From positions 62,001-126,000 of the forward strand of contig NZ_JAHXDN010000007.1 of assembly GCF_019375555.1 (NCBI RefSeq): a stretch of DNA of 64,000 nucleotides, written 5' to 3'. A program made the position numbers and the translations under genes. Below the pieces are notes generated by a model. That model did no database searches, was not told the DNA's origin, and saw nothing but the letters and a program-made list of their open reading frames with translations. The stretch comes from Roseobacter insulae (GTDB lineage: Bacteria; Pseudomonadota; Alphaproteobacteria; Rhodobacterales; Rhodobacteraceae). Position 1 is the first letter of the stretch. Every line of letters starts with the position of its first letter. Of the stretch, positions 1 through 64,000 are shown piece after piece.

Positions 1-814
1 TGCACTCCAGCGCGCGGCCGGACATCGTCGCCCCGCCCAGGCGGTAGTCCTCGAAGGCGCCGTAGGCGGCGGGCACCCAGTCGGCGACCATGGCGCAGAT
101 GGCCTCGGCATAGACGCGGATTTCATATTGGGCGTGGGCATCGGCGCGCAGGCGCAGGAAGTGGAAAAGGTTGTGCAAATCCACCTTCCAGTACCATTGG
201 GTGTAGACATTGGCGGGCAGGTTCATGCGGGCAAGCTCGCGCGCCAGACCGTCCTGACCGTCCTGGCTGATCATCGCCTCGTAATTGTCATAGCAGCGGC
301 TGCTGTCGGCTTTCAGGATGTCGAGCACGCGGGCGGCCTCACCGCCTTCCAGCACGCCGCCGCGGCCCTGGTTGTTGACCACGGATTGCGCGTTGATGTG
401 TTCGGGCGCGGGGATGTAGAATTCGCGGTCCAGAATGGAGTAGCGGGCGGAGTATTCGTTGACGTTGGCGGTGCGGTGCCTGATCCACTGGCGGGCGACG
501 AAGACGGGCAGTTTCACGTGCAGCTTGATCTCGCACATCTCGAAGGGGGTGGAGTGCCAGTGGCGCATGAGGTAGCGGATCAGCCCTTCATCGTTCTGCA
601 CGGATTTGGTACCGCGGCCGTAAGAGACGCGGGCGGCCTGACAGATGGCGGCATCATCGCCCATATAGTCGATGACGCGGACAAAGCCGTGGTCGAGCAC
701 GGGCGCTGCCTTGTAGAGGTGCTGTTCCATGCCGGGGGCGACGCTGCGCAGGGTCGGCGTCGGGGTGCTGCGTTGTTCGTCGATTTCGGCCTGTTGTTCA
801 GCGCTCAGCGGCAT
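1..814 (-). CDS. thyX: Flavin-dependent thymidylate synthase ThyX (3' end outside window)
   Basis: Makes dTMP from dUMP using methylenetetrahydrofolate and reduced FAD; it replaces ThyA in many alphaproteobacteria. Reading the minus strand from the ATG at 814 gives 271 codons with no stop before the left edge. The ThyX signature [15 protein letters not shown] (RHRx7S type) is present near residue 100, followed by an intact flavin/nucleotide-binding region. The family is usually about 230-310 residues, so only the C-terminal tail should be missing. The gene is divergent from gloA; the 186-bp gap between them contains an imperfect inverted repeat (CGGAACA at 873-879, TGTTCCG at 902-908) of unknown meaning. 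Confidence 0.95.
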
Positions 815-1000
815 GGGCGTGGTCCTTTTCGGGTGTGAGTCGGCTTAGACTATATCTGGCAGCGCGTGTTGGCGGAACAGCTATATACTGTATTGCGGAA
901 ATGTTCCGACGCCGCATCACAAGTGTCTGATCGTGCTGGCATCTGGGGCGGAGCATGTTAGATTTAGCGGTAACGAAACACGGAAAACTGGAGGGTCGAG

Positions 1001-1429
1001 ATGAGCCTGAAATACCTGCACACGATGGTCCGGGTGAAAGACCTTGATGCGTCGATCGCGTTTTACAAGCTGCTGGGCCTGGAAGAGACCCGGCGGATGG
1101 ACAGCGAGGGGGGCCGGTTCACACTGGTGTTCCTCGCACCGCCCGGGCAGGAGGAATGCCCGGTGGAGCTGACCTACAATTGGGACGGGGACGACGGGTT
1201 GCCGAGCGACAGCCGCCATTTCGGACATCTGGCCTACCGGGTCGGGAACATCTACGAGGTCTGCCAACACCTGATGGACAACGGCGTGACCATCAACCGC
1301 CCGCCGCGCGACGGGCATATGGCCTTCGTCCGCTCGCCAGACAATATCTCCATCGAGCTGCTGCAGGAGGGCGACAACCTGGCACCGGCAGAACCCTGGG
1401 CCAGCATGGCAAACACGGGCCACTGGTGA
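1001..1429 (+). CDS. gloA: Lactoylglutathione lyase (glyoxalase I)
   Basis: Converts the methylglyoxal-glutathione hemithioacetal to S-lactoylglutathione in the cytoplasm. The 142-residue single-domain VOC-fold protein has the four expected metal ligands, by position His7, Glu56, His76 and Glu119. The ATG at 1001 is preceded by a good ribosome site (GGAGGG). It is followed after 7 bp by the first DUF1194 gene, so the three may share a transcript, although no functional link is obvious. Length and motifs are typical of proteobacterial GloA. Confidence 0.93.
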   Translation: MSLKYLHTMVRVKDLDASIAFYKLLGLEETRRMDSEGGRFTLVFLAPPGQEECPVELTYNWDGDDGLPSDSRHFGHLAYRVGNIYEVCQHLMDNGVTINRPPRDGHMAFVRSPDNISIELLQEGDNLAPAEPWASMANTGHW

Positions 1430-1436
1430 TCCTGCA

Positions 1437-2150
1437 TTGGTGATCCGCGCAGGCATCCTCGGGCTCACGCTGTGTGCGGGCGCCGCAGAGGCGGCGGACT
1501 GTCGGCTCGCCCTGTTGCTGGCGCTGGATGTGTCAAGCTCGGTCGATGCGGCGGAGGACAGGTTGCAACGGGGCGGCCTGGTGGCTGCCCTGACGGCGCC
1601 CGAGGTCCGCGCGGCGTTTTTTGCCGTCGAGCAGCCGGTGGCGCTGGCAGTATTCGAATGGTCGGGCCGGTACAATCAGGAGGTGCTGCTGGACTGGACC
1701 CTGATCGACGGACCCGAGGCCTTGCTTCTGGCCGCAGAAACCCTTGCCGCCAGCCGCCGCAGCCACAATGATTTCCCGACGGCCATGGGCTACGCGCTGG
1801 GGTATGGCGCGGGGATGCTGAAAAACGGCCCGCCCTGCCTGTACAAAACCCTCGACATGGCAGGGGACGGCCAGAACAACGAAGGGTTTGGACCGCTCGC
1901 CGCATATGCCGAATTTCCGTTTGCCGGCGTCACCGTCAACGGGTTGGTCATCAACGGTGCGGATTACGAGGCGGAAACCGGCCTGATCGCCTTTTACAAA
2001 AGCCAGGTGCTGCATGGCCCCGGCGCTTTTATCGAAATCGCGCAGGGGTTCGAGGATTACGAGCGGGCGATGCGGCGCAAACTGGAGCGGGAGCTGACGC
2101 CGCCGGTGATCGGGCTGGGCCAGGAGACTTCCCGGCCCCCGAAAGGGTGA
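1437..2150 (+). CDS. DUF1194 family secreted VWA-like protein, copy 1
   Basis: Function unknown. The 237-residue protein begins with a hydrophobic signal-peptide-like segment ending near AEAADC, then a von Willebrand A-like core with the MIDAS-type motif DVSSSV and the conserved DMAGDGQNNEG segment of DUF1194. The start is TTG at 1437 or the adjacent GTG at 1440; both keep the signal peptide. It lies 7 bp after gloA and its stop almost touches the next gene, a paralogue of the same length, so it arose by tandem duplication. Probably periplasmic and metal-binding, by inference from the VWA fold. Confidence 0.8.
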   Translation: MVIRAGILGLTLCAGAAEAADCRLALLLALDVSSSVDAAEDRLQRGGLVAALTAPEVRAAFFAVEQPVALAVFEWSGRYNQEVLLDWTLIDGPEALLLAAETLAASRRSHNDFPTAMGYALGYGAGMLKNGPPCLYKTLDMAGDGQNNEGFGPLAAYAEFPFAGVTVNGLVINGADYEAETGLIAFYKSQVLHGPGAFIEIAQGFEDYERAMRRKLERELTPPVIGLGQETSRPPKG

Positions 2151-2151
2151 T

Positions 2152-2868
2152 GTGATGCGGGCCGCGTTGATCAGCATGACCGTCTGGAGTGTTCTCGCTC
2201 AGCCCGCGGATGCCGCCTGCCGGCAGGCGCTGGCGCTGGCGCTGGATGTCTCCGGCTCGGTCGATCTGCGCGAATACCGTCTGCAACTCGATGGGCTTGT
2301 CACGGCGCTCAATCACCCCGATGTGGTGAACGCCCTGCTGGCCACGCCCACCGCGCCCGTGACCCTGATGGTCTATGAATGGAGCGGGCCTGCCGACCAG
2401 ATGATCCTGATCCCGTGGACCGCGGTGACCGGCCCGCAGGTTCTGGACGATATCAGCGCCACGCTTGCGGGGACGCAGCGGCGCAATGCCACGCCCGGCA
2501 CGGCGCTGGGTGTCGCCATGAGCCTCGGGGCGCGCTATCTCGATCAGCAGCAAGGCTGCTGGAAACGGACACTCGACATATCGGGGGACGGGCAATCGAA
2601 CCTCGGCCCACGGCCCCGCGATGTAAAGGAAAGCATTGCCAGGAAGGGGATCACGATCAACGGCCTTGTCATCGGGTCGGATGCCCCCGACATCGGGGAC
2701 CGCAGGCAATCTGAAATCGGGGAGTTGTCGTCCTATTTTCGGGCCGAAGTCATTACCGGGCCCGATGCCTTCGTGCAAACGGCCATCGGTTTCGAGGCCT
2801 ATGCAGAGGCCATGACCGCCAAGCTGAAAAGAGAGCTCGACGGTCTGGCGATCAGTGTGCTTCAGTAG
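2152..2868 (+). CDS. DUF1194 family secreted VWA-like protein, copy 2
   Basis: Second tandem DUF1194 protein (238 residues). It has an N-terminal hydrophobic export signal, the MIDAS-like DVSGSVD motif near residue 30 and the DISGDGQSN block seen in copy 1. Start is GTG 2152 or ATG 2155, one or four bases after the stop of copy 1, so the two are probably translated together. Its end overlaps the convergent MarR-type gene by 7 bp. Function is unknown; the pair could form a heteromeric periplasmic complex (inference only). Confidence 0.8.
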   Translation: MMRAALISMTVWSVLAQPADAACRQALALALDVSGSVDLREYRLQLDGLVTALNHPDVVNALLATPTAPVTLMVYEWSGPADQMILIPWTAVTGPQVLDDISATLAGTQRRNATPGTALGVAMSLGARYLDQQQGCWKRTLDISGDGQSNLGPRPRDVKESIARKGITINGLVIGSDAPDIGDRRQSEIGELSSYFRAEVITGPDAFVQTAIGFEAYAEAMTAKLKRELDGLAISVLQ

Positions 2869-3374
2869 ATGTAGCGGATCTGGTCGGACCAGTACCGCTC
2901 CATCCGTTTGAGAGATCGGGTGATGTCATCGATCCCGTCCGGACCCAGTACACCCTTGTCTTCCAGACCGTCCGCGTGACGCGAGAACAACTCCGACACG
3001 ACCGCGCGGATTTTCTGCCCCTTGTCGGTCAGCTTCACCCGCACCGAGCGGCGGTCAATCTCGCAGCGCTGGTGGTGCATGTAGCCCATATCCACCAGTT
3101 TCTTGAGATTGTAGCTGACATTGCTGCCCTGATAGTAGCCGCGGCTTTTCAACTCGCCCGCGGTGACCTCGTTGTCGCCGATGTTGAAGAGCAAGAGCGC
3201 CTGCACGGCATTGATCTCCAGGACCCCGACCCGCTCGAACTCGTCCTTGATCACGTCGAGAAGCAACCGGTGCAAACGTTCCACCAGCGACAGCGCTTCG
3301 AGGTAGTTCGTCATGAATGCCTGCGTCCGGCTGGCCTGCGGCAGGTTTGTGGGGATTTGATCTTGTATGCTCAT
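2862..3374 (-). CDS. MarR-family winged-helix regulator, LdtR-like
   Basis: A 170-residue DNA-binding regulator. Residues about 50-130 form the MarR winged helix, with the recognition region around SNVSYNLKKLVDMGYM and the wing at RRSVRVKLTDKG. The N-terminal extension and tail resemble the LdtR subgroup of alphaproteobacteria, which is linked to cell-wall and stress genes, but I assign the subgroup from memory with moderate confidence. The upstream region contains an inverted repeat that could be an autoregulatory site. The 3' end overlaps the convergent DUF1194 gene by 7 bp. Confidence 0.78.
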   Translation of the reverse strand: MSIQDQIPTNLPQASRTQAFMTNYLEALSLVERLHRLLLDVIKDEFERVGVLEINAVQALLLFNIGDNEVTAGELKSRGYYQGSNVSYNLKKLVDMGYMHHQRCEIDRRSVRVKLTDKGQKIRAVVSELFSRHADGLEDKGVLGPDGIDDITRSLKRMERYWSDQIRYIY

Positions 3375-3390
3375 CTACGCGCTCCGACTC

Positions 3391-3409
3391 ATTCTAATTT
3401 GGTCAGAAT
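3391..3409. promoter_or_regulatory. Inverted repeat upstream of the MarR-type gene
   Basis: ATTCT (3391-3395) and AGAAT (3405-3409) form 5-bp arms around a 9-bp spacer, 17-35 bp upstream of the regulator's ATG. MarR proteins usually bind such dyads and repress themselves, so this is a plausible operator. The arms are short and AT-rich and could occur by chance. Confidence 0.3.
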
Positions 3410-3468
3410 TTGCGCGGGAAAAGCCAATAATTCGTTAAAAGTACCGAAACAATGCGCACGGTGCCCGG

Positions 3469-3735
3469 TCAGGCATGCGCTTCGGGCAACTGCGCGATGA
3501 TCCGGCCCATCAGGTCGACGTAGACGTCGGGCACCTCTGTTTGACCGCTCACCCACTGGTAGAGATCGTGATCATTCTCGCTCAGCATGGCGTCGTAGAG
3601 GTCCAGCCCGGCGTCATCCATCGCGTCGAGATTGGCCTCGGCGAAACGTTGCAGGATCAGGTCCATTTCCTTGATCCCGCGCCGCATCGACCGCATTTTC
3701 AATCGCTTGATGCGATGGTCACGCGGCTCGTTCAT
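3469..3735 (-). CDS. sdhE: FAD assembly factor SdhE (SDH assembly factor 2)
   Basis: Small cytoplasmic protein (88 residues) that promotes covalent FAD attachment to SdhA of succinate dehydrogenase. It has the diagnostic RGxxE motif (RRGIKEMD, near residue 20) and the acidic C-terminal half ending in a conserved SENDHDLYQWVSG block. Its ATG lies inside the 3' end of the upstream XRE gene (17-bp overlap), so translation is probably coupled. No sdh genes lie in this window. Confidence 0.9.
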   Translation of the reverse strand: MNEPRDHRIKRLKMRSMRRGIKEMDLILQRFAEANLDAMDDAGLDLYDAMLSENDHDLYQWVSGQTEVPDVYVDLMGRIIAQLPEAHA

Positions 3736-4126
3736 GGTTTTCGTCTTTCAGGGCGGTGCGCAACTTCTTCTCCAGCCGGCCGAGTTGTTCGACCCGGGCG
3801 ATCATGTCGGTGCGCAGGTCGCGCAGCTCGTTCAGGATGTCGGTTGCCGAGGCAGGCAGGCTGGCCTCTTCCATCGGCGCATCGAGGCCTTCGCCCTGCC
3901 CGTTGATCAGCCACATCATCGACACGTTCAACAACCCGGCCATGATCGACAGACGGTTGGCGCGCGGCTCGCTCAGATCGTCTTCCCACGCCCTGAGGGT
4001 GGCCACGCGCACGCCGAGGCGCCGCGCCAGTTCGGGCTGGGTCATATCCGCCATTTCGCGCGCGGCGGCAACGCGGTCGCCGAAAGTTGCTGTCTCCGGG
4101 CCGTACCAGTTATTGATGTCGTGCAT
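3719..4126 (-). CDS. XRE-family helix-turn-helix regulator
   Basis: A 135-residue protein with a Cro/C1-type helix-turn-helix at residues about 14-70 (TQPELARRLGVRVATLRAWE), then a helical C-terminal part rich in charged residues (about 90-130) that may be a coiled-coil dimerisation element. The start ATG at 4126 follows an AAGGAG-type ribosome site. It overlaps sdhE downstream and is divergent from the aspartate aminotransferase gene 88 bp away. The regulatory target is not visible from the sequence. Confidence 0.85.
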   Translation of the reverse strand: MHDINNWYGPETATFGDRVAAAREMADMTQPELARRLGVRVATLRAWEDDLSEPRANRLSIMAGLLNVSMMWLINGQGEGLDAPMEEASLPASATDILNELRDLRTDMIARVEQLGRLEKKLRTALKDENHERAA

Positions 4127-4193
4127 GCGGTGATCTCCTTTGCGATGATCGCGCTTGAATGGTGGCGAACTGCCCCCTATGAGTCGGCCTTAG

Positions 4194-5417
<1,224 letters not shown>

Positions 5418-5432
5418 GCGAGGGGCGTTGGG

Positions 5433-5840
5433 ATGGCGGCAGACCTGCCCGAGTATTACTTCCGGGTGCGCGAGAACGGCGCGGCGGTGTTCCGTGTGGA
5501 CACCGAGAACCGGCAGCGGCGCATCGAAATGGACCAGATCGCGGTGCTGAACATCCGCAACGGCGACATCAAACCCCAGGGCGACCGGCAGCTGTCAGAG
5601 GAGGATCTGGAGGTGATCCGCCGCTGGATGGCGCAGCGCAGGGACCTGCTGGCCGCGCGCGACATGGATGACATCCACCGCGCGATCGACCACATGAACC
5701 TGACGACGCAATGGGCACAATCCCGCGCGACGGACACCCAGCTGGAAGACGTGACGGACGACCTGTTGCTGGCCATGCATGATCTGCGGTCAGTGCTTGT
5801 GCGCAAGAAAGCAGACCGTCTGACCCAGGGCGACAACTGA
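5433..5840 (+). CDS. Conserved hypothetical protein, 135 aa
   Basis: I do not recognise a named family. The protein is soluble and highly charged, without signal peptide or membrane segment. The first ~50 residues look like a beta-rich domain (YYFRVRENGAAVFRVDTENRQRR); the rest is predicted helical. It starts 15 bp after the aminotransferase stop and shows normal host codon use, so it is probably a real gene of the same transcript. Confidence 0.65.
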   Translation: MAADLPEYYFRVRENGAAVFRVDTENRQRRIEMDQIAVLNIRNGDIKPQGDRQLSEEDLEVIRRWMAQRRDLLAARDMDDIHRAIDHMNLTTQWAQSRATDTQLEDVTDDLLLAMHDLRSVLVRKKADRLTQGDN

Positions 5841-6147
5841 CTGCCGTTTCACGCCCCGCCGGCGGACGCTTCGACCGAAGCCTGTAAATTTTTTCCGATC
5901 CCCTTGCCGCGCACGCGATGTCGGAAATCTGCCGCAGGGTTGCGGGATGATTTCAAAAAAACAATTTATTTTCAATCGGATAACTCAAAATCTGCACAGA
6001 GGCGCCTGCGCCGAAATCCCGACTTTAGGTTAAATTTGACAGGTTTCAACGTCGTGTTCAGGCAAGCGACCCTGCCCGCGTTAAGCGGTTGTTGAGTTCT
6101 CGGCGTCTTATTGTCGCAGAGTGTCAACAGACTTCAGGAATCCCGAT
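5841..6147. other. Intergenic region, no gene (307 bp)
   Basis: No credible coding frame. The centre (about 5950-5995) is distinctly AT-rich with an A7 tract, unlike its surroundings, and a TTGACA box lies at 6036-6041 without a convincing -10 element at the right distance. Most likely it carries the promoter of the substrate-binding-protein gene. Confidence 0.5.
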
Positions 6148-7302
6148 ATGTTTCAACTTACCCGCATTGCAGCCCTTGCCGCGATGACCCTGACGGCTGC
6201 GCCGCTGGCCGCCGAGCAGGGCGTGACCAGCGACAGCATTCAACTGGCGCAGGTCGCCGCGCTGGAGGGTCCGGCCTCCGCCCTGGGGACCGGCATGCGC
6301 CAGGGTCTCATGGCTGCCTTTGAAGAGGCCAATCGCGCGGGCGGCATCAACGGCCGCATGATCAGCCTGACCAGCATGGACGATGGCTATGAGCCTGACC
6401 GGTCGGTGACGGAGGTGCGCGCCGCGATTGATGGCGACAACTACCTCGCGCTGGTCGGTCCGGTAGGTACGCCGACAACCAAGGCCACACAACCCATTGC
6501 AACCGAGGCGGGCATGCCGATGATCGCCCCGTTCACGGGCGCCGGTTTCCTGCGCGATCCGGCGCTGAAGAATGTGGTCAACCTGCGTGCAACCTATGAC
6601 GCGGAAACCCAGGCGTGGATCGACTATCTGGTGGACGATCTGGGGCTGACCGAAATCGCCATTCTCTACCAGGATGACGGTTTTGGCCGCGTTGGCCTGT
6701 CCGGCGTCGAGAAAGCGCTGGAGGCGCGCGGCATGTCGCTGGTGGCCCAGGGCAGCTATACCCGCAACACGGTGGCGGTGAAATCCGCGCTATTGGACAT
6801 CCGCAAGGCCAAGCCGCAGGCCATTGTCATGGTGGGTGCCTATAAACCGCTGGCGGAGTTCGTGAAGCTGTCGCGCAAGATGAAGATGGATCCGACCTTT
6901 GTCACGATTTCCTTTGTCGGCTCCAAGGCGCTGGCGGCGGAACTGGGGGCGGATGGCGATGGTGTCATCGTCAGCCAGGTGGTGCCGCAGCCCTGGGATA
7001 GCAGCCTGCCAATCGTTGCGGAATATCAGGCGGCGCTGACGGCTCTGGAGCCGGGTGCCGAGCCGGGCTTTGTGTCTCTGGAGGGCTATATTGCCGGCCG
7101 GCTGACCATCGAAGGGCTGCGCAAGGCAGGTCCGAACCTCACGCGCAAGACCTTCATGGCGGCGATGAACACCCTTGGCACAGTGGATATGGGTGGCATG
7201 ACGCTGAGCTTCGGGCCGGGCGACAACCAGGGCTCTGACGATGTGTTCCTGACGCGCATCACCGCCGATGGATCCTTCGAGGCCATGCGCCCCGGCAGCT
7301 GA
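6148..7302 (+). CDS. ABC-transporter substrate-binding protein, LivK/branched-chain amino acid type
   Basis: Periplasmic ligand receptor of the type I fold used by branched-chain amino acid (HAAT) transporters; 384 residues. The N-terminal signal peptide is clear (LAAMTLTAAPLAAEQG, cleavage near residue 21), followed by the family pattern of an alpha/beta domain with PVGTPTTKATQPIA and the second lobe from about residue 150 (ILYQDDGFGRVGLSG). I chose the ATG at 6148 because AGGAA sits 8 bp upstream and the signal peptide begins there; an in-frame GTG exists at 6121. No permease or ATPase genes are adjacent, so it may serve a distant transporter or act as a solute sensor for the chemoreceptor downstream. 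Confidence 0.85.
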   Translation: MFQLTRIAALAAMTLTAAPLAAEQGVTSDSIQLAQVAALEGPASALGTGMRQGLMAAFEEANRAGGINGRMISLTSMDDGYEPDRSVTEVRAAIDGDNYLALVGPVGTPTTKATQPIATEAGMPMIAPFTGAGFLRDPALKNVVNLRATYDAETQAWIDYLVDDLGLTEIAILYQDDGFGRVGLSGVEKALEARGMSLVAQGSYTRNTVAVKSALLDIRKAKPQAIVMVGAYKPLAEFVKLSRKMKMDPTFVTISFVGSKALAAELGADGDGVIVSQVVPQPWDSSLPIVAEYQAALTALEPGAEPGFVSLEGYIAGRLTIEGLRKAGPNLTRKTFMAAMNTLGTVDMGGMTLSFGPGDNQGSDDVFLTRITADGSFEAMRPGS

Positions 7303-7312
7303 CAGGACACCT

Positions 7313-7341
7313 CAATCCCGGCCCGGTGGCCGGGATTGAAT
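7313..7341 (+). terminator. Intrinsic terminator after the substrate-binding-protein gene
   Basis: A perfect 11-bp stem (CAATCCCGGCC 7313-7323 / GGCCGGGATTG 7328-7338) with a 4-base loop, followed by AATTT. It lies 10 bp after the stop codon and separates this gene from the chemoreceptor. The U tract is short, so termination may be partial. Confidence 0.65.
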
Positions 7342-7399
7342 TTCCGCGATGGCGACACCGCGGAGCTCACGGCACAGAATGAATAGGAAGGGCACCGGC

Positions 7400-10168
7400 A
7401 TGGGCTCAGTTGTTTCAAATCTCTTTGGGTCAGTCCTGATGCGGCTCGCTGTGATTTTCGGCGCATTGGCGGCGATGACGGCAGCAGCGATTGTGATTGG
7501 CTGGGTCGTTTTCCAGTCCATCGCGACGGATATGAGTGTTTTGTCGGACCAGCGCCTTCCCGAACTTCGCAACAGTGCCCGGGTGGTCGCGACCTCGGAA
7601 CGTATCCGCAGCGTTCTGAGCAGTATCCTGGTGGCTGACGATGCCGCAGCGCTCGACGCGCTCAGCGGAAAAACACGGATGACCATCGCCGATATGACGC
7701 AGTCGACGGAGGCGCTGGGCGAGGCGCGCGCGCAAGACCTGACGCCGCTCATTTCCAAGGTCGAGGCGGCGCTGGCAGCCCTCAACACCGCCCGGCTGGA
7801 CGCGTTCCGAAGTGCCGACCAGGTGGCAAATGAGGTGGAGAACGCGCAACGGCTGGCCACCCAGGCCAGCGCGCTGCTGGACCAGGCTTCGGATGACGCT
7901 TACTTCGATCTCGTGCTTGGCGGGGACGGCACAATCGACAGCATCGATGAAACACTGACGCAGCTGATCGAAACCGACTTTGCCCTCTACCAGGCGACGC
8001 TGGAACTGCGCGCCGAAGTCAACCTGATCTCCGGTCTTGCGCTGAGTGTCTGGCAGACACGCGATCCCGCAATGCTGTCTATTCTGGGTGATCTGGCAAG
8101 TGCGGCGCAGGACCGCCTCGATGCCCTGCTGCCCATCGTGTCCGGCGCAGAGGCAACGGCAGATCTGGCCGCGCTTGTTACCGCCGCGCAACCCGGGTAC
8201 CAGCAGATTTTTGCGCTGGAGGGCAGCCGTCTGCGTCCGGAAGAAATACTTTCCGTGCGGCAGGAGATCGATGCCGCCCTGTCGTCCGCGCTGGACGACA
8301 TATACTTCCAGCTCGTCATCAACAGTGACGACGCGAAGGTGGCGAACGAAGAGTCCATTCGCGGGCTGATGGATGACCAGGTCTTGCGCATCCGCAGGCA
8401 GGCAGCGCTGGATTCCGCCACCAAGACCTTCTTTGCATCGGCCATGCAGACCGCCCTCGCCCGGGATCAGGGAGAGCTGTCAATGCTGCAGGATGACCTT
8501 CTCGTCAAGGCCGCGAAGCTGCGCGATGCGCTGGCCGGCGCCACCGAGGAGGTGACCGCGAAGCTGTCAGAAATTCTGACAATCGCTGATCCGGAAACCG
8601 GCATCGCGGCCACGCGGGCCGCGGCATTCATTGCCAATGACGCGGCCGCGGCCGCAGCCCGCAGCGCCACGGTCGCCGTTCAGGAAATCAGCGCCGAAAT
8701 CGGCGCTTTTGCCGCACGGGCGCAGGATGAGATCGATGGCACGGCGGACAGTCTGAACGCCGAAGTCGCGCTGGCGCGGATGCGCATGCAACAGGTCGGA
8801 TGGGCCAGCGTCGCGCTGGTCCTGCTGGCCCCTTTGCTGATCTGGGGCACCGTGACCCGCCCGTTGAACCGGGTGACGGCGGTGACCGAGAGGCTGGCGC
8901 AGGGCGATCTGTCGGAGATTACCGGTATCGGTGGCCAAAAGGGCGAGATCGGCCGGATGGCCCGCGCCCTGACGGTCTTTCGCGACGGCGCGCTGGAGCG
9001 TATACAGCTGCAGGAAGATGACAAGGCGCGTCAGGCAGAAATGCTGGAGAAAGAGCGCGCCGCCGAGCAGGAAAAACGCGCCGAAGAGATACGCCAGCGC
9101 GAAGCGGAAGAGGAGCGGGCACGGGCCGAACGGGCGCGCGAAGCCGAGGAACAGGCGCGCAACGAGGAACTGCGCGCAGCCGCGGATGCGGAACGCAAGG
9201 CACGCGCCGACGAGCAGGCCGCGGTTGTCGATGCGCTGGCGCAAAGCCTGCGGCGCCTGTCCACCGGCGATCTCAGCCACCGCATTGAAACCGAATTCCC
9301 CGGGACCTACGAGGCGCTCCGTCAGGACTATAACGCCGCACTGGAGACTCTGGCAGACCTGATCCGGCGGATCGGCGAAAGCTCCGGCATGATCGATGCG
9401 AGCAGTTCGGAAATAGCGGCCTCTTCGCTCGATCTGTCGCGCCGCACGGAAAACGCCGCCGCGACATTGGAGGAAACCGCCGCAGCGCTCAGCGAACTGA
9501 CCAGCAGCGTCACGTCGGCGGCACGTGGCGCAACAGAGGCCTCCGCAACGGTCGACACCGTCAAGAAGGATACTGAAACCAGCCGCGAGGTCATGCACCA
9601 GGCGGTCGCGGCGATGGGCGAGATTGAGGATTCCTCGACAAAAATTGCCAAGATCGTCGAGGTCATCGACTCCATTGCGTTCCAGACCAACCTGCTGGCC
9701 CTGAACGCTGGCGTCGAAGCCGCGCGGGCCGGAGATGCCGGACGTGGCTTCGCCGTGGTCGCCTCCGAAGTGCGCATACTGGCGCACCGCTGTTCAGAGG
9801 CCGCCACGCAGATCAACACGTTGATTTCCGAATCCACCGACCATGTTGAAAAGGGCGTGTCGCTGATCGACCGCACCAGTGAAGCCTTGGAAACGATCCT
9901 GCAGGGCGTCACCAATGTCTCGCAAAACGTGTCGGAAATTGCCGTGTCCGCCAGCGAGCAATCAGGCGGCATTGCCGAGATCAACACCGCCGTGGAGCAA
10001 CTGGATCGCTCGACACAACAAAACGCCGCGATGTTTGAGGAAACGACCGCGGCAAGCCAGTCACTGACCAACGAGGCCAGCACGCTCGCCAAGCTGGTGG
10101 CCGGTTTTGTCGTGACCCGGCCGGCTGACCGGGCAGACGACGGCTCCGACATCGAGCAACGCGCGTGA
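7400..10168 (+). CDS. Methyl-accepting chemotaxis protein, large periplasmic sensor
   Basis: Transmembrane chemoreceptor of 922 residues. TM1 is at about residues 10-35, then a long periplasmic helical sensor of about 420 residues, TM2 (WASVALVLLAPLLIWGTV), a HAMP domain, a long Glu/Arg/Ala-rich coiled coil (about 535-620), a second HAMP-like segment (LSTGDLSHRI) and a methyl-accepting signalling domain whose tip reads AFQTNLLALNAGVEAARAG. There is no C-terminal CheR-docking pentapeptide. The ATG at 7400 is preferred over upstream in-frame ATGs (7349, 7379) because GGAAGGG lies 8 bp before it. No che genes are nearby. Ligand unknown. Confidence 0.92.
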   Translation: MGSVVSNLFGSVLMRLAVIFGALAAMTAAAIVIGWVVFQSIATDMSVLSDQRLPELRNSARVVATSERIRSVLSSILVADDAAALDALSGKTRMTIADMTQSTEALGEARAQDLTPLISKVEAALAALNTARLDAFRSADQVANEVENAQRLATQASALLDQASDDAYFDLVLGGDGTIDSIDETLTQLIETDFALYQATLELRAEVNLISGLALSVWQTRDPAMLSILGDLASAAQDRLDALLPIVSGAEATADLAALVTAAQPGYQQIFALEGSRLRPEEILSVRQEIDAALSSALDDIYFQLVINSDDAKVANEESIRGLMDDQVLRIRRQAALDSATKTFFASAMQTALARDQGELSMLQDDLLVKAAKLRDALAGATEEVTAKLSEILTIADPETGIAATRAAAFIANDAAAAAARSATVAVQEISAEIGAFAARAQDEIDGTADSLNAEVALARMRMQQVGWASVALVLLAPLLIWGTVTRPLNRVTAVTERLAQGDLSEITGIGGQKGEIGRMARALTVFRDGALERIQLQEDDKARQAEMLEKERAAEQEKRAEEIRQREAEEERARAERAREAEEQARNEELRAAADAERKARADEQAAVVDALAQSLRRLSTGDLSHRIETEFPGTYEALRQDYNAALETLADLIRRIGESSGMIDASSSEIAASSLDLSRRTENAAATLEETAAALSELTSSVTSAARGATEASATVDTVKKDTETSREVMHQAVAAMGEIEDSSTKIAKIVEVIDSIAFQTNLLALNAGVEAARAGDAGRGFAVVASEVRILAHRCSEAATQINTLISESTDHVEKGVSLIDRTSEALETILQGVTNVSQNVSEIAVSASEQSGGIAEINTAVEQLDRSTQQNAAMFEETTAASQSLTNEASTLAKLVAGFVVTRPADRADDGSDIEQRA

Positions 10169-10497
10169 GAGCCTGCGGGGCTTTGAACTGCTGCGCGGCC
10201 AAAGTGGACGCACCGACCCAGGGTGGCCGATTTCGCAGCTGGTGCGCCCGTGGATCGCGGAGAATACCATGGGGTGACCGGGCCGCGCATCACCGCGCCG
10301 GTTGGCAAAGACCCGGTGGACCTCTGCGCGCTCACAGGTGACAGACACTGATGGTTCGCAAGGGGAGCGCGGCGGCCATCCCGCGCCGGGGTTGTATCAT
10401 GGCACCTGGTGTGCCGGGGGCAGAACGCGGCGCGCCCGCGCATCCGCGATAGGGCAGTCCTGAGCGCTGCGTGACAGCACCATAACCGACGCGTGAC
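10169..10497. other. Intergenic region, no recognisable gene (329 bp)
   Basis: Between the chemoreceptor and ychF stops, whose genes converge here. Only short open frames occur, including one of about 43 codons near 10223-10350 on the plus strand that resembles nothing I know. I see no terminator hairpin with a U tract. Possibly the remnant of a decayed gene. Confidence 0.4.
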
Positions 10498-11595
10498 TTA
10501 TGTGTTGAAGAGGAAGTGCAGGACGTCACCGTCCCTGACGGTATAGGATTTCCCCTCGGCGCGCATCTTGCCAGCTTCTTTCGCGGCGTTCTCACCGCCG
10601 AGGGTCACAAAGTCATCGTATGAAATGGTTTCCGCGCGGATGAACCCCTTTTCGAAATCCCCGTGGATCACACCCGCGGCCCTGGGCGCGGTGGTGCCTT
10701 CGCGAATGGTCCAGGCGCGGGCTTCCTTGGGCCCGACGGTGAAGTAGGTTTCGAGGTGAAGCAATGCGTAGCCTGCCTTGATGAGACGATCGAGGCCCGG
10801 TTCCGACAAGCCCATTTCCTCCAGAAACATTGCCGCTTCCCCGGGGTCAAGCTGGCTGATTTCCTCTTCGATCTGGGCCGAGATGATCACATGGGCATTC
10901 CCCTGCTCTGCCGCCATCTCGGCAACCTTCTGCGCATGGGCATTGCCGGATGCGGCCTCCGTCTCGCCGACATTGCAGACGTAGAGCACCGGCTTTGTCG
11001 TCAAAAGCTGCAACAGCTTCCACGCACGCGCATCTTCGGCGTCAACCTCGACGACACGTGCGGGTTTGCCCTGTTCCAATGCGTCCAGCGCGGCGCGCAT
11101 CAGCCGTTCCTGCTGCACCGCTTCCTTGTCGCCGCCGCGCACCTTGCGCACGATATTCTGCAGTCGTTTCTCGATACTTTCGATATCCGCCAGCATCAGC
11201 TCCGTTTCAATCGTCTCGGCGTCGGCGACCGGATCGACGCGGCCCTCGACATGGGTCACGTCGCCATCCTCAAAACATCGCAACACATGTGCAATCGCGT
11301 CCACCTCGCGGATGTTGGCGAGAAACTGGTTGCCAAGCCCTTCCCCTTTCGAGGCACCTTTCACAAGGCCCGCGATGTCCACGAAGGTCATGCGTGTCGG
11401 GATGATCTGCTTGGAGCCGGCAATCGCTGCCAGCTTGTCGAGCCGGTCATCGGGCACCGCGACCTCGCCCACGTTCGGTTCGATCGTGCAGAATGGGAAA
11501 TTCGCCGCCTGTGCCGCCGCTGTCCGGGTCAGCGCGTTGAAAAGGGTGGATTTGCCCACGTTCGGCAGACCCACGATACCCATTTTGAAACCCAT
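10498..11595 (-). CDS. ychF: Redox-regulated OBG-family ATPase YchF
   Basis: Ribosome-associated P-loop protein of the OBG family that prefers ATP and is a negative regulator of the oxidative stress response in E. coli. The 365 residues match the family length. Visible are the P-loop [16 protein letters not shown] at the N-terminus, the G3-type [17 protein letters not shown] block and the C-terminal TGS-like domain ending in [13 protein letters not shown]. The ATG at 11595 is preceded by AAGGAC; an in-frame upstream extension to 11682 lacks homology and is rejected. Confidence 0.95.
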
Positions 11596-11641
11596 GTCAG
11601 CGTCCTTGTTTTGCTGGCGCTGTCCTAGGGGGTCTTGTGCA

Positions 11642-11845
11642 TCAAGACAAGTCCTTGCGGATCCGCCGGTCCTCGCGCGCATGAAAGATCAGGAACCACG
11701 CAAGCAGGATGAACATCGGGTGGGTCAATCCGCCCGAGAAGATCAGCGCGGGGATCCAGATCAGAAAGACCAGGATCGCAATGACGGGCCGCCCGGTGAG
11801 AAGGATCGACAGCGGCGGCAGCAGAATGGCGAGCAGATAATTCAT
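11642..11845 (-). CDS. YqaE/Pmp3-family small membrane protein
   Basis: A 67-residue integral membrane protein with two transmembrane helices (about residues 3-20 and 25-55) and a basic cytosolic tail ([13 protein letters not shown]). The N-terminal [18 protein letters not shown] matches the Pmp3/YqaE (UPF0057) pattern. In yeast and plants Pmp3 affects membrane potential under salt stress; the bacterial role is not established. It lies upstream of ychF on the same strand with a 46-bp gap. The ribosome site is weak. The start is chosen at ATG 11845 because homology begins there. Confidence 0.75.
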
Positions 11846-12006
11846 ACCGGTAAGGTAAGGATTTTGACGCGCCGCAAAAGGGGGAATTCCAATTTCTTTG
11901 ACACCGGGCCAACCGGCGGCATGCCCGAGGCTGCGGTGGTTTTGATGCATTGATTTCCGTGCAAGTTTTGGGCATTGCGGGGCAAGACTCAGAAAGGCCC
12001 ATCCAG

Positions 12007-12798
12007 ATGACCCGTATCGACGCAAAATTCGCAGAGCTTTCCAAGGCCGGACAGAAGGCCTTTGTCTCTTATATCATGGCTGGCGACCCGGATTTTGACA
12101 CCTCGCTGGAGATCGTGCGCGGCCTGCCCGGCGCCGGTGTCGACGTGATCGAACTGGGCCTGCCCTTTACCGACCCGATGGCCGATGGCCCAACCATCCA
12201 GCTGGCCGGGCAACGGGCGCTCGAAGCCGGGATGACCCTGCAACGGACGCTGGATCTGGCCCGCGCCTTCCGCGAGACGGACGACACGACCCCTATCGTT
12301 CTGATGGGCTATTACAATCCGATCTACAGCCGCGGAGTGGATGCGTTTCTGAGGGACGCCAAGGCGGCCGGGATCGACGGGCTGATTGTCGTTGACCTGC
12401 CACCCGAGGAGGACAGCGAGCTGTGCCTGCCAGCGCAGGCCGCGGGGCTGAACTTCATCCGGCTGGCAACACCGACCACCGATGACAAGCGCCTGCCGCG
12501 GGTTTTGCAGAACACTTCCGGCTTTGTCTATTACGTCTCGATCACCGGGATCACGGGCGCCGCCGAAGCGCAGGCGGACGACGTGGCCCCCGAGGTCGCC
12601 CGGATCCAATCGGCCGGCGGTCTGCCGGTCATCGTCGGCTTTGGTGTCAACACACCGGAGAAATCGCGCGCCATAGCCCAGGTGGCGGACGGCGTTGTCG
12701 TAGGCTCCGCCATTGTCAGCAAGATCGCGGCAGGCGACAGCGTTGCCGACACCCTCGCTTTCGTGAAATCACTGGCGGACGGGGCTCACTCCGCCTGA
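12007..12798 (+). CDS. trpA: Tryptophan synthase alpha subunit
   Basis: Cleaves indole-3-glycerol phosphate to indole and glyceraldehyde-3-phosphate and passes indole to TrpB through a tunnel. The 263-residue TIM barrel has the catalytic Glu in [16 protein letters not shown] and the phosphate-binding [10 protein letters not shown] region near residue 215. The ATG at 12007 follows AGAAAGG; the frame extends upstream without homology. trpA stands alone here: trpF and trpB are about 9 kb away on the other strand. Its 3' end overlaps a convergent MarR gene by 13 bp. Confidence 0.95.
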
Positions 12799-13265
12799 AG
12801 CACGGTCTTGTCGTGCGGCCCGTTGCGATCCTCGTCCAGGAAAGCGCGCAGGTCTTTCAACACCGGCAGGATGTCCTGCAGGCGATCGACTTTGAACCCT
12901 GCGGCCAGCCTTTCGAAATCCGGGTACAGATCGGCAATGGCCTTTGCCCGCAAGGCGCGGCCCGCGCTTGTCAGCCACACCAGTTTCGACCGCCCGTCCC
13001 TGGGATTCGGACGCACGGCCACAAGGCCGTTGGTTTCAAGGCATTTGATCGTATGCGTCATCGTGGTTTTTGGCACCTGGAAGGCGCGCGCAATGTCGAT
13101 AAGCGCCCGCCCGTCGCCCAGCCGGATCAGGTGATTGAGCACCGCGAAATGCGGCGCGATCAGCCCGTGTGGCAAGCGGGCTTCCAGCAAGGTGCGGCTG
13201 AGTTGCTCAATGATCCCGATCTCATTGAAGACTTCGAAGTAGATCGCGTTTTTGGTATCAGGCAT
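12786..13265 (-). CDS. MarR-family transcriptional regulator
   Basis: A 159-residue winged-helix regulator. The recognition helix lies around [19 protein letters not shown] and the wing at [13 protein letters not shown]. It begins 8 bp inside the 3' end of the nitroreductase-like gene, so the two are cotranscribed. It probably senses a small molecule and controls this two-gene operon through the repeat at 14418-14458. The 3' end overlaps trpA head-on by 13 bp. Confidence 0.88.
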
Positions 13266-14403
13266 TCATCAACTTTGCTTCTAGCGGCCACCGGGGACTG
13301 ACAGGCACCTCGGGCCCATACCCCAAGCGGCACCACATTTGCACAGTTCCGCCGTCAGGGGCCAGTGTCTCGTGCAGTGTCGCATAAATCCGGGCCATTT
13401 CGGGGAACTCCTGCAACCCCTGCGACAGCGGTTGCAACCCGACACCCTCGGCGGTGGCAGCAAGGTTGATGCGGACCCAGTCCTGACCGGTGCGGATCTG
13501 GTCTTGGCGGGTATTGGTGGCCGTCACCTGCCACAGATGCGCCATGCCGGACATCACGTTGGCGACCACCAGATCCTCGGCGGATTTGTAACTGAAGTCC
13601 TCCGGGTCCATCGCCTTTTCACGGCTGAACAATCCTGTCAGGCGCAGCATTTCGAACATCGGGCCGGAAAAATCGATGCCATCGGGGTTGGCGTTGACCT
13701 CCCTGTGCCCGATGCGAAAGAGATCGACGCTTTCCTTCAGCGTGCGTTTGGTGCGGAACTCGATCAGGAACGCCTCTGCGGAGAGGTCCCGCAGTGCGGC
13801 GACCTGCGCGGCGTCATCGGTCACCCCGACATCTGTCCCGTGACGGGCGGCCCTGCGGATGCGCGCCAGGACATCCTGGGGCACCGGTCGGCTGGTATCG
13901 TAGATTTCCTTAAGTGTCCGGCGGTGCGGAACCTGCGCAAACAGCGGATCGGGCGGCGCGGTGGTTGGCGTAAAGGTGCACAGGGCGACGGGCCGTGCAT
14001 CCAGCGCCTCAGGGTCGGAACCGTCCGGAAAGAGGTCGACATCCACGGCCAGCCCGTCTTCCAGCGCGGCAAGGCGCATCACCTCCAGAAAACACCCAAG
14101 GCCGATGGTAATCTGACGGTTAAACGGATCGGTGTGCGGCAACAGTCTGTCGGTATCGACATAGAGCACGGCGCGATCCGATTGCGACAAATCCACCTTC
14201 CAGGGCTGCCGGTTATGCGGGTTCGGCGCCAGAATGGCATAGCTCAGCGCCCGCATTCTCGGGTCGTCATATGACCCGGCCCGGGCCCATGGCGCCAGCG
14301 CGGCATCTGGCTTCCGCGTCACTTCGTACGCTGTTCCGCCGCCAGCGGCCAGTACGACACCGCCGCCGATAAGAGCCATCGATTTACGTCGTGATAGTGT
14401 CAT
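13258..14403 (-). CDS. Tat-exported nitroreductase-family protein
   Basis: Putative FMN-dependent oxidoreductase of the nitroreductase superfamily (Acg-like branch), 381 residues. The N-terminus carries a twin-arginine signal (SRRKSMALIGGGVVLAAGGG), so it should be exported folded, with cofactor. The core includes APNPHNRQPWKVDL, a typical FMN-phosphate-binding segment, and the C-terminal LGYG. The ATG at 14403 follows AAAGGAG. It is followed with overlap by a MarR regulator. Nitroreductase-like proteins with Tat signals are common in proteobacteria, but the substrate is unknown. Confidence 0.8.
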   Translation of the reverse strand: MTLSRRKSMALIGGGVVLAAGGGTAYEVTRKPDAALAPWARAGSYDDPRMRALSYAILAPNPHNRQPWKVDLSQSDRAVLYVDTDRLLPHTDPFNRQITIGLGCFLEVMRLAALEDGLAVDVDLFPDGSDPEALDARPVALCTFTPTTAPPDPLFAQVPHRRTLKEIYDTSRPVPQDVLARIRRAARHGTDVGVTDDAAQVAALRDLSAEAFLIEFRTKRTLKESVDLFRIGHREVNANPDGIDFSGPMFEMLRLTGLFSREKAMDPEDFSYKSAEDLVVANVMSGMAHLWQVTATNTRQDQIRTGQDWVRINLAATAEGVGLQPLSQGLQEFPEMARIYATLHETLAPDGGTVQMWCRLGYGPEVPVSPRWPLEAKLMNA

Positions 14404-14417
14404 TGCATACTCCTTTG

Positions 14418-14458
14418 GTACGATTTCGTACTATATAATTAGTGCAAGTTCGTACTAT
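14418..14458. promoter_or_regulatory. Candidate MarR operator upstream of the nitroreductase-MarR operon
   Basis: GTACGA-TT-TCGTAC is a perfect palindrome at 14418-14431, beginning 15 bp upstream of the ATG. A 10-base element TTCGTACTAT occurs at 14425-14434 and again at 14449-14458, 24 bp apart, roughly two helical turns. The interval is AT-rich and contains TATAAT-like sequence, so the repeats would overlap the promoter. This arrangement is typical of repressor sites. Confidence 0.55.
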
Positions 14459-14543
14459 TTATCCGACAGGTCAAGATATTTTCGGCGATTGATCTTTTCG
14501 CGGCAGATTGGTAATTAAAATTGACCAAAATGAGGGGTTCACA

Positions 14544-15710
14544 ATGCCACCCATCACGACAATTCAGGATTTGAAGCGTCTGCACGAGCGCCGGGTGCCC
14601 CGGATGTTCTACGATTACGCCGAATCGGGCAGCTGGACGGAGCAGACGTTCCGCGAGAACACGACGGATTTCGAAAAAATCCGCCTGCGCCAGCGCGTGG
14701 CGGTCGACATGACGGGGCGCAGCACAGCCAGCCAGATGATCGGTGAGGACGTGGCCATGCCCGTCGCACTGGCCCCTGTCGGCATCACTGGCATGCAGCA
14801 CGCGGACGGCGAGATGAAGGCGGCACGCGCGGCGGAGAAATTCGGGGTTCCCTTCACGCTGAGCACCATGTCGATCAACTCGATCGAAGAGGTCGCGGGG
14901 TTCACCACCAAACCGTTCTGGTTTCAGCTTTATGTCATGCGCGACACCGATTACATCAGCCGCCTGATACAGCGCGCCAAGGATGCCAAATGCTCTGCCC
15001 TCGTCATTACGCTGGATCTGCAAATCCTCGGACAGCGCCACAAGGATATCAAGAACGGCCTGTCAGCACCGCCAAAACCGACGCTGAAAACGCTGGCCAA
15101 TCTGGCGACCAAATGGGCGTGGGGCATCGAAATGCTCAGCGCCAAACGGCGCGACTTCGGTAATATCATCGGACATGTCGAGGGCATTTCCGATCCGAAA
15201 TCGCTCAGCACATGGGCGGCGGAATCTTTTGATCCCAGTCTCGACTGGAACAAGGTTGCCAGACTGAAGGAACAATGGGGCGGCAAGGTCATTCTCAAGG
15301 GCATTCTTGACGCGGAAGACGCGAAGATGGCGCTGAAGGTCGGCGCGGATGCGATCATCGTCTCGAACCACGGCGGCCGGCAGCTGGATGGTGCCCTGTC
15401 TTCGATCCGCGCACTGCCATCCATTCTGGACGCGGTGGGGGATCAGGTCGAAGTCCATCTGGACAGCGGCATCCGCTCCGGTCAGGACGTTCTGAAGGCC
15501 CTCGCGATGGGGGCCCGGGGCACCTACATCGGGCGCGCGTTCATCCACGGGCTGGGCGCCATGGGCCAGAAGGGTGTGACCACGGCGCTCGAAGTGATCC
15601 ATAAGGAACTGGACACAACCATGGCGCTGTGCGGCGAGACCCGTGTCGGCGATCTGGGGCGACACAATCTTTTGGTGCCCGAAGACTTCGAAGGGCGTTG
15701 GCAGGCGTAA
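14544..15710 (+). CDS. lldD: FMN-dependent alpha-hydroxy-acid dehydrogenase, L-lactate dehydrogenase type
   Basis: Oxidises L-lactate or a related 2-hydroxy acid to the keto acid using FMN, feeding electrons to the respiratory chain. The 388-residue TIM barrel has the active-site block SNHGGRQLDG near residue 275 (catalytic His and substrate-binding Arg), the FMN-phosphate region SGIRSGQDVLKALAMGA, and the N-terminal FYDYAESGSW typical of LldD. The ATG at 14544 is preceded by GAGGGG. Without lactate permease or regulator nearby, substrate identity is inferred from overall family resemblance. Confidence 0.87.
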   Translation: MPPITTIQDLKRLHERRVPRMFYDYAESGSWTEQTFRENTTDFEKIRLRQRVAVDMTGRSTASQMIGEDVAMPVALAPVGITGMQHADGEMKAARAAEKFGVPFTLSTMSINSIEEVAGFTTKPFWFQLYVMRDTDYISRLIQRAKDAKCSALVITLDLQILGQRHKDIKNGLSAPPKPTLKTLANLATKWAWGIEMLSAKRRDFGNIIGHVEGISDPKSLSTWAAESFDPSLDWNKVARLKEQWGGKVILKGILDAEDAKMALKVGADAIIVSNHGGRQLDGALSSIRALPSILDAVGDQVEVHLDSGIRSGQDVLKALAMGARGTYIGRAFIHGLGAMGQKGVTTALEVIHKELDTTMALCGETRVGDLGRHNLLVPEDFEGRWQA

Positions 15711-15732
15711 ATCGGCACGCTAGGCTGCCGGG

Positions 15733-16356
15733 GTGCTGATCTTTCTGGACAAACAACTGGTCTATCTGGCCACCCCGAAAACAGGGACAACCGCCGTTGA
15801 AACGGCATTGCGACCGCGTGCGGAAATCCTGTTTGCGAAAGGGCGCAAGCATATCAACGCCCAGCGGTACAGAAAGAAGATCGCCCCGTTTATTGAGGAT
15901 ACTTTCAACTGTCGCCCGCAGACCGTCGCGTCGATGCGCGAGCCTGTTGAGCAGATCCGCAGCTGGTATCGCTATCGCGCCCGACCGCAACAGGACGGCA
16001 ACCCCAAATCGACGAAGGGCATGTCGTTTGATGACTTCGTGATGGAAGTCGCCTCTGGCGCGCCGCGCGAATTTGCCCGGATCGGCAGCCAATATGCGTT
16101 TTTGAGTGATTCCAACGGCAATCTGCTTGTCGATCATCTGTTTGCCTACGAACGTCAGCCGCGGTTCCGCAACTTCCTGTCCAACCGTCTGGAGGTGCCG
16201 GTCGAGTTGCCGCAAAAGAACGTCTCCCCCACGGTGGACGCCCCGTTGTCGGACGAGGTCTATCGCTACTTGCGCGACGTGCGCGCCGCCGAATTTGAGC
16301 TTTACGACCAACTGCTTGCCGCGGATGGCTACCTGAAATCAGACCTGTTGGGCTAG
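15733..16356 (+). CDS. Sulfotransferase-family protein
   Basis: A 207-residue protein with the 5'-phosphosulfate-binding loop (ATPKTGTTAVE near residue 13) and a 3'-phosphate-binding segment (VASMREPVEQIRSWYRYR), the two marks of PAPS-dependent sulfotransferases. It is shorter than most and lacks a signal peptide. GTG at 15733 is the only reasonable start; the ribosome site is poor. It follows lldD by 22 bp, perhaps on the same transcript. The acceptor substrate is unknown; roseobacter homologues are often annotated sulfotransferase family 2. Confidence 0.72.
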   Translation: MLIFLDKQLVYLATPKTGTTAVETALRPRAEILFAKGRKHINAQRYRKKIAPFIEDTFNCRPQTVASMREPVEQIRSWYRYRARPQQDGNPKSTKGMSFDDFVMEVASGAPREFARIGSQYAFLSDSNGNLLVDHLFAYERQPRFRNFLSNRLEVPVELPQKNVSPTVDAPLSDEVYRYLRDVRAAEFELYDQLLAADGYLKSDLLG

Positions 16357-16554
16357 CCGTCGGGCGCATCTTTTGCCCGGCGTGCGCGCTTGTTTGAAAA
16401 GTGCCGCGATTGCCGCGGTCAGGCACCTGCGCAGCGGCGCTCTTTGCAGCGGCAAAAAGGTCTTTCCCTGCGGGCAAATCCGGTCTATACGCGCGGCTTC
16501 ACGCGGGTCTACAGCCTTGGAGGAGGCCCGCCCTTAACATATTGGAGATTAAAG

Positions 16555-17217
16555 ATGGCTGGAGCAATTCCGGATCTTGAAGCTCAGGAACGGACGGGGA
16601 CAGGCAAGGGCGCCGCTCGTCAGGCACGCCGCAATGGCATGGTTCCTGGGATTGTTTTCGGGGGCGACGTCGACCCGCTGCCGATCAACATTCCGTTCAA
16701 CGTGCTGATCAAGAAACTGCGCGCGGGCCGGTTCAAGTCGACCCTGTTCAACATGAAGGTGGAAGGCCACGACGACGTGCGTGTGATCTGCCGCGACGTG
16801 CAGCGTCACGTGGTCAAGGACCTGCCGACCCACATCGATTTCATGCGCCTGCGCCGCACCACCAAGATCAACCTCTTCATCGCGGTTGAAGTGGAAGGCG
16901 AAGACGTGGCGCCCGGCCTGAAGAAAGGCGGTGTGCTGACGCTGGTGCGTCCCGAGGTGGAGCTGATTGTGACCGCGGGCGATATTCCCGATCACATTAC
17001 CATCGACGTGTCCGAGATGGAGATCGGCGACAACCTGACGATCTCTTCGGTGACCCTGCCTGAGGGCGCAACACCAACGATCGACCGTGACTTTGTGATC
17101 GCCCAGCTTTCGGCACCTGCCGGCCTTGCCTCGTCGGAAGACGAAGACGGCGAAGATGCCGTGGACGGCGAAGAAGCGTCAGAAGCGGATGCAGAGGCGG
17201 AAGCCACTGAAGAATAA
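16555..17217 (+). CDS. rplY: 50S ribosomal protein L25 (CTC/TL5 form)
   Basis: Binds 5S rRNA in the large ribosomal subunit. The 220-residue long form has the N-terminal L25 domain (about 5-95), the beta-rich TL5 C-terminal domain (about 100-190) and a strongly acidic tail (many Glu, Asp and Ala). The ATG at 16555 has TTGGAG upstream. It is followed by a strong terminator and then pth, the order seen in many bacteria. Confidence 0.95.
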
Positions 17218-17242
17218 ACCCTTTCCATCGCTGGAAGGTAGT

Positions 17243-17271
17243 ATACGGGGCCCGCTGCGGCCCCGTATTTC
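17243..17271 (+). terminator. Terminator-like hairpin between rplY and pth
   Basis: A perfect 10-bp stem (ATACGGGGCC 17243-17252 / GGCCCCGTAT 17259-17268) with a 6-base loop and TTTCGTTTC behind it, 26 bp after the rplY stop. The hairpin is followed by a usable T-rich run, so it should end or attenuate the rplY transcript before pth. Confidence 0.7.
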
Positions 17272-17321
17272 GTTTCAGAACAGGCTTTGCTATGCTGCAG
17301 CGCATCATAAGGAGCACAGCC

Positions 17322-18020
17322 ATGAAACTGATTGTCGGTCTGGGCAATCCCGGCGCGAAATACGCCCACCACAGGCATAATATCGGGTTCATGGCGGTGG
17401 ACCGGATCGCGCAGGATCATGGGTTTGGTCCGTGGAAAGGCAAGCATCAGGGCAGCATTGCGGAAGGCCGCTTTGGTTCTGATCGGGTCGTCTTGCTGAA
17501 ACCCGAGACATATATGAACAACTCCGGGCAATCGGTGCAGGCGGCCATGCGCTTTTACAAGCTGGAGCCATCGGATGTGGTGGTGCTGCATGACGAGATT
17601 GACCTCGCGCCCGGCAAGGTAAAGCACAAGCTGGGCGGCGGTCATGCCGGGCACAATGGGCTGCGGTCCCTGCATGCGCATATCGGGCCGGATTATGCCC
17701 GGGTGCGCATCGGCGTCGGCCATCCCGGCCGCAAGGAGCTGGTGCCGTCTTACGTGCTGCACGACTTTGCCAAGGCGGATGACGCATGGCTGAACGACGT
17801 GATGCGGGGCATCAGCGACGGGGCCGCATGGCTGGCTGCCGGTGATCCGGCGAAGTTCATGAACGCCGTGGCGCTGCGGATCGCACCACCCCGGTCCGGC
17901 ACCGGAAACAAGCCTGCCAAGCCTGCGGCGGCACATCCACGTCAGGATCCCGCGCCCGTGCCGGACCCGCAGCCCGACACCCGGTCTCCCCTGCAGAAAC
18001 TGATGGAACGCTTTCGGTGA
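17322..18020 (+). CDS. pth: Peptidyl-tRNA hydrolase
   Basis: Recycles tRNA from peptidyl-tRNA released by stalled ribosomes. The 232-residue protein has the N-terminal GLGNPGAKYAHHRHNIGF with the catalytic His, KPETYMNNSG and the HDEIDLAPGK block. A Pro/Ala-rich C-terminal extension of about 40 residues (from about 190) ends in LQKLMERFR; it is longer than E. coli Pth (194 residues). AAGGAG precedes the ATG at 17322. The stop overlaps the GTG start of the DUF2332 gene. Confidence 0.95.
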   Translation: MKLIVGLGNPGAKYAHHRHNIGFMAVDRIAQDHGFGPWKGKHQGSIAEGRFGSDRVVLLKPETYMNNSGQSVQAAMRFYKLEPSDVVVLHDEIDLAPGKVKHKLGGGHAGHNGLRSLHAHIGPDYARVRIGVGHPGRKELVPSYVLHDFAKADDAWLNDVMRGISDGAAWLAAGDPAKFMNAVALRIAPPRSGTGNKPAKPAAAHPRQDPAPVPDPQPDTRSPLQKLMERFR

Positions 18021-19060
18021 GTTTGCGGGGCGCGTTTCGCCAGCAGGCTGCCAGTTGTACCAAGCTCGGGTCGCCCTTCATGGGGCAACTGCTGCGCCTT
18101 CTCGCGGATAACTGGCAGGAAGACAGTGCATTGGGACAGCGGTTGGCCCGGTTCACCGGCGACATCGGGCCCGTGGGCGCCTCTCTACCGCTGCGTATGG
18201 CAGGTGGCCTGCACGCCTTGGTGCTGAGCGGGCGCGCGCCCGATCTGGCCACCCTTTATCCGCCTGCAACGGTGCCCGATGATACGCTCTGGGCCGGTGT
18301 GGCCGCCGCCCTGAAAGCCCATGAGCCCTTTCTGCTTGAGTGGGTTGAAAGCCCGCCCCAGACCAATGAAGTCCGGCGGTCGGCAGCGCTGATCGCCGGG
18401 GCTGCGGTGGTCGCCACGCGGTTCGATCTGCCCTTTGTGCTGTCTGAACTGGGGGCCAGCGCCGGCCTGAACCTGATGTGGGATCACTACGGCCTGTCCT
18501 TGCCGGGCCTGACGATCGCACCATCGCACCCCGCGCTGACGCTCACGCCCGAGTGGCAGGGCCCCCTGCCCCCCAGGGCCCGCCCCACCATTGCCGCCCG
18601 TGCCGGTGTTGACCTCAACCCGATGGCCCCTGGCGAGGACACCGATATGCTCCGCCTCAGCGCGTATCTCTGGCCGGACCAGCCGCACCGGCTGGCACTG
18701 ACCCGCTCCGCGGCGGCCGTCATGGACGCGCCGCTGACCCGGGGCGACGCCATCGACTGGCTGGAAACACGGCTGGGCGCGATACCGCAGGGCCATGTCC
18801 ACCTGATCCAGCACACCGTGGCGTGGCAGTATTTCCCGAAAGACGCCCAGATGCGCGGGCAGGCGCTGATCGAAGCGGCCGGGGCAAAAGCAACGCCGGA
18901 TCGCCCGCTGGCCTGGCTGGCGATGGAAAACGACGGCGACACGACCGGCGCCGTCGGTGCGGCCTTGACACTGCGATTGTGGCCGGGGGATGAAACCCTG
19001 ACGCTGGGGCGCGCCGATTTTCATGGCCGTTGGGTCCACTGGCGTGGTGAGCAGCAGTAA
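18017..19060 (+). CDS. DUF2332 family protein
   Basis: Cytoplasmic protein of unknown function, 347 residues. The N-terminal SPFMGQLLRLLADNW, the central LSELGASAGLNLMWD and the C-terminal WLAMEND segments fit the DUF2332 family. The GTG start overlaps the pth stop by 4 bp, so it is translationally coupled to pth. The LGASAGLNL motif resembles an SAM-methyltransferase glycine loop, so a methyltransferase-like fold is possible (inference only). Confidence 0.8.
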   Translation: MSLRGAFRQQAASCTKLGSPFMGQLLRLLADNWQEDSALGQRLARFTGDIGPVGASLPLRMAGGLHALVLSGRAPDLATLYPPATVPDDTLWAGVAAALKAHEPFLLEWVESPPQTNEVRRSAALIAGAAVVATRFDLPFVLSELGASAGLNLMWDHYGLSLPGLTIAPSHPALTLTPEWQGPLPPRARPTIAARAGVDLNPMAPGEDTDMLRLSAYLWPDQPHRLALTRSAAAVMDAPLTRGDAIDWLETRLGAIPQGHVHLIQHTVAWQYFPKDAQMRGQALIEAAGAKATPDRPLAWLAMENDGDTTGAVGAALTLRLWPGDETLTLGRADFHGRWVHWRGEQQ

Positions 19061-19074
19061 GGGAAGACGTGAAC

Positions 19075-20238
19075 ATGCGGGCAGTCAGGAAATGGATCTG
19101 GCGACTTCTGGCGGCGTTCGTAGTGGCGCTAATCGTCGTGGGCGTCTGGAAGCGCGAAGAAATCAGCCGCCTGATCGCGGTCAACCGGCTGTTTGAACCT
19201 GAGCGTATCGTTGAGAATTTCAGCAACATGGATCAGGCGTTCCTGAATGTGCAGATCGGTGACGGCGCATCCCCCGTCGTGCCCCTGCCGCAGGGTCCAC
19301 GGGCGATCCTGCCCGCGTCGGTCGCAGACTTCATCGAGGCGCGCAGCGTCACCTCCCTTGTGGTCCTGAAGGACGGGGCGCTGGTTCACGAAAGCTATCA
19401 TCTGGGCACCGGACCGGATGACCGGCGGATCAGCTGGTCGATGGCCAAAAGCTACCTGTCCGCCCTGACCGGGATCGTTCTGGCCGAGGGAGATATCGGC
19501 TCCCTTGATGACCGGGTGATCGACTATGTGCCGCAACTGCGCGGCGGTGCGTACCAGCGCGCCACCATCCGGCATGTTCTGACCATGACGACGGGCGTGG
19601 TCTTCGACGAAGACTATTTCGACAAGCATTCCGACGTCAATCGCATGGGGCGCGTGCTGGCGCTGGGGGGCGAGATGGATGCATTTACCGCGGAGTTGCA
19701 GGAAACCTTTGCCCCGCCCGGGGACATATGGCGGTATGTGTCGGTCGACACGCATGTGCTGGGCATGGTGGTGCGCGGCGCTACCGGGCGCAGCATCACT
19801 GCACTGATGCAGGAAAAAATCATCGGCCCGATGGGATTGGAGCAGGCGCCCTATTACCTCACCGATGGGGCGGGGGTCGCTTTTGTTCTCAGCGGTTTCA
19901 ATGGCACGTCACGCGACTACGCGCGCTTTGGCCAGATGTTCCTGCAGCAAGGCGACTGGAATGGTCAGCAGATCGTGCCGCAGGACTGGGTTATCGCCTC
20001 CACAACGCCAAGCGCGCCGACCGGGGCGGCTGAATACGGCTTTGGTTACCAGTGGTGGATGCCCCGCGACGCAAGGCCGCGCGAATACATGGCGCGTGGC
20101 ATTTACGGCCAATACCTCTACATCAATGAACCACAGGGGGTGGTGATTGTCGTGACCGCCGCCGACCGGCAGTTTCGCGACGATGCCGTGCAACAGGCCA
20201 ACATTGCCGTGCTGCGCGAGATTGCCGACAGTCTTTAG
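19075..20238 (+). CDS. Serine hydrolase, beta-lactamase/NylB-like family
   Basis: Penicillin-recognising hydrolase fold, 387 residues, with one N-terminal transmembrane anchor (about residues 9-25) and most of the chain in the periplasm. The active-site SxxK lies in ISWSMAKSYLSAL, with the Tyr partner in RYVSVDTHVLG; this is the arrangement of 6-aminohexanoate-dimer hydrolase (NylB) and class C beta-lactamase relatives. The natural substrate is unknown, and antibiotic resistance should not be inferred. ATG 19075 is preferred over GTG 19069 because AAGGGA is well spaced before it. Confidence 0.83.
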   Translation: MRAVRKWIWRLLAAFVVALIVVGVWKREEISRLIAVNRLFEPERIVENFSNMDQAFLNVQIGDGASPVVPLPQGPRAILPASVADFIEARSVTSLVVLKDGALVHESYHLGTGPDDRRISWSMAKSYLSALTGIVLAEGDIGSLDDRVIDYVPQLRGGAYQRATIRHVLTMTTGVVFDEDYFDKHSDVNRMGRVLALGGEMDAFTAELQETFAPPGDIWRYVSVDTHVLGMVVRGATGRSITALMQEKIIGPMGLEQAPYYLTDGAGVAFVLSGFNGTSRDYARFGQMFLQQGDWNGQQIVPQDWVIASTTPSAPTGAAEYGFGYQWWMPRDARPREYMARGIYGQYLYINEPQGVVIVVTAADRQFRDDAVQQANIAVLREIADSL

Positions 20239-20248
20239 GGAGATGGCA

Positions 20249-20623
20249 ATGGAAATGGACAAGAGCATCAACGTTCTGGGCGAGGATCTGGCCGTCTGCG
20301 GAACCGACCCGAAAACCGGCTTTTTCCGGGACGGGCACTGCAACACCTGCGCCGCCGATCAGGGCAGCCACACCGTCTGCGCGGTCATGACGGACGAGTT
20401 TCTGGCCTATTCGAAATACGTGGGCAACGATCTCAGCACACCGCGCCCAGAGTTTGGTTTCGCGGGGTTGAAAGCCGGTGACCCGTGGTGCCTGTGTGCG
20501 TCGCGCTTTCTGCAAGCGCATGACGAAGGGTGTGCGCCCAGGGTCAATCTCGCCGCAACGCACAAGCGCGCCCTCGAAATCGTGCCCTTGGGCGTATTGA
20601 GCGAACACGCCTTGCCCGCTTAA
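20249..20623 (+). CDS. DUF2237 family protein
   Basis: A 124-residue cytoplasmic protein of unknown function. The conserved DUF2237 blocks are clear: VCGTDPKTGFFRDGHC, DQGSHTVCAVMTDEFL and a GNDLSTPRPEFGF segment before PWCLCASRFLQAHDEG. It is rich in Cys, which could bind metal. Three in-frame ATGs follow the AGGGAG site; 20249 has the best spacing. It starts 10 bp after the serine hydrolase stop, so both are likely one transcript. Confidence 0.85.
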   Translation: MEMDKSINVLGEDLAVCGTDPKTGFFRDGHCNTCAADQGSHTVCAVMTDEFLAYSKYVGNDLSTPRPEFGFAGLKAGDPWCLCASRFLQAHDEGCAPRVNLAATHKRALEIVPLGVLSEHALPA

Positions 20624-20699
20624 TGCCGGACAGAACGTTCTGGGATACCCGTCGCTGACAGAGATTGGATGCGGGCGCATCCGCTGGTATAGCTGCACC

Positions 20700-21314
20700 A
20701 TGGATTTGACCTCTGCACTTCTTCTTGCCGGGGCGACCGCTGCGCTGGTCGCGATTCCCGGGCCCAATGTCGCCCTCTTCGTGGCCAACACGCTGGCCTA
20801 TGGCGCGCGGTACGGATGCGCCACGGTTTTGGGCACGACCCTTGGTGTTGCGCTGCAACTGGCGGTGGTGGTGCTGGGCCTGAGCGCGGTGATCCAGGTG
20901 GCCGCAAATGCCATGTTCTGGCTCAAGTGGGCGGGCGTCGCCTATCTGATCTACCTGGGGCTCCGGGCCTGGCGCCAGGGTGCAGAAGAATTCGATCAGG
21001 CAAGGGCGCCGGGTGGCTCGATGCGGAGCCTCTTCTGGCAGGGGTTGTTCCTTGCCATGGCTAATCCAAAGACATTGATCTTTATTGCTGCCTTCCTGCC
21101 GCAGTTTACCGGAACCGCGCCGACCACCGACCGCCTCGTCCTTGTCGCGGTGATCTATATCTTTGTGGTTTTCGCGGGTGATCTGCTTTGGGTCGCGACG
21201 GCCCGCATCGCCAGCCCGCTTGTCGCGCGCCTTGGTCGGTTGCGCCACCGCCTGACCGGGGTGTTGTTCCTGGGGTCAGGTATCGGGCTTGCCATGGCGC
21301 GTGTCGACCGCTGA
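20700..21314 (+). CDS. LysE-family exporter (amino acid/metabolite efflux)
   Basis: Inner-membrane transporter of the LysE/RhtB superfamily, 204 residues and about six transmembrane helices. The N-terminal AIPGPNVALFVANTLAYG is the family signature, and GLFLAMANPKTLIFIAAFLPQF marks the fourth helix. Export of a neutral amino acid or homoserine-lactone-type metabolite is the usual role, but substrate cannot be read from sequence. It ends convergently with trpB; an 8-bp inverted repeat (21301-21308 / 21321-21328) spans its stop and might end both transcripts. Confidence 0.88.
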   Translation: MDLTSALLLAGATAALVAIPGPNVALFVANTLAYGARYGCATVLGTTLGVALQLAVVVLGLSAVIQVAANAMFWLKWAGVAYLIYLGLRAWRQGAEEFDQARAPGGSMRSLFWQGLFLAMANPKTLIFIAAFLPQFTGTAPTTDRLVLVAVIYIFVVFAGDLLWVATARIASPLVARLGRLRHRLTGVLFLGSGIGLAMARVDR

Positions 21315-21347
21315 CAACCCGTCGACACGCGATGCGCAAAGCCCGCG

Positions 21348-22580
21348 TCAGGCGAACTCACCCATCTCGAAACCTAGCGCCTTGGCCACGGTGAAGATAT
21401 CCTTGTCGCCCCGTCCGCACATGTTCATGCAGATGAGGTGATCGGCAGGCAGATCGGGCGCGATCTTCATCACATGGGCCAGCGCATGGCTTGGCTCCAA
21501 TGCCGGGATGATCCCCTCCAGCTCGCAGGACAGCTGGAAAGCCTCCAGCGCCTCGGCGTCGGTGATCGAGACATATTGCGCCCGCCCGATATCGTGCAGC
21601 CACGCATGTTCCGGCCCGATCCCGGGATAATCGAGGCCCGCAGAGATCGAGAAACCTTCGAGGATTTGCCCGTCGTCATCCTGCAACAGGTAGGTGCGGT
21701 TGCCGTGTAGAACGCCGGGGCGCCCGCCGGTGAGCGACGCGCAATGCTCCATCTTGGCGTTGACGCCCTTGCCGCCCGCTTCGACGCCGATGATGTTCAC
21801 CTCCTTGTCGTCCAGAAACGGAAAGAACAGGCCCATGGCGTTCGATCCGCCGCCGATTGCGGCAATCACCGTGTCGGGGAAACGGCCCTCGGCAGCGGTC
21901 ATCTGTTCGCGGACCTCCTTGCCGATGATGGCCTGAAAATCACGCACCATCGCGGGGTACGGATGCGGCCCTGCAACGGTTCCGATGCAATAGAAGGTGT
22001 CGCGCACGTTGGTCACCCAGTCGCGCAGCGCGTCGTTCATCGCGTCCTTGAGCGTGCCGCGCCCGGAGGTCACAGGCACCACTTCGGCGCCCAGCAGGCG
22101 CATGCGGAAGACGTTTGGGGCCTGGCGCTCCACGTCATGCGCACCCATGTAGACCACGCATTTCAGACCGAACTTGGCACAGACCGTGGCCGTGGCCACA
22201 CCGTGCTGGCCTGCCCCCGTCTCCGCGATAATCCGCGTTTTACCCATGCGGCGGGCGAGGATGATCTGGCCCAGTACGTTGTTGATCTTATGCGCGCCGG
22301 TGTGGTTCAGCTCGTCGCGCTTCATGTATATCTTGGCGCCGCCGAGGTGGTCAGTCAGGCGTTCGGCAAAATAGAGCGGCGAAGGGCGGCCCACGTAGTG
22401 GGTCCAGAGATCGTTCATCTCCGCCCAGAATGTCTCGTCGGTTTTGGCCGTCTCGTATTGCTCTTCCAGCTCCAGGATCAGCGGCATCAGCGTTTCGGAG
22501 ACAAAGCGCCCGCCGAAATCGCCAAACCGCCCGTTTTCATCCGGGCCGGTCATGAAAGAGTTGAATAGATCGTTCGCCAT
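21348..22580 (-). CDS. trpB: Tryptophan synthase beta subunit
   Basis: Condenses indole with serine to tryptophan with PLP. The 410-residue protein has the PLP-lysine block [18 protein letters not shown] near residue 85, the ETGAGQHG loop and GGGSNAMG phosphate cup. I chose ATG 22580 because GGAG lies 8 bp before it and TrpB homology starts there; an in-frame GTG at 22589 is too close. It lies downstream of trpF and a GNAT gene; trpA is elsewhere. Confidence 0.96.
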
Positions 22581-22594
22581 CCCGCGCACTCCTG

Positions 22595-23044
22595 TTACGT
22601 GAGGTTGCGTTTATACCCGATGTGCGAGGGCGTAAAGCCAAGGTCGCCGTAGAAACGGGCGCTATCGGTGCGACTTTTGTTCATGGTCAGCTGAACGAGG
22701 CTACAGCCCGCCGCGCGCGCCCGGACCACGGCGTCCTCGATCATCAGGTGACCGACGCCCTGCCCCCGCAGCGTGCTGGAAACACGAACGCTTTCGATCT
22801 GGGCGCGGCGGGCGGCCCGCAGGCTGAGGCCGGAAATGAAGGTCAGCTGATAGGTCGCCACCACCCTTCCGTCCACCTCACCGACGATCAGATGGTTACT
22901 GCCCTCCTGCGCCATTGCGTCAAAGGCCGCAAGATAGGTTTCGGGATCGCTGCCCTCGCGCGCAGCACCCAGCATATCGTCCTGCAGCAACGCGACGACA
23001 GCAGCGACATCGCTGCGGTCGGCGAGGCGGAAGACGACGCTCAT
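22595..23044 (-). CDS. GNAT-family N-acetyltransferase
   Basis: A 149-residue acetyl-CoA-dependent acyltransferase. Residues about 75-110 hold the acetyl-CoA loop ([20 protein letters not shown], an R/QxxGxG/A motif), followed by the conserved ARFYGDLGF near the C-terminus. It begins with a 4-bp ATGA overlap with the trpF stop and ends 14 bp before trpB, so it is embedded in the trp operon. Acceptor substrate unknown; a role in tryptophan metabolism is not implied by sequence. Confidence 0.85.
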
Positions 23045-23685
23045 GCGTGAACCGCCTGCATAAAGGCACGGATCAGGTCGGGATCCTTGACCCCGGGCGC
23101 GGATTCCACTGCCGAGGCCAGATCCACCTGATTGGCACCGGTCATGGCAATTGCCTGCGCCACATTCTGCGCTGTCAGGCCACCGGCCAGCATCCACGGG
23201 ATCGGCCACCGCCGCCCGGCAATCAGGCGCCAGTCGAACGGTAGCCCGTTGCCACCGGGCAGCACGCTGTTTTTGGGTGGTTTGGCATCAACCAGTATTT
23301 GATCCGCCACTGTCAGATAGGGCTCCATCGTGACAAGATCGCTGGCATCCGCGACGCCCACGGCCTTCATCACCGGCAACCCATAGCGCGCCTTGACTGC
23401 GACAACACGGGCGGGCGTTTCCCTGCCGTGAAGCTGCAGCATATCCAGGGGCACCTTGGCCACCAGATCGTCCAGAAACGCATCATCCGCGTCAACGGTC
23501 AGCGCCACCTTTGCAAGGCCTGGTGGTGCCTCAAGTGCCAACCCGCGCGCGTCATCCAAAGACACCGAACGTGGAGATCTGGCAAAAAAGTTGAACCCGC
23601 AATAGGCGGCGCCGGAAGCGGCCGTTACCGCGACATCCTCTGCGGTTCGCAGACCGCAAATCTTGACTGAGACAGTTTTGGACAT
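23041..23685 (-). CDS. trpF: Phosphoribosylanthranilate isomerase
   Basis: Amadori isomerisation of phosphoribosylanthranilate in tryptophan synthesis. The 214-residue TIM barrel starts with [12 protein letters not shown], carries the catalytic Cys there and an Asp in ALTVDADD, and has the phosphate-binding [10 protein letters not shown] and [12 protein letters not shown] blocks. Order trpF-GNAT-trpB with overlaps indicates one operon, preceded by lapA and ihfB on the same strand. Confidence 0.95.
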
Positions 23686-23730
23686 GGCGGCGTTTGATCA
23701 TGCAATCGGCACAGGATCAAGAGAGGGCGT

Positions 23731-24081
23731 TCAGCTGGCTTCGTCCAGCAGCGCGAGAACCTCATCCTTGCCTTCGTGCTTTTCGCCCTTCAGCTTGGCG
23801 ACTTCACGTTCAAGCCGACGCATCTCGCGCGCCTGCCGCGCGGCCTCGGCGCGCTGGTTATGCTCGCGGACCCATTCCCAGACAAACCCGACCAGCAGGC
23901 CGGCAATGATACTCCCGAAGATGACGAGGAACAGGGGCAGCTCGATGCCGGGGTTGACCTGAAACCAGCCCGCCACTTCCGACGGGATCAGTTGCAAGGA
24001 CACCATTTGCCGATTGGCCACAGCCACGGATATCAATGCCACTGCGAAGGTGGCGATACAGGCGTAGCGGATATAGCGCAT
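23731..24081 (-). CDS. LapA-domain (DUF1049) membrane protein
   Basis: A 116-residue inner-membrane protein with two transmembrane helices (about residues 7-23 and 48-68) and a charged cytosolic coiled coil (RAEAARQAREMRRLEREVAKL). This is the architecture of LapA, which in E. coli works with LapB in lipopolysaccharide assembly; the gene sits after ihfB there too. Its ATG shares a base with the ihfB stop (TGATG), so the two are translationally coupled. Confidence 0.85.
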   Translation of the reverse strand: MRYIRYACIATFAVALISVAVANRQMVSLQLIPSEVAGWFQVNPGIELPLFLVIFGSIIAGLLVGFVWEWVREHNQRAEAARQAREMRRLEREVAKLKGEKHEGKDEVLALLDEAS

Positions 24082-24365
24082 CAGGATTTTCCGTTCAGAC
24101 GATCACGCAGGAGCTTGCCGGTCTTGAAAAACGGCACGTGCTTTTCCTCCACATGAACCGTCTCGCCGGTCCGCGGGTTACGCCCGACGCGCGCGTCTCG
24201 TTTCTTGACAGAAAATGCGCCGAAACCCCGCAGTTCCACCCGATCGCCACGCGCCATCGCACCTGTCACTTCCTCAAAGATCGTGTTGACGATACGTTCA
24301 ACGTCTCTTTGGTACAGATGTGGATTTTCGTCGGCGATCTTTTGGATCAGCTCTGACCGGATCAT
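24081..24365 (-). CDS. ihfB: Integration host factor beta subunit
   Basis: DNA-bending nucleoid protein that works as a heterodimer with IhfA. The 94 residues carry the HU/IHF signature: IEELRGFG-like [11 protein letters not shown], and the DNA-contacting arm [13 protein letters not shown]. An upstream in-frame extension (to 24671) lacks homology. A possible -10 box (TATAGT on the minus strand, 24422-24417) lies about 55 bp upstream. In many relatives rpsA is immediately upstream; here a chemoreceptor region intervenes. Confidence 0.95.
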
Positions 24366-24877
24366 TGAGACACCCCCTGTTGGTTGTCGGGCAATTTTGG
24401 CATGCCCATTGCGTAAACTATAGAAAGAATCCCAGCTTACGAAAAGTCGGCGCTTGCCCGCCAATCGGTTTTTTTGCCGCCGAACACCCTGTATTTTCGT
24501 GATTTTTCCTAAGATGTGAAATTTGCCGCCGCCAGCGCCGGGGAAGTTGCAAATGCCGCACCGCAGCGTTCCATCGTGATTCGGCCTCGCGATAACGTTC
24601 CGTGCCGCGGCGCGGGTGCGCTGTGACGCGGGGCAGAGGCGCTCCGCCACAGAGGTTGTTAAGGCAGGCACGCGGGCGGTTGGAAATGTGATCCGGCAGG
24701 CTGCATTTTCCGCTTTGGCATCAGGGACTTGGCGCCCTTGCTTGCAGCGGGCGATTTTCGGACGCGCCGGTGGCCGTAAATTCGCGCGCGGTTGCTGGCC
24801 GGTCTCTCCCGGACAGCGGGACTAACCAGTCATTAGGAAAATCGCTTTACACAGCGTCGGAACATTCAAGGAACCCT
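24366..24877. other. Intergenic region between divergent ihfB and the 99-aa gene (512 bp)
   Basis: No credible gene. The ihfB side contains AT-rich runs including a T7 tract near 24470 and the putative ihfB promoter; the other side should hold the promoter of the 99-aa/chemoreceptor pair. I found no repeats or tRNA-like sequence. Confidence 0.5.
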
Positions 24878-25177
24878 ATGTCTGTGTTCGCCCATGTCTC
24901 GTCACTGATCGTGGCCGCCGTCGCCGGGCCTGTGCTGGCCCTGCTGTCTTCCCCGCCAACACCGGGAGACGTGGCGCTGGTCATTGCGCCACCCTGGGCG
25001 GAGCGGGAGCAGATCGTGACCCGTGCCGGCGGGCGCGTCGTCGGACCGGCAACCGCGATCTTCGGAACCCTCGCCATCTCAGCCGACCCTGACTTCAAAT
25101 CCGCGCTGCTATCCGAAGGCGCATGGGTGATCGTCGATGGAAGATCAGTCGCCTACCTTTGTGGAGTAACCTCATGA
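24878..25177 (+). CDS. Small conserved-looking protein coupled to a chemoreceptor, 99 aa
   Basis: Not a family I can name. Residues 5-25 form a hydrophobic helix (VSSLIVAAVAGPVLALL), a likely signal anchor; the rest reads as a compact alpha/beta domain (DVALVIAPPWAEREQIVTRA, then GRVVGPATAIFGTLAI). The ATG at 24878 follows AAGGAA. Its TGA stop overlaps the ATG of the chemoreceptor gene (ATGA), so the two proteins are made together and may interact at the membrane (inference). Confidence 0.7.
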   Translation: MSVFAHVSSLIVAAVAGPVLALLSSPPTPGDVALVIAPPWAEREQIVTRAGGRVVGPATAIFGTLAISADPDFKSALLSEGAWVIVDGRSVAYLCGVTS

Positions 25178-27030
25178 AACACACCGCCGAAACGGAGACC
25201 ACAGGTCTGGATGCGGTTCGAAACCGGTCCGCGATGCATCTGGCAATCGGATGCTGCGCCATGGTGCCCCTGTCGGTGCTTGCTGCGTGGCTTGCAGGCA
25301 ATTCCCTGATTGTCGCGGGCGGTTCGGCCAGCCTGTTTGCGATACTTTGCGTGGTCGGCGCAAAACTCAGATCGCTTCAAGGCCGCGTTCTCGTGGCTCT
25401 CGGCCTCGTGGGTCAGGCCATTTGCATCACCGCGGCGCTATCCGGCCATGCCTGGCAACTCGACAGCCACATGCTGTTTTTCGCCATCCTCGCGGCATGC
25501 ATGGTGCTTTCGGAGCCTGTCGTCATCATTTCCGCAGCCGCGATGATCGCCGTCCACCACCTCAGCCTGTCCATCGCCATGCCTGCGTTGGTCTACCCGT
25601 CGTCCAGCCTCTTTGACAATCTGCAACGAACGGCAATTCATGGGGTCATCGTGGTGGTCGAGGCCGCGATTCTGTGGTCTGCGATCCGGAACCGTAACAT
25701 CGCACATGAAAAAAGTGTTGCCGACACCCTGAAAATCTCCGCCGCCGCGCAGGAAGCGAAACTGGCTGTGGAGCGTATCGAAGCGGAACAGAGTAAAACA
25801 GAAACGGCGCTGCTCGCCGCCAAGGAGGCGCAGCAGCAAGCGCTGGAGGCAACCCGGTCGGCCGAAGCCGAAACGGAAAAGGCGATTGAAGCGGACAAGA
25901 AGGCGAGAGAGTTGGAAGAGCAGGAAAGACGCAACCGCTCCGCCACCGAAGCGGAACAGAACAAGGTTGTATCGGCGCTGCGCGAGGCGCTGGCGAAACT
26001 TTCCCAAGGCGATTTGTCTGAAAAAATCGACGACCCGTTTCCCCAGAACTACGAAGAGCTGCGGAGCGCCTTCAACACGGCAGTGTCGGAGTTGCAGGAC
26101 GCGATGTCACTGGTGGGTGACAATGCGGATACCATTGGAATGGATGTTTCCTCGATTGAGCAGGCGGCGGATAATCTTGCCAAACGGACCGAAGCGCAAG
26201 CCGCCACTGTCGAGGAGACGTCGGCCGCGATATCGCAGATCGCCGGCAACTCCAAAAGCGCGGCCGAGAGTGCGCGGGAGGCGACGCAGGCTGTCGATGC
26301 GGCCCAGGCCAAAACGAATGAGTCCGAAACGATCGTGACCAAGGCGGTATCGGCCATGTCCGAAATAGAGAACTCGTCGGGGCAAATCGCCAAGATAGTC
26401 CAGTTGATTGAAGATATCGCATTCCAGACCAACCTGCTGGCACTGAATGCAGGGGTCGAGGCCGCTCGGGCCGGCGATGCCGGCCGTGGATTTTCTGTCG
26501 TCGCATCCGAAGTGCGCGAACTGGCCCGCCGGTCGTCGGAGGCCGCCAAGGAAATCGGCGAGTTGATTGACGCAAGCGGCAAGCAGGTTTCCTGCGGCGT
26601 TGGGCTTGTGCGCGAGACAGGGGCGGCGCTGCAAAGCATCTCCGTGGCGGTCGAAGACATCTCGACGCATGTCTCGGTTATCGCAAGCTCTGCCGAAGAA
26701 CAGTCCGTCAGCATTTCGGAGACCAATGACGCTATTCGGCAGCTCGATACCGTCACGCAACAGAACGCTGCGATGTTTGAAGAAACAAACGCGGTCACTC
26801 AATCGCTTGCGCAGCAGGCCAAGCAGCTGAAATCGGCCATTGCAAGGTTCAAGATGAACGCCCGGTCCGCTGATACACCCATCGCCTTTGAAAACCGGAA
26901 GCCTGCGCCGCACTCCCCTTCCCGAAACCTGTCCGACAGGCCCTCTGCCTACAGTGTCGACGGGAATGCCGCGCTGGACATCTCAACCGACGCACCGGCG
27001 GATCCAGCTGAGGGTTGGGAAGAGTTCTGA
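25174..27030 (+). CDS. Methyl-accepting chemotaxis protein with membrane-embedded sensor
   Basis: Chemoreceptor of 618 residues. The N-terminal ~180 residues hold about five or six transmembrane helices with almost no periplasmic domain; they include the His-rich stretch MIAVHHLSLSIAMPALVYP, typical of a membrane-sensor class in alphaproteobacteria. A coiled coil (about 195-280), a HAMP-like LSQGDLSEKI and the signalling domain with tip AFQTNLLALNAGVEAARAG follow. There is no CheR-docking pentapeptide. ATG 25174 overlaps the stop of the preceding gene, with GGAG upstream. Stimulus unknown; redox or membrane-soluble ligands are possible. Confidence 0.9.
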   Translation: MKHTAETETTGLDAVRNRSAMHLAIGCCAMVPLSVLAAWLAGNSLIVAGGSASLFAILCVVGAKLRSLQGRVLVALGLVGQAICITAALSGHAWQLDSHMLFFAILAACMVLSEPVVIISAAAMIAVHHLSLSIAMPALVYPSSSLFDNLQRTAIHGVIVVVEAAILWSAIRNRNIAHEKSVADTLKISAAAQEAKLAVERIEAEQSKTETALLAAKEAQQQALEATRSAEAETEKAIEADKKARELEEQERRNRSATEAEQNKVVSALREALAKLSQGDLSEKIDDPFPQNYEELRSAFNTAVSELQDAMSLVGDNADTIGMDVSSIEQAADNLAKRTEAQAATVEETSAAISQIAGNSKSAAESAREATQAVDAAQAKTNESETIVTKAVSAMSEIENSSGQIAKIVQLIEDIAFQTNLLALNAGVEAARAGDAGRGFSVVASEVRELARRSSEAAKEIGELIDASGKQVSCGVGLVRETGAALQSISVAVEDISTHVSVIASSAEEQSVSISETNDAIRQLDTVTQQNAAMFEETNAVTQSLAQQAKQLKSAIARFKMNARSADTPIAFENRKPAPHSPSRNLSDRPSAYSVDGNAALDISTDAPADPAEGWEEF

Positions 27031-28183
27031 TAGGTGTTCCGGATACGAGGCGACGCGAATACGAGGCGACGCGAAACGGGCGCCCGGATGGAAGCGCTCG
27101 ATACTGAACGTAAAGCATCAGCAAGGCTGGTATCGGGTAGTTCTCTTGGCCGCTCACCCAAAGCTCCGACGTGAATGGGTCGGCGCGGCCTGTTGAATCC
27201 ATTCAGGGCTCCGGGCGTCCCGGGCCCAAAATTTTGATGGGTTGAGGGCGCAGGTTGGCTGGATGTGAAGCTTGTTTCGGCAGGGGTAACCTCACTTCAC
27301 ATCGTGAGAGCCAGATCATCACCGCATCAGTCCTGTCGCAGTCCGGTCGCAGTTTACACAAACGCCAACCTGACAACGTTGCGAAAGTCGGGCGTGATTG
27401 CAGAGTCGAAACATGTACGCATGATGAAAGATAACAAGCCAAGCTGACCATCGTGCTTCCGCAGTGCGATCAACTATCTGGCGGTACGGGTGTATCGCTT
27501 CATGGCGCCCTTTCAGGTACCGCATGCCGAGACATTCCGCTATCCGGACGGACTGGCGCGAACAGATTTAGATGAGGCTTCTATGCCCCTGCAATAGCGC
27601 TGGGACTCTGCGGGCTCTTACGAGCGGTCGCCAGATTTCGGACATTAAGGCTGATATCCCACGCCTAGACCTTGGCATATCGTCGGATCGATGCAGTATT
27701 CAACGCCCGGCAGATCAACAGAAGCACTGACTTCACAATTGATGCGCCGCAAGGCACCAGCGTTTGTGATCGGCGGTATGCCAGGGCACCACGTACCGCC
27801 GGATTTAGGAGAGTTGCACCGGCCAGTTGCAGGACCCGCCGGGGCTGAAAAAGCAGCCTCGCGATACCGAAGCCCCGCGCAACCACCCGTCTGGAAAACC
27901 TTTTGTCAGGGGCCCGGCTCGCACCACACCCTATGCGCCCCAGGCGCGGTATCTTGAAGGGACGGGGCGGCAGAGTTCCGGGCGGCAAACATCAGTCGCC
28001 GCAAATTCGGGTCACGGCGGGCCGGAACCGTAAAAGCAAGGCTGCAGCGCACCGACACACCGACAGAGACATCAAGACAGTGATCTGCAAACCGTCTGAA
28101 AAGGCGGGCGGCGGGTTCCACAAGGGCCGTGTCCAGCTCCGCTGAAACGGGTTGAAAGAAACCGTGCTCGGCGCGATCCACCA
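27031..28183. other. Gene-poor region between chemoreceptor and rpsA (about 1.15 kb)
   Basis: I find no convincing gene. Short open frames on both strands (under about 110 codons) have atypical composition and no recognisable motifs. The stretch contains a tandem 16-bp repeat and a 9-bp inverted repeat (GATGTGAAG 27262-27270 / CTTCACATC 27295-27303). Stop codons are more frequent than in neighbouring DNA. It resembles decayed mobile or accessory DNA, but no transposase or integrase remnant is readable. Confidence 0.45.
27043..27074. repeat. Perfect tandem duplication of a 16-bp unit
   Basis: ATACGAGGCGACGCGA at 27043-27058 is repeated without mismatch at 27059-27074, just after the chemoreceptor stop codon. 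Two copies only; probably a recent slippage duplication. Confidence 0.85.
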
Positions 28184-28220
28184 AAAGAAAAAGCCCCCCA
28201 GATTGCTCTGCGGGGCTTTT
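28184..28220 (-). terminator. rpsA intrinsic terminator
   Basis: On the minus strand, AAAAGCCCC pairs with GGGGCTTTTT around a loop of about 14 bases, followed by further T residues (28184-28190 on the plus strand reads as A-rich). It lies 26 bp after the rpsA stop. This is a classic rho-independent terminator. Confidence 0.85.
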
Positions 28221-28245
28221 CCGAATTGTGTCAGGTCAACGAGTT

Positions 28246-29925
28246 TTATTCGTCGCCCTTGAGTGCGGCACCAAGAATGTCGCCCAGCGATGCGCCGGAG
28301 TCCGAGGAGCCATACTGCTCAACGGCTTCCTTCTCTTCAGCAATCTCGCGCGCCTTGATCGAGACGCCAAGACGACGGCTCTTGTTGTCTACGTTCGTGA
28401 TGCGCACATCCACCTTGTCACCGACCGAGAAACGCTCGGGGCGTTGCTCTGCACGGTCACGGGAGAGATCGGAGCGGCGGATGAAGGACTTCATGCCTTC
28501 GTATTCCACCTCGATGCCGCCGTCTTCGATGGCTGTGACGGTCACGGTCACGATAGAGCCGCGTTTCACGCCGCCGACCGCTTCTGCGAACTTGTCCCCA
28601 CCGACGGCCTTGATCGAGAGGCTGATGCGCTCTTTCTCAACATCCACCTCGGAAACAACGGCCTGAACCATGTCGCCCTTGCGGTAGTTCTGGATCGCAT
28701 CCTCGCCCCGCTCGTCCCAGCTGAGATCGGAGAGGTGCACCATGCCGTCGATGTCGCCGTCGAGGCCAACGAACAGACCGAATTCGGTGATGTTCTTGAC
28801 TTCGCCTTCGACTTCCGTGCCCTCGGGGTGTGTTTCCGCGAACACTTCCCATGGGTTGCGCATCGTCTGCTTGAGGCCCAGAGATACGCGGCGCTTGGCA
28901 CCATCGATTTCCAGAACCATGACTTCGACTTCTTGCGACGTCGACACGATTTTACCGGGGTGGACGTTCTTTTTGGTCCAGGACATCTCGGAGACGTGCA
29001 CGAGCCCTTCGACACCGGCTTCGAGCTCAACAAAGGCACCGTAATCGGTGATGTTTGTCACGCGGCCCGTGTGGACAGATTCCAACGGGTATTTCGCGGC
29101 CACCAGATCCCACGGATCTTCCTGCAGCTGTTTCATGCCAAGGCTGATGCGGTGTGTTTCCTTGTTGATCTTGATGACTTGCACCTTGATCGTTTCACCG
29201 ATTGTCAGGATCTCGGAAGGATGGTTCACGCGGCGCCACGCCATGTCGGTCACGTGCAGCAGGCCGTCTACACCGCCAAGATCAACGAAGGCACCGTATT
29301 CGGTGATGTTCTTGACCACGCCGTCCACGGTCTGACCCTCTGTGAGGTTACCGATGACTTCGGCACGCTGTTCGGCGCGGGATTCTTCGAGGATCGCACG
29401 GCGCGAAACCACGATATTGCCGCGGCGACGGTCCATTTTCAGAATCTGGAACGGCTGCTTGAGACCCATCAACGGTCCGGCATCACGCACCGGGCGCACG
29501 TCAACCTGAGAGCCGGGCAGGAAGGCCACGGCACCGCCGAGGTCAACCGTAAAGCCGCCTTTGACACGCCCGAAGATGGCGCCTTCGACGCGCTCTTCAT
29601 CGGCGTAAGCTTTTTCCAGACGATCCCATGCTTCTTCGCGGCGCGCCATTTCGCGGGAAATGACCGCTTCGCCACGAGAGCTTTCAACCTGGCGGAGGAA
29701 GACTTCAACCTCGTCGCCGACTTCGATCTTGGGAGCTTCCCCCGGATCTGCGAATTCCTTGAGTTCAACGCGGCCTTCCATTTTGTAGCCGACGTCGATG
29801 ATGGCCTGGCCCGCTTCGATTGCGATGACCTTGCCTTTGACGACAGACCCTTCTTCGGGTGTGTCCATTTCGAAGCTTTCTTCCAAAAGGGCTTCGAAGT
29901 CTTCCATAGTTGCGTTTTGCGCCAT
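28246..29925 (-). CDS. rpsA: 30S ribosomal protein S1
   Basis: Binds mRNA and helps start translation on the small subunit. The 559-residue protein contains six S1 OB-fold repeats, visible as recurring ITEYGAFVDLG, ITDYGAFVELE and ITEFGLFVGLDG blocks. ATG 29925 is preceded by AAAGGAAAA; the frame continues upstream without homology. In many alphaproteobacteria rpsA follows cmk and precedes ihfB; here both neighbours are displaced by other genes. Confidence 0.97.
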   Translation of the reverse strand: MAQNATMEDFEALLEESFEMDTPEEGSVVKGKVIAIEAGQAIIDVGYKMEGRVELKEFADPGEAPKIEVGDEVEVFLRQVESSRGEAVISREMARREEAWDRLEKAYADEERVEGAIFGRVKGGFTVDLGGAVAFLPGSQVDVRPVRDAGPLMGLKQPFQILKMDRRRGNIVVSRRAILEESRAEQRAEVIGNLTEGQTVDGVVKNITEYGAFVDLGGVDGLLHVTDMAWRRVNHPSEILTIGETIKVQVIKINKETHRISLGMKQLQEDPWDLVAAKYPLESVHTGRVTNITDYGAFVELEAGVEGLVHVSEMSWTKKNVHPGKIVSTSQEVEVMVLEIDGAKRRVSLGLKQTMRNPWEVFAETHPEGTEVEGEVKNITEFGLFVGLDGDIDGMVHLSDLSWDERGEDAIQNYRKGDMVQAVVSEVDVEKERISLSIKAVGGDKFAEAVGGVKRGSIVTVTVTAIEDGGIEVEYEGMKSFIRRSDLSRDRAEQRPERFSVGDKVDVRITNVDNKSRRLGVSIKAREIAEEKEAVEQYGSSDSGASLGDILGAALKGDE

Positions 29926-30022
29926 GTAGCGTGTTTTCCTTTGTACGATGTTTCCGGCCGCGCGGTTGTCTCCGCCGGTCTTTGAGATTGATCTGCCGAT
30001 ATGCAGGATGCTTTGCACCGAA

Positions 30023-30060
30023 CAAATGAAGGGTCGGCTTGCACCGACCCTGCTCATTTG
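30023..30060 (-). promoter_or_regulatory. Long hairpin in the rpsA leader
   Basis: CAAATGA-AGGGTCGG (30023-30037) pairs with CCGACCCT-gc-TCATTTG (30044-30060): 8 plus 7 base pairs separated by a 2-base bulge, with a 6-base loop. It is not followed by a U tract on either side, so it is not an obvious terminator. It lies 98-135 bases upstream of the rpsA ATG, inside the leader predicted from the promoter at 30101-30129. A regulatory leader element for S1 is possible. Confidence 0.5.
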
Positions 30061-30100
30061 CTCTGCCGCAAAGGCTGTTCCCGCCTTGTCAACGCTCGCG

Positions 30101-30129
30101 CGTATAGAGCTGTTTTGATCCGGGATCAA
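30101..30129 (-). promoter_or_regulatory. Putative sigma-70-type promoter of rpsA
   Basis: On the minus strand, TTGATC (30129-30124) and TATACG (30106-30101) are separated by 17 bp. The spacing is ideal and both hexamers match four of six consensus bases. Transcription from here would give a leader of about 170 nt containing the hairpin at 30023-30060. A second -35-like TTGACA lies at 30092-30087 without a clear -10. Confidence 0.4.
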
Positions 30130-30195
30130 CCCATTCAAGCGTTTGCCGCGCGGGATTGATCGCGCGAAAGCACACCGCTTGCCGCGACAATAGGC

Positions 30196-30921
30196 TTACC
30201 GCGCGGAAAAGATGATCAGTTTGGAGCGGGTCGTCGCGGAGGGGTTTGCAAGCACAACTTCCTTGGTGACGTCGCCCAAAGCGATGCTGTCACCGGCCGA
30301 ATAGGCCGCCGGCATCGCTCCGTCGGTTCTGACCTCCACGACTCCTTCCGCAACATAGGCCACGAGCAACGCGCCTGCGTCCGGAATGACAAGGTCATCG
30401 GCGGCAATGGTGATCTCGGCAACGTGCACGGACGAAACGGTTTTCACGAACCCTGCCGCCGTCTCGAACGCCCGTCTGTCGATGTGTTCCGCTGGAGATT
30501 GTTCAAAGTCGATAAAGGGTTCGCCCGCCTGCTGAAAGTTGAAGTCGACGAAAATGGCTTCATGGGTGGCGGAGGCGTTGTCGAAACGCAGGATACGATG
30601 GTCAGTTGGTTCGTAAAACGCCTCTCCCTCGGACAGGATCACCGGTTGGCCGCCTTCCACCTGATAAAGGATATGGCCTTTCGCGACATACCCGACGGCC
30701 GGGGCGTGGTGACGGTGGACAGGCGCCACCTGCCCGGGCGCAAAATGGAAGTCTCCGCCCTCGATCTTGACAACCTCGCGGGGGTCGAATTGTGCGGTCA
30801 AAAGCGTGACGGTTTCGGTGCGGATGTTTTGCATTGCGTCCAGGCTCGTCGCCGTTCCGATGGCGGCGGTGCCAACGGCAAGCGAGAGCATGACGATTTT
30901 GGCTATGTCGGCGGATCTCAT
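30196..30921 (-). CDS. Exported cupin-domain protein
   Basis: A 241-residue protein with an N-terminal signal-like helix (AKIVMLSLAVGTAAIGTATS) and a cupin barrel whose metal motif is in VAPVHRHHAPAVGYVAKGHILYQVEGG. A second, degenerate beta domain follows (from about 150). ATG 30921 has AAAGGAC upstream. It is divergent from an HxlR regulator with two palindromes in the shared promoter, so it is probably that regulator's target. Reaction unknown; single cupins of this kind may sequester or modify small reactive molecules. Confidence 0.78.
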   Translation of the reverse strand: MRSADIAKIVMLSLAVGTAAIGTATSLDAMQNIRTETVTLLTAQFDPREVVKIEGGDFHFAPGQVAPVHRHHAPAVGYVAKGHILYQVEGGQPVILSEGEAFYEPTDHRILRFDNASATHEAIFVDFNFQQAGEPFIDFEQSPAEHIDRRAFETAAGFVKTVSSVHVAEITIAADDLVIPDAGALLVAYVAEGVVEVRTDGAMPAAYSAGDSIALGDVTKEVVLANPSATTRSKLIIFSAR

Positions 30922-30991
30922 GTCGTGTCCTTTCAAGACGAGGTTTCGAAAACGGGTCGCATTGCCCTTCAAATCCAGGGGCGTAATTTGC

Positions 30992-31041
30992 TTGCATTTT
31001 GCAAGTTATTTTCAGATAGCTTTCCGAATTGCAATTTGCAA
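30992..31041. promoter_or_regulatory. Two palindromic operators between cupin and hxlR genes
   Basis: TTGCA-TTT-TGCAA at 30992-31004 and TTGCA-ATT-TGCAA at 31029-31041 are perfect 5-bp-arm dyads, 37 bp centre to centre; each is followed by GTTA. The 142-bp intergenic region is AT-rich. HxlR regulators bind such dyads, so these are strong candidates for sites controlling both genes. Confidence 0.65.
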
Positions 31042-31063
31042 GTTAATTTTTTAAGATCGGACT

Positions 31064-31474
31064 ATGGATACTGAGCCCAAAAAACGCGTGTCCGGCTGCC
31101 CGGTTGCTTATGGATTGGACAGCTTCGGCGATCGGTGGAGCCTGCTGATCATCCGGGACCTCATGGTCCACGGCAAGAAGACGTACAGCGAATTTCTCGG
31201 TTCGGACGAAGGCATTGCAACAAATATTCTGATCAACCGGCTGAAAACTCTGGAAGCTGACGGGATCCTGTCCAAATCACGGGATCCGGACAACCGCCGC
31301 AGCTTTACCTATGCGTTGACGCCCAAGGGGAAAGACCTCGCGCCCATCGTTATCGAAATCATCCGGTGGAGCGGAAAACATGATGACCGGCCGAGCGCAT
31401 TGAAACCTGCCGTGCGCGCGGTGGAAGAGGATCCCGACGGGTTTGAAAAGAGGCTGCGCGGGGCCTGCGACTGA
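31064..31474 (+). CDS. HxlR-family winged-helix regulator
   Basis: A 136-residue regulator. The HxlR mark is the N-terminal Cys in SGCPVAYGLDSFGDRWSLLIIRDL, followed by the recognition helix (ATNILINRLKTLEADGIL) and wing (DPDNRRSFTYALT). The conserved Cys can be a redox or electrophile sensor in this family (YodB, HypR), which would fit stress control of the divergent cupin gene. The ATG has only a weak ribosome site. Confidence 0.88.
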   Translation: MDTEPKKRVSGCPVAYGLDSFGDRWSLLIIRDLMVHGKKTYSEFLGSDEGIATNILINRLKTLEADGILSKSRDPDNRRSFTYALTPKGKDLAPIVIEIIRWSGKHDDRPSALKPAVRAVEEDPDGFEKRLRGACD

Positions 31475-31499
31475 TCATGGGCCGCCGGGGTGCTCCGCT

Positions 31500-32045
31500 C
31501 TACAGCTCCTGCCCTTTGCGCAGTTCGTCCAGCAATTCCTGATAGATGCCATTGCTGTCGCCACCACCAAAGACCTCCGCGCCGCCTGAGTAGGTCTGGC
31601 CATAGGTACGCGCGACATTGACGGTTTGTGCCAGCGCCGACAGGAACTGATCCTGTTCCAGGGGTGACAGCGGGTGGATGAAAACACCCCAGAGCCGCCC
31701 CTGCGCCACGGCGTAGCGGGCATCAAGGGCGGTGTCGAAATTGGCTTGCATCAGGCGCATCAGTTCCGCGGCCTCCAATCCTTCGGCAGACCGGATGGGC
31801 ACCATCGCCCGCATCCGGTTGGCGCGCGGATCGGCAACGACAATCACCGGGATATCCTGCACCGTGAATTCGATGGCCGCCCCGCGCAGTTGCGCCTCCG
31901 CGTCGATGGTCAGGATGATGTTTGCCAGGCGCTGGAGGGTCATCGGCGGTTCCGGCGGTGGTGCGGCCTCGGGCGTTTCGTCCTGCTGAGCGATCGCCAC
32001 GCTGCCAATGATCACCATTGCGATGGCCAATAAAATCCGTGCCAT
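31500..32045 (-). CDS. Exported hypothetical protein, 181 aa
   Basis: Unrecognised. A cleavable signal peptide is clear (ARILLAIAMVIIGSVAIAQ, cleavage near residue 19), followed by an acidic Pro-rich linker and an alpha/beta domain of about 110 residues (TLQRLANIILTIDAEAQLRG onward) that resembles YbjN/type-III-chaperone-like folds only in general pattern. It ends with a Gly/Ser-rich tail. It sits between cmk and the HxlR gene on the cmk strand, 178 bp downstream of cmk. Confidence 0.65.
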   Translation of the reverse strand: MARILLAIAMVIIGSVAIAQQDETPEAAPPPEPPMTLQRLANIILTIDAEAQLRGAAIEFTVQDIPVIVVADPRANRMRAMVPIRSAEGLEAAELMRLMQANFDTALDARYAVAQGRLWGVFIHPLSPLEQDQFLSALAQTVNVARTYGQTYSGGAEVFGGGDSNGIYQELLDELRKGQEL

Positions 32046-32223
32046 AGGTTTGCCTCTCGGGTCTGTGTCCCGTCAGGCTAGCCGCGTCGGCCTTCAAAGG
32101 CCAACCACCCTTTGGTGAACACCCTGCAACATCTGTGGGTCGGTGTGGCGGACGCCTCCCCGGCTGGCATCGTTCGGGTGCGGTCGCTGAGTTGATGGCA
32201 TTCCCGGCGCGTGGCGCGGCGGC

Positions 32224-32847
32224 CTATTGCGCGCGCCGGTGTTCAATCGCGCGGATGGCCGTAGCGATTGCGGCCTCGATGCTCATGTCGGATGTATCGA
32301 TTTCCACCGCATCCGCTGCCGGTTTCAACGGCGCTGCTGCGCGTTGACGGTCGCGGGCGTCCCGCTCCATGACATCGGCAAGCACCTGTTCCCGGCTGAT
32401 GGCTGCACCGGACGCCGCCAGTTCGGCGAAACGACGGTCCGCGCGCACTTCGGCGCTTGCGGTGACGAACAGTTTGGCATCCGCGTTAGGGCATATCACC
32501 GTGCCAATGTCGCGCCCGTCCAGAACAGCGCCGCCTGATCTGCGCGCGAAACTGCGCTGGAAATCCAGCAAGGCCGCGCGCACCTCCGGGATTACCGCGA
32601 CTTTGCTGGCGGCCTGCGCCACTTCGGGACCGCGCAGATCGTTTGCCTGCAGGTCGTCGCTTGTCAGCGTGCGCGCTGCCTCTGCCGGGTCCATGCCCAG
32701 CAGCGATTTGGCGCCGACGGCGCGGTACAACAGGCCGGTGTCGAGATGCGCAAAGCCGAAATGGGCCGCAACCGCCTTGGAGATTGTGCCCTTTCCTGCA
32801 GCCGCAGGACCGTCAATGGCAATTGTGAACGGGTCTTTTGATGTCAT
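32224..32847 (-). CDS. cmk: Cytidylate kinase
   Basis: Phosphorylates CMP and dCMP. The 207-residue P-loop kinase starts with [20 protein letters not shown] (Walker A) and has the conserved [17 protein letters not shown] block. I prefer ATG 32847, where homology begins; ATG 32856 is also possible and nearer a GGAAG site. It follows aroA after 112 bp, the standard aroA-cmk order. Confidence 0.94.
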
Positions 32848-32959
32848 GCCGCGCATCTCACTTCCTGCATCCGCCCGTCCATTATCCGGAATTGACCCGG
32901 TCGGAACAAGAAGATCGTGGCCAATGGCCATGCCGCCTGCTCCACGCTTGCAGATCCCT

Positions 32960-34312
32960 TTAGGCTTCAGACCGCTCCAGTGCCGCGCCAAGCCCGGTCA
33001 TGAGCGGCTCGAAAATCGGGAAGGATGTTGCGATGGGCCCGCCGTCATCGATGCTGACCGCTGATTGCGCCGCCATTCCAAGTACGAGGAAGGACATCGC
33101 AATCCGGTGATCGAGGTGGCTGGCGCAGGTCGCGCCCCCCGGCACCTTGCCGTGACCCCGCCCCGTGACTGTCCACCAGTCCGGACCCTCGTCGACGGTA
33201 ATGCCATTTGCGCGCAAACCAACCGCCATGGCGTCGATGCGGTCGCTTTCCTTGACGCGCAATTCCTTGACACCGCGCATCACCGTTTGACCCTCGGCGA
33301 ATGCGGCGACAACGGACAGGACCGGGTATTCGTCGATCATGCTCGCGGCGCGCGCCGAGGGGACCTCTATCCCCTTCAGGTTCGGTGAAAAGCGCGCCCG
33401 GAGATCGGCAACCGGTTCGCCCCCCTCCGTACGCTCGTTTTCATATGTCAGATCAGCGCCCATGTCGCGCAGCGTGGTGAAAAGCCCCGCGCGCGTCGGA
33501 TTGAGGCCGATCCCCGGCACCAGAACGTCCGACCCCGGAACAATCAAGGCAGCACAGACGGGAAAGGCTGCCGAAGACGGATCCCGCGGCACATCGATTT
33601 TCTGGGGTTTGAGCTCGGGTTGACCGGTCAATGTGATCACCCGGCCGGCATCCGTTTCCTCTACGGTCAGGCTTGCGCCAAAGCCCGCCAGCATGCGTTC
33701 GGTGTGATCCCTTGTGGCCTCCGCCTCGATCACGACCGTCTGTCCCGGAGCATTAAGACCCGCAAGCAAGACCGCCGATTTCACCTGCGCGGAAGGCATC
33801 GGCACCTTGTATTCCACGGGCACGGGGTTCTTGGCACCGACAAGCGTCATCGGCAAACGCCCCCCGTCGCGCCCGTAAGACCTCGTCCCGAAGAGCGCGA
33901 GCGGATCGGTCACGCGGGCCATCGGTCTGCCGTTGAGAGAGGCATCCCCCGAAAACGTCGCGGTGATCGGCGAGGTCGCCATGGCCCCCATGATAAGCCG
34001 TACACCGGTGCCGGAGTTGCCGCAGTCAATCACCTGTTCTGGTTCGGCAAATCCACCGACGCCCACGCCATGCACGCTCCAGTTGCCCCCGCCATGATCC
34101 GTGACCTCGGCCCCGAATGCCCGCATCGCCGCGGCCGTATCCAGAACATCCTGACCTTCCAGCAGACCGGAAATCTCTGTCTTTCCAACACTCAAGGCGC
34201 CCAGGATCAGAGAGCGGTGCGAAATGGATTTGTCACCGGGCACGGCAGCCTGTCCAGATAAGGGGCCGCAGGGGCGGGAGGTCATGGGGATCGGAGCGCC
34301 GTGGCTGGACAT
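32960..34312 (-). CDS. aroA: 3-phosphoshikimate 1-carboxyvinyltransferase (EPSP synthase)
   Basis: Adds enolpyruvate to shikimate-3-phosphate in aromatic amino acid synthesis. The 450-residue two-domain protein has [15 protein letters not shown] at the N-terminus and the [14 protein letters not shown] block resembling class II enzymes such as CP4. The PEP-site loop reads CGNSGTG; CP4 has Ala where this has Gly, so resistance to glyphosate cannot be assumed from class. ATG 34312 has a poor ribosome site; ATG 34285 is an alternative. Confidence 0.95.
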
Positions 34313-34395
34313 AGAATATCTCGAAGTAGCTGTGATGATGGCAGAGGCTTAGCCGCTGCTTGGGTCAGGGTCCAGTCCCTAACCCGTTATCGCTA

Positions 34396-35097
34396 TCAAG
34401 TCCTGCGAAACGTCAGATAATGCGGCGTACGCCCCTCGCGCAATGCCTTTTGTTCATAGCGCGTGGATATCCAGTCATCCCATGGCGCGCGCCAGTCCTG
34501 AGGCCCTTCGGCAAGCCATTCGAAACCATGGCGCGGCACTTCTTCCAGGGTTTGGCGCACGTAATCCTCGATATCGGTCGCCACCCGGAAAAGGGCGCCT
34601 TTTTTCATCACCCTTGCTAGCGGTGCCAGATGTTCCGGGGTGACAAAGCGACGGCGATGATGGCGGGTTTTGGGCCAGGGGTCGGGATAGAGCAGAAATG
34701 CGCGCGCGATTGAGTGGTCGGGCAAAACATCAAACAGGTCGCGCACGTCGCCGGGATGCACGGCGATGTTATCCGCGCCCGCCCGTCTGATTTTCCCCAG
34801 GAGCATGGCGACGCCGTTGATATAGGGCTCTGCCCCGATCAGGCCCACCTGCGGGTTTTGTCGCGCCTGATGCACCATGTGCTCGCCACCGCCAAAGCCG
34901 ATTTCCAGCCAGACGGGCTTGCCGTCAAACACCGCTCCAAGGTCCAGTGGTCTGCGCTCGGGGTTCTCCTCCCAGGTCACCGGACCGGGCGAGAGGGCGG
35001 ACAGATCCTCCTGCAGGTATCCCTTTTGCGATTGCTTGAGGGATTTGCCTTTCAGGCGGCCATAAAAGTTGCGACGCGGGCGGGAGTGTTCAGACAT
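34396..35097 (-). CDS. trmB: tRNA (guanine-N7)-methyltransferase
   Basis: Methylates N7 of G46 in the tRNA variable loop using SAM. The 233-residue Rossmann-fold protein has the SAM loop WLEIGFGGGEHM, the family motif LLYPDPWPKTRHHRRRF and the C-terminal RYEQKALREGRTPHYLTF. Lies upstream of aroA on the same strand and divergent from the response regulator. Confidence 0.95.
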   Translation of the reverse strand: MSEHSRPRRNFYGRLKGKSLKQSQKGYLQEDLSALSPGPVTWEENPERRPLDLGAVFDGKPVWLEIGFGGGEHMVHQARQNPQVGLIGAEPYINGVAMLLGKIRRAGADNIAVHPGDVRDLFDVLPDHSIARAFLLYPDPWPKTRHHRRRFVTPEHLAPLARVMKKGALFRVATDIEDYVRQTLEEVPRHGFEWLAEGPQDWRAPWDDWISTRYEQKALREGRTPHYLTFRRT

Positions 35098-35230
35098 GGG
35101 CGGCCCTTAGCCCGGTCGCAGCGCCCATGCAATGGCTGCAAGGCAATTGTCGCCACGGCTTTACCGGGAATTAAGACGAAAGAACTAGAGGTGTGCAGTG
35201 CCGCAGAGGCCCAAAAGGGGAGGCTTAAGC

Positions 35231-36139
35231 TTGAGCCAGATTGGAAAAATTCACGCAAAGATCCGTCCGGACGCGACGGTGCTTCCAGATTTTGCCAGTA
35301 TTCTGGTGGTTGATGACCAGCGATTTGACCGTGCGCGTCTCATTCGCCTGATCGGTGGGCTGGAATTCGACACTCATGTGGCCGAAGCCGATAGCCTCGA
35401 AACCATGGGGTCGATGCTGCAAAAAGACAAATTCGACCTGATCTTGCTGGATTACAATCTGCCCGATGGCACGGGTCTGCAAGGGCTGGAAGCCGTACGG
35501 CTTGATCCCAAGAACCGTCAGGCCGCAACGATCATGATCACCGGCGACGATCAGAACGAAATTGCGATCGAGGCGCTGAAACGCGGCTGCAGCGATTACA
35601 TCACCAAGGATGACCTGTCGCCTGCCGCCTTCCGCCGGGCCTCCATCAACGCGCTGCAAAAATCGCATCTGTCCATCGGCATCGAAAACCAGGACTCCAA
35701 GCGCCAGAAAATGGAGGCCGTGCTCGAGCGCTTCTCCACCGAATGCGCCAGTGAAATCAAACCGGTCGTCAGCCGCATGATGCGTCAGATGCGCGATCTG
35801 CGTGAAGCGCCCTCGCTGAGCAAAGAGCAGGCGACTGAGCGAATCTGCAGGATCGAGAAATCCTGCATGCGCCTGTGGGAGTTTCTCGACGACCTGGAAA
35901 GATATAAAGGTACGGATCTGTCGCATCAGGCGTTTTCGGAACAATCCGCCGCCGCCGCCTTGGGCGTGGGTGAAAGCCACGTGTCCCAACAGGTGCCCCC
36001 TGTCGCCCCACCGCCGTCAGATGCACCGGTAGCAAAACCCAGACGCCTCACACTGTCCAAGAACAGCAGCGGCAAAGCGCTTGCCGCAAAACGCAAATCC
36101 GCACGGCCGAGCGTTTTCGGAAAACCGCGACAGGAGTGA
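35231..36139 (+). CDS. Response regulator with helical C-terminal domain
   Basis: Receiver domain at about residues 20-135: acidic DD in ILVVDDQRFDR, phospho-accepting Asp in LILLDYNLPDG, Thr in IMITGDD and Lys in YITKDD. A helical region (about 150-240) and a basic, Ala/Pro-rich tail follow; there is no recognised DNA-binding or enzymatic output. I chose TTG 35231 because a near-perfect GGGGAGG lies 8 bp upstream; an in-frame GTG at 35198 lacks a good site. No partner histidine kinase is adjacent. Confidence 0.83.
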   Translation: MSQIGKIHAKIRPDATVLPDFASILVVDDQRFDRARLIRLIGGLEFDTHVAEADSLETMGSMLQKDKFDLILLDYNLPDGTGLQGLEAVRLDPKNRQAATIMITGDDQNEIAIEALKRGCSDYITKDDLSPAAFRRASINALQKSHLSIGIENQDSKRQKMEAVLERFSTECASEIKPVVSRMMRQMRDLREAPSLSKEQATERICRIEKSCMRLWEFLDDLERYKGTDLSHQAFSEQSAAAALGVGESHVSQQVPPVAPPPSDAPVAKPRRLTLSKNSSGKALAAKRKSARPSVFGKPRQE

Positions 36140-36216
36140 ACGGCACGTGTCACGAAGCCGCCTTGCCGTGGCGCCCCCGTGGTGCACCGAGTGTCTTTGG
36201 ACGTGGCGGACGCCGG

Positions 36217-37401
36217 CTACTTGATGGCTGCCTTCAGCGCATCGACCAGATCGGTTTTTTCCCAGCTGAAACCACCGTCCCCATCCGGTTCGCGCCCGAA
36301 GTGCCCGTAGGCGGCGGTGCGCGCGTAGATCGGCCGGTTGAGTTGCAGGTGCTCACGAATACCCCGTGGCGTCAGATCCATGATCTGTCCAACGGCCTGC
36401 TCAATCTCGCCGTCGTTCACGTCACCCGTGCCGAAAGTGTCACAATAGATCGACAGAGGCTTGCTGACACCGATGGCATAGCTCAGCTGGATGGTGCATT
36501 TATCGGCCATGCCCGACGCCACGACGTTCTTCGCAAGATACCGCGCCGCATAGGCCGCGGAACGGTCAACCTTGGTCGGATCCTTGCCCGAAAAAGCACC
36601 GCCGCCATGAGGCGCCGCCCCACCGTAAGTATCGACGATGATCTTGCGCCCGGTCAGCCCCGCGTCTCCATCCGGCCCACCGATCACGAATGTGCCTGTC
36701 GGGTTCACCCACCATTCAGTTGCCTCGGTAATCCAGCCTTCGGGCAATACCTCCCGAATGTAGGGCTCCACGATGGCGCGAATATCCTCGGATGACTGGC
36801 TTTCATCCGAATGCTGCGTGGACAGAACGATCGAGCTCACGCCCACCGGCCTGCCCTCCTCGTAGCGCACCGAAAGCTGGCTTTTCGCATCCGGGCGCAG
36901 GGTCGGCTCCGTCCCGTCCTTGCGCACTTCGGCCAGACGTCGCAACACCGCGTGCGCATAGTGGATGGGCGCGGGCATCAGCTCCGGCGTTTCCGTTGTT
37001 GCGAAACCGAACATGATGCCCTGATCTCCGGCACCTTCATCCTTGTTACCGCTGGCATCGACGCCCTGCGCGATATGGGCGGATTGTTCATGCAGCAGGT
37101 TGGTTATTTCACAGGTTGCATGGTGAAACTTGTCCTGCTCGTACCCGATATCCTTGATACAGGCGCGGGCGATATCCTCGATGCGTCCCATATAGTCTTT
37201 GAGGGCGTCGCGATCCGACAGCCCGACTTCACCGCCGATCACCACACGGTTGGTCGTTGCAAAGGTTTCCGCCGCGACGCGTGCTTCCGGCTCGGCGGCC
37301 AGAAACGCATCCAGAACGGCATCCGAAATTCGATCGCACACCTTGTCGGGATGTCCTTCGGAAACCGATTCAGACGTGAAGACGAAATTTTTACGGGACA
37401 T
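36217..37401 (-). CDS. metK: S-adenosylmethionine synthetase
   Basis: Makes SAM from methionine and ATP. The 394-residue protein has [13 protein letters not shown] at the N-terminus, [12 protein letters not shown] and [16 protein letters not shown], all family signatures. ATG 37401 is used; its Shine-Dalgarno GGAG lies within the upstream SAM/SAH riboswitch, so translation should fall as SAM rises. It is separated from lnt by about 90 bp. Confidence 0.97.
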
Positions 37402-37405
37402 GGGT

Positions 37406-37454
37406 CGCTCCAATAGAAAAAAATGCGCGCCACGTCAGGAAGCCGTTGTAGCGC
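37406..37454 (-). promoter_or_regulatory. SAM/SAH riboswitch in the metK leader
   Basis: Minus-strand RNA: stem GCGCUAC / GUGGCGC (plus 37454-37448 and 37433-37427, one G-U pair) closing the loop AACGGCUUCCUGAC, an AU-rich linker, then AUUGGAGCG containing the metK Shine-Dalgarno (37414-37406). The loop and the AUUGGAGC element match the SAM/SAH riboswitch consensus, where the loop CUUCC pairs with GGAG to form the ligand-binding pseudoknot. Ligand binding would hide the ribosome site. Known for Rhodobacterales metK. Confidence 0.9.
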
Positions 37455-37494
37455 GTCCGGTCGTCCTTACGTGCCCTGTCGGGTATCGTCAATC

Positions 37495-39042
37495 TCAATT
37501 TAAACGGGAGCTTGACCGTCCGCTGTGCAGTTTCGCCCCGAGCAGTCCCACGATCAGGAAAATCACCAGGGGGGTGTCGCCGATGCGGCTGTAAAGCGTT
37601 GCGGGCAAGGGCGCTGGCAAGGGCGCATCGGCATATCCGGCAACCCCCATCGGTAAGCTGGCAATCACCCGGCCGCGCGGATCGATCATCGCTGAGATGC
37701 CGGTATTTGCCGCGCGCATCAAGGGCAGGCCTTGCTCGATCGCGCGCATGCGCGCCTGCGCCAGATGCTGTTGCGGGCCGACACTGTGTCCAAACCAGGC
37801 ATCGTTGGTGACCTGCACCAGAAAATCCGGGCGTTGGTCACTGCCATTCACGTCATGGGCAAAAACCGCCTCATAACAGATCAGGGGTAAGCCGAGCCCA
37901 AGTGCCCCAAAATCCAGCACTCTTGGACCCGCACCGCTGGCAAAGCCGATGCCCGACGTGTCCGCCAAGCCACTCAGCCCGAGCCTCTCCGCAAGGTGCC
38001 CGAAGGGAATGTATTCACCAAATGGCACAAGGTGGTGCTTGTCATAGACCTGCCTGGCCTGTCCGGCGCCGTCCAAAACGGCGAGACTGTTGTAAACCGC
38101 CCTGTCGGAACGGCGCAGCAACCCCAGTGCAACGGGCCGGCCGGCCGCTGCTTGTGAAATCTGCTCAAGGGCAGGGCCCGCTGTTTCCAGCGTCCAGGGT
38201 ATTGCGGTTTCGGACCAGACGATCAGATCAGGTTCCGGCTGACCCACGGGCGGTGGTGCCGCGGTAAAAGCCAACTGAGCATCGAAAAACCTCTGTGTGT
38301 TCTCAGGCCGCCACTTCAGGTGCTGCGCGGCATTTGGCTGCACCAGCCGAACCCAATGTGCGGTGACAGGTGATACCGGCGCCGACGGTGGCAGGTAGAA
38401 CAGGGCGATGGCGCTGCACAGCAACGCCCCCTGCCCCAACCGCATGATGATGCGCCCCCGGTAGACCGCCGGAAACGACAGTGCCCAGGCCGAGGACATC
38501 AGCCAGAGGTTGACCCCATGTGGCCCGACCCAGGCAAGGCTTTGCCCCGCTGCGCCATTGACCAGGGCCTGTGCCGGGCTGGCCCATGGAAATCCGGTAA
38601 ACAGATAGGCGCGCAGCACCTCCGCAGCGGTCCATGTCAGAACCAGGGGCCATGTGCGTCTGGACAGCAGGCGCGCCAACCCGAACGCCCCCCCCCAGAA
38701 GAGGGCCAGTCCGATGCTCATGAAAACAAGGGCGAAGGGTGCCATCCACGCATGACGGTCCGGGTCCACCTGAAAGGGCTGCACTATCCAGATCAGCGCG
38801 ATACTGAAATAGCCAACCCCAAAAGCCCAGCCGATCATGGCGGCATCACCCGGTCGTTTTTGTCGTCGCATCAGCAGGAAGGCGAGCGATATGACCAGCA
38901 ACATCACCAGCGGCTGGTCATAAGGCGCCTGCCCCAGCGGGGCGAGCGCACCCAGAAACGCGGCAATGGCGACACGTCCCAGGCGCGGAAGTCCTGAATA
39001 CCACGCCCAAGGCTTATCTGACCGGGGCGCCGCCTTACCCAT
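37495..39042 (-). CDS. lnt: Apolipoprotein N-acyltransferase
   Basis: Adds the third acyl chain to lipoproteins in the inner membrane. The 515-residue protein has about six to eight N-terminal transmembrane helices and a periplasmic nitrilase domain with the catalytic triad visible: Glu in VWSETAIPW, Lys in YDKHHLVPFGEYIP and Cys in LICYEAVFAHD. Its ATG shares a base with the corC stop (TAATG). Order corC-lnt-metK fits roseobacters. Confidence 0.94.
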   Translation of the reverse strand: MGKAAPRSDKPWAWYSGLPRLGRVAIAAFLGALAPLGQAPYDQPLVMLLVISLAFLLMRRQKRPGDAAMIGWAFGVGYFSIALIWIVQPFQVDPDRHAWMAPFALVFMSIGLALFWGGAFGLARLLSRRTWPLVLTWTAAEVLRAYLFTGFPWASPAQALVNGAAGQSLAWVGPHGVNLWLMSSAWALSFPAVYRGRIIMRLGQGALLCSAIALFYLPPSAPVSPVTAHWVRLVQPNAAQHLKWRPENTQRFFDAQLAFTAAPPPVGQPEPDLIVWSETAIPWTLETAGPALEQISQAAAGRPVALGLLRRSDRAVYNSLAVLDGAGQARQVYDKHHLVPFGEYIPFGHLAERLGLSGLADTSGIGFASGAGPRVLDFGALGLGLPLICYEAVFAHDVNGSDQRPDFLVQVTNDAWFGHSVGPQQHLAQARMRAIEQGLPLMRAANTGISAMIDPRGRVIASLPMGVAGYADAPLPAPLPATLYSRIGDTPLVIFLIVGLLGAKLHSGRSSSRLN

Positions 39043-39938
39043 TACGAAGCGGGTGCGGAGGTGCGCACACGCAGGCGCTTGATACGCCGGGGATCGGCAT
39101 CAATGACCTCGAATTCAGGCCCATCGGGATGCACGACGACTTCGCCGCGTGCCGGCACACGACCCGAGAGCATGACAACGAGCCCTCCGAGCGTGTCGAT
39201 CTCCTCCTCATCCACTTCGTCATGGTCGGTCAGCGATTGCCCGATCTCCGCCTCGAAGTCATCCAGCGGGGTTTTGGCAAGCGCCAGATAACACCCCGGT
39301 TTTTCTTCGGTCCAGTAAAGGCCTTCATCGACGTCGTGTTCATCCTCGATCTCGCCGATGACCTGCTCGATCAGGTCTTCGATGGTCACCAATCCATCCA
39401 CCCCGCCATATTCGTCGATCACCAGGGCCATATGGCGGCGCTCAGCCTGCATCTTGGTCAGCAATACGCCGATTGTCATCGACGGCGGCACGAAGAGAAG
39501 CGGCCGCAGCATGGCGCGCATGTCAAACTCGTGAGCATCCCCGTTGAAACCATGGATCAGCGCGAGGTCTTTCAGGTGCAAAAGGCCAATGGGCGTGTCC
39601 AGCGTGCCATCATAGACAGGCAGCCGGGTGAGGCCGCTTTCCTTGAAGATCGACACTACTTCTTCGAGCGAGGAGGTTGCTGGAATAGCGGTAATATCCG
39701 CCTTCGGGATGGAAACATCTTCCACCCGCATACGGCGCAGGTTGATCATGCCGTGGGTTTGCGGGCGTTCCGGCGTCACGGGAGATGCCGGCAAGTCGGC
39801 ATCGCCCTCGGCGGGACTAAGCGCCTCGATCACGCGGCTGAAAAAGCCGCCTTGCCTTGAAGGCTCCGGTTCGGGGGGGGTGTCAGTGTCGACATGCGCG
39901 CGCTGCGCTGCGTCAGACTGTCCGTCGTTGTCGCCCAT
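39042..39938 (-). CDS. corC: CorC/HlyC-family CBS-domain protein
   Basis: Magnesium/cobalt efflux-associated protein of 298 residues. Two CBS domains lie at about residues 75-190 (ALVIDEYGGVDGLVTIEDLIEQ) and a C-terminal CorC/HlyC transporter-associated domain (LGGLVVMLSGRVPARGE) follows. It has no membrane helix, unlike CorB-type relatives. ATG 39938 follows AGGACC; upstream in-frame ATGs would overlap ybeY. Probably stabilises the envelope together with lnt and phoH. Confidence 0.9.
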   Translation of the reverse strand: MGDNDGQSDAAQRAHVDTDTPPEPEPSRQGGFFSRVIEALSPAEGDADLPASPVTPERPQTHGMINLRRMRVEDVSIPKADITAIPATSSLEEVVSIFKESGLTRLPVYDGTLDTPIGLLHLKDLALIHGFNGDAHEFDMRAMLRPLLFVPPSMTIGVLLTKMQAERRHMALVIDEYGGVDGLVTIEDLIEQVIGEIEDEHDVDEGLYWTEEKPGCYLALAKTPLDDFEAEIGQSLTDHDEVDEEEIDTLGGLVVMLSGRVPARGEVVVHPDGPEFEVIDADPRRIKRLRVRTSAPAS

Positions 39939-39975
39939 TGGGTCCTGTTCTAGAATGGCTCGGCTCAGCGGCCGA

Positions 39976-40473
39976 TCAGTTCCTATATGGGTCATCCAAC
40001 CCCATTTTGCCAAGTATTTCGGTTTCCATTGCCTGCATGAGCGTGGCATCAGGGTCACGGATGTGATCATAGCCTAAAAGATGTAACAGCCCGTGAACGA
40101 TCAGATGCGTGGCGTGATCGTCGAGCGGCTTACCCAGTTCGGCAGCCTCGCGCGCGCATGTTTCAAAGGCGATCGCGATGTCCCCCAGTTCAAGTGATCC
40201 ATCGAAGTTGGGGGTGGGTGCGGCGGGCATTTCCCCGGCCGTATCTGCAGCCAGATCAACCGCGGGCCAGCTCAACACATTGGTCGCACCCTCCTTGCCG
40301 CGGAATTCCGCGTTCAGTTCGGCGATACGTGCGTCATCGCAGGCCAGCAGGGACAGCTCTGCCCGCTCGACCGGCAGCGCCAGATGTTCGAGTGTCGTGG
40401 CAATCGCACGCATCGCCAGAGCGTCGAGCGCGATTTCCTGCCATTCCGGAATGTCGATCAGGACGTCCAACAT
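39976..40473 (-). CDS. ybeY: Endoribonuclease YbeY
   Basis: Metal-dependent RNase needed for 16S rRNA 3'-end maturation and ribosome quality control. The 165-residue protein has the H3xH5xH zinc motif [11 protein letters not shown] near residue 130, the hallmark of the family. It lies between phoH (39-bp gap) and corC, the conserved phoH-ybeY-corC-lnt order. Confidence 0.95.
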
Positions 40474-40511
40474 GGCTCAACCGGTAATCCGGGCGCGACT
40501 GTTCACCACCG

Positions 40512-41546
40512 TCACGCTGACGGCGTTTCGGCTTCATAGGCTTCGATGATCGCCGCCACCAGCGGATGACGCACCACATCCTTGGAGGTGAAGTAATTGA
40601 AGCTGATCTTCGGGATCGACTTGAGCAAACGTTCCGCGTCGGCCAACCCCGATGTCGTTCCGCGCGGCAAATCAATTTGCGTTCTGTCGCCGGTGATCAC
40701 CATGCGCGATCCTTCGCCCAATCGCGTCAGGAACATCTTCATCTGCATGGACGTCGCGTTTTGCGCTTCATCCAGAACGACAAAGGCGTTTGACAGGGTA
40801 CGCCCCCGCATGAAGGCCAAAGGTGCAATCTCGATCTGTTTTTCTTCGATGAGCCGGGCCAGTTGCTTGCCGGGCAGGAAATCGCCCAGCGCATCGTAAA
40901 GTGGCTGCATGTAGGGATCGACCTTGTCCTTCATATCGCCGGGCAGAAAACCAAGGCGTTCACCGGCCTCCACCGCCGGGCGTGACAGAATGATCTTGTC
41001 GACCTGCCCTGCCAGAAACATCGACACACCGACGGCGACGGCCAGATATGTCTTGCCTGTGCCTGCAGGCCCGATGCCAAAGGCCAGTTCGTTGTCGAAC
41101 AGGGACTGAACGTATGCTTTTTGCGCGTCGGTGCGGGGCTCGACCCGTTTCTTGCGGGTCTGGATTTCAACGCGGCTGCCGATGGGCATTTCCATCTGGT
41201 CGCCATCCTGCACGCCGGTGGCTTCCTCAAAGGGTCCCATGCGCAGTTCCCGATCGACGTCGCCCGCCTCGACGGCACGGCCGCTTTCGAGCCGCGCGTA
41301 AAGTGCATGCAGCACGCGCATCGCGTCTGTTTGCGCATCAGCGTCCCCCTGGACCGCCAGTTGATTGCCACGCCGCACGATCTGAACCCCCAGCGCCTTT
41401 TCGATCTGCGCGAGGTTGGCGTCGTAGGCACCGCACAAATCAATCAGCAATCTGTTGTCAGGAAATTCAACTGTGCCTCCGGGGACGGCGGTCAGTGTAT
41501 CTGTCGGGCTTTGGTCGCTGGGGGCCAATCGCTGCTCCTCAAGCAT
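40512..41546 (-). CDS. phoH: PhoH-family P-loop ATPase
   Basis: Cytoplasmic ATPase linked to RNA metabolism. The 344 residues include the Walker A loop GPAGTGKTYLAVAVGV, Walker B VVLDEAQNATSMQM and a KH-like N-terminal part (VEFPDNRLLIDLCG). ATG 41546 starts near family homology; the ribosome site is weak and an upstream in-frame start at 41594 is not excluded. First gene of the phoH-ybeY-corC-lnt group, preceded by two small envelope genes. Confidence 0.93.
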   Translation of the reverse strand: MLEEQRLAPSDQSPTDTLTAVPGGTVEFPDNRLLIDLCGAYDANLAQIEKALGVQIVRRGNQLAVQGDADAQTDAMRVLHALYARLESGRAVEAGDVDRELRMGPFEEATGVQDGDQMEMPIGSRVEIQTRKKRVEPRTDAQKAYVQSLFDNELAFGIGPAGTGKTYLAVAVGVSMFLAGQVDKIILSRPAVEAGERLGFLPGDMKDKVDPYMQPLYDALGDFLPGKQLARLIEEKQIEIAPLAFMRGRTLSNAFVVLDEAQNATSMQMKMFLTRLGEGSRMVITGDRTQIDLPRGTTSGLADAERLLKSIPKISFNYFTSKDVVRHPLVAAIIEAYEAETPSA

Positions 41547-41687
41547 GGGGTTGGATGTGACGGTGCCAATTACACGCGGGCAACGCAAGCGCAACTATGC
41601 CAAATTCACAAGTTTGAAACATAACAGGCAGGAAAAGGGGCGTGTTGCCTTTGGCCACACTCCCCTCTCGCGCAAGATTCAGAGACT

Positions 41688-41996
41688 TCAGAAAATATCG
41701 CCAATTATCGTTGTGGCGCCACCTTTGAAATCACCCGTTGTCTGGGTTGGCGCGGCAACGCCGGAGCACACGGGTTTGCCTGTGTCCCGATCCAGACGTG
41801 CGGACAGGTAGCCTTCGAGACCATCGTCAATGATCCAATGGTCACACCCGTTGGGATCGACCCAGATACCGGCCTGCAGATCCAGGAGATCCTTGGAATC
41901 GATGCCCCTGTCAGAGGCCTTGTTCGCACCAAGTTCGGCGCATCCGGCAACGGCGAATGCACTCAGGGCAAGCATTAAGACGGTGTTACGTGTCAT
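41688..41996 (-). CDS. Small lipoprotein with a WVDPxGCxHW domain
   Basis: A 102-residue lipoprotein. The signal ends in the lipobox ALSAFAVAGC, so the mature protein is acylated at Cys19. Its main domain carries IWVDPNGCDHWIIDDG and a GKPVC segment, conserved in the next upstream gene. ATG 41996 follows GGAGGG. Two conserved Cys could form a disulfide. No family name known to me; function unknown. Confidence 0.75.
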   Translation of the reverse strand: MTRNTVLMLALSAFAVAGCAELGANKASDRGIDSKDLLDLQAGIWVDPNGCDHWIIDDGLEGYLSARLDRDTGKPVCSGVAAPTQTTGDFKGGATTIIGDIF

Positions 41997-42009
41997 CGGC
42001 GCGCCCTCC

Positions 42010-42585
42010 TCAGCGAATGCAGGTGATTTCAACGCGGCGGTTCTGTGCCCGGCCGGCTGCGGTATCATTGGTCGCTGCGGGCTGGCGCTCGCCGTAGCCG
42101 CGGATGTCGGACACAACCGCGCCCTGCGCTTTCGCAATGCCAGCCACCGTGTTCGCCCGGTCCAGCGACAACCGCATATTGAAGGCATCAGATGCCCGGC
42201 TGTCGGTGTGTCCGGTGATCACGAATGCGCTGGCCTGAGCACTTGTAAAGAACTCTTCGAGGCTGGCGCGCCCCTGTGCACTGACCCGTGCACTGCCGCT
42301 GGCAAAGAACTGATCGGACTTCATGATGGCGCATACATCGCGCTCGCGACACACCGGAATGCCGTCCGGTGTGACATGCGGGGTCATGAACCCCTCCGCA
42401 CCGTCGTCCAGCACCCAGTGTTCGCACCCGTCAGGGTCTACCCAGATGCTTGGAATATACTGACCTTTGTCGAGGCCGCTTTGTGATGGAGTTTGCGCGA
42501 CGCTGATGCTGCCATGCGCGGCGATCACGCCGCTGATACACAAACTGGCGAGACCGCGTCTCACGTTGGAAAAGTCAAAACCCAA
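42010..42585 (-). CDS. OmpA-family protein with the same WVDPxGCxHW domain
   Basis: A 191-residue exported protein. The N-terminal signal (LASLCISGVIAAHGSISVAQ) is followed by IWVDPDGCEHWVLDDGAEG and GIPVC (about 40-85), then an OmpA C-like peptidoglycan-binding domain with GHTDSRASDAFNMRLSLDRA. I prefer the TTG at 42585, which has GAGGA six bases upstream and starts just before the signal peptide; an ATG at 42627 is the alternative. It ends 13 bp before the lipoprotein gene, so the two are one operon. Confidence 0.8.
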   Translation of the reverse strand: MGFDFSNVRRGLASLCISGVIAAHGSISVAQTPSQSGLDKGQYIPSIWVDPDGCEHWVLDDGAEGFMTPHVTPDGIPVCRERDVCAIMKSDQFFASGSARVSAQGRASLEEFFTSAQASAFVITGHTDSRASDAFNMRLSLDRANTVAGIAKAQGAVVSDIRGYGERQPAATNDTAAGRAQNRRVEITCIR

Positions 42586-42773
42586 AGCATGTTCCTCGCT
42601 TTCATACTCGAACCACTCCCGGCACATCTGTCCAACGTGCGGAAAACCAAAATATCAGCGAGTTATCTAAAATCCAAAGAATTTTCGTGCAAGCTGCGCA
42701 CCTTATTGTCTCCACGCGGGCATCACTGAAGGCCGTGCCGGCAGATTTCCGCCATATTGTGCAAAGTTAACCC

Positions 42774-44099
42774 TTATTTTCGCCGCAATGCCGCGAGGGA
42801 GTTTCGCTTCGCCTCCGTGATTCTCACCGGCACGATGTCACCGACGCGGGCGTCGGAATTGTCGATATGCACCGCATGCAGGTATTCTGATTTCCCGACC
42901 ATCTGCCCCGGATTGCGACCGCTCTTTTCCACGAGGACATGCAAATTCCGTCCCACCATGTCGCGTTGAATTTCCTGCTGCTGGCGGGTGATCAGCGCTT
43001 GTATCCGCTGCAGGCGGTCATCCGCCACGTCCGGGTCCACCTGGGCGCGCTCCGCGGCGGGTGTGCCGGGGCGGGTCGAGTATTTGAACGAATAGGCATA
43101 CCCGTATTTCACCGCTTCGATCAGGTCGAGCGTCGCCTGAAAGTCTTCTTCTGTCTCTTCCGGGAAACCGACGATGAAATCACCCGACATCAGGATATCC
43201 GGACGCGCGGCACGAATACGGTCGATCACCTGCAGATAGCTTTCTGCCGTATGGCTGCGGTTCATCCGTTTGAGGATGCGGTCAGACCCGGACTGAACCG
43301 GCAAATGCAGATAGGGCATGAGCTTGTCGCATGCGCCATGCGCTTCGATCAGATCATCTGTCATGTCGTTGGGGTGCGATGTGGTGAAGCGAATGCGCGC
43401 CAGCCCGTCAATGTCGTTCAGTGCCCAAATGAGCTCTGCAAGGCTCTTGTCTGACCCATCGGCGCCCATGCCATGGTAAGCATTCACGTTTTGGCCCAAG
43501 AGCGTGATTTCGCGCACACCCCGATCCACGAGGTCACGAGCCTCCTCAAGAATACGGGCGACCGGTCGGCTGGATTCTGCCCCACGTGTATAAGGAACAA
43601 CACAGAAAGCGCAGAATTTGTCGCAGCCTTCCTGAACGGTCAGAAAGGCGGAGGGTGCCCGCGCCGCCTTGGGGCGGCTTTCGAGGGCGGCAAATTTGTC
43701 TTCCTCGGGGAAGTCGGTATTCAGAGATTTCTCGCCGGACCGGACGCGCGCCTCCATATCCGGCAGCCGATGATAGGATTGCGGCCCCACCACAAGATCC
43801 ACCGCCGGCTGGCGGCGCATGATCTCTTCGCCTTCGGCTTGGGCCACGCATCCCGCCACGCCGATCTTCAGATCCGGCTTCTCGGCCTTGAGCGCCTTCA
43901 GTCGGCCAAGTTCGGAATACACTTTCTCGGCGGCCTTTTCGCGGATGTGGCAGGTGTTAAGCAGGATCATATCCGCATCTGCGGCGTTTTCCGTCGCTAC
44001 GTAGCCCTGCTCGCCAAGGGATTCCGCCATTCGTTCGCTGTCATAAACGTTCATCTGACAGCCGTAGGTCTTGATGAATAGCTTCTTGGGCGCAGTCAT
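42774..44099 (-). CDS. miaB: tRNA-2-methylthio-N6-dimethylallyladenosine synthase
   Basis: Radical-SAM methylthiotransferase acting on A37 of tRNA. The 441-residue protein has the N-terminal cluster ligands ([25 protein letters not shown]), the radical-SAM motif [17 protein letters not shown], and a C-terminal TRAM domain. The ATG at 44099 lies 112 bp from the divergent glycosyltransferase-like gene. Followed after 188 bp by the OmpA-family gene. Confidence 0.96.
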
Positions 44100-44211
44100 G
44101 GGGCGGATCCGGATCAAAAGGGGTTGGCGCGGTGCCTATCAGCCCCTGCAATGGCTTGCAATGCACGTCGATTTAACTGATTCTGCGTCATGTCCCCCCG
44201 TGGAGCCATCG

Positions 44212-45081
44212 ATGCAGTATAAAAACCTCAAAGACTTCCAGAAACGCGGGGCCGATGCCCTGAAACAAGGGCCAATCGCGCTTGTTTTCGTCGAGGATGA
44301 TGTTGAGGTTGCAACAACGCTGCGGCACCATCAGCAAACAGGTTTCGCCTGCGTCATCGCCCTGATGCCCGCTGTATTCGATCTGCCCGGCGATCTGGTC
44401 GGCCAAGTCCACCGCATCGATTATGACGCCACGGCGGAGGGCGCGGTCGAACAGGCCGTCAGCCAGCTGGCCGCGATGGCCCCCAACACGTGGATGTTCT
44501 ACTGCTACAACGCCGAGTACCTGTTTTTCCCGTTTTGCGAAACACGCAGCATCGGCGAAATGCTGGCGTTCCATACCGAAGAACGGCGCGATGCGATGCT
44601 GACCTATGTGGTGGACCTTTATTCCGACGATCTGGGGCAACACCCGGACGCGGTATCGCTGGACCGCGCGCATCTGGACCGCTCCGGATACTATGCGCTG
44701 GCCCGCAAGGACGCGACACGCAATTACGACCCCAAGGAGCGACAGCTTGATTTCTTTGGCGGGTTGCGGTGGCGTTTCGAAGAACACATCCCCTACGCCC
44801 GGCGCAAGATTGACCGCATAGCGCTTTTCCGGGCGAAACCGGGCCTGGTCTTGCGCGACGACCACACGTTTTCAGACGAGGAATACAACACCTATGCCTG
44901 TCCCTGGCATCACAACATCACGGCGGCGATTTGTTCTTTCCGCACCGCCAAGGCGCTCAAAAGCAACCCCGGGAGCACCCATGATATCCATACGTTCAAG
45001 TGGCACAATTCCGCGCCCTTCGAATGGCATTCCCGGCAACTGTTGGACCTGGGGCTGATGGAACCGGGACAGTGGTTCTGA
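44212..45081 (+). CDS. Glycosyltransferase family 2-like protein
   Basis: A 289-residue protein without signal peptide. The N-terminal half looks like a GT-A nucleotide-sugar fold in outline (IALVFVEDDVEVATTLRHH; then NTWMFYCYNAEYLFFPFCE in place of the usual DDDEF region), as in glycosyl transferase 2_4 proteins of roseobacters. The canonical DxD is not obvious, so activity is uncertain. ATG 44212 has GTGGAG upstream. The 269 bp behind it up to irr contain nothing I recognise. Confidence 0.5.
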   Translation: MQYKNLKDFQKRGADALKQGPIALVFVEDDVEVATTLRHHQQTGFACVIALMPAVFDLPGDLVGQVHRIDYDATAEGAVEQAVSQLAAMAPNTWMFYCYNAEYLFFPFCETRSIGEMLAFHTEERRDAMLTYVVDLYSDDLGQHPDAVSLDRAHLDRSGYYALARKDATRNYDPKERQLDFFGGLRWRFEEHIPYARRKIDRIALFRAKPGLVLRDDHTFSDEEYNTYACPWHHNITAAICSFRTAKALKSNPGSTHDIHTFKWHNSAPFEWHSRQLLDLGLMEPGQWF

Positions 45082-45350
45082 GCGCCACGCTGACGCCGAA
45101 ACACTGACGGTCCCTGTCACCTCAGACTTAACAATCCGGCACCCGGCTGTCGAATGCCGCGCAGCGCCTATGCCTGCACCTTATGCGCAATGAAGGTGCG
45201 TCATGCCCGCAACTCTTGCGGATCATACGCGGCTGAGGGGAGGCGTTCGCAGCAGAAGCCCGCCAATACATGTGGGCGTGTCTCGTCATTTACTGAGGGG
45301 ATCAGGCGTCACGCACGACACTTGTCAGCCGGCATCGCCCCGGCCTTGAT

Positions 45351-45770
45351 TCAGGATTTCCGCCGCAGGCGAATGACCACATCGACGGAGGCAATCTCCG
45401 CCCCGTCCGGCGCATCTGGCAATTGCGCGATGACCAGATCTTCCGAGGGCGCATCGGTAAGCTTCGCGTCCTCTTCCCAGTAAAAATGCGGATGATCATG
45501 GGTGTTCGTGTCAAAGTAGCTTTTTGAGCCGTCCACCGTGACCTCCTGTACAAGGCCAACATCGCAAAAGGCGCGCAGGGTGTTGTAGACGGTCGCCAAG
45601 GACACGGCTTCACCCTGGCTTTTGGCAGCTTCAAAAAGGCTTTCAGCGGTCACGTGACGATGCTGCCCGTCGCCGATCAGCAGCGCGGCCAGTGTCACCC
45701 TCTGACGCGTGGGTCGCAGCCCCGCCTTCGCGAGCCATGAAGTCCCTACGTTATGTTGCGCACTTGTCAT
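45351..45770 (-). CDS. irr: Iron response regulator Irr (Fur family)
   Basis: Haem-dependent regulator of iron and haem genes in alphaproteobacteria. The 139-residue protein has the Fur-type winged helix (GLRPTRQRVTLAALL, then SLATVYNTLRAFCDVGLV) and the HDHPHFYW segment with its His cluster, which in Irr binds haem and triggers turnover. ATG 45770 has AGAGGG upstream. It is divergent from fabA, an arrangement common in Rhodobacteraceae; no haem genes are adjacent. Confidence 0.9.
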   Translation of the reverse strand: MTSAQHNVGTSWLAKAGLRPTRQRVTLAALLIGDGQHRHVTAESLFEAAKSQGEAVSLATVYNTLRAFCDVGLVQEVTVDGSKSYFDTNTHDHPHFYWEEDAKLTDAPSEDLVIAQLPDAPDGAEIASVDVVIRLRRKS

Positions 45771-45798
45771 CGCACCCTCTTGTGACCTTACCGTAGGT

Positions 45799-45827
45799 AT
45801 ATAAGGGGTATCATGCGGTGTTTTCAA
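45799..45827 (-). promoter_or_regulatory. Putative irr promoter
   Basis: On the minus strand, TTGAAA (45827-45822) and TTATAT (45804-45799) are separated by exactly 17 bp, 29-57 bp upstream of the irr ATG. This is a good sigma-70-like match. The AT-rich -10 area could overlap an iron-control element, though I see no certain ICE box. Confidence 0.5.
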
Positions 45828-45977
45828 TTGGATTCCAGTGATTTCGCGGCATGACCATCCGCAGTTTTGCCCCTGATGACAGAATACCGGACACGGCGTG
45901 ACGCTCTTGCAGAGCTTGCGAAGCGGGTGCTAGAGGGGTTTAACCAACAAGACTTGCCGAGCAGGAGACGCGCCAGT

Positions 45978-46487
45978 ATGGCCCAATACCCCACAAGCTT
46001 TGACAAAGATGACCTGCTGAAATGCGCCCGCGGGGAGTTGTTCGGGCCCGGCAACGCCCAGTTGCCCGAACCGCCGATGCTGATGATGGACCGGATTACC
46101 GACATCTCGGGGGACGGTGGCGAACATGGCAAAGGCCATGTGGTCGCTGAATTCGATGTCCAGCCTGACTTGTGGTTCTTCGAATGCCACTTTCCCGGCA
46201 ACCCGATCATGCCCGGCTGTCTGGGCCTCGACGGGCTGTGGCAGTTGACGGGTTTTAACCTCGGCTGGCGCGGCTGGCAGGGGCGCGGTTATGCGCTTGG
46301 GGTCGGCGAGGTCAAGTTGACAGGCATGGTGCGTCCGGATCGCAAAATGTTGACCTATTACGTTGATTTTACAAAAGCCATCCAGACCCGGCGCTTGACA
46401 ATGGGTGTTGCCAATGGCCGTGTGGAGGCAGATGGAGAAACCATCTATCAGGTCACAGATATGAAGGTTGCGCTGTCAGAAAACTGA
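45978..46487 (+). CDS. fabA: 3-hydroxydecanoyl-ACP dehydratase/isomerase
   Basis: Dehydrates 3-hydroxydecanoyl-ACP and isomerises the product, starting unsaturated fatty acid synthesis. The 169-residue hot-dog protein has the active-site region [19 protein letters not shown] (catalytic His). ATG 45978 follows GCAGGAG; an in-frame extension upstream to 45867 is non-homologous. First of the fabA-fabB-fabI operon. Confidence 0.96.
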
Positions 46488-46524
46488 CACCACATAACGG
46501 TCTGGAAGAATGAAGGAGAGCGCC

Positions 46525-47754
46525 ATGCGCCGCGTCGTCGTGACAGGATTGGGCATCGTCTCATCCATCGGAAACAACGCCGAAGAGGTGCTGGCCTCGC
46601 TCAAGGCCGGCAAGAGTGGCATCGTCGCCAGCCCCGAGATGGTCGAACACGGGTTCCGCAGTCAGGTTGCCGGCACGCTCAAGATCGACGTGTCTGAACA
46701 TATCGACAAACGGACGCTGCGGTTCATGGGACCCGGCGCCGCCTACGCCTATATCGCCATGGGTCAGGCAATTGTGGATTCAGGCTTGGGAGACGATGTG
46801 GTGTCGCATCCGCGCACGGGTCTGGTGGCAGGCTCCGGTGGCCCGTCCACAAGCGCCATGCTGACCGCCCACACCGTGGTCAGGGAAACGGGGGCCACCA
46901 AACGGATCGGCCCCTTTGCCGTGCCCAAGTGCATGTCATCGACCGTCAGCGCGAACCTCAGCACAGCCTATAAGATCAAGGGCATCAACTATTCGATCAC
47001 CTCCGCCTGTTCGACCTCGCTGCATTGCATAGGCAACGCCGCAGAACAGATCATGCTGGGCAAGCAGGACGTGATGTTCGCGGGCGGCGGCGAGGAGCTG
47101 GACTGGACGCTTTCCTGCCTTTTCGACGCGATGGGTGCCATGAGCAGCAAGTTCAACGACGCGCCCGAGACCGCGAGCCGTGCTTTCGATGCCAACCGCG
47201 ATGGGTTTGTCATCTCCGGCGGGGGCGGGATCTTGGTGCTGGAAGATCTTGATCACGCGCTGGCCCGCGGCGCAAAAATCTACGCGGAGATCACCGGCTA
47301 TGCTGCCACATCGGATGGTCACGACATGGTGGCCCCGTCCGGCGAAGGCGGCGGGCGCGCGATGCAGATCGCCCTTCAGACACTGCCGGAAGGGCGAAAA
47401 GTAAGCTATATCAATGCGCATGGCACCTCGACCCCGGCGGGTGACCAGCCCGAGATCGAGGCGGTGCGCCGTGCTTTCGAAGGCCTGCAACAACCGCCGG
47501 TCAGCTCCACCAAGTCGATGACCGGGCACAGTCAGGGGGCCGCGGGCGCGCAGGAGGCGATCTACTGCCTGCTGATGCTCAAAGAGGACTTCATTGCGCC
47601 CTCCATCAACGTCGATGCGCTCGACCCGGCCTTCAAACCTGCAGAGATCGCGACGGAGCTGGTCGAAAATGCCGGGCTTGATTCCGTTATGACCAATTCC
47701 TTCGGGTTTGGTGGCACCAACGGCTCAATGATCATGTCGAACTATCGCGGGTGA
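46525..47754 (+). CDS. fabB: 3-oxoacyl-ACP synthase I
   Basis: Elongates acyl-ACP by condensation with malonyl-ACP, needed for unsaturated fatty acids. The 409-residue thiolase-fold protein has the Cys nucleophile in [11 protein letters not shown] and the two His in [11 protein letters not shown] and GHSQGAAGA (Cys-His-His triad). ATG 46525 sits after AAGGAG; an in-frame ATG at 46510 lies before that site. Follows fabA after 37 bp. Confidence 0.96.
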
Positions 47755-47762
47755 GGTAATTT

Positions 47763-48554
47763 ATGTCGGGTCTGCTGAACGGAAAACGAGGCCTCGTCAT
47801 GGGCGTGGCCAACGAACGCTCCATCGCGTGGGGCATCGCCAGGGCAATGTCCGAAGCCGGTGCCGAGTTGGCCTTCACCTATCAGGGCGAAGCGTTCGGA
47901 TCCCGCCTCGCGCCTCTGGCAGCCTCGGTCGGGTCCGATTTCATGGTTGATGTGGATGTCACCGACGATGCCTCGCTCGACACTGCATTCGAGCAGCTGA
48001 GCGCCCGGTGGCCAACCATTGATTTCGTGGTGCACGCCATTGCCTTCTCTGACAAGAACGAGCTGACAGGCAGATTTCTCGACACCAGCCGCGCCAATTT
48101 CAAGCAAACCATGGACATCAGCGCATATTCATTCATCGAGGTGGCACGGCGTGCGCACCCGCTGATGGTCGAACAAGGCGGCACGCTGATGACACTGACC
48201 TACCAGGGCAGTAACAGCGTAGTGCCGAATTACAATGTCATGGGGATCGCCAAGGCCGCACTGGAAAGCGCGACGCGCTATCTTGCCAACGATCTGGGGC
48301 CTGACGGGATCCGGGTCAATGCCATTTCCCCCGGCCCGATGAAAACCCTTGCCGGCGCGGCCATCGGCGGTGCGCGCAAAACCTATAAGTTCACCGATCA
48401 GAACGCGCCCCTGCGTTCGAATGCGACGCTGGAAGCTGTCGGTGGTACGGCGGTCTACCTCGCCTCTGACGCCGGGGCCTGCACGACGGGAGAGATCATT
48501 CGGGTTGACGGCGGATACCATGTGCTTGGGATGCCGCAGGGCGAAAACCTGTAA
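47763..48554 (+). CDS. fabI: Enoyl-ACP reductase (NADH)
   Basis: Last reduction of each fatty acid cycle. The 263-residue SDR-type protein starts with GKRGLVMGVANERSIAWGIA (NADH-binding) and has the Y-x6-K catalytic arrangement in NYNVMGIAKAALES, typical of FabI. It starts 8 bp after fabB, the third gene of the operon. Confidence 0.95.
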   Translation: MSGLLNGKRGLVMGVANERSIAWGIARAMSEAGAELAFTYQGEAFGSRLAPLAASVGSDFMVDVDVTDDASLDTAFEQLSARWPTIDFVVHAIAFSDKNELTGRFLDTSRANFKQTMDISAYSFIEVARRAHPLMVEQGGTLMTLTYQGSNSVVPNYNVMGIAKAALESATRYLANDLGPDGIRVNAISPGPMKTLAGAAIGGARKTYKFTDQNAPLRSNATLEAVGGTAVYLASDAGACTTGEIIRVDGGYHVLGMPQGENL

Positions 48555-48629
48555 CCCACCAGCGAAGTGATCGCCGCGCTGCCCAAGTGACGCCCAACTG
48601 AGGCCATATTCAATCTGCAGTATGAGGGC

Positions 48630-48962
48630 ATGTATCATAATGCTGATTCCCGAACCCTGCGACAGGCCCGGTGCATCCGGCGCGCCGGTCGCGCGCGTCT
48701 TTACGCGTGGTTGCTGATGCCGGTCACGGCAGCGACATTCTCGGCGGCCATGTGGTCAGACCCGGTTTTGAAACCGAAACTGCTGAGCGGCCTGGAAGAC
48801 GCAAAACCGATTATCGAGGCATTGATGAACGGTGAATTCCCAACTGAGGAAGCGCGATTGCTTCAGGACGCCGCTGCCGAGAAGGCCGCGGAACTCAATG
48901 CAAAGATCGCGGGCCTCCCGGTGTCGCGGACACCGATCAACCGGCCTGAAGACGACGGCTAA
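48630..48962 (+). CDS. Hypothetical protein, 110 aa
   Basis: Unrecognised. A basic N-terminus leads into a hydrophobic segment (LYAWLLMPVTAATFSAAMW, about residues 24-42) that could be a membrane anchor, followed by a helical acidic part (EEARLLQDAAAEKAAELNAKI). The ATG at 48630 has only a crowded ribosome site. It may be the last gene of the fab transcript or an independent small membrane protein. Ends 9 bp from the convergent FKBP gene. Confidence 0.45.
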   Translation: MYHNADSRTLRQARCIRRAGRARLYAWLLMPVTAATFSAAMWSDPVLKPKLLSGLEDAKPIIEALMNGEFPTEEARLLQDAAAEKAAELNAKIAGLPVSRTPINRPEDDG

Positions 48963-48971
48963 GCGCCATCG

Positions 48972-49400
48972 TCAGGTGATTGACATCAACTCGATATCGA
49001 ATTTCAGGTCCTTCCCCGCCAGCGGATGGTTCGCATCCAGCGTGACGGTTGCTTCGTCAACTTCCACCACCATCACCGGCATTGCCTGACCGTCCGGGGT
49101 CTGCATTTGTAGCTGGGTCCCGACTTCCAGGGGAATATCTGCCGGAATGCCCTCGCGCGGGACAGCCTGCCGCATTTCGGGATTCAGGGGTCCGTATGCT
49201 TCGGCACAGGGGATCTCGACCGTCTTCTTGTCCCCCACGACCATGCCGGGCATTGCCACGTCCAACCCCGGAATGATCTGACCGGACCCCACAACAAACT
49301 CCAATGGATCCCGCCCGTCTGAACTGTCGAAGGTCGTGCCATCAAGCAGGGTTCCTGTGTAATGGATGGCAACAGTGTCGCCCGATTTAACCTGGGTCAT
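48972..49400 (-). CDS. FKBP-type peptidyl-prolyl isomerase, SlyD-like
   Basis: Folding catalyst and chaperone, 142 residues. The FKBP domain (VAIHYTGTLLDGTTFDSS) is split by an inserted IF domain with conserved EIPCAEAYGPLNPE, and ends DANHPLAGKDLKFDIELM, as in SlyD. It lacks the long His-rich metal-binding tail of E. coli SlyD. The ATG at 49400 is assigned by homology; the ribosome site is weak. Convergent with the 110-aa gene. Confidence 0.92.
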   Translation of the reverse strand: MTQVKSGDTVAIHYTGTLLDGTTFDSSDGRDPLEFVVGSGQIIPGLDVAMPGMVVGDKKTVEIPCAEAYGPLNPEMRQAVPREGIPADIPLEVGTQLQMQTPDGQAMPVMVVEVDEATVTLDANHPLAGKDLKFDIELMSIT

Positions 49401-49585
49401 CAGTAGTCCGATCATGATCTGGAAAGAATGGGGGAGGCCGCGTGTCTGCGCAGGTTCTCCTTGAGATGACCGTAGCCTGCCCCTGTTGACGGCGCGAGTA
49501 AACCCGAAATTCTCCGCATTTGGGCCTTTTCGGCCACGCGGAGCCATGACACTCTGAAGCCGAAACAGCCCGAAGGGATGGTATC

Positions 49586-50272
49586 ATGCCGATCACGACC
49601 TGCATCTTTGATGCTTATGGCACGTTGTTCGATGTTGCGGCTGCGGCGCGTCAGGCCGCGTCCGAACCCGATTTCGCGCAACTCTCCGATACATGGCCGG
49701 CCCTGGCAGAGCATTGGCGCAACAAACAGCTGCAGTATACGTGGTTGCGGGCTGTGGTGGGCGCGCATGATGACTTCTGGAACGTCACGCAGCAGGGATT
49801 GGACTGGGCGCTGGAAAAAACCGGCCTGGACGGTGATCCGGCGTTGCGCGAACGGCTGCTGGCGCTTTATTGGCAGCTTGAAGCCTATCCGGAGGTTCCC
49901 GGGATGTTACACAGGTTAAAAGCCGGCGGCATGCAGACGGCGATCCTGTCGAACGGCTCGCCCGACATGTTGCAGGGTGCCGTCGCCTCGGCCGGGATTG
50001 CGGATGTGTTGGACGATACCTTATCCGTCGAGACGGTGGGCGTATTTAAACCAGACGAAAAAGTCTACGATCTGGTGGGCAGGCGCTTTGGCTGTGACAA
50101 GACGGAAGTCCTGTTCGTGTCGTCAAACGGGTGGGACGCGGGTTGCGCGACGGGATATGGGTTTGTAACCGCATGGGTCAATCGTGCGAACGATCCGGTA
50201 GACAGGTTGCCATGGGTGCCGCAGCACGTTCTGAGCGATCTGACCGGCATCCCGGGTTTGGCAGGGTTGTAA
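49586..50272 (+). CDS. L-2-haloacid dehalogenase-type HAD hydrolase
   Basis: HAD-superfamily hydrolase, 228 residues. The nucleophile is Asp9 in IFDAYGTLFD; motif II is ILSNGS; Lys in FKPDEKVY; and the SSNGWDAGCATGYG block matches true type II haloacid dehalogenases (SSNxWD). It may act on 2-haloacids or small phosphates. Its TAA shares a base with the following ATG (TAATG), opening a six-gene operon on this strand. Confidence 0.85.
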   Translation: MPITTCIFDAYGTLFDVAAAARQAASEPDFAQLSDTWPALAEHWRNKQLQYTWLRAVVGAHDDFWNVTQQGLDWALEKTGLDGDPALRERLLALYWQLEAYPEVPGMLHRLKAGGMQTAILSNGSPDMLQGAVASAGIADVLDDTLSVETVGVFKPDEKVYDLVGRRFGCDKTEVLFVSSNGWDAGCATGYGFVTAWVNRANDPVDRLPWVPQHVLSDLTGIPGLAGL

Positions 50273-51096
50273 TGGCATATTTCACGACATCAGACGGCCT
50301 ATCGCTGTATTATACGGACGAAGGCAAGGGGCCGCCGGTACTTTGCCTTGCGGGTTTGACGCGGACGACGGCAGATTTCGACTATGTCACGCCGCATCTT
50401 CAAAATGTCCGGCTGATCAAGATGGACTACCGCGGGCGCGGCAAGTCTGATTGGGACGAGACATGGCAGAATTATGCGCTGCCCGTCGAATGCCGCGACG
50501 CACTTGAGCTTCTCGATCACCTCGGTCTCGACAAGGTCGCGATCATCGGCACCTCGCGCGGAGGGCTGAACGCGATGGGCCTCGCGATGGGCGCAAAGGA
50601 GCGGCTGTCAGGTGTCGCCCTGAACGACATCGGACCGGTGATCGAACAGGAAGGGTTGAAGTTCATCTCCGGCTATCTGGGGCGCAATCCGGCCGCAAAG
50701 ACCCATGCGGACGCCGCGCATGTCATGGCGCAGATGTACAGCGGGTTCACGGATGTTCCGCAAAACCGGTGGCTGGAGGAGGCCTACAAGCATTTTCGCG
50801 AAACCGCGGATGGTCTGGAAATCACCTATGATCCGCGGTTGCGCGATGCCATCGAAGCTATGGGCGCGCAGGCGGCACCGGACCTGTGGCCTTACTTCGA
50901 CGCGTTGGAGGGTCTGCCCCTGGCCTGCATAAGGGGCGAAAACTCCGACTTGCTGAGCGTCGAAACCCTGACCGAGATGGAACGCCGCCGCCCCGATATG
51001 ATAAGTGTTACCGTGTCCGGACGCGGGCACATCCCGTTTCTGGACGAACCGGAATCGGTCGCGGCATTGCAAACATGGACAAATGCGCTGACATGA
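50272..51096 (+). CDS. Alpha/beta hydrolase
   Basis: A 274-residue alpha/beta-fold hydrolase with the nucleophile elbow GTSRGG, and the C-terminal catalytic His in GRGHIPFLDEP. The order resembles carboxylesterases or enol-lactone hydrolases; substrate unknown. ATG 50272 overlaps the previous stop and its own TGA overlaps the next ATG (ATGA). Translationally coupled second gene of the operon. Confidence 0.82.
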   Translation: MAYFTTSDGLSLYYTDEGKGPPVLCLAGLTRTTADFDYVTPHLQNVRLIKMDYRGRGKSDWDETWQNYALPVECRDALELLDHLGLDKVAIIGTSRGGLNAMGLAMGAKERLSGVALNDIGPVIEQEGLKFISGYLGRNPAAKTHADAAHVMAQMYSGFTDVPQNRWLEEAYKHFRETADGLEITYDPRLRDAIEAMGAQAAPDLWPYFDALEGLPLACIRGENSDLLSVETLTEMERRRPDMISVTVSGRGHIPFLDEPESVAALQTWTNALT

Positions 51097-52100
51097 ATAT
51101 CGAGATGATCCGAGCCGCCGCCACACGTCTGGCAGGCCACGCGCGCCGCACGCCGCTGTTGTCATCACCATTTCTGGATGACATCGCCGGACGCCGGGTG
51201 TGGATCAAACCAGAGTGTCTGCAGCATACCGGCAGCTTCAAATTCCGCGGTGCATGGTCTGCCGTTTCCGCCCTTTCGGAGGCGGCGCGAGCACGTGGGG
51301 TCATTGCGTTTTCCAGCGGCAACCATGCGCAGGGCGTGGCGCTGGCGGCGCGGTCGCATGGCACGCAGGCGGTGATCATCATGCCGCAGGATGCGCCACG
51401 GGTGAAAATCGAGAATACGAAGGCGCTGGGGGCGGAGGTTGTTCTCTATGATCGCGCAAACGGGGAAGATCGCGATGCCATTGGCGACGAATTGTCGGCA
51501 GCACGTGGCCTGACACTGATTAAACCCTACGACGACCCGGAGGTGATTGCCGGACAAGGCACTACCGGGCTGGAGATTGCGCAACAAGCTGCCGAAAAGG
51601 GGATATCTAAGGCAGATGTCATCGTCTGCTGCGGTGGCGGGGGGTTCTCTTCCGGCATCGCGCTGGCGCTGGAAGCAGACGCCCCGCAGTTGCGGGTCCG
51701 TCCCGCCGAGCCGCAGGGGTACGACGATGTCGCCCGCTCCCTCGCCTCGGGTCGGATCGAGCGAAACAAGTCGCTGGCTGGCAGCCTGTGCGACGCCATT
51801 GTGACGCCGCAGCCCGGTGTGCTGACCTTCCCAATTCTGAAGCGGCTTGCCGGTCCCGGCCTCGTTGTCTCAGAAAAAGACGCGATGCGCGCCATGGCGC
51901 TTGCGTTCAACCGGCTCAAGATCGTGGCCGAACCCGGGGGGGCCGTGGCGCTGGCTGCGGCGCTGTTTCACGGCGCTGAGATCGGGGGAGAGGACGTAAT
52001 TGTCACCATTTCCGGTGGCAATGTGGACAGGGATGTCTTTCAGCGCGCGCTGGACATGGAACATGAAGATTTTCGACAAGATAGGGGTGATGCTGCATGA
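51093..52100 (+). CDS. Threonine/serine dehydratase-like PLP enzyme
   Basis: Fold-type II PLP enzyme, 335 residues, of the threonine dehydratase/serine racemase family. The PLP-lysine block is TGSFKFRGA, with SSGNHAQGVA and the glycine loop CCGGGGFSSG. It lacks the C-terminal ACT regulatory domain of IlvA, so it is a catabolic or specialised deaminase. Overlaps with both neighbours (4 bp each). Substrate may be threonine, serine or a hydroxy-amino acid from this operon's pathway. Confidence 0.85.
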   Translation: MNIEMIRAAATRLAGHARRTPLLSSPFLDDIAGRRVWIKPECLQHTGSFKFRGAWSAVSALSEAARARGVIAFSSGNHAQGVALAARSHGTQAVIIMPQDAPRVKIENTKALGAEVVLYDRANGEDRDAIGDELSAARGLTLIKPYDDPEVIAGQGTTGLEIAQQAAEKGISKADVIVCCGGGGFSSGIALALEADAPQLRVRPAEPQGYDDVARSLASGRIERNKSLAGSLCDAIVTPQPGVLTFPILKRLAGPGLVVSEKDAMRAMALAFNRLKIVAEPGGAVALAAALFHGAEIGGEDVIVTISGGNVDRDVFQRALDMEHEDFRQDRGDAA

Positions 52101-52885
52101 AAATGCTCGATCTAGGCGACGTGCGGTTGCACTACCGCGTGGATGGTCCGGATACCGGAGCACCCGTGGTTTTCGCAAATTCGCTGGGAACCGATTTGCG
52201 CTTGTGGGATCTGGTCCTGCCCTTCCTGCCCGACGGTCTCAGGATCATACGGTATGACAAGCGTGGGCACGGGCTGTCATCCTGTCCGCAAAGCCCCTAC
52301 GCGATGGGAGCCCTCGTCACCGATGCCGAAAAACTGCTGGATCATCTGGAAGTGCGCGATTGCGTTTTTGTCGGCCTGTCGATCGGCGGCATGATAGCCC
52401 AGGGCCTTGCGGTCAAACGTCTCGATATGATCAGGGCCATGGTCCTGTCGAACACGGCGGCCAAAATCGGCACGCCGGACCTGTGGGCAGATCGCATTGA
52501 CAGCGTGCGCGCGGGGGGGATCGAAAGCCTCGCGGATGCGGTGATGGACAGATGGTTTTCGAAAGACTTCCGCGCGTTGCCGGAACTGGAACTCTGGCGC
52601 AACATGCTGACGCAGCAAAATGACGAAGGGTACATGGGCTGTTCCGCCGCCATTTCAGGCACGGATTTCTTCACGACAACCGCGGGTTTGCGGCTGCCCA
52701 CCCTGGGCATTGCGGGTGCTGAAGATGGCTCCACACCCCCCGATATGGTGCGCGAAACCGTGGATCTGATCCCCGGCAGCCAGTTTCATATTATCCGCAA
52801 GGCCGGCCATCTGCCCTGTGTCGAACAACCCGAGGAATACGGGGCGATCCTGACACGGTTCCTGAAGGAGGTTGGCCATGTGTGA
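52097..52885 (+). CDS. pcaD: 3-oxoadipate enol-lactone hydrolase-like protein
   Basis: Alpha/beta hydrolase that opens 3-oxoadipate enol-lactone in the protocatechuate branch of the beta-ketoadipate pathway. The 262 residues have GLSIGGMIAQ (nucleophile), RYDKRGHGLS and KAGHLPCVEQPE (His). The start overlaps the previous stop; pcaB follows after 34 bp. pcaC, pcaG and pcaH, usually adjacent, are absent from this window. Confidence 0.85.
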   Translation: MKMLDLGDVRLHYRVDGPDTGAPVVFANSLGTDLRLWDLVLPFLPDGLRIIRYDKRGHGLSSCPQSPYAMGALVTDAEKLLDHLEVRDCVFVGLSIGGMIAQGLAVKRLDMIRAMVLSNTAAKIGTPDLWADRIDSVRAGGIESLADAVMDRWFSKDFRALPELELWRNMLTQQNDEGYMGCSAAISGTDFFTTTAGLRLPTLGIAGAEDGSTPPDMVRETVDLIPGSQFHIIRKAGHLPCVEQPEEYGAILTRFLKEVGHV

Positions 52886-52919
52886 CGCACCGCCTTCCCC
52901 GCAAAGGCGTCGCTGAGCG

Positions 52920-54245
52920 ATGGCTGCATGCGTTTTCGACAGCCCGCTTTATGCGCAGCTGTTTCCCACGGGTGAGACCGGACGATTGTTCAGTGACAGC
53001 GCCAGCATACGCGCGATGCTGCTGGTCGAAGGCGCTTTGGCCAAGGCGCAGGGACAGCTGGGCGTAATCCCCGAAACCAGCGCGGCCGCCATTCACCGCG
53101 CGACGCTGGAAATCCAGATCGATCCCGGCGCACTGGCCGAGGCCACGGGTGAAAACGGCGTGAGTGTGCCGGGCATGCTGGCCGCCTTCCGGGCGGAAAT
53201 GAACGCGCCCGAACACGCACAATATCTGCACTGGGGCGCGACCTCTCAGGACATTATCGATACCGGGCTGATGCTGCGGTTGCGTCAGGCGCTGGTTCTC
53301 GCCGAAACTGACATTCGGCAAATTCTCACACGCCTGTCAGAACAGGCGGACAAGCACGCGGAACTGCCGATGCCCGCACGCACCTACAGCCAGCAGGCGA
53401 CGCCAACAAGCTGGGGCGCGGTGCTGGCGGGCTGGGGCGCGCCATTGCTGGACGCGCTTGACGCCCTGCCCGCGCTGCGCGCGCAAAACCTGTGGGTCTC
53501 TCTGTCCGGGGCAGCGGGCACAGCCTCTGCCCTCGGGGCCGATGTTCCCGCGTTGCGCGCGGCTTTCGCCGAAGGCCTCGGGCTGCGGGATCCTGCCCGG
53601 TCGTGGCACACCGACCGCGGTCCGGTCTTGCGCATCGCGGGCTGGATGTCCGGGATTGCCGCGACCCTTGGTGGCATGGGCAGCACTCTGACCGGCATGG
53701 CCGCCACTGAAGTTCACGAAGTCTCACTGGGGCGCGCGGGTGCGTCATCGACGATGCCGCAAAAGCAAAACCCAATCAGGCCGTCGGCGCTCATCGCTCT
53801 TTCGCATCAGATGGCCGGGTTAACAGCCACCTTGCAGGCTGCGGGCAGTCATCAATACCAGCGCGACGGCGCCGCGTGGTTCACCGAATGGATGGTCGTG
53901 CCGCAAATCGCCCTGACATGTGCTGCATCCTTGCAGCACGCGGTGGCGTTGTCTCGCTCCCTGCGTCCCGACGCCGCCTGGATGGCGCGCACGCTGGACC
54001 AGGGTCTGGGGTTGATTTACGCCGAAGCGTTGAGTTTCGCGCTTGCCGAACGGATGCCCCGCCCGGAAGCGCAACAGACCACCAAGGCACTGTGCGGCGA
54101 CGCGGTATCGACCGGGCGACCCTTGCCCGAGATCGCGAGGGAGCGTTATCCGGATTTACCGCCCTCCCTCTTCCGGTCTGCGGCTCAACTTGGTCAGGCA
54201 CCGCAGGACGCGCGGCGGTTCGCAGCCCGCGTTCGGGCCCTCTGA
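52920..54245 (+). CDS. pcaB: 3-carboxy-cis,cis-muconate cycloisomerase
   Basis: Fumarase/aspartase-superfamily lactonising enzyme of protocatechuate catabolism, 441 residues. The superfamily signature GASSTMPQKQNPI and the HWGATSQDIIDTGLML block identify PcaB-type cycloisomerases. Followed by an MFS gene after 3 bp. Together with pcaD it covers two consecutive steps only, so the rest of the pathway must be encoded elsewhere. Confidence 0.9.
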   Translation: MAACVFDSPLYAQLFPTGETGRLFSDSASIRAMLLVEGALAKAQGQLGVIPETSAAAIHRATLEIQIDPGALAEATGENGVSVPGMLAAFRAEMNAPEHAQYLHWGATSQDIIDTGLMLRLRQALVLAETDIRQILTRLSEQADKHAELPMPARTYSQQATPTSWGAVLAGWGAPLLDALDALPALRAQNLWVSLSGAAGTASALGADVPALRAAFAEGLGLRDPARSWHTDRGPVLRIAGWMSGIAATLGGMGSTLTGMAATEVHEVSLGRAGASSTMPQKQNPIRPSALIALSHQMAGLTATLQAAGSHQYQRDGAAWFTEWMVVPQIALTCAASLQHAVALSRSLRPDAAWMARTLDQGLGLIYAEALSFALAERMPRPEAQQTTKALCGDAVSTGRPLPEIARERYPDLPPSLFRSAAQLGQAPQDARRFAARVRAL

Positions 54246-54248
54246 CGC

Positions 54249-55466
54249 ATGCGGCCAGCGGTCCTGTTCATCCTTGTAACCGTAACGCTGGATTCGATGG
54301 GCATTGGCCTGATCATTCCGGTCATGCCCGATCTGATACAGGAGGTTCAGGGCACGGGATTGAGCAAGGCGGCGCTGTGGGGTGGCGTTCTGTCCACCAG
54401 CTTTGCGGTCATGCAGTTCCTCTTCGGTCCGATCATCGGCGGGCTGTCAGACCGGTATGGGCGACGGCCTGTATTGCTGGTGTCCCTCGTGGTCATGGCA
54501 CTGGATTACCTGGTGATGGCGGTTGCAGGCAGCATTTTCTTGTTGCTTGCCGGTCGCATCGTCGGCGGGATCACGGCCGCCACCCAATCCACCGCGAACG
54601 CCTACATGGCGGATATCTCCGGCCCCGAGGATCGCGCTGCAAATTTTGGCCTGATCGGTGCGGCCTTCGGGATCGGTTTCGTTCTGGGCCCCCTGCTTGG
54701 CGGCCTGCTGGCAGAATATGGCACGCGCGCGCCCTTCTATGCCGCGGCCGTTCTGGCGGCGCTCAATGCCGTTTTCGGCTACTTTGTGCTGCGCGAGACC
54801 GTCACCGATGCTATTCGCCGCCCCTTCCGCTGGTCGCGCGCCAACCCGCTGGGCAGCGTGCGCCAGCTCAGCAGCCTGCCGGGCGTCGGGCCCTTGCTGG
54901 CTGTCTATTTCCTCTATCAGGTCGCCTTCATGGTCTATCCGGCTGTCTGGTCGTTCTTCGGCAAGGAGCGGTTTGGATGGGACCCCGCCACCATCGGTCT
55001 CAGCCTTGCGCTGTTCGGCGTCATGATGGCAATCGTCCAGGGCGGCCTGATCCGTTGGGTTTTGCGACTTCTTGGGGAGCGCGGTACCGTTCTTTATGGG
55101 CACGTCTTTGATATCGCAGCCTTTCTGGCACTGGCGTTCGTCACCAGCGGCACCGTCGCATTGATCCTTACCCCGCTGGCCGCACTGGCCGCCGTGATCA
55201 CGCCTGCGCTGCAGGGCATTATGTCAAAGGCGGTCGGTCAGGATGCACAGGGCGAGTTGCAGGGCGCGCTGACCTCTGCCACTGCCCTGGCGATGATCCT
55301 GTCGCCGATGATGATGACAAGCGTATTCGCGAGCTTCACCGCGGATGCGGCGCCACTGTACCTGCCAGGTGCCCCCTTCATCCTGTCAGCGGTCCTGATG
55401 GCCCTGGGACTGATTGTATTTCTCGGTTTCAAACCGGCGGCGGATACCGTGGAAAAAGCGGGATAA
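54249..55466 (+). CDS. MFS transporter, TetA-like (TCR/Tet family)
   Basis: A 405-residue 12-helix major facilitator. The N-terminal [16 protein letters not shown] and the loop motif [15 protein letters not shown] are typical of the TCR/Tet drug:H+ antiporter branch, but many such roseobacter proteins transport metabolites. It begins 3 bp after pcaB and is likely the last gene of that operon. Resistance should not be inferred. Confidence 0.86.
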
Positions 55467-55468
55467 CT

Positions 55469-55485
55469 GCGACATTACATGTCGC
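55469..55485. promoter_or_regulatory. Palindrome upstream of the zinc alcohol dehydrogenase gene
   Basis: GCGACAT-TAC-ATGTCGC is a perfect 7-bp-arm dyad directly after the MFS stop. A -35-like TTGATA lies next to it (55487-55492), though the matching -10 is poor. It could be an operator for the downstream genes. It is not followed by a U tract, so it is a weak terminator candidate. Confidence 0.45.
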
Positions 55486-55571
55486 GTTGATACTTGCACC
55501 GGGTCTCGCTTGAAGGCACCCTCCCCCGGATGATCACCCGCGCCCCGGCGCCTGAGAAAGACGGCAGACCG

Positions 55572-56663
55572 ATGCAAACCATTAAAGCCGCCGTGTGCCA
55601 TGCCTTTGGCGCACCATTGCAAATCGAACAAATTCAACTGAGGGGCCCGCACCAGGGCGAAGTCGAGGTGACCTTGGGTGCGGTGGCAATATGCCATTCC
55701 GACATCTCCTATGCCGAGGGCGCATGGGGCGGGTCGTTGCCGGCCGTATACGGACACGAGGCCGCCGGTGTGGTCAGCAAGGTTGGCGACGCGGTCCGCG
55801 GCCTTGCCGAAGGGGACAGTGTGGTTGTCACCCTGATCCGCGCCTGTGGAACCTGCGGCAACTGTGCGGGCGGCAAACCAACGTTGTGCGAAACACCCTA
55901 TGACGGCGATCACGGACCCATCAAAACCAGCGATGGCGGCAAGCTGCATCAGGCGATGGCCACGGGCGGCTTCGCTGAAAAAGTGGTTGTCGATCAAAAT
56001 CAGGTGGTCCGGATCAGCCCGGACATCCCGAAAGACGCAGCCTCCCTGATCGCTTGCGGTGTGATCACCGGGGTCGGGGCCGTGGTCAACGCCGCCCGGT
56101 TGCGGGCGGGTCAGGACGTTGTTGTCATCGGTGCCGGTGGCGTCGGCCTGAATGCCATTCAGGGTGCGCGGATCGCGGGCGCGCGCCGGATCGTCGCGGT
56201 GGACATGAGCACGGAGAAACTGGAAACCGCCAAGGAATTCGGCGCAACGGATGGTGTGCTGGCAACCGGTGACAAGCCGTGGAAAGCTGCTATCGCCGCC
56301 ATGGGTGGGCGGGGTGCTGACGCGGTGATCGTCACCGTCGGGGCAATTCCCGCCTATGATCGGGCGCCCCGGTATCTCGGGTATGGCGGCAGGGTTGTCA
56401 TGGTCGGCATGCCGCATTCCGGCGCCGAATCGACGTATGAGCCGGTCATTCTCGCCGCCGTCGGTCAGGGCATGGTCGGTTCAAAAATGGGTGACGTGGT
56501 GATCCAGCGCGACATTCCGTGGATGGTAGACCTTTACACGCAGGGCCGTCTGAAACTCGACGAGCTGATTTCCGGCCGCTGGAGTCTGGATGAGATCAAC
56601 GAGGCTATTGCCGACACCAAATCCGGGGCGGCCCGGCGCAACGTCATCGTTTTCGACCGGTAG
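55572..56663 (+). CDS. Zinc-dependent alcohol dehydrogenase
   Basis: Medium-chain dehydrogenase, 363 residues. Catalytic zinc ligands: Cys in AICHSD, the His-Glu of YGHEAAG; structural zinc Cys cluster in ACGTCGNCAGGKPTLC; NAD-binding VIGAGGVGLNAIQ. The closest general pattern is class III/zinc alcohol dehydrogenases. ATG 55572 starts the homology; the ribosome site is weak. It is followed after 55 bp by the enolase-superfamily gene, suggesting one sugar-acid or alcohol pathway. Confidence 0.87.
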   Translation: MQTIKAAVCHAFGAPLQIEQIQLRGPHQGEVEVTLGAVAICHSDISYAEGAWGGSLPAVYGHEAAGVVSKVGDAVRGLAEGDSVVVTLIRACGTCGNCAGGKPTLCETPYDGDHGPIKTSDGGKLHQAMATGGFAEKVVVDQNQVVRISPDIPKDAASLIACGVITGVGAVVNAARLRAGQDVVVIGAGGVGLNAIQGARIAGARRIVAVDMSTEKLETAKEFGATDGVLATGDKPWKAAIAAMGGRGADAVIVTVGAIPAYDRAPRYLGYGGRVVMVGMPHSGAESTYEPVILAAVGQGMVGSKMGDVVIQRDIPWMVDLYTQGRLKLDELISGRWSLDEINEAIADTKSGAARRNVIVFDR

Positions 56664-56718
56664 CGAGAAGGACCCTCAGTGGGGAGAGCACACCCCCAAA
56701 GGCTGAAAGGACATAGCG

Positions 56719-57951
56719 ATGAAGCTCGCGGATTTGGATATCGTGGTCACCGCACCGCCTGCACCCGGGTGGGGCGGCCGCTACTGGATTCTCGTCAAGC
56801 TCACGACCGATGACGGTATCACCGGATGGGGAGAATGCTATGCGTCCTCCATCGGACCCGAGGCCATGCGCGCGGTGATCGAAGACGTGTTTTCCCGACA
56901 CATGGCGGGTGAGAACCCCGAAAACATCGAAAAGATGTTCCGCCGCACCTATTCATCCGGCTTCACGCAGCGGCCGGATCTGACGGTTATGGGCGCGTTT
57001 TCCGGGCTTGAGATCGCCTGCTGGGACATTCTTGGCAAAGCCCGAAACCGCCCGGTGTGGGCCTTGCTTGGCGGGCGTATGAATGAGCGTATCCGGGCCT
57101 ACACCTACCTCTATCCCCTGCCCCGGCATGACATGACGGCCTTCTGGACTTCACCGGATCTCGCCGCGGAAAGCGCCTCTGCGATGGTGGCAAAGGGGTA
57201 CACAGCCGTCAAGTTTGACCCCGCCGGTCCCTACACCCTGCGCGGTGGCCATATGCCCGCGATGAGCGATATTTCCCAATCCGTCGCCTTCTGCAAAGCC
57301 ATTCGCGCCGCGGTGGGTGACAGGGCCGACCTGCTGTTCGGCACCCACGGGCAATTCACCACCGCGGGTGCAATTCGGCTGGGACAGGCGTTGGAACCCT
57401 ATTCACCCCTGTGGTTCGAAGAACCCATACCGCCGGATTCAATCGAGGAGATGGCCAAGGTCGCGCGCAGCGTGCGCATTCCCGTCGCAACCGGCGAGCG
57501 GCTGACCACGAAGGCTGAATTCGCACCGGTGCTGCGGGCCGGGGCCGCAACGATCCTGCAACCCGCCCTGGGGCGCGCGGGCGGCATCTGGGAGATGAAG
57601 AAGGTGGCAGCCATGGCGGAAGTCTACAATGCGCAGATGGCCCCGCATCTCTACGCGGGCCCGGTAGAGTGGGCCGCGAATGTGCACCTTGCCGCCTCGA
57701 TCCCCAACCTGTTGATGGCAGAGACGATTGAGACGCCCTTCCACGACGCGCTGATCAAAGGCAGCATTCGCGTCGAAGACGGGTTCATCATTCCACCGGA
57801 GGCGCCCGGCCTCGGAATCGACGTGGATGAAACACTGGCGCGCGCGCATCCCTACCATGGCGACAATCTGCATCTCGAAATGCAGGAAGCGCCATGTGAC
57901 TACGTTAACGGCAATGCCTTTGAGGGCGGCGCGCCTGCGCCGAAGGACTGA
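56719..57951 (+). CDS. Enolase-superfamily mandelate racemase/muconate lactonising enzyme-type protein
   Basis: A 410-residue barrel enzyme that abstracts the alpha-proton of a carboxylate with Mg2+. Barrel metal ligands lie in FEEPIPP and ATGERLTT; the N-terminal capping domain includes ITGWGECYAS. These resemble sugar-acid dehydratases and galactarolactone cycloisomerases, but specificity cannot be assigned. AAAGGAC precedes ATG 56719. It converges with the RraA gene (8 bp between stops). Confidence 0.85.
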   Translation: MKLADLDIVVTAPPAPGWGGRYWILVKLTTDDGITGWGECYASSIGPEAMRAVIEDVFSRHMAGENPENIEKMFRRTYSSGFTQRPDLTVMGAFSGLEIACWDILGKARNRPVWALLGGRMNERIRAYTYLYPLPRHDMTAFWTSPDLAAESASAMVAKGYTAVKFDPAGPYTLRGGHMPAMSDISQSVAFCKAIRAAVGDRADLLFGTHGQFTTAGAIRLGQALEPYSPLWFEEPIPPDSIEEMAKVARSVRIPVATGERLTTKAEFAPVLRAGAATILQPALGRAGGIWEMKKVAAMAEVYNAQMAPHLYAGPVEWAANVHLAASIPNLLMAETIETPFHDALIKGSIRVEDGFIIPPEAPGLGIDVDETLARAHPYHGDNLHLEMQEAPCDYVNGNAFEGGAPAPKD

Positions 57952-57959
57952 TGCGCCGG

Positions 57960-58655
57960 TCAGGTGCGGGCGGCTTCAAACGCCGCCCACGCCGCTTCGA
58001 ACTGCTCAAAATCGATGCGTTTGTCTTTGACAGCGTCAAACACGATCTTTTCTGATCGGACAAGCTGGGCGATGGCGTCGGCCAGCCGCGGAACGACATC
58101 CTCCGGGATGACCACCCCACCGTGCCTGTCCGCATGCACCAAGGCACCCGGTGCGACGGGCAGGCCGCAGATATCCACGGGCAGGCCGTAGTCGATAACA
58201 TGCACAAAACTATGGCTGGGGCCGACCGACCCGGCCACGACCGGGAAGCCCTCCGGCAGATCCCCAAGATCGCGCATCACGCCATCGGTCAGCGCACCAG
58301 ACAGGCCAAACGCCTTGTGGATGTTGGTATTGACTTCGCCCCAATACGCCCCGATGGCATTGGGCGCATCCATGTCCTGCACAACGGCCACGGCAGGCCG
58401 CGGCCCTTCGGACATGTACTTGTAATAGGCCATGCGGCGCGCCCTCACGACTTCTGGCGAGTCGCTGGGCGGATGCACGGCCTGAATGCGGGCGGTGCGC
58501 GCATACCCGACGATTGCCGGGGACTGCGGTGCAGAGCACAGCATCGTACCGCGCGTGAAATCATCAAATCCCCGTTTGCCCTGCGCCACTTCGATTGCGT
58601 TGCAGACGGTGGGCGTGTCCACACTGCGCAACAGTGCCAAAAGATCGCTGTCCAT
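57960..58655 (-). CDS. RraA-family aldolase-like protein
   Basis: A 231-residue member of the RraA/HMG aldolase family, which splits 4-hydroxy-4-methyl-2-oxoglutarate-type compounds to pyruvate. The DG-x-RD metal motif is seen as TDGVMRDLGDLP, followed by a PVAPGALVHADRHGGVVIP segment, both conserved in class II pyruvate aldolases. Its ATG shares a base with the preceding gene's stop (TGATG). Last gene of the minus-strand operon; probably the C-C cleavage step. Confidence 0.82.
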   Translation of the reverse strand: MDSDLLALLRSVDTPTVCNAIEVAQGKRGFDDFTRGTMLCSAPQSPAIVGYARTARIQAVHPPSDSPEVVRARRMAYYKYMSEGPRPAVAVVQDMDAPNAIGAYWGEVNTNIHKAFGLSGALTDGVMRDLGDLPEGFPVVAGSVGPSHSFVHVIDYGLPVDICGLPVAPGALVHADRHGGVVIPEDVVPRLADAIAQLVRSEKIVFDAVKDKRIDFEQFEAAWAAFEAART

Positions 58656-59782
58656 CACCGCGCCCCCGCCAGCCTGGCGCCTTCGGCGAGGGCTTCGAGC
58701 TTGGCAAAGGCGATCTCGGGATCCACCGCGCCAAAGCCCGCGAAGGTGCCGAAACCACAATCCGAGCCTGCAATCACCCGGTCCGCGCCAACAATCCCGG
58801 CAAAGCGGTCAATCCGCTGGGCCACGAGTTCCGGGTGCTCGACAAAGTTGGTTGTCGTATCAACCACACCCGGCACCAGAACCTTGGTGTCGGGAATACC
58901 AGCCTTGCGGTCGCGGAACACCGTCCATTCATGCGCATGGCGCGGGTTGGACGTTTCAAACAGAACATACCGGGCCTTGGCCGACATCAAGGTATCGAAC
59001 ACCTTGTCCATGCCGATGTCGCAGATATGCGGCCCTTCATAATTGCCCCAGCAGATGTGAATGCGCACCCGGTCCTCGGGCACGTCTTGCAGGGCATGGT
59101 TGAGCGCTTCCACATGAGCGCCCGCCACGTTCAGGAACTCCGCATCACTGAGATCGTTGAACAGCATGTGCCGTGACAACGCGAGATCAGGGCAATCAAG
59201 CTGTACATCAAGCCCTGCCGCGACGATGGTCTGATATTCCTCCCGCATCGCATCGGCCAGGGCGGCCAGGTAAGCTTCCCGCGTCTTGTAGAAATCGTTC
59301 TGCAGGAACAACGAGATCACACCCGGGCTTGCGGCATTCATGAACCCCCGTTCCGCGCCGTGCTGCGCCATCGCGGCTTTCAGATTGTCGATATCCTGCT
59401 GCAGCTCGCCCTGCCCCTTGGATGTCACCTCTCCGGTACACATGGGCCGTGCGTATTTTGGCGTCCCGCCATCCTCGGCCAACCGCTTGAGAAAGCTGGG
59501 AAACTTCCTGAGGTCCGCCGGCGCATTGCGCGGGCTGTCGCCGGAGAACCCGGTGTAGCGGTCCTTGACATATGTGGCGTAGGAAATCTTGGAGGTCTCG
59601 CCGTCGCTGACAATGCCGATACCAGCGGCGACCTGCCTCGCCACCGTATCCGACACCGCTTCGGACATCGCCGTGTCAAAGGCCGCCTTGTCGTAGGGTT
59701 CTTCCCGTTCACGCGCGAAAATAAAATCAACGACTTTCTGGCTCCGCGGCAGGCTGCCGACATGTGTGGTGTCGATACTCAT
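58655..59782 (-). CDS. Cobalamin-independent methionine synthase (MetE)-like methyltransferase
   Basis: A 375-residue single-barrel protein similar to the catalytic C-terminal half of MetE. The folate/substrate-side HVGSLPRS is at the N-terminus; zinc ligands His and Cys are in VRIHICWGN and a Cys is in GSDCGFGTF, so the metal site looks intact. Stand-alone forms of this size usually are not methionine synthases and are found in catabolic clusters. A methyl-transfer or demethylation step on the pathway substrate is plausible (inference). Overlaps cupin and RraA genes. Confidence 0.82.
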   Translation of the reverse strand: MSIDTTHVGSLPRSQKVVDFIFAREREEPYDKAAFDTAMSEAVSDTVARQVAAGIGIVSDGETSKISYATYVKDRYTGFSGDSPRNAPADLRKFPSFLKRLAEDGGTPKYARPMCTGEVTSKGQGELQQDIDNLKAAMAQHGAERGFMNAASPGVISLFLQNDFYKTREAYLAALADAMREEYQTIVAAGLDVQLDCPDLALSRHMLFNDLSDAEFLNVAGAHVEALNHALQDVPEDRVRIHICWGNYEGPHICDIGMDKVFDTLMSAKARYVLFETSNPRHAHEWTVFRDRKAGIPDTKVLVPGVVDTTTNFVEHPELVAQRIDRFAGIVGADRVIAGSDCGFGTFAGFGAVDPEIAFAKLEALAEGARLAGAR

Positions 59783-60747
59783 GTGCCGCTCCATGTTGCG
59801 CCTGCAGGATCACCCGTCGCCACGATATGGAACAACGAAGCTTCACCGGTCATGGCGGGCACGGCTGTATGCATCAGCCCGGCAGGCACAGAGGCCGTGT
59901 CACCGGGGTTCAAAGTCGCTTCTCCGCCGTCCCATTTCAGTTTCCAATGGCCTTTCATCGGCATCAGAACCGACGGCCGGTCATGCTGGTGCATATCCGC
60001 CGATGACGAGTCGCGCGTCAGAAAACCGACCTCGAACCCCGGTTTGTCGCGAATAATGCCCTTTTCACCGATCACAAGGCAGGGCGTTTTCTGGGCCATG
60101 GCGACCATGTCGTAATACCGCCGTACGCCGAACCCCACCACCTGCATCGGGGACAGTTCCGGATAGGCCTTCAGCTCCTCCTCCGTAAGCAGCGGCATCG
60201 GGCCTATACCCTCCGGCAAGCTTTCACCCTTCTTGCTGTCATAGAGTTTCCCGTTCGCCCCGAGGATCAACCCATGGTCCTTGGCATCCCCGATCACTTG
60301 CGGCGCCCAGATGACACCGCCCCCTGCATCGTCGCCGCCAAGGATCGCCATGATCATCCCGTAGTCTGTCCCGATGTTCTCGAAGCCACGGAAAATGCCC
60401 GTGGGGATGTTGATGATGTCGCCCTCTTCCAGGATAACTTCACCGGCGGTTCCCCATCGGCCCCAGAAAAACCGCCAGCGCCCCTTGAGAACAAAAAACA
60501 CTTCGGCCGTACGGTGGCTGTGCAGCGAATTTCGGCACTTTGGCGGCTGGCCCGCCGCGCCGATGTTAAAGCCGTGCGGAAGGTTGATGTGGACATGCTG
60601 ATCAGGGCTTTCTGAAACCCCGCCCCCGATGATGGTAAAGTTCTCCTTCTGATCGCTCCCGGGCGTGTGCGCATCGATGAAGGCCGTTTTACACGGTTTC
60701 AGATCACCGTATCGGACAATGCGGGTTTCCATTTCGGCTGGGATCAT
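59779..60747 (-). CDS. Bicupin protein
   Basis: A 322-residue two-cupin protein. Domain 1 (about 60-150) has the metal motif NSLHSHRTAEVFFVLKG and a PTGIFRGF second motif; domain 2 (about 245-315) has SADMHQHDRPSVLMPMKGHW. Such proteins include dioxygenases and isomerases of the gentisate and sugar type. ATG 60747 follows AGGAGAC and overlaps the 90-aa gene stop; its own stop overlaps the MetE-like ATG. The enzyme reaction cannot be assigned. Confidence 0.82.
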   Translation of the reverse strand: MIPAEMETRIVRYGDLKPCKTAFIDAHTPGSDQKENFTIIGGGVSESPDQHVHINLPHGFNIGAAGQPPKCRNSLHSHRTAEVFFVLKGRWRFFWGRWGTAGEVILEEGDIINIPTGIFRGFENIGTDYGMIMAILGGDDAGGGVIWAPQVIGDAKDHGLILGANGKLYDSKKGESLPEGIGPMPLLTEEELKAYPELSPMQVVGFGVRRYYDMVAMAQKTPCLVIGEKGIIRDKPGFEVGFLTRDSSSADMHQHDRPSVLMPMKGHWKLKWDGGEATLNPGDTASVPAGLMHTAVPAMTGEASLFHIVATGDPAGATWSGT

Positions 60748-61016
60748 TGGTCTGTCTCCTTTTGGTCAGCCTCTGGATTTTGCGCAATGTCGAGCAGTGC
60801 ATCGGCCAATACGATCATATCAGCCGGGTCCATCCGCTGATATTGTACGGACGCCCATCCGGAGCTTATTCGAAGATAGAAACGCTTGTCGTCACCATCA
60901 CCACGCTGCTGCACTTTGATGTTACCACCTGTCACAGGCACAAGTCGTTCCCGCACCGGAGAGGAGAAGCTATCGAAGAAACCTCTTGAGGTGGAGTAGT
61001 TAAACTGAATATGCAT
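60744..61016 (-). CDS. Unrecognised 90-aa protein in the catabolic operon
   Basis: No family recognised. It has no signal peptide or membrane segment. The chain reads as a short beta-rich domain (MHIQFNYSTSRGFFDSF; IKVQQRGDGDDKRFYLRI) with an acidic helical end (ADMIVLADALLDIAQN). ATG 61016 is preceded by GGAGAG, and its stop overlaps the cupin ATG (ATGA), both arguing that it is translated. Could be a subunit or cofactor-binding partner of the cupin enzyme (speculative). Confidence 0.6.
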   Translation of the reverse strand: MHIQFNYSTSRGFFDSFSSPVRERLVPVTGGNIKVQQRGDGDDKRFYLRISSGWASVQYQRMDPADMIVLADALLDIAQNPEADQKETDQ

Positions 61017-61077
61017 TTTGTACTCTCCAGAATTTTAAAGGCCATCTCTCAGATTGAGGGTAGTCCCAATCATCGAC

Positions 61078-62046
61078 CTATCCTGTTTGCAGCAGGATCT
61101 GTTTCCAGATCGTGGTCTCATCAAAGATGACATATTCGCGGCGCAGCCCCCAAGGACCGAATTCAGCGTGGCTGATCCCCAAAAGGTAAACCTCCGCGCC
61201 CGTCGGCGCCCCGAACCGCCCCCATCCGGAGTGTTTGCCATGCAGCGACCAGCGCAGCGCGGCCCGCGGTGGCATCATCGGATCGTCGCGCCCGATCTGG
61301 TGGTCGATCTGGAAGGTCGCATCCGGGAAAGACGCCCGCAGGCCCATCCAGAACTGGTCGACATCGCCGTGGCTGTGGCCGGTCACGCCGCCGGGGTACT
61401 CCACGTGGCAGGCACGGTCATATTCCACGGGGATTGCCGCCATATCCGCCCCCATGACCCGGGTGAGGATATCGGCATATCTGGCGCCCCATTCATTATC
61501 ATTGCCCCGACCTTTGTAGGGACCGGGCTGATCCGTCGCCGGGCTGAGCGGTTTGGTGCAGACCTCTGGCCCGCCTTCGCGCACGATCAGATCGGCGGCG
61601 TAGTCTTTCGGATCCACGCCCAGCTGGCGCACAATGGCCCCCTGATCCCGGATCAGCCATTCATCATTGATCTGGTTGTTGATGGCGTGGCAATCGGCGA
61701 GGATCCGGTAGGTCAGTTTCTTGCCCGTGGCCGCGCCGTAAACCCCATCATACATATGAGTCGCCGTACTGAGCAAACGGTGTGAAGACAGCATCCCCTC
61801 CTCCGGTGTGCCCGACCAGATCACATCCTCCCCCAAAAGCGTCCTGTCTGGGAATTCCGCCAGCGTGGCCATGGTGGCCCCGATCACGTTCTGATTGCCG
61901 ATCACTACAGAGGCGGGCGAGCGAACCACGATGTCTTCGGAATAATACTGATGCAGGGTCGCGATACCGCGATCTTCCCAGATCTCCCTTGTGATGCCGA
62001 TGATGTAATCGGGGAAATCCTTGAACTTGGGATCGAAGCCTTTCAT
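61078..62046 (-). CDS. SnoaL-like (NTF2-fold) protein with two domains
   Basis: A 322-residue protein with two SnoaL/ester-cyclase-like domains (about 20-160 and 170-315); the second includes HVEYPGGVTGHSHGDVDQFWMGLRASFPDA, a typical SnoaL helix-strand block. SnoaL-fold enzymes act as cyclases, isomerases or hydrolases on small ring compounds. It starts 6 bp after LacI on the same strand. A second SnoaL-like gene lies at the window's right end. Confidence 0.78.
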   Translation of the reverse strand: MKGFDPKFKDFPDYIIGITREIWEDRGIATLHQYYSEDIVVRSPASVVIGNQNVIGATMATLAEFPDRTLLGEDVIWSGTPEEGMLSSHRLLSTATHMYDGVYGAATGKKLTYRILADCHAINNQINDEWLIRDQGAIVRQLGVDPKDYAADLIVREGGPEVCTKPLSPATDQPGPYKGRGNDNEWGARYADILTRVMGADMAAIPVEYDRACHVEYPGGVTGHSHGDVDQFWMGLRASFPDATFQIDHQIGRDDPMMPPRAALRWSLHGKHSGWGRFGAPTGAEVYLLGISHAEFGPWGLRREYVIFDETTIWKQILLQTG

Positions 62047-62052
62047 GGCGGG

Positions 62053-63060
62053 TTATTCCTCAGGTTTGCGGGCCGAGCCGCGGATAATCAAAGGGCCGTC
62101 AAGGGTGATACTGCGCGGTGCTTCATCTTCCTGCGTGAGGCGTGCAAGCAAAGCATCAACCGTGGCGGCAACCATGCGGTTGGCGGGTTGGCGGACCGTC
62201 GTAAGATTGTAGCTTGGCCAGTGAGACAGCGTCACATCATCGTATCCCACGACCGAGACGTCGTCGGGCACCCGCAGACCCAGTTCGTACCGCAGCACGT
62301 CCATCACGGCGAAAGCCATGTGGTCGTTGGCCACGAAAACGGCATCAGGGTGGTCGCTTCCACTGAACATTTCGCGGGCCGCTGCCTGGGCGGTTTCAAA
62401 GTTGAAGTTGCCGACGCCGCGCGCAAACAACGACAGCCCCGCAGCCTCCAGCCCGGCCCTGAAACCGGCTTCGCGATCAATCTGGGTCGAGGCGTCCTCC
62501 CATCCGGCGATATGCGCGATCCGCCTGTGCCCACCGGCAATCAGGAAGTCAGCCAGTTTGCGCCCCCCCGCGACATTGTCCGAGGTCACGCTGGTCAGGC
62601 GCGCATCGTATTGATGACGGTTAAAAAGCACGATCGGAATGCCCAGGTCCTCGCATCTTTTTGTCAGATCGTTGGACAGGCCGACAGAGGCCGCAATAAT
62701 CGCGTCCACCTGATAATCCAGCAGTTCATCTATCACGGATTGCGTGGCGTCGTGATCGTTGGAAGCCATGAAAACCAATACATGGTACCCCTGAACCTGC
62801 AGCGCATTGGACAATCGTTCGATCGCTTCGGGGTAGAATTGGTTTTCCAGGTAGGCCACCACCAGACCGATGATGCGGCTGCGCCCGGTGATCAGGGAGC
62901 GCGCCAGCACATTGGGACGATAGCCCAGGGCGGCAGCGGCCTTGCGGACCTTCTCCGCCGTGCCTTTACTCACCGACGCGCCGGGCGTGAACACACGGCT
63001 GACCGCCGACCGGCTGACACCCGCCTTTTCGGCCACTTCGAGAGATGTCACTTTGCCCAT
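62053..63060 (-). CDS. LacI-family transcriptional regulator
   Basis: A 335-residue regulator. Helix-turn-helix at residues 5-25 (TSLEVAEKAGVSRSAVSRVF), hinge near RPNVLARSL, and a periplasmic-binding-protein-like effector domain (60-325) with VANDHMAFAVMDVLR and SVVGYDDVTLS. LacI proteins of this kind usually sense a sugar or sugar acid. It overlaps the SDR stop by one base and sits inside the operon it probably controls; operator candidates lie outside the window or at 55469-55485. Confidence 0.9.
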   Translation of the reverse strand: MGKVTSLEVAEKAGVSRSAVSRVFTPGASVSKGTAEKVRKAAAALGYRPNVLARSLITGRSRIIGLVVAYLENQFYPEAIERLSNALQVQGYHVLVFMASNDHDATQSVIDELLDYQVDAIIAASVGLSNDLTKRCEDLGIPIVLFNRHQYDARLTSVTSDNVAGGRKLADFLIAGGHRRIAHIAGWEDASTQIDREAGFRAGLEAAGLSLFARGVGNFNFETAQAAAREMFSGSDHPDAVFVANDHMAFAVMDVLRYELGLRVPDDVSVVGYDDVTLSHWPSYNLTTVRQPANRMVAATVDALLARLTQEDEAPRSITLDGPLIIRGSARKPEE

Positions 63061-63818
63061 CAGCCCGCAGTCCACCCGCCATCGATCATCATCGAGGTTC
63101 CGGTGATCATGGCCGAGGCATCGGAGGCAAGAAACAAGGCGGCGCCCATGATGTCCTCGACCTCGCCCACGCGCGGCAGCTTGATCTTTTCCATGATCCA
63201 CGCAAGCCGTTCTGGGTTGTCAAAAGTCACCGCCGACAGGGGTGTACGGATGAACGTCGGGCAAATCGTGTTGATCCGAATACCGGATTTGCCCCATTCG
63301 ATCGCCATGGATTTCACCATGCCTTCAAGCGCATGTTTGGACGCACAATAAACCGCCCGATCAATGCCCCCGACATGTCCCATCTGGCTGGAGATATGAA
63401 TGATCGAGCCGGGCAAACCCGCCGCCATCAGCGCCCTGGCCGCCTGTGCGGACAGAAAATAGGCACCCCGCAGATTCAGGTTCATCACCGCGTCGAAATC
63501 AGCGGGCGTTGTCTCGACCGCCGGGGAATGCCGTGCGAGCCCTGCCGAATTGATCACGATGTCGAAGGGCGCGTCAAACACATCCGGCAGCGCATCTGGA
63601 TTGCTCTGATCCAGCGGCATCGCCTCGGCGGACCAGCCTTCTGCTGCCATGGCGTTCACCGACGCCTGCAGCACGTCCACGCGACGGGCGGCGCAAACCA
63701 CATGCGCGCCAGCCTCTGCCAGCGCCACCGCGCATCCAAGGCCAATACCGGAAGACGCCCCCGTCACGAGGGCGCGTTTGCCAGACAGGTCGAAGCTCGG
63801 CGTTCTTGGCAGTTGCAC
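63060..63818 (-). CDS. Short-chain dehydrogenase/reductase
   Basis: A 252-residue NAD(P)-dependent oxidoreductase. The cofactor loop is TGASSGIGLG, the NAG-like motif is NSAGLA and the catalytic YxxxK is YCASKHALEG with an upstream Ser. GTG at 63818 shares a base with the previous gene's TAG stop (TAGTG). Probably oxidises a hydroxyl group of the pathway substrate. Confidence 0.88.
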   Translation of the reverse strand: MQLPRTPSFDLSGKRALVTGASSGIGLGCAVALAEAGAHVVCAARRVDVLQASVNAMAAEGWSAEAMPLDQSNPDALPDVFDAPFDIVINSAGLARHSPAVETTPADFDAVMNLNLRGAYFLSAQAARALMAAGLPGSIIHISSQMGHVGGIDRAVYCASKHALEGMVKSMAIEWGKSGIRINTICPTFIRTPLSAVTFDNPERLAWIMEKIKLPRVGEVEDIMGAALFLASDASAMITGTSMMIDGGWTAG

Positions 63819-64000
63819 TACAAGGCTACTCCTGTTTCCGGGTCAAACCCCGCGCGGGCCTTGTTGAATTCCCGCAAGCGGGCAAAAACATCCACCCCGA
63901 TCTGATCATACATGTGCAGCAAGTCGACCAACACCCAGTTTTCCCGGATCAGCCCGTTTTCCACCCGCCAGAAATCGAGACTGCGCATGTCAATTCTCTT
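63818..64000 (-). CDS. SnoaL-like protein (5' end outside window)
   Basis: Only the last 60 codons are present, reading from the right edge to the TAG at 63820-63818. They include RSLDFWRVENGLIRENWVLV and the tail ARAGFDPETGVAL, a pattern typical of the C-terminus of SnoaL/ester-cyclase-like proteins. It is the second such protein in the cluster. Its stop overlaps the SDR start, so it belongs to the same operon. Confidence 0.75.
   Translation of the reverse strand, partial: KRIDMRSLDFWRVENGLIRENWVLVDLLHMYDQIGVDVFARLREFNKARAGFDPETGVAL

Follow-up and report, generated by a model that had tools for sequence, protein, structure and literature searches.

What does a tightly packed, LacI-containing gene block of Roseobacter insulae act upon, when it joins a zinc MetE-like protein to an RraA-like aldolase, a bicupin, an SDR dehydrogenase and two SnoaL proteins? 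The block lies at the end of the stretch of DNA analysed here (64,000 nucleotides, hereafter the window). The first-pass annotation described eight minus-strand genes separated by tiny overlaps or short gaps, and all eight open reading frames and their junctions were re-found: five junctions overlap, by 1, 4, 4, 1 and 1 bases, and two are gaps, of 61 and 6 bases, with the eighth frame running past the window end. Pfam agrees with every family named for the block (two SnoaL proteins, SDR, bicupin, MetE-like, RraA and an internal LacI), the 90-aa ORF excepted (Table 1). These genes form the downstream end of a block of about 13 genes. Upstream, beyond position 64000, where transporters were to be sought, it goes on with a HisD/HpsN-like gene, a single SnoaL and a sugar-type ABC importer made up of two permeases, one binding protein and an ATPase of the MalK type. 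A double SnoaL (SnoaL2D) is divergent from the block, past its upstream end. The two-domain nature of both window SnoaL proteins, the HisD-like enzyme, the importer and the extra SnoaLs were missing from the first-pass annotation.

Table 1. Features of the gene block, in window numbering
Feature	Position	Strand	Evidence or remark
RraA-like aldolase, 231 aa	57960..58655	-	Pfam RraA-like 6.4e-16; E-X20-RD motif
MetE-like single-barrel zinc protein, 375 aa	58655..59782	-	Pfam Meth_synt_2 2.4e-12; without folate domain
Bicupin, 322 aa	59779..60747	-	Pfam Cupin_2; HxHxxxE in N-terminal cupin
90-aa ORF, doubtful gene	60744..61016	-	No match in Pfam/NCBIfam
SnoaL2A, two-domain SnoaL/NTF2-fold protein, 322 aa	61078..62046	-	Pfam SnoaL + SnoaL_2, both halves
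LacI-family repressor, 335 aa	62053..63060	-	Pfam LacI
SDR dehydrogenase, sugar-acid type, 252 aa, GTG start	63060..63818	-	adh_short_C2
SnoaL2B, two-domain SnoaL, 348 aa	63818..64864 (window holds 63818..64000)	-	Pfam
HisD-like gene	64925-66253		Beyond window
SnoaL1C, single SnoaL	66266-66796		Beyond window
Permeases, two	66924-68081 and 68081-69106		Beyond window
SBP of ABC importer	69237-70457		Beyond window
ATPase, MalK-type	70541-71596		Beyond window
Predicted LacI operator, head of block	71677-71692		Palindrome match

Linkage of these genes is retained in relatives, the opposite of the scattering that would speak against a functional set. At 80 named loci, chosen by presence of the MetE-like gene and then scored for its neighbours, SnoaL2A occurs in all 80, the SDR and the bicupin in 79 each, LacI in 78, SnoaL2B in 77, the HisD-like gene in 76 and RraA in 69. 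This range of 69 to 80 for the other core genes compares with 15/80 for the adjacent enolase and 14/80 for the ADH, and is unchanged at an identity of at least 45%. Across 248 genomes of the family (one per genus) the MetE-like gene is found in 101, about two fifths, and SnoaL2A in 105; MetE-like gene and bicupin occur together in 92 and are both lacking in 137, a tie that holds when the two are unlinked. The MetE-like gene is also present in HTCC2255, Planktomarina and Amylibacter records. Being so widespread, it points to a module that handles something common. The enolase is found in 176 of the 248 genomes, 81 of the 101 with the MetE-like gene versus 95 of the 147 without it (p=0.01, a weak tie). 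This distribution speaks against the earlier suggestion that the zinc ADH and the enolase-superfamily gene feed the module; both were rejected as pathway members, the convergent pair being a lineage-specific neighbour. As for the 90-aa ORF, none of the 80 relatives gave a match, and it may not be a gene.

The module is plausibly catabolic, serving a small cyclic, oxygenated and O-methylated compound with the aldolase as last step. To this extent the substrate idea of the first-pass annotation survives, the enolase/ADH feed being the part that does not. Its remark that no described pathway has this gene set also agrees with the open-access literature, where a search gave no published match among those listed. 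Mycosporines and mycosporine-like amino acids (MAAs) are 2-methoxy-cyclohexenone sunscreens of algae, cyanobacteria and fungi. We infer, with a probability of a little over one in three (about 0.36), that the module is a LacI-controlled system for their catabolism, none of the proposed steps being proved exclusive to MAAs. The sugar-type ABC system would import the compound, and the SnoaL proteins would hydrolyse its C-N (imine or enaminone) bonds to yield free amino acids and 4-deoxygadusol, a cyclic beta-diketone. Oxidation of its CH2OH to COOH (NAD, four electrons) could then fall to the HisD-like enzyme, and ring cleavage next to the methoxy carbon, by the bicupin with O2, might yield 4-carboxy-4-hydroxy-2-oxoadipate as its methyl ester. 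The ester methyl group would leave either as methanol, through hydrolysis by an alpha/beta hydrolase, or by transfer to homocysteine on the MetE-like protein, forming methionine; of these two routes only the latter would be available at the window's locus. A final retro-aldol cleavage by RraA would release pyruvate and oxaloacetate. Genes of a mycosporine catabolic pathway are absent from the matches listed in the open-access literature, and we know of no report of MAA use by the module-bearing Phaeobacter inhibens. Passages of a review (PMC3083659) state that Vibrio harveyi hydrolyses shinorine and porphyra-334 and that bacteria form 4-deoxygadusol.

The proposed ending resembles that of the protocatechuate 4,5-cleavage/gallate pathway, in which an RraA-family aldolase likewise follows a ring-opening dioxygenase. 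The dioxygenase there is LigAB, whereas a bicupin would act here, alongside HisD and SnoaL steps. CHA/HMG aldolases of the RraA family are expected to carry D-X20-R-D, as LigK-type enzymes do, whereas the window protein has E in place of D; the E-X20-RD form is kept in all 94 distinct orthologues examined, and the protein falls far short of the LigK model (26 versus 304.5 bits). In the bicupin H76, H78 and E82 are invariant and R120 occupies the place of the usual fourth metal His; HxHxxxE is present in 122/123 orthologues, again with Arg for the fourth His. Quercetin dioxygenases are its best Foldseek matches, at a moderate TM of about 0.55. The E for D and low LigK score of RraA, and the Arg and moderate fold match of the bicupin, count against the MAA scheme. 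The SnoaL2A model (pLDDT 96) matches the folds of IdmH and SnoaL2. Sequence searches of the PDB with the SnoaL and cupin proteins gave weak matches that indicate no substrate.

Variant clusters show which parts can be exchanged. An alpha/beta hydrolase lies next to the MetE-like gene in 54/80 relatives and is absent from the window's locus. No MetE-like gene was seen in the stretches examined of the Paracoccus, Roseibium, Sinorhizobium, Martelella and Alloyangia clusters, nor a bicupin in those of nine loci (L198-L203, L205, L209 and L214); neither gene is therefore indispensable to the locus. An HpcH/HpaI-type aldolase takes the place of RraA in Pantoea (by Pfam) and in Deinococcus and Novosphingobium (by annotation only), in clusters that share the same HisD or cupin. 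Such a swap is expected for a 4-hydroxy-2-oxo acid and was counted in favour of the MAA scheme. Fungal mycosporines bear a glutamine or glutaminol side part. An amidase or C-N hydrolase is added in some clusters, in most of them together with a second HisD, and these versions would fit that side part, though they are not confined to land. A clean land/sea split was rejected on recheck, because the marine Martelella and Alloyangia and four family genomes of unstated habitat (L217, L219, L225 and L226) carry both additions; the Sinorhizobium and Novosphingobium stretches show one HisD only. Also counted in favour of the MAA scheme are Vibrio plasmids, which carry either an importer with four SnoaLs or a lone double SnoaL in divergent orientation to a symporter and an L-serine ammonia-lyase. 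In Vibrio, though, the neighbouring serine-lyase and sarcosine-oxidase genes may instead be part of glycine-betaine metabolism.

The regulator has a predicted operator, the palindrome TTGCAnACGTnTGCAA, derived from upstream regions. In exact form it occurs in 39/248 family genomes, and a module gene is present in 38 of these; the module's LacI is inferred to bind it. What emerges is one conserved module that contains a LacI, has an importer of its own and carries a palindrome specific to it. A scan of the R. insulae genome allowing at most one mismatch returned 10 one-mismatch sites, and two further exact sites lie at an inositol-type locus, which has a different LacI. This resemblance is one of several points for a different substrate, another O-methylated cyclic polyol or sugar acid (such as methyl-inositol or a methylated sugar lactone) degraded by an oxidative, non-phosphorylative route that would include the amidohydrolase_2 and SMP-30 lactonase-like neighbours. 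The sugar-type importer and LacI regulator agree with it, as do the amidohydrolase or SMP-30 genes that some relatives carry next to the divergent SnoaL, the palindrome at two amidohydrolase loci, and an SDR nearest to KduD and gluconate dehydrogenases. However, no sugar kinase or isomerase was seen in the annotated clusters and the enolase-type dehydratase is not tied to the module. We also know of no role in sugar pathways for several SnoaLs, a bicupin, and a second HisD with amidase. This route is credible, if on balance unlikely. KduD is the best NCBIfam model for the SDR, with a score under its cut-off. The SDR has no place in the proposed MAA scheme.

The zinc-intact MetE-like protein noted in the first pass is borne out at the residue level. 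Its zinc ligands H242, C244, E276 and C342 are invariant (n=22), as are S10, E62 and D196 (n=22), the counterparts of the homocysteine residues Ser433, Glu484 and Asp599 of E. coli. Zinc and homocysteine residues were followed at motif level in 136 sequences (Glu pattern in 135), and a Q-x-D-C-P-D signature is found in 133/136. With 375 aa the protein is a single barrel and the N-terminal folate-binding barrel of MetE is absent (TIGR01371 20.1 bits against a cut-off of 929.95). Aligned to one full-length MetE, it has Phe for Trp, a change insufficient on its own to exclude folate use. Compared with the core methionine synthases in passages of Price 2021 (PMC7857596), it shares with MesD the single barrel, the zinc ligands, the Ser/Glu/Asp homocysteine residues and the missing folate domain, but differs in its 23% identity to V. 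pelagius MesD, its Q-x-D-C-P-D signature and its catabolic operon. Its orthologue in P. inhibens is the 'Mes-like' PGA1_c27430, whose knockout is viable and whose published knockout primers encode the bicupin AFIDAH and RraA IGAYWG peptides. Passages of PMC12366255 propose PGA1_c27430 as a core methionine synthase; they treat it as a lone putative enzyme of this kind and leave the operon unmentioned.

Could the protein be a core methionine synthase for the cell's methionine supply at large, drawing on a methyl donor from outside the pathway, with an incidental place in the operon? That earlier proposal, the conserved zinc and homocysteine residues and the fact that in some genomes (L071, L079) the gene lies away from its module partners argue for it. 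Against it stand the genome-level tie to bicupin and SnoaL2A, even when unlinked, the low identity to a MesD, and five S-methyl_trans-family loci that are other candidates for methionine synthesis. The R. insulae genome also gave no match to MesX, the partner that together with high identity to ACIAD3523 marks a MesD; this is a weak negative, as control genomes gave none either. Such a role appears quite unlikely. A point against the MAA reading is that relatives of the protein in sphingomonads, Rhodococcus, Dietzia and four of five haloarchaea have different gene contexts; Halobellus limi is the only one of the five haloarchaeal contexts with the gene beside SnoaLs. Epoxyalkane:coenzyme M transferase is a thiol-adding member of the MetE superfamily with the same zinc site, and SDRs are its companions in epoxide pathways. 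By that precedent the MetE-like protein might add a zinc-activated thiol to an electrophilic intermediate with no methyl transfer, but it conserves S10, E62 and D196, which bind the amino and carboxyl groups of homocysteine, and no monooxygenase was seen in the module, making this very improbable.

The HisD-like protein matches HpsN best in the PDB (E=1.6e-114) and retains the zinc-site motifs of the catalytic site. The family, this site, a Glu-His pair and an Asp are common to it and to HpsN and HisD as portrayed in part of PMC11382572, but its substrate-selecting motif is G-K-F-P-M (123/124 orthologues) or G-K-F-P-L (1/124). The G-R-Y-A/S-H motif and sulfonate-binding His126 of HpsN are absent from 124/124 orthologues, and the G-S-A-P-L of HisD is missing too, yet TIGR00069 scores above its cut-off. 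With the zinc site kept and neither motif present, a third substrate class is therefore indicated. A dihydroxypropanesulfonate pathway, suggested by the kinship to HpsN, is rejected on the missing motif and has next to no likelihood, no sulfite-releasing enzyme having been seen in the annotated clusters.

Mycosporine catabolism remains the preferred reading. In its fullest form, which is distinctly doubtful, this would be the first genetic pathway for complete mycosporine breakdown, common to roseobacters of the sea and to bacteria of soil and leaves, and the MetE-like protein would be a new folate- and cobalamin-free demethylase passing the sunscreen methyl straight to homocysteine as methionine. 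What looks like an undescribed pathway of about 13 genes under one repressor is present in many Roseobacter-type bacteria. If its substrates are not MAAs, it is still an unassigned pathway of high conservation, and its zinc protein, from an unassigned MetE subfamily, is open to testing, a knockout being at hand in the model strain P. inhibens. If they are, the pathway would account for what becomes of a widespread algal pool of nitrogen and carbon, and would provide marker genes for it.

The window is an internal stretch of contig C15 (bases 62001-126000; genome 4.88 Mb), so the gene block at its edge could be traced further. The eight minus-strand genes of the first-pass annotation (RraA, MetE-like, bicupin, a 90-aa ORF, SnoaL2A, LacI, SDR and SnoaL2B) are all present, and the transporters it sought past position 64000 lie upstream with additional enzymes (see table). 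SnoaL2A and SnoaL2B are both double SnoaLs. PDB relatives of the binding protein are sugar binders, including SmoF (sulfoquinovosyl glycerol). For the 90-aa ORF, neither a protein family nor any of 80 relatives gave a match. The largest intergenic gaps in the thirteen-gene block are 166 and 130 bases, and we infer that all thirteen genes form a single transcript.

Features of the block, its surroundings and related loci
Feature	Position	Length	Setting
HisD-like dehydrogenase		442 aa	upstream of SnoaL2B, same strand as block
SnoaL1C (single SnoaL)			upstream of HisD-like gene, same strand
Two ABC permeases, binding protein, MalK-type ATPase			upstream of SnoaL1C, same strand
SnoaL2D (double SnoaL)			divergent from block, beyond ATPase
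Zinc ADH and MR/MLE enolase	window 55572-57951		convergent with block
Apparent 3-carboxymuconate cycloisomerase gene, then MFS transporter	window 52920-55466		adjoining ADH
Apparent fused alpha/beta ketoacid-dehydrogenase E1 and acyl-CoA dehydrogenase	L004 707-4309		beyond window, flanking block; E1 seen again in four loci
Two identical TTGCAACCGGTTGCAA palindromes	L271 6131 and 10447		same genome, contig C12, inositol-type locus
Bicupin outside module	L231 9923-14255		immediately upstream of apparent betaine aldehyde and choline dehydrogenase genes
Apparent dipeptidase and FMN-binding protein genes	L206 5235-9159		between SnoaL2A and MetE, the bicupin's usual place
MetE-like, then fumarylacetoacetate-hydrolase-family gene and apparent formate-tetrahydrofolate ligase	L202 13410-17087		cupin-free cluster
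MetE-like genes of Dietzia and Rhodococcus plasmids	L083 9986-14335; L090 9986-14348		different cluster
Sphingomonad MetE-like genes	L038 13038-26655; L082 12001-21260		paired with NTF2-like gene and IclR

The block is a real and widely conserved module that carries its own palindrome. Among 46 loci drawn from plasmid records and family genomes, most share the order ATPase-SBP-permeases-SnoaL1C-HisD-SnoaL2B-SDR-LacI-SnoaL2A-bicupin-MetE-alpha/beta hydrolase-RraA, apart from genes lost or swapped locally; it is absent from six loci having just distant MetE relatives (L038, L060-L064), and L066, L067, L071 and L079 hold module fragments only. The proposal that the genes form a co-occurring set is borne out by a second set, the best 80 of 575 loci encoding relatives, in which MetE-like is universal by selection. 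SnoaL2A is found in 80, SDR and the bicupin in 79 each, LacI in 78, SnoaL2B in 77, HisD in 76, one or more importer genes in 71, RraA and SnoaL1C in 69 each, the alpha/beta hydrolase in 54 and a SAM methyltransferase in 25, all being lower bounds since some loci are truncated by a contig end or by the limit of the 10 kb flank. The counts are the same at ≥45% identity, the alpha/beta hydrolase excepted.

The enolase and ADH served as internal control, adjoining the module in 15 and 14 of the 80 loci, respectively. The enolase is up to 87% identical within the family (closest PDB entries 3rcy and 3t4w), occurs in 176 of 248 family genomes and is weakly associated with the module. The suggestion that this pair feeds the module is thus not upheld; it is a lineage-specific neighbour. 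The alpha/beta hydrolase is found in none of the 15 enolase-bearing loci and in 54 of the 65 others, a pattern shared by the window. The cycloisomerase and MFS genes, judged from their sequences, probably belong to a separate aromatic pathway.

In a set of 248 family genomes with each genus represented once, the MetE-like gene (E ≤ 1e-30) is present in 101, the bicupin in 102 and SnoaL2A in 105; for MetE-like, G109, G229 and G153 have just a 47-51% relative and G164 just a fragment. MetE-like and bicupin genes occur together in 92 genomes, singly in 9 and 10, respectively, and are both absent from 137 (odds ratio 140, with p-values overstated because related genomes are not independent). All three are found in 89 genomes. 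The two place lists, compared by eye, put MetE-like and bicupin on separate contigs or far apart in 19 of the 92, which contig breaks may partly explain.

The palindrome TTGCAnACGTnTGCAA, derived from the regions upstream of the ATPase and HisD genes, occurs exactly in 39 of the 248 genomes, the reversed control giving zero in each. The MetE-like gene occurs in 36 of these genomes, and 38 contain at least one of the three module genes; G232 is the exception. Among seventeen further site loci (L254-L270), the palindrome lies at module genes for the importer, SnoaL2D or an amidohydrolase in 14, at HisD in one, and elsewhere in L261 and L270. In R. insulae a single exact site of this form lies between the ATPase and SnoaL2D. 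The inositol-type locus with the almost identical TTGCAACCGGTTGCAA has another LacI protein (37% identical).

Across 22 MetE-like sequences, down to 38% identity, there is no variation at the zinc ligands or at the three homocysteine-binding side chains that Price et al. name (in the part consulted of PMC7857596). The folate barrel is missing, and the MetE-like protein is 23% identical to a MesD. The P. inhibens core-MetE-like gene PGA1_c27430 was deleted in a 2025 study and, in the portion of that article consulted, was dispensable for DMSP-driven lag shortening (PMC12366255). Since the knockout primers listed there encode AFIDAH upstream, a bicupin peptide, and IGAYWG downstream, an RraA peptide, this gene is the orthologue, in the block's gene order. 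The Dietzia and Rhodococcus MetE-like genes (47-48% identity) have 2-oxoglutarate oxygenase, phytanoyl-CoA-dioxygenase-like and HD-domain genes as partners. The sphingomonad genes lie near aminomethyltransferase-type, MTHFR, PurU and FolD genes, a C1 setting and perhaps one of O-demethylation.

The HisD-like dehydrogenase is nearest to HpsN. It keeps G-Q-A-E-H-G and G-D-K-V-I-G-T-N-H in 124 of 124 sequences and E-H in 123; its selectivity motif is G-K-F-P-M/L throughout (124/124), in contrast to G-R-Y-A/S-H in HpsN and G-S-A-P-L in HisD, as described in the section consulted of PMC11382572. The first cupin of the bicupin is probably the active one, because HxHxxxE is kept there whereas the metal site of the second is not, and a Deinococcus cupin (219 aa) aligns to bicupin residues 6-168. 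Fold searches placed quercetin dioxygenases top, then MncA and oxalate decarboxylase (TM about 0.5). Other bicupins outside the module (L230, L234) have unrelated neighbours. RraA keeps E-X20-RD in 94 of 94 sequences. The alpha/beta hydrolase present in relatives has G-L-S-M-G in 94 of its 96 sequences.

Variants of the cluster extend to other bacteria. Paracoccus, Roseibium, Sinorhizobium, Martelella and Alloyangia have the same HisD and/or cupin, with MetE-like absent from the stretch examined. A leaf Pantoea and two Deinococcus plasmids, of which one comes from coastal dune soil, harbour a remote version; its first HisD is 62-70% identical (Deinococcus sp. QL22, Pantoea) and its cupin 38-39%, RraA is replaced by an HpcH/HpaI-type aldolase, and a second HisD is present together with an amidase or C-N hydrolase. 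Novosphingobium combines the cupin, one second-type HisD, an amidase and an aldolase. Two HisDs with an amidase are also found in the marine Martelella and Alloyangia and in four family genomes, which extends this variant beyond land; Sinorhizobium has an amidase with one HisD. Vibrio pelagius plasmids carry only the importer and four SnoaLs, adjoining sarcosine oxidase and PurU, with L-serine ammonia-lyase nearby in one strain. In V. europaeus an MFS gene precedes a double SnoaL, from which a symporter and L-serine ammonia-lyase diverge, and in Halobellus limi five SnoaLs adjoin the MetE-like gene.

No published function for the module was found among the matches listed in the open-access literature, where a described pathway may have been missed. 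Because the variant clusters and enzyme features fit them, mycosporines are tentatively proposed as its substrate, at a probability of about 36%, lowered from 40% because the amidase/second-HisD variant also occurs outside land bacteria. The mycosporine core is a 5-hydroxy-5-hydroxymethyl-2-methoxy-cyclohexenone bearing amino acids, and fungal mycosporines bear glutamine or glutaminol. The SnoaLs would release the amino acids and the HisD-like enzyme would oxidise the CH2OH adjoining the tertiary OH. The extra HisD and amidase of the variants would act on the glutamine or glutaminol part. In the part consulted of PMC3083659 the deaminated core is termed a beta-diketone, shinorine and porphyra-334 are hydrolysed by Vibrio harveyi, and 4-deoxygadusol is formed by bacteria. 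The cupin would cut the C2-C3 bond of the beta-diketone to give, by a carbon count made by hand, the 1-methyl ester of 4-carboxy-4-hydroxy-2-oxoadipate; after loss of the methyl, RraA cleavage would yield pyruvate and oxaloacetate. The evidence is consistent with this scheme without proving it, and the SDR has no role in it. The same methyl may have two exits, as methanol through the alpha/beta hydrolase or to methionine through the MetE-like protein; in line with such alternatives, the window's lineage has MetE without the hydrolase and several relatives have the hydrolase without MetE.
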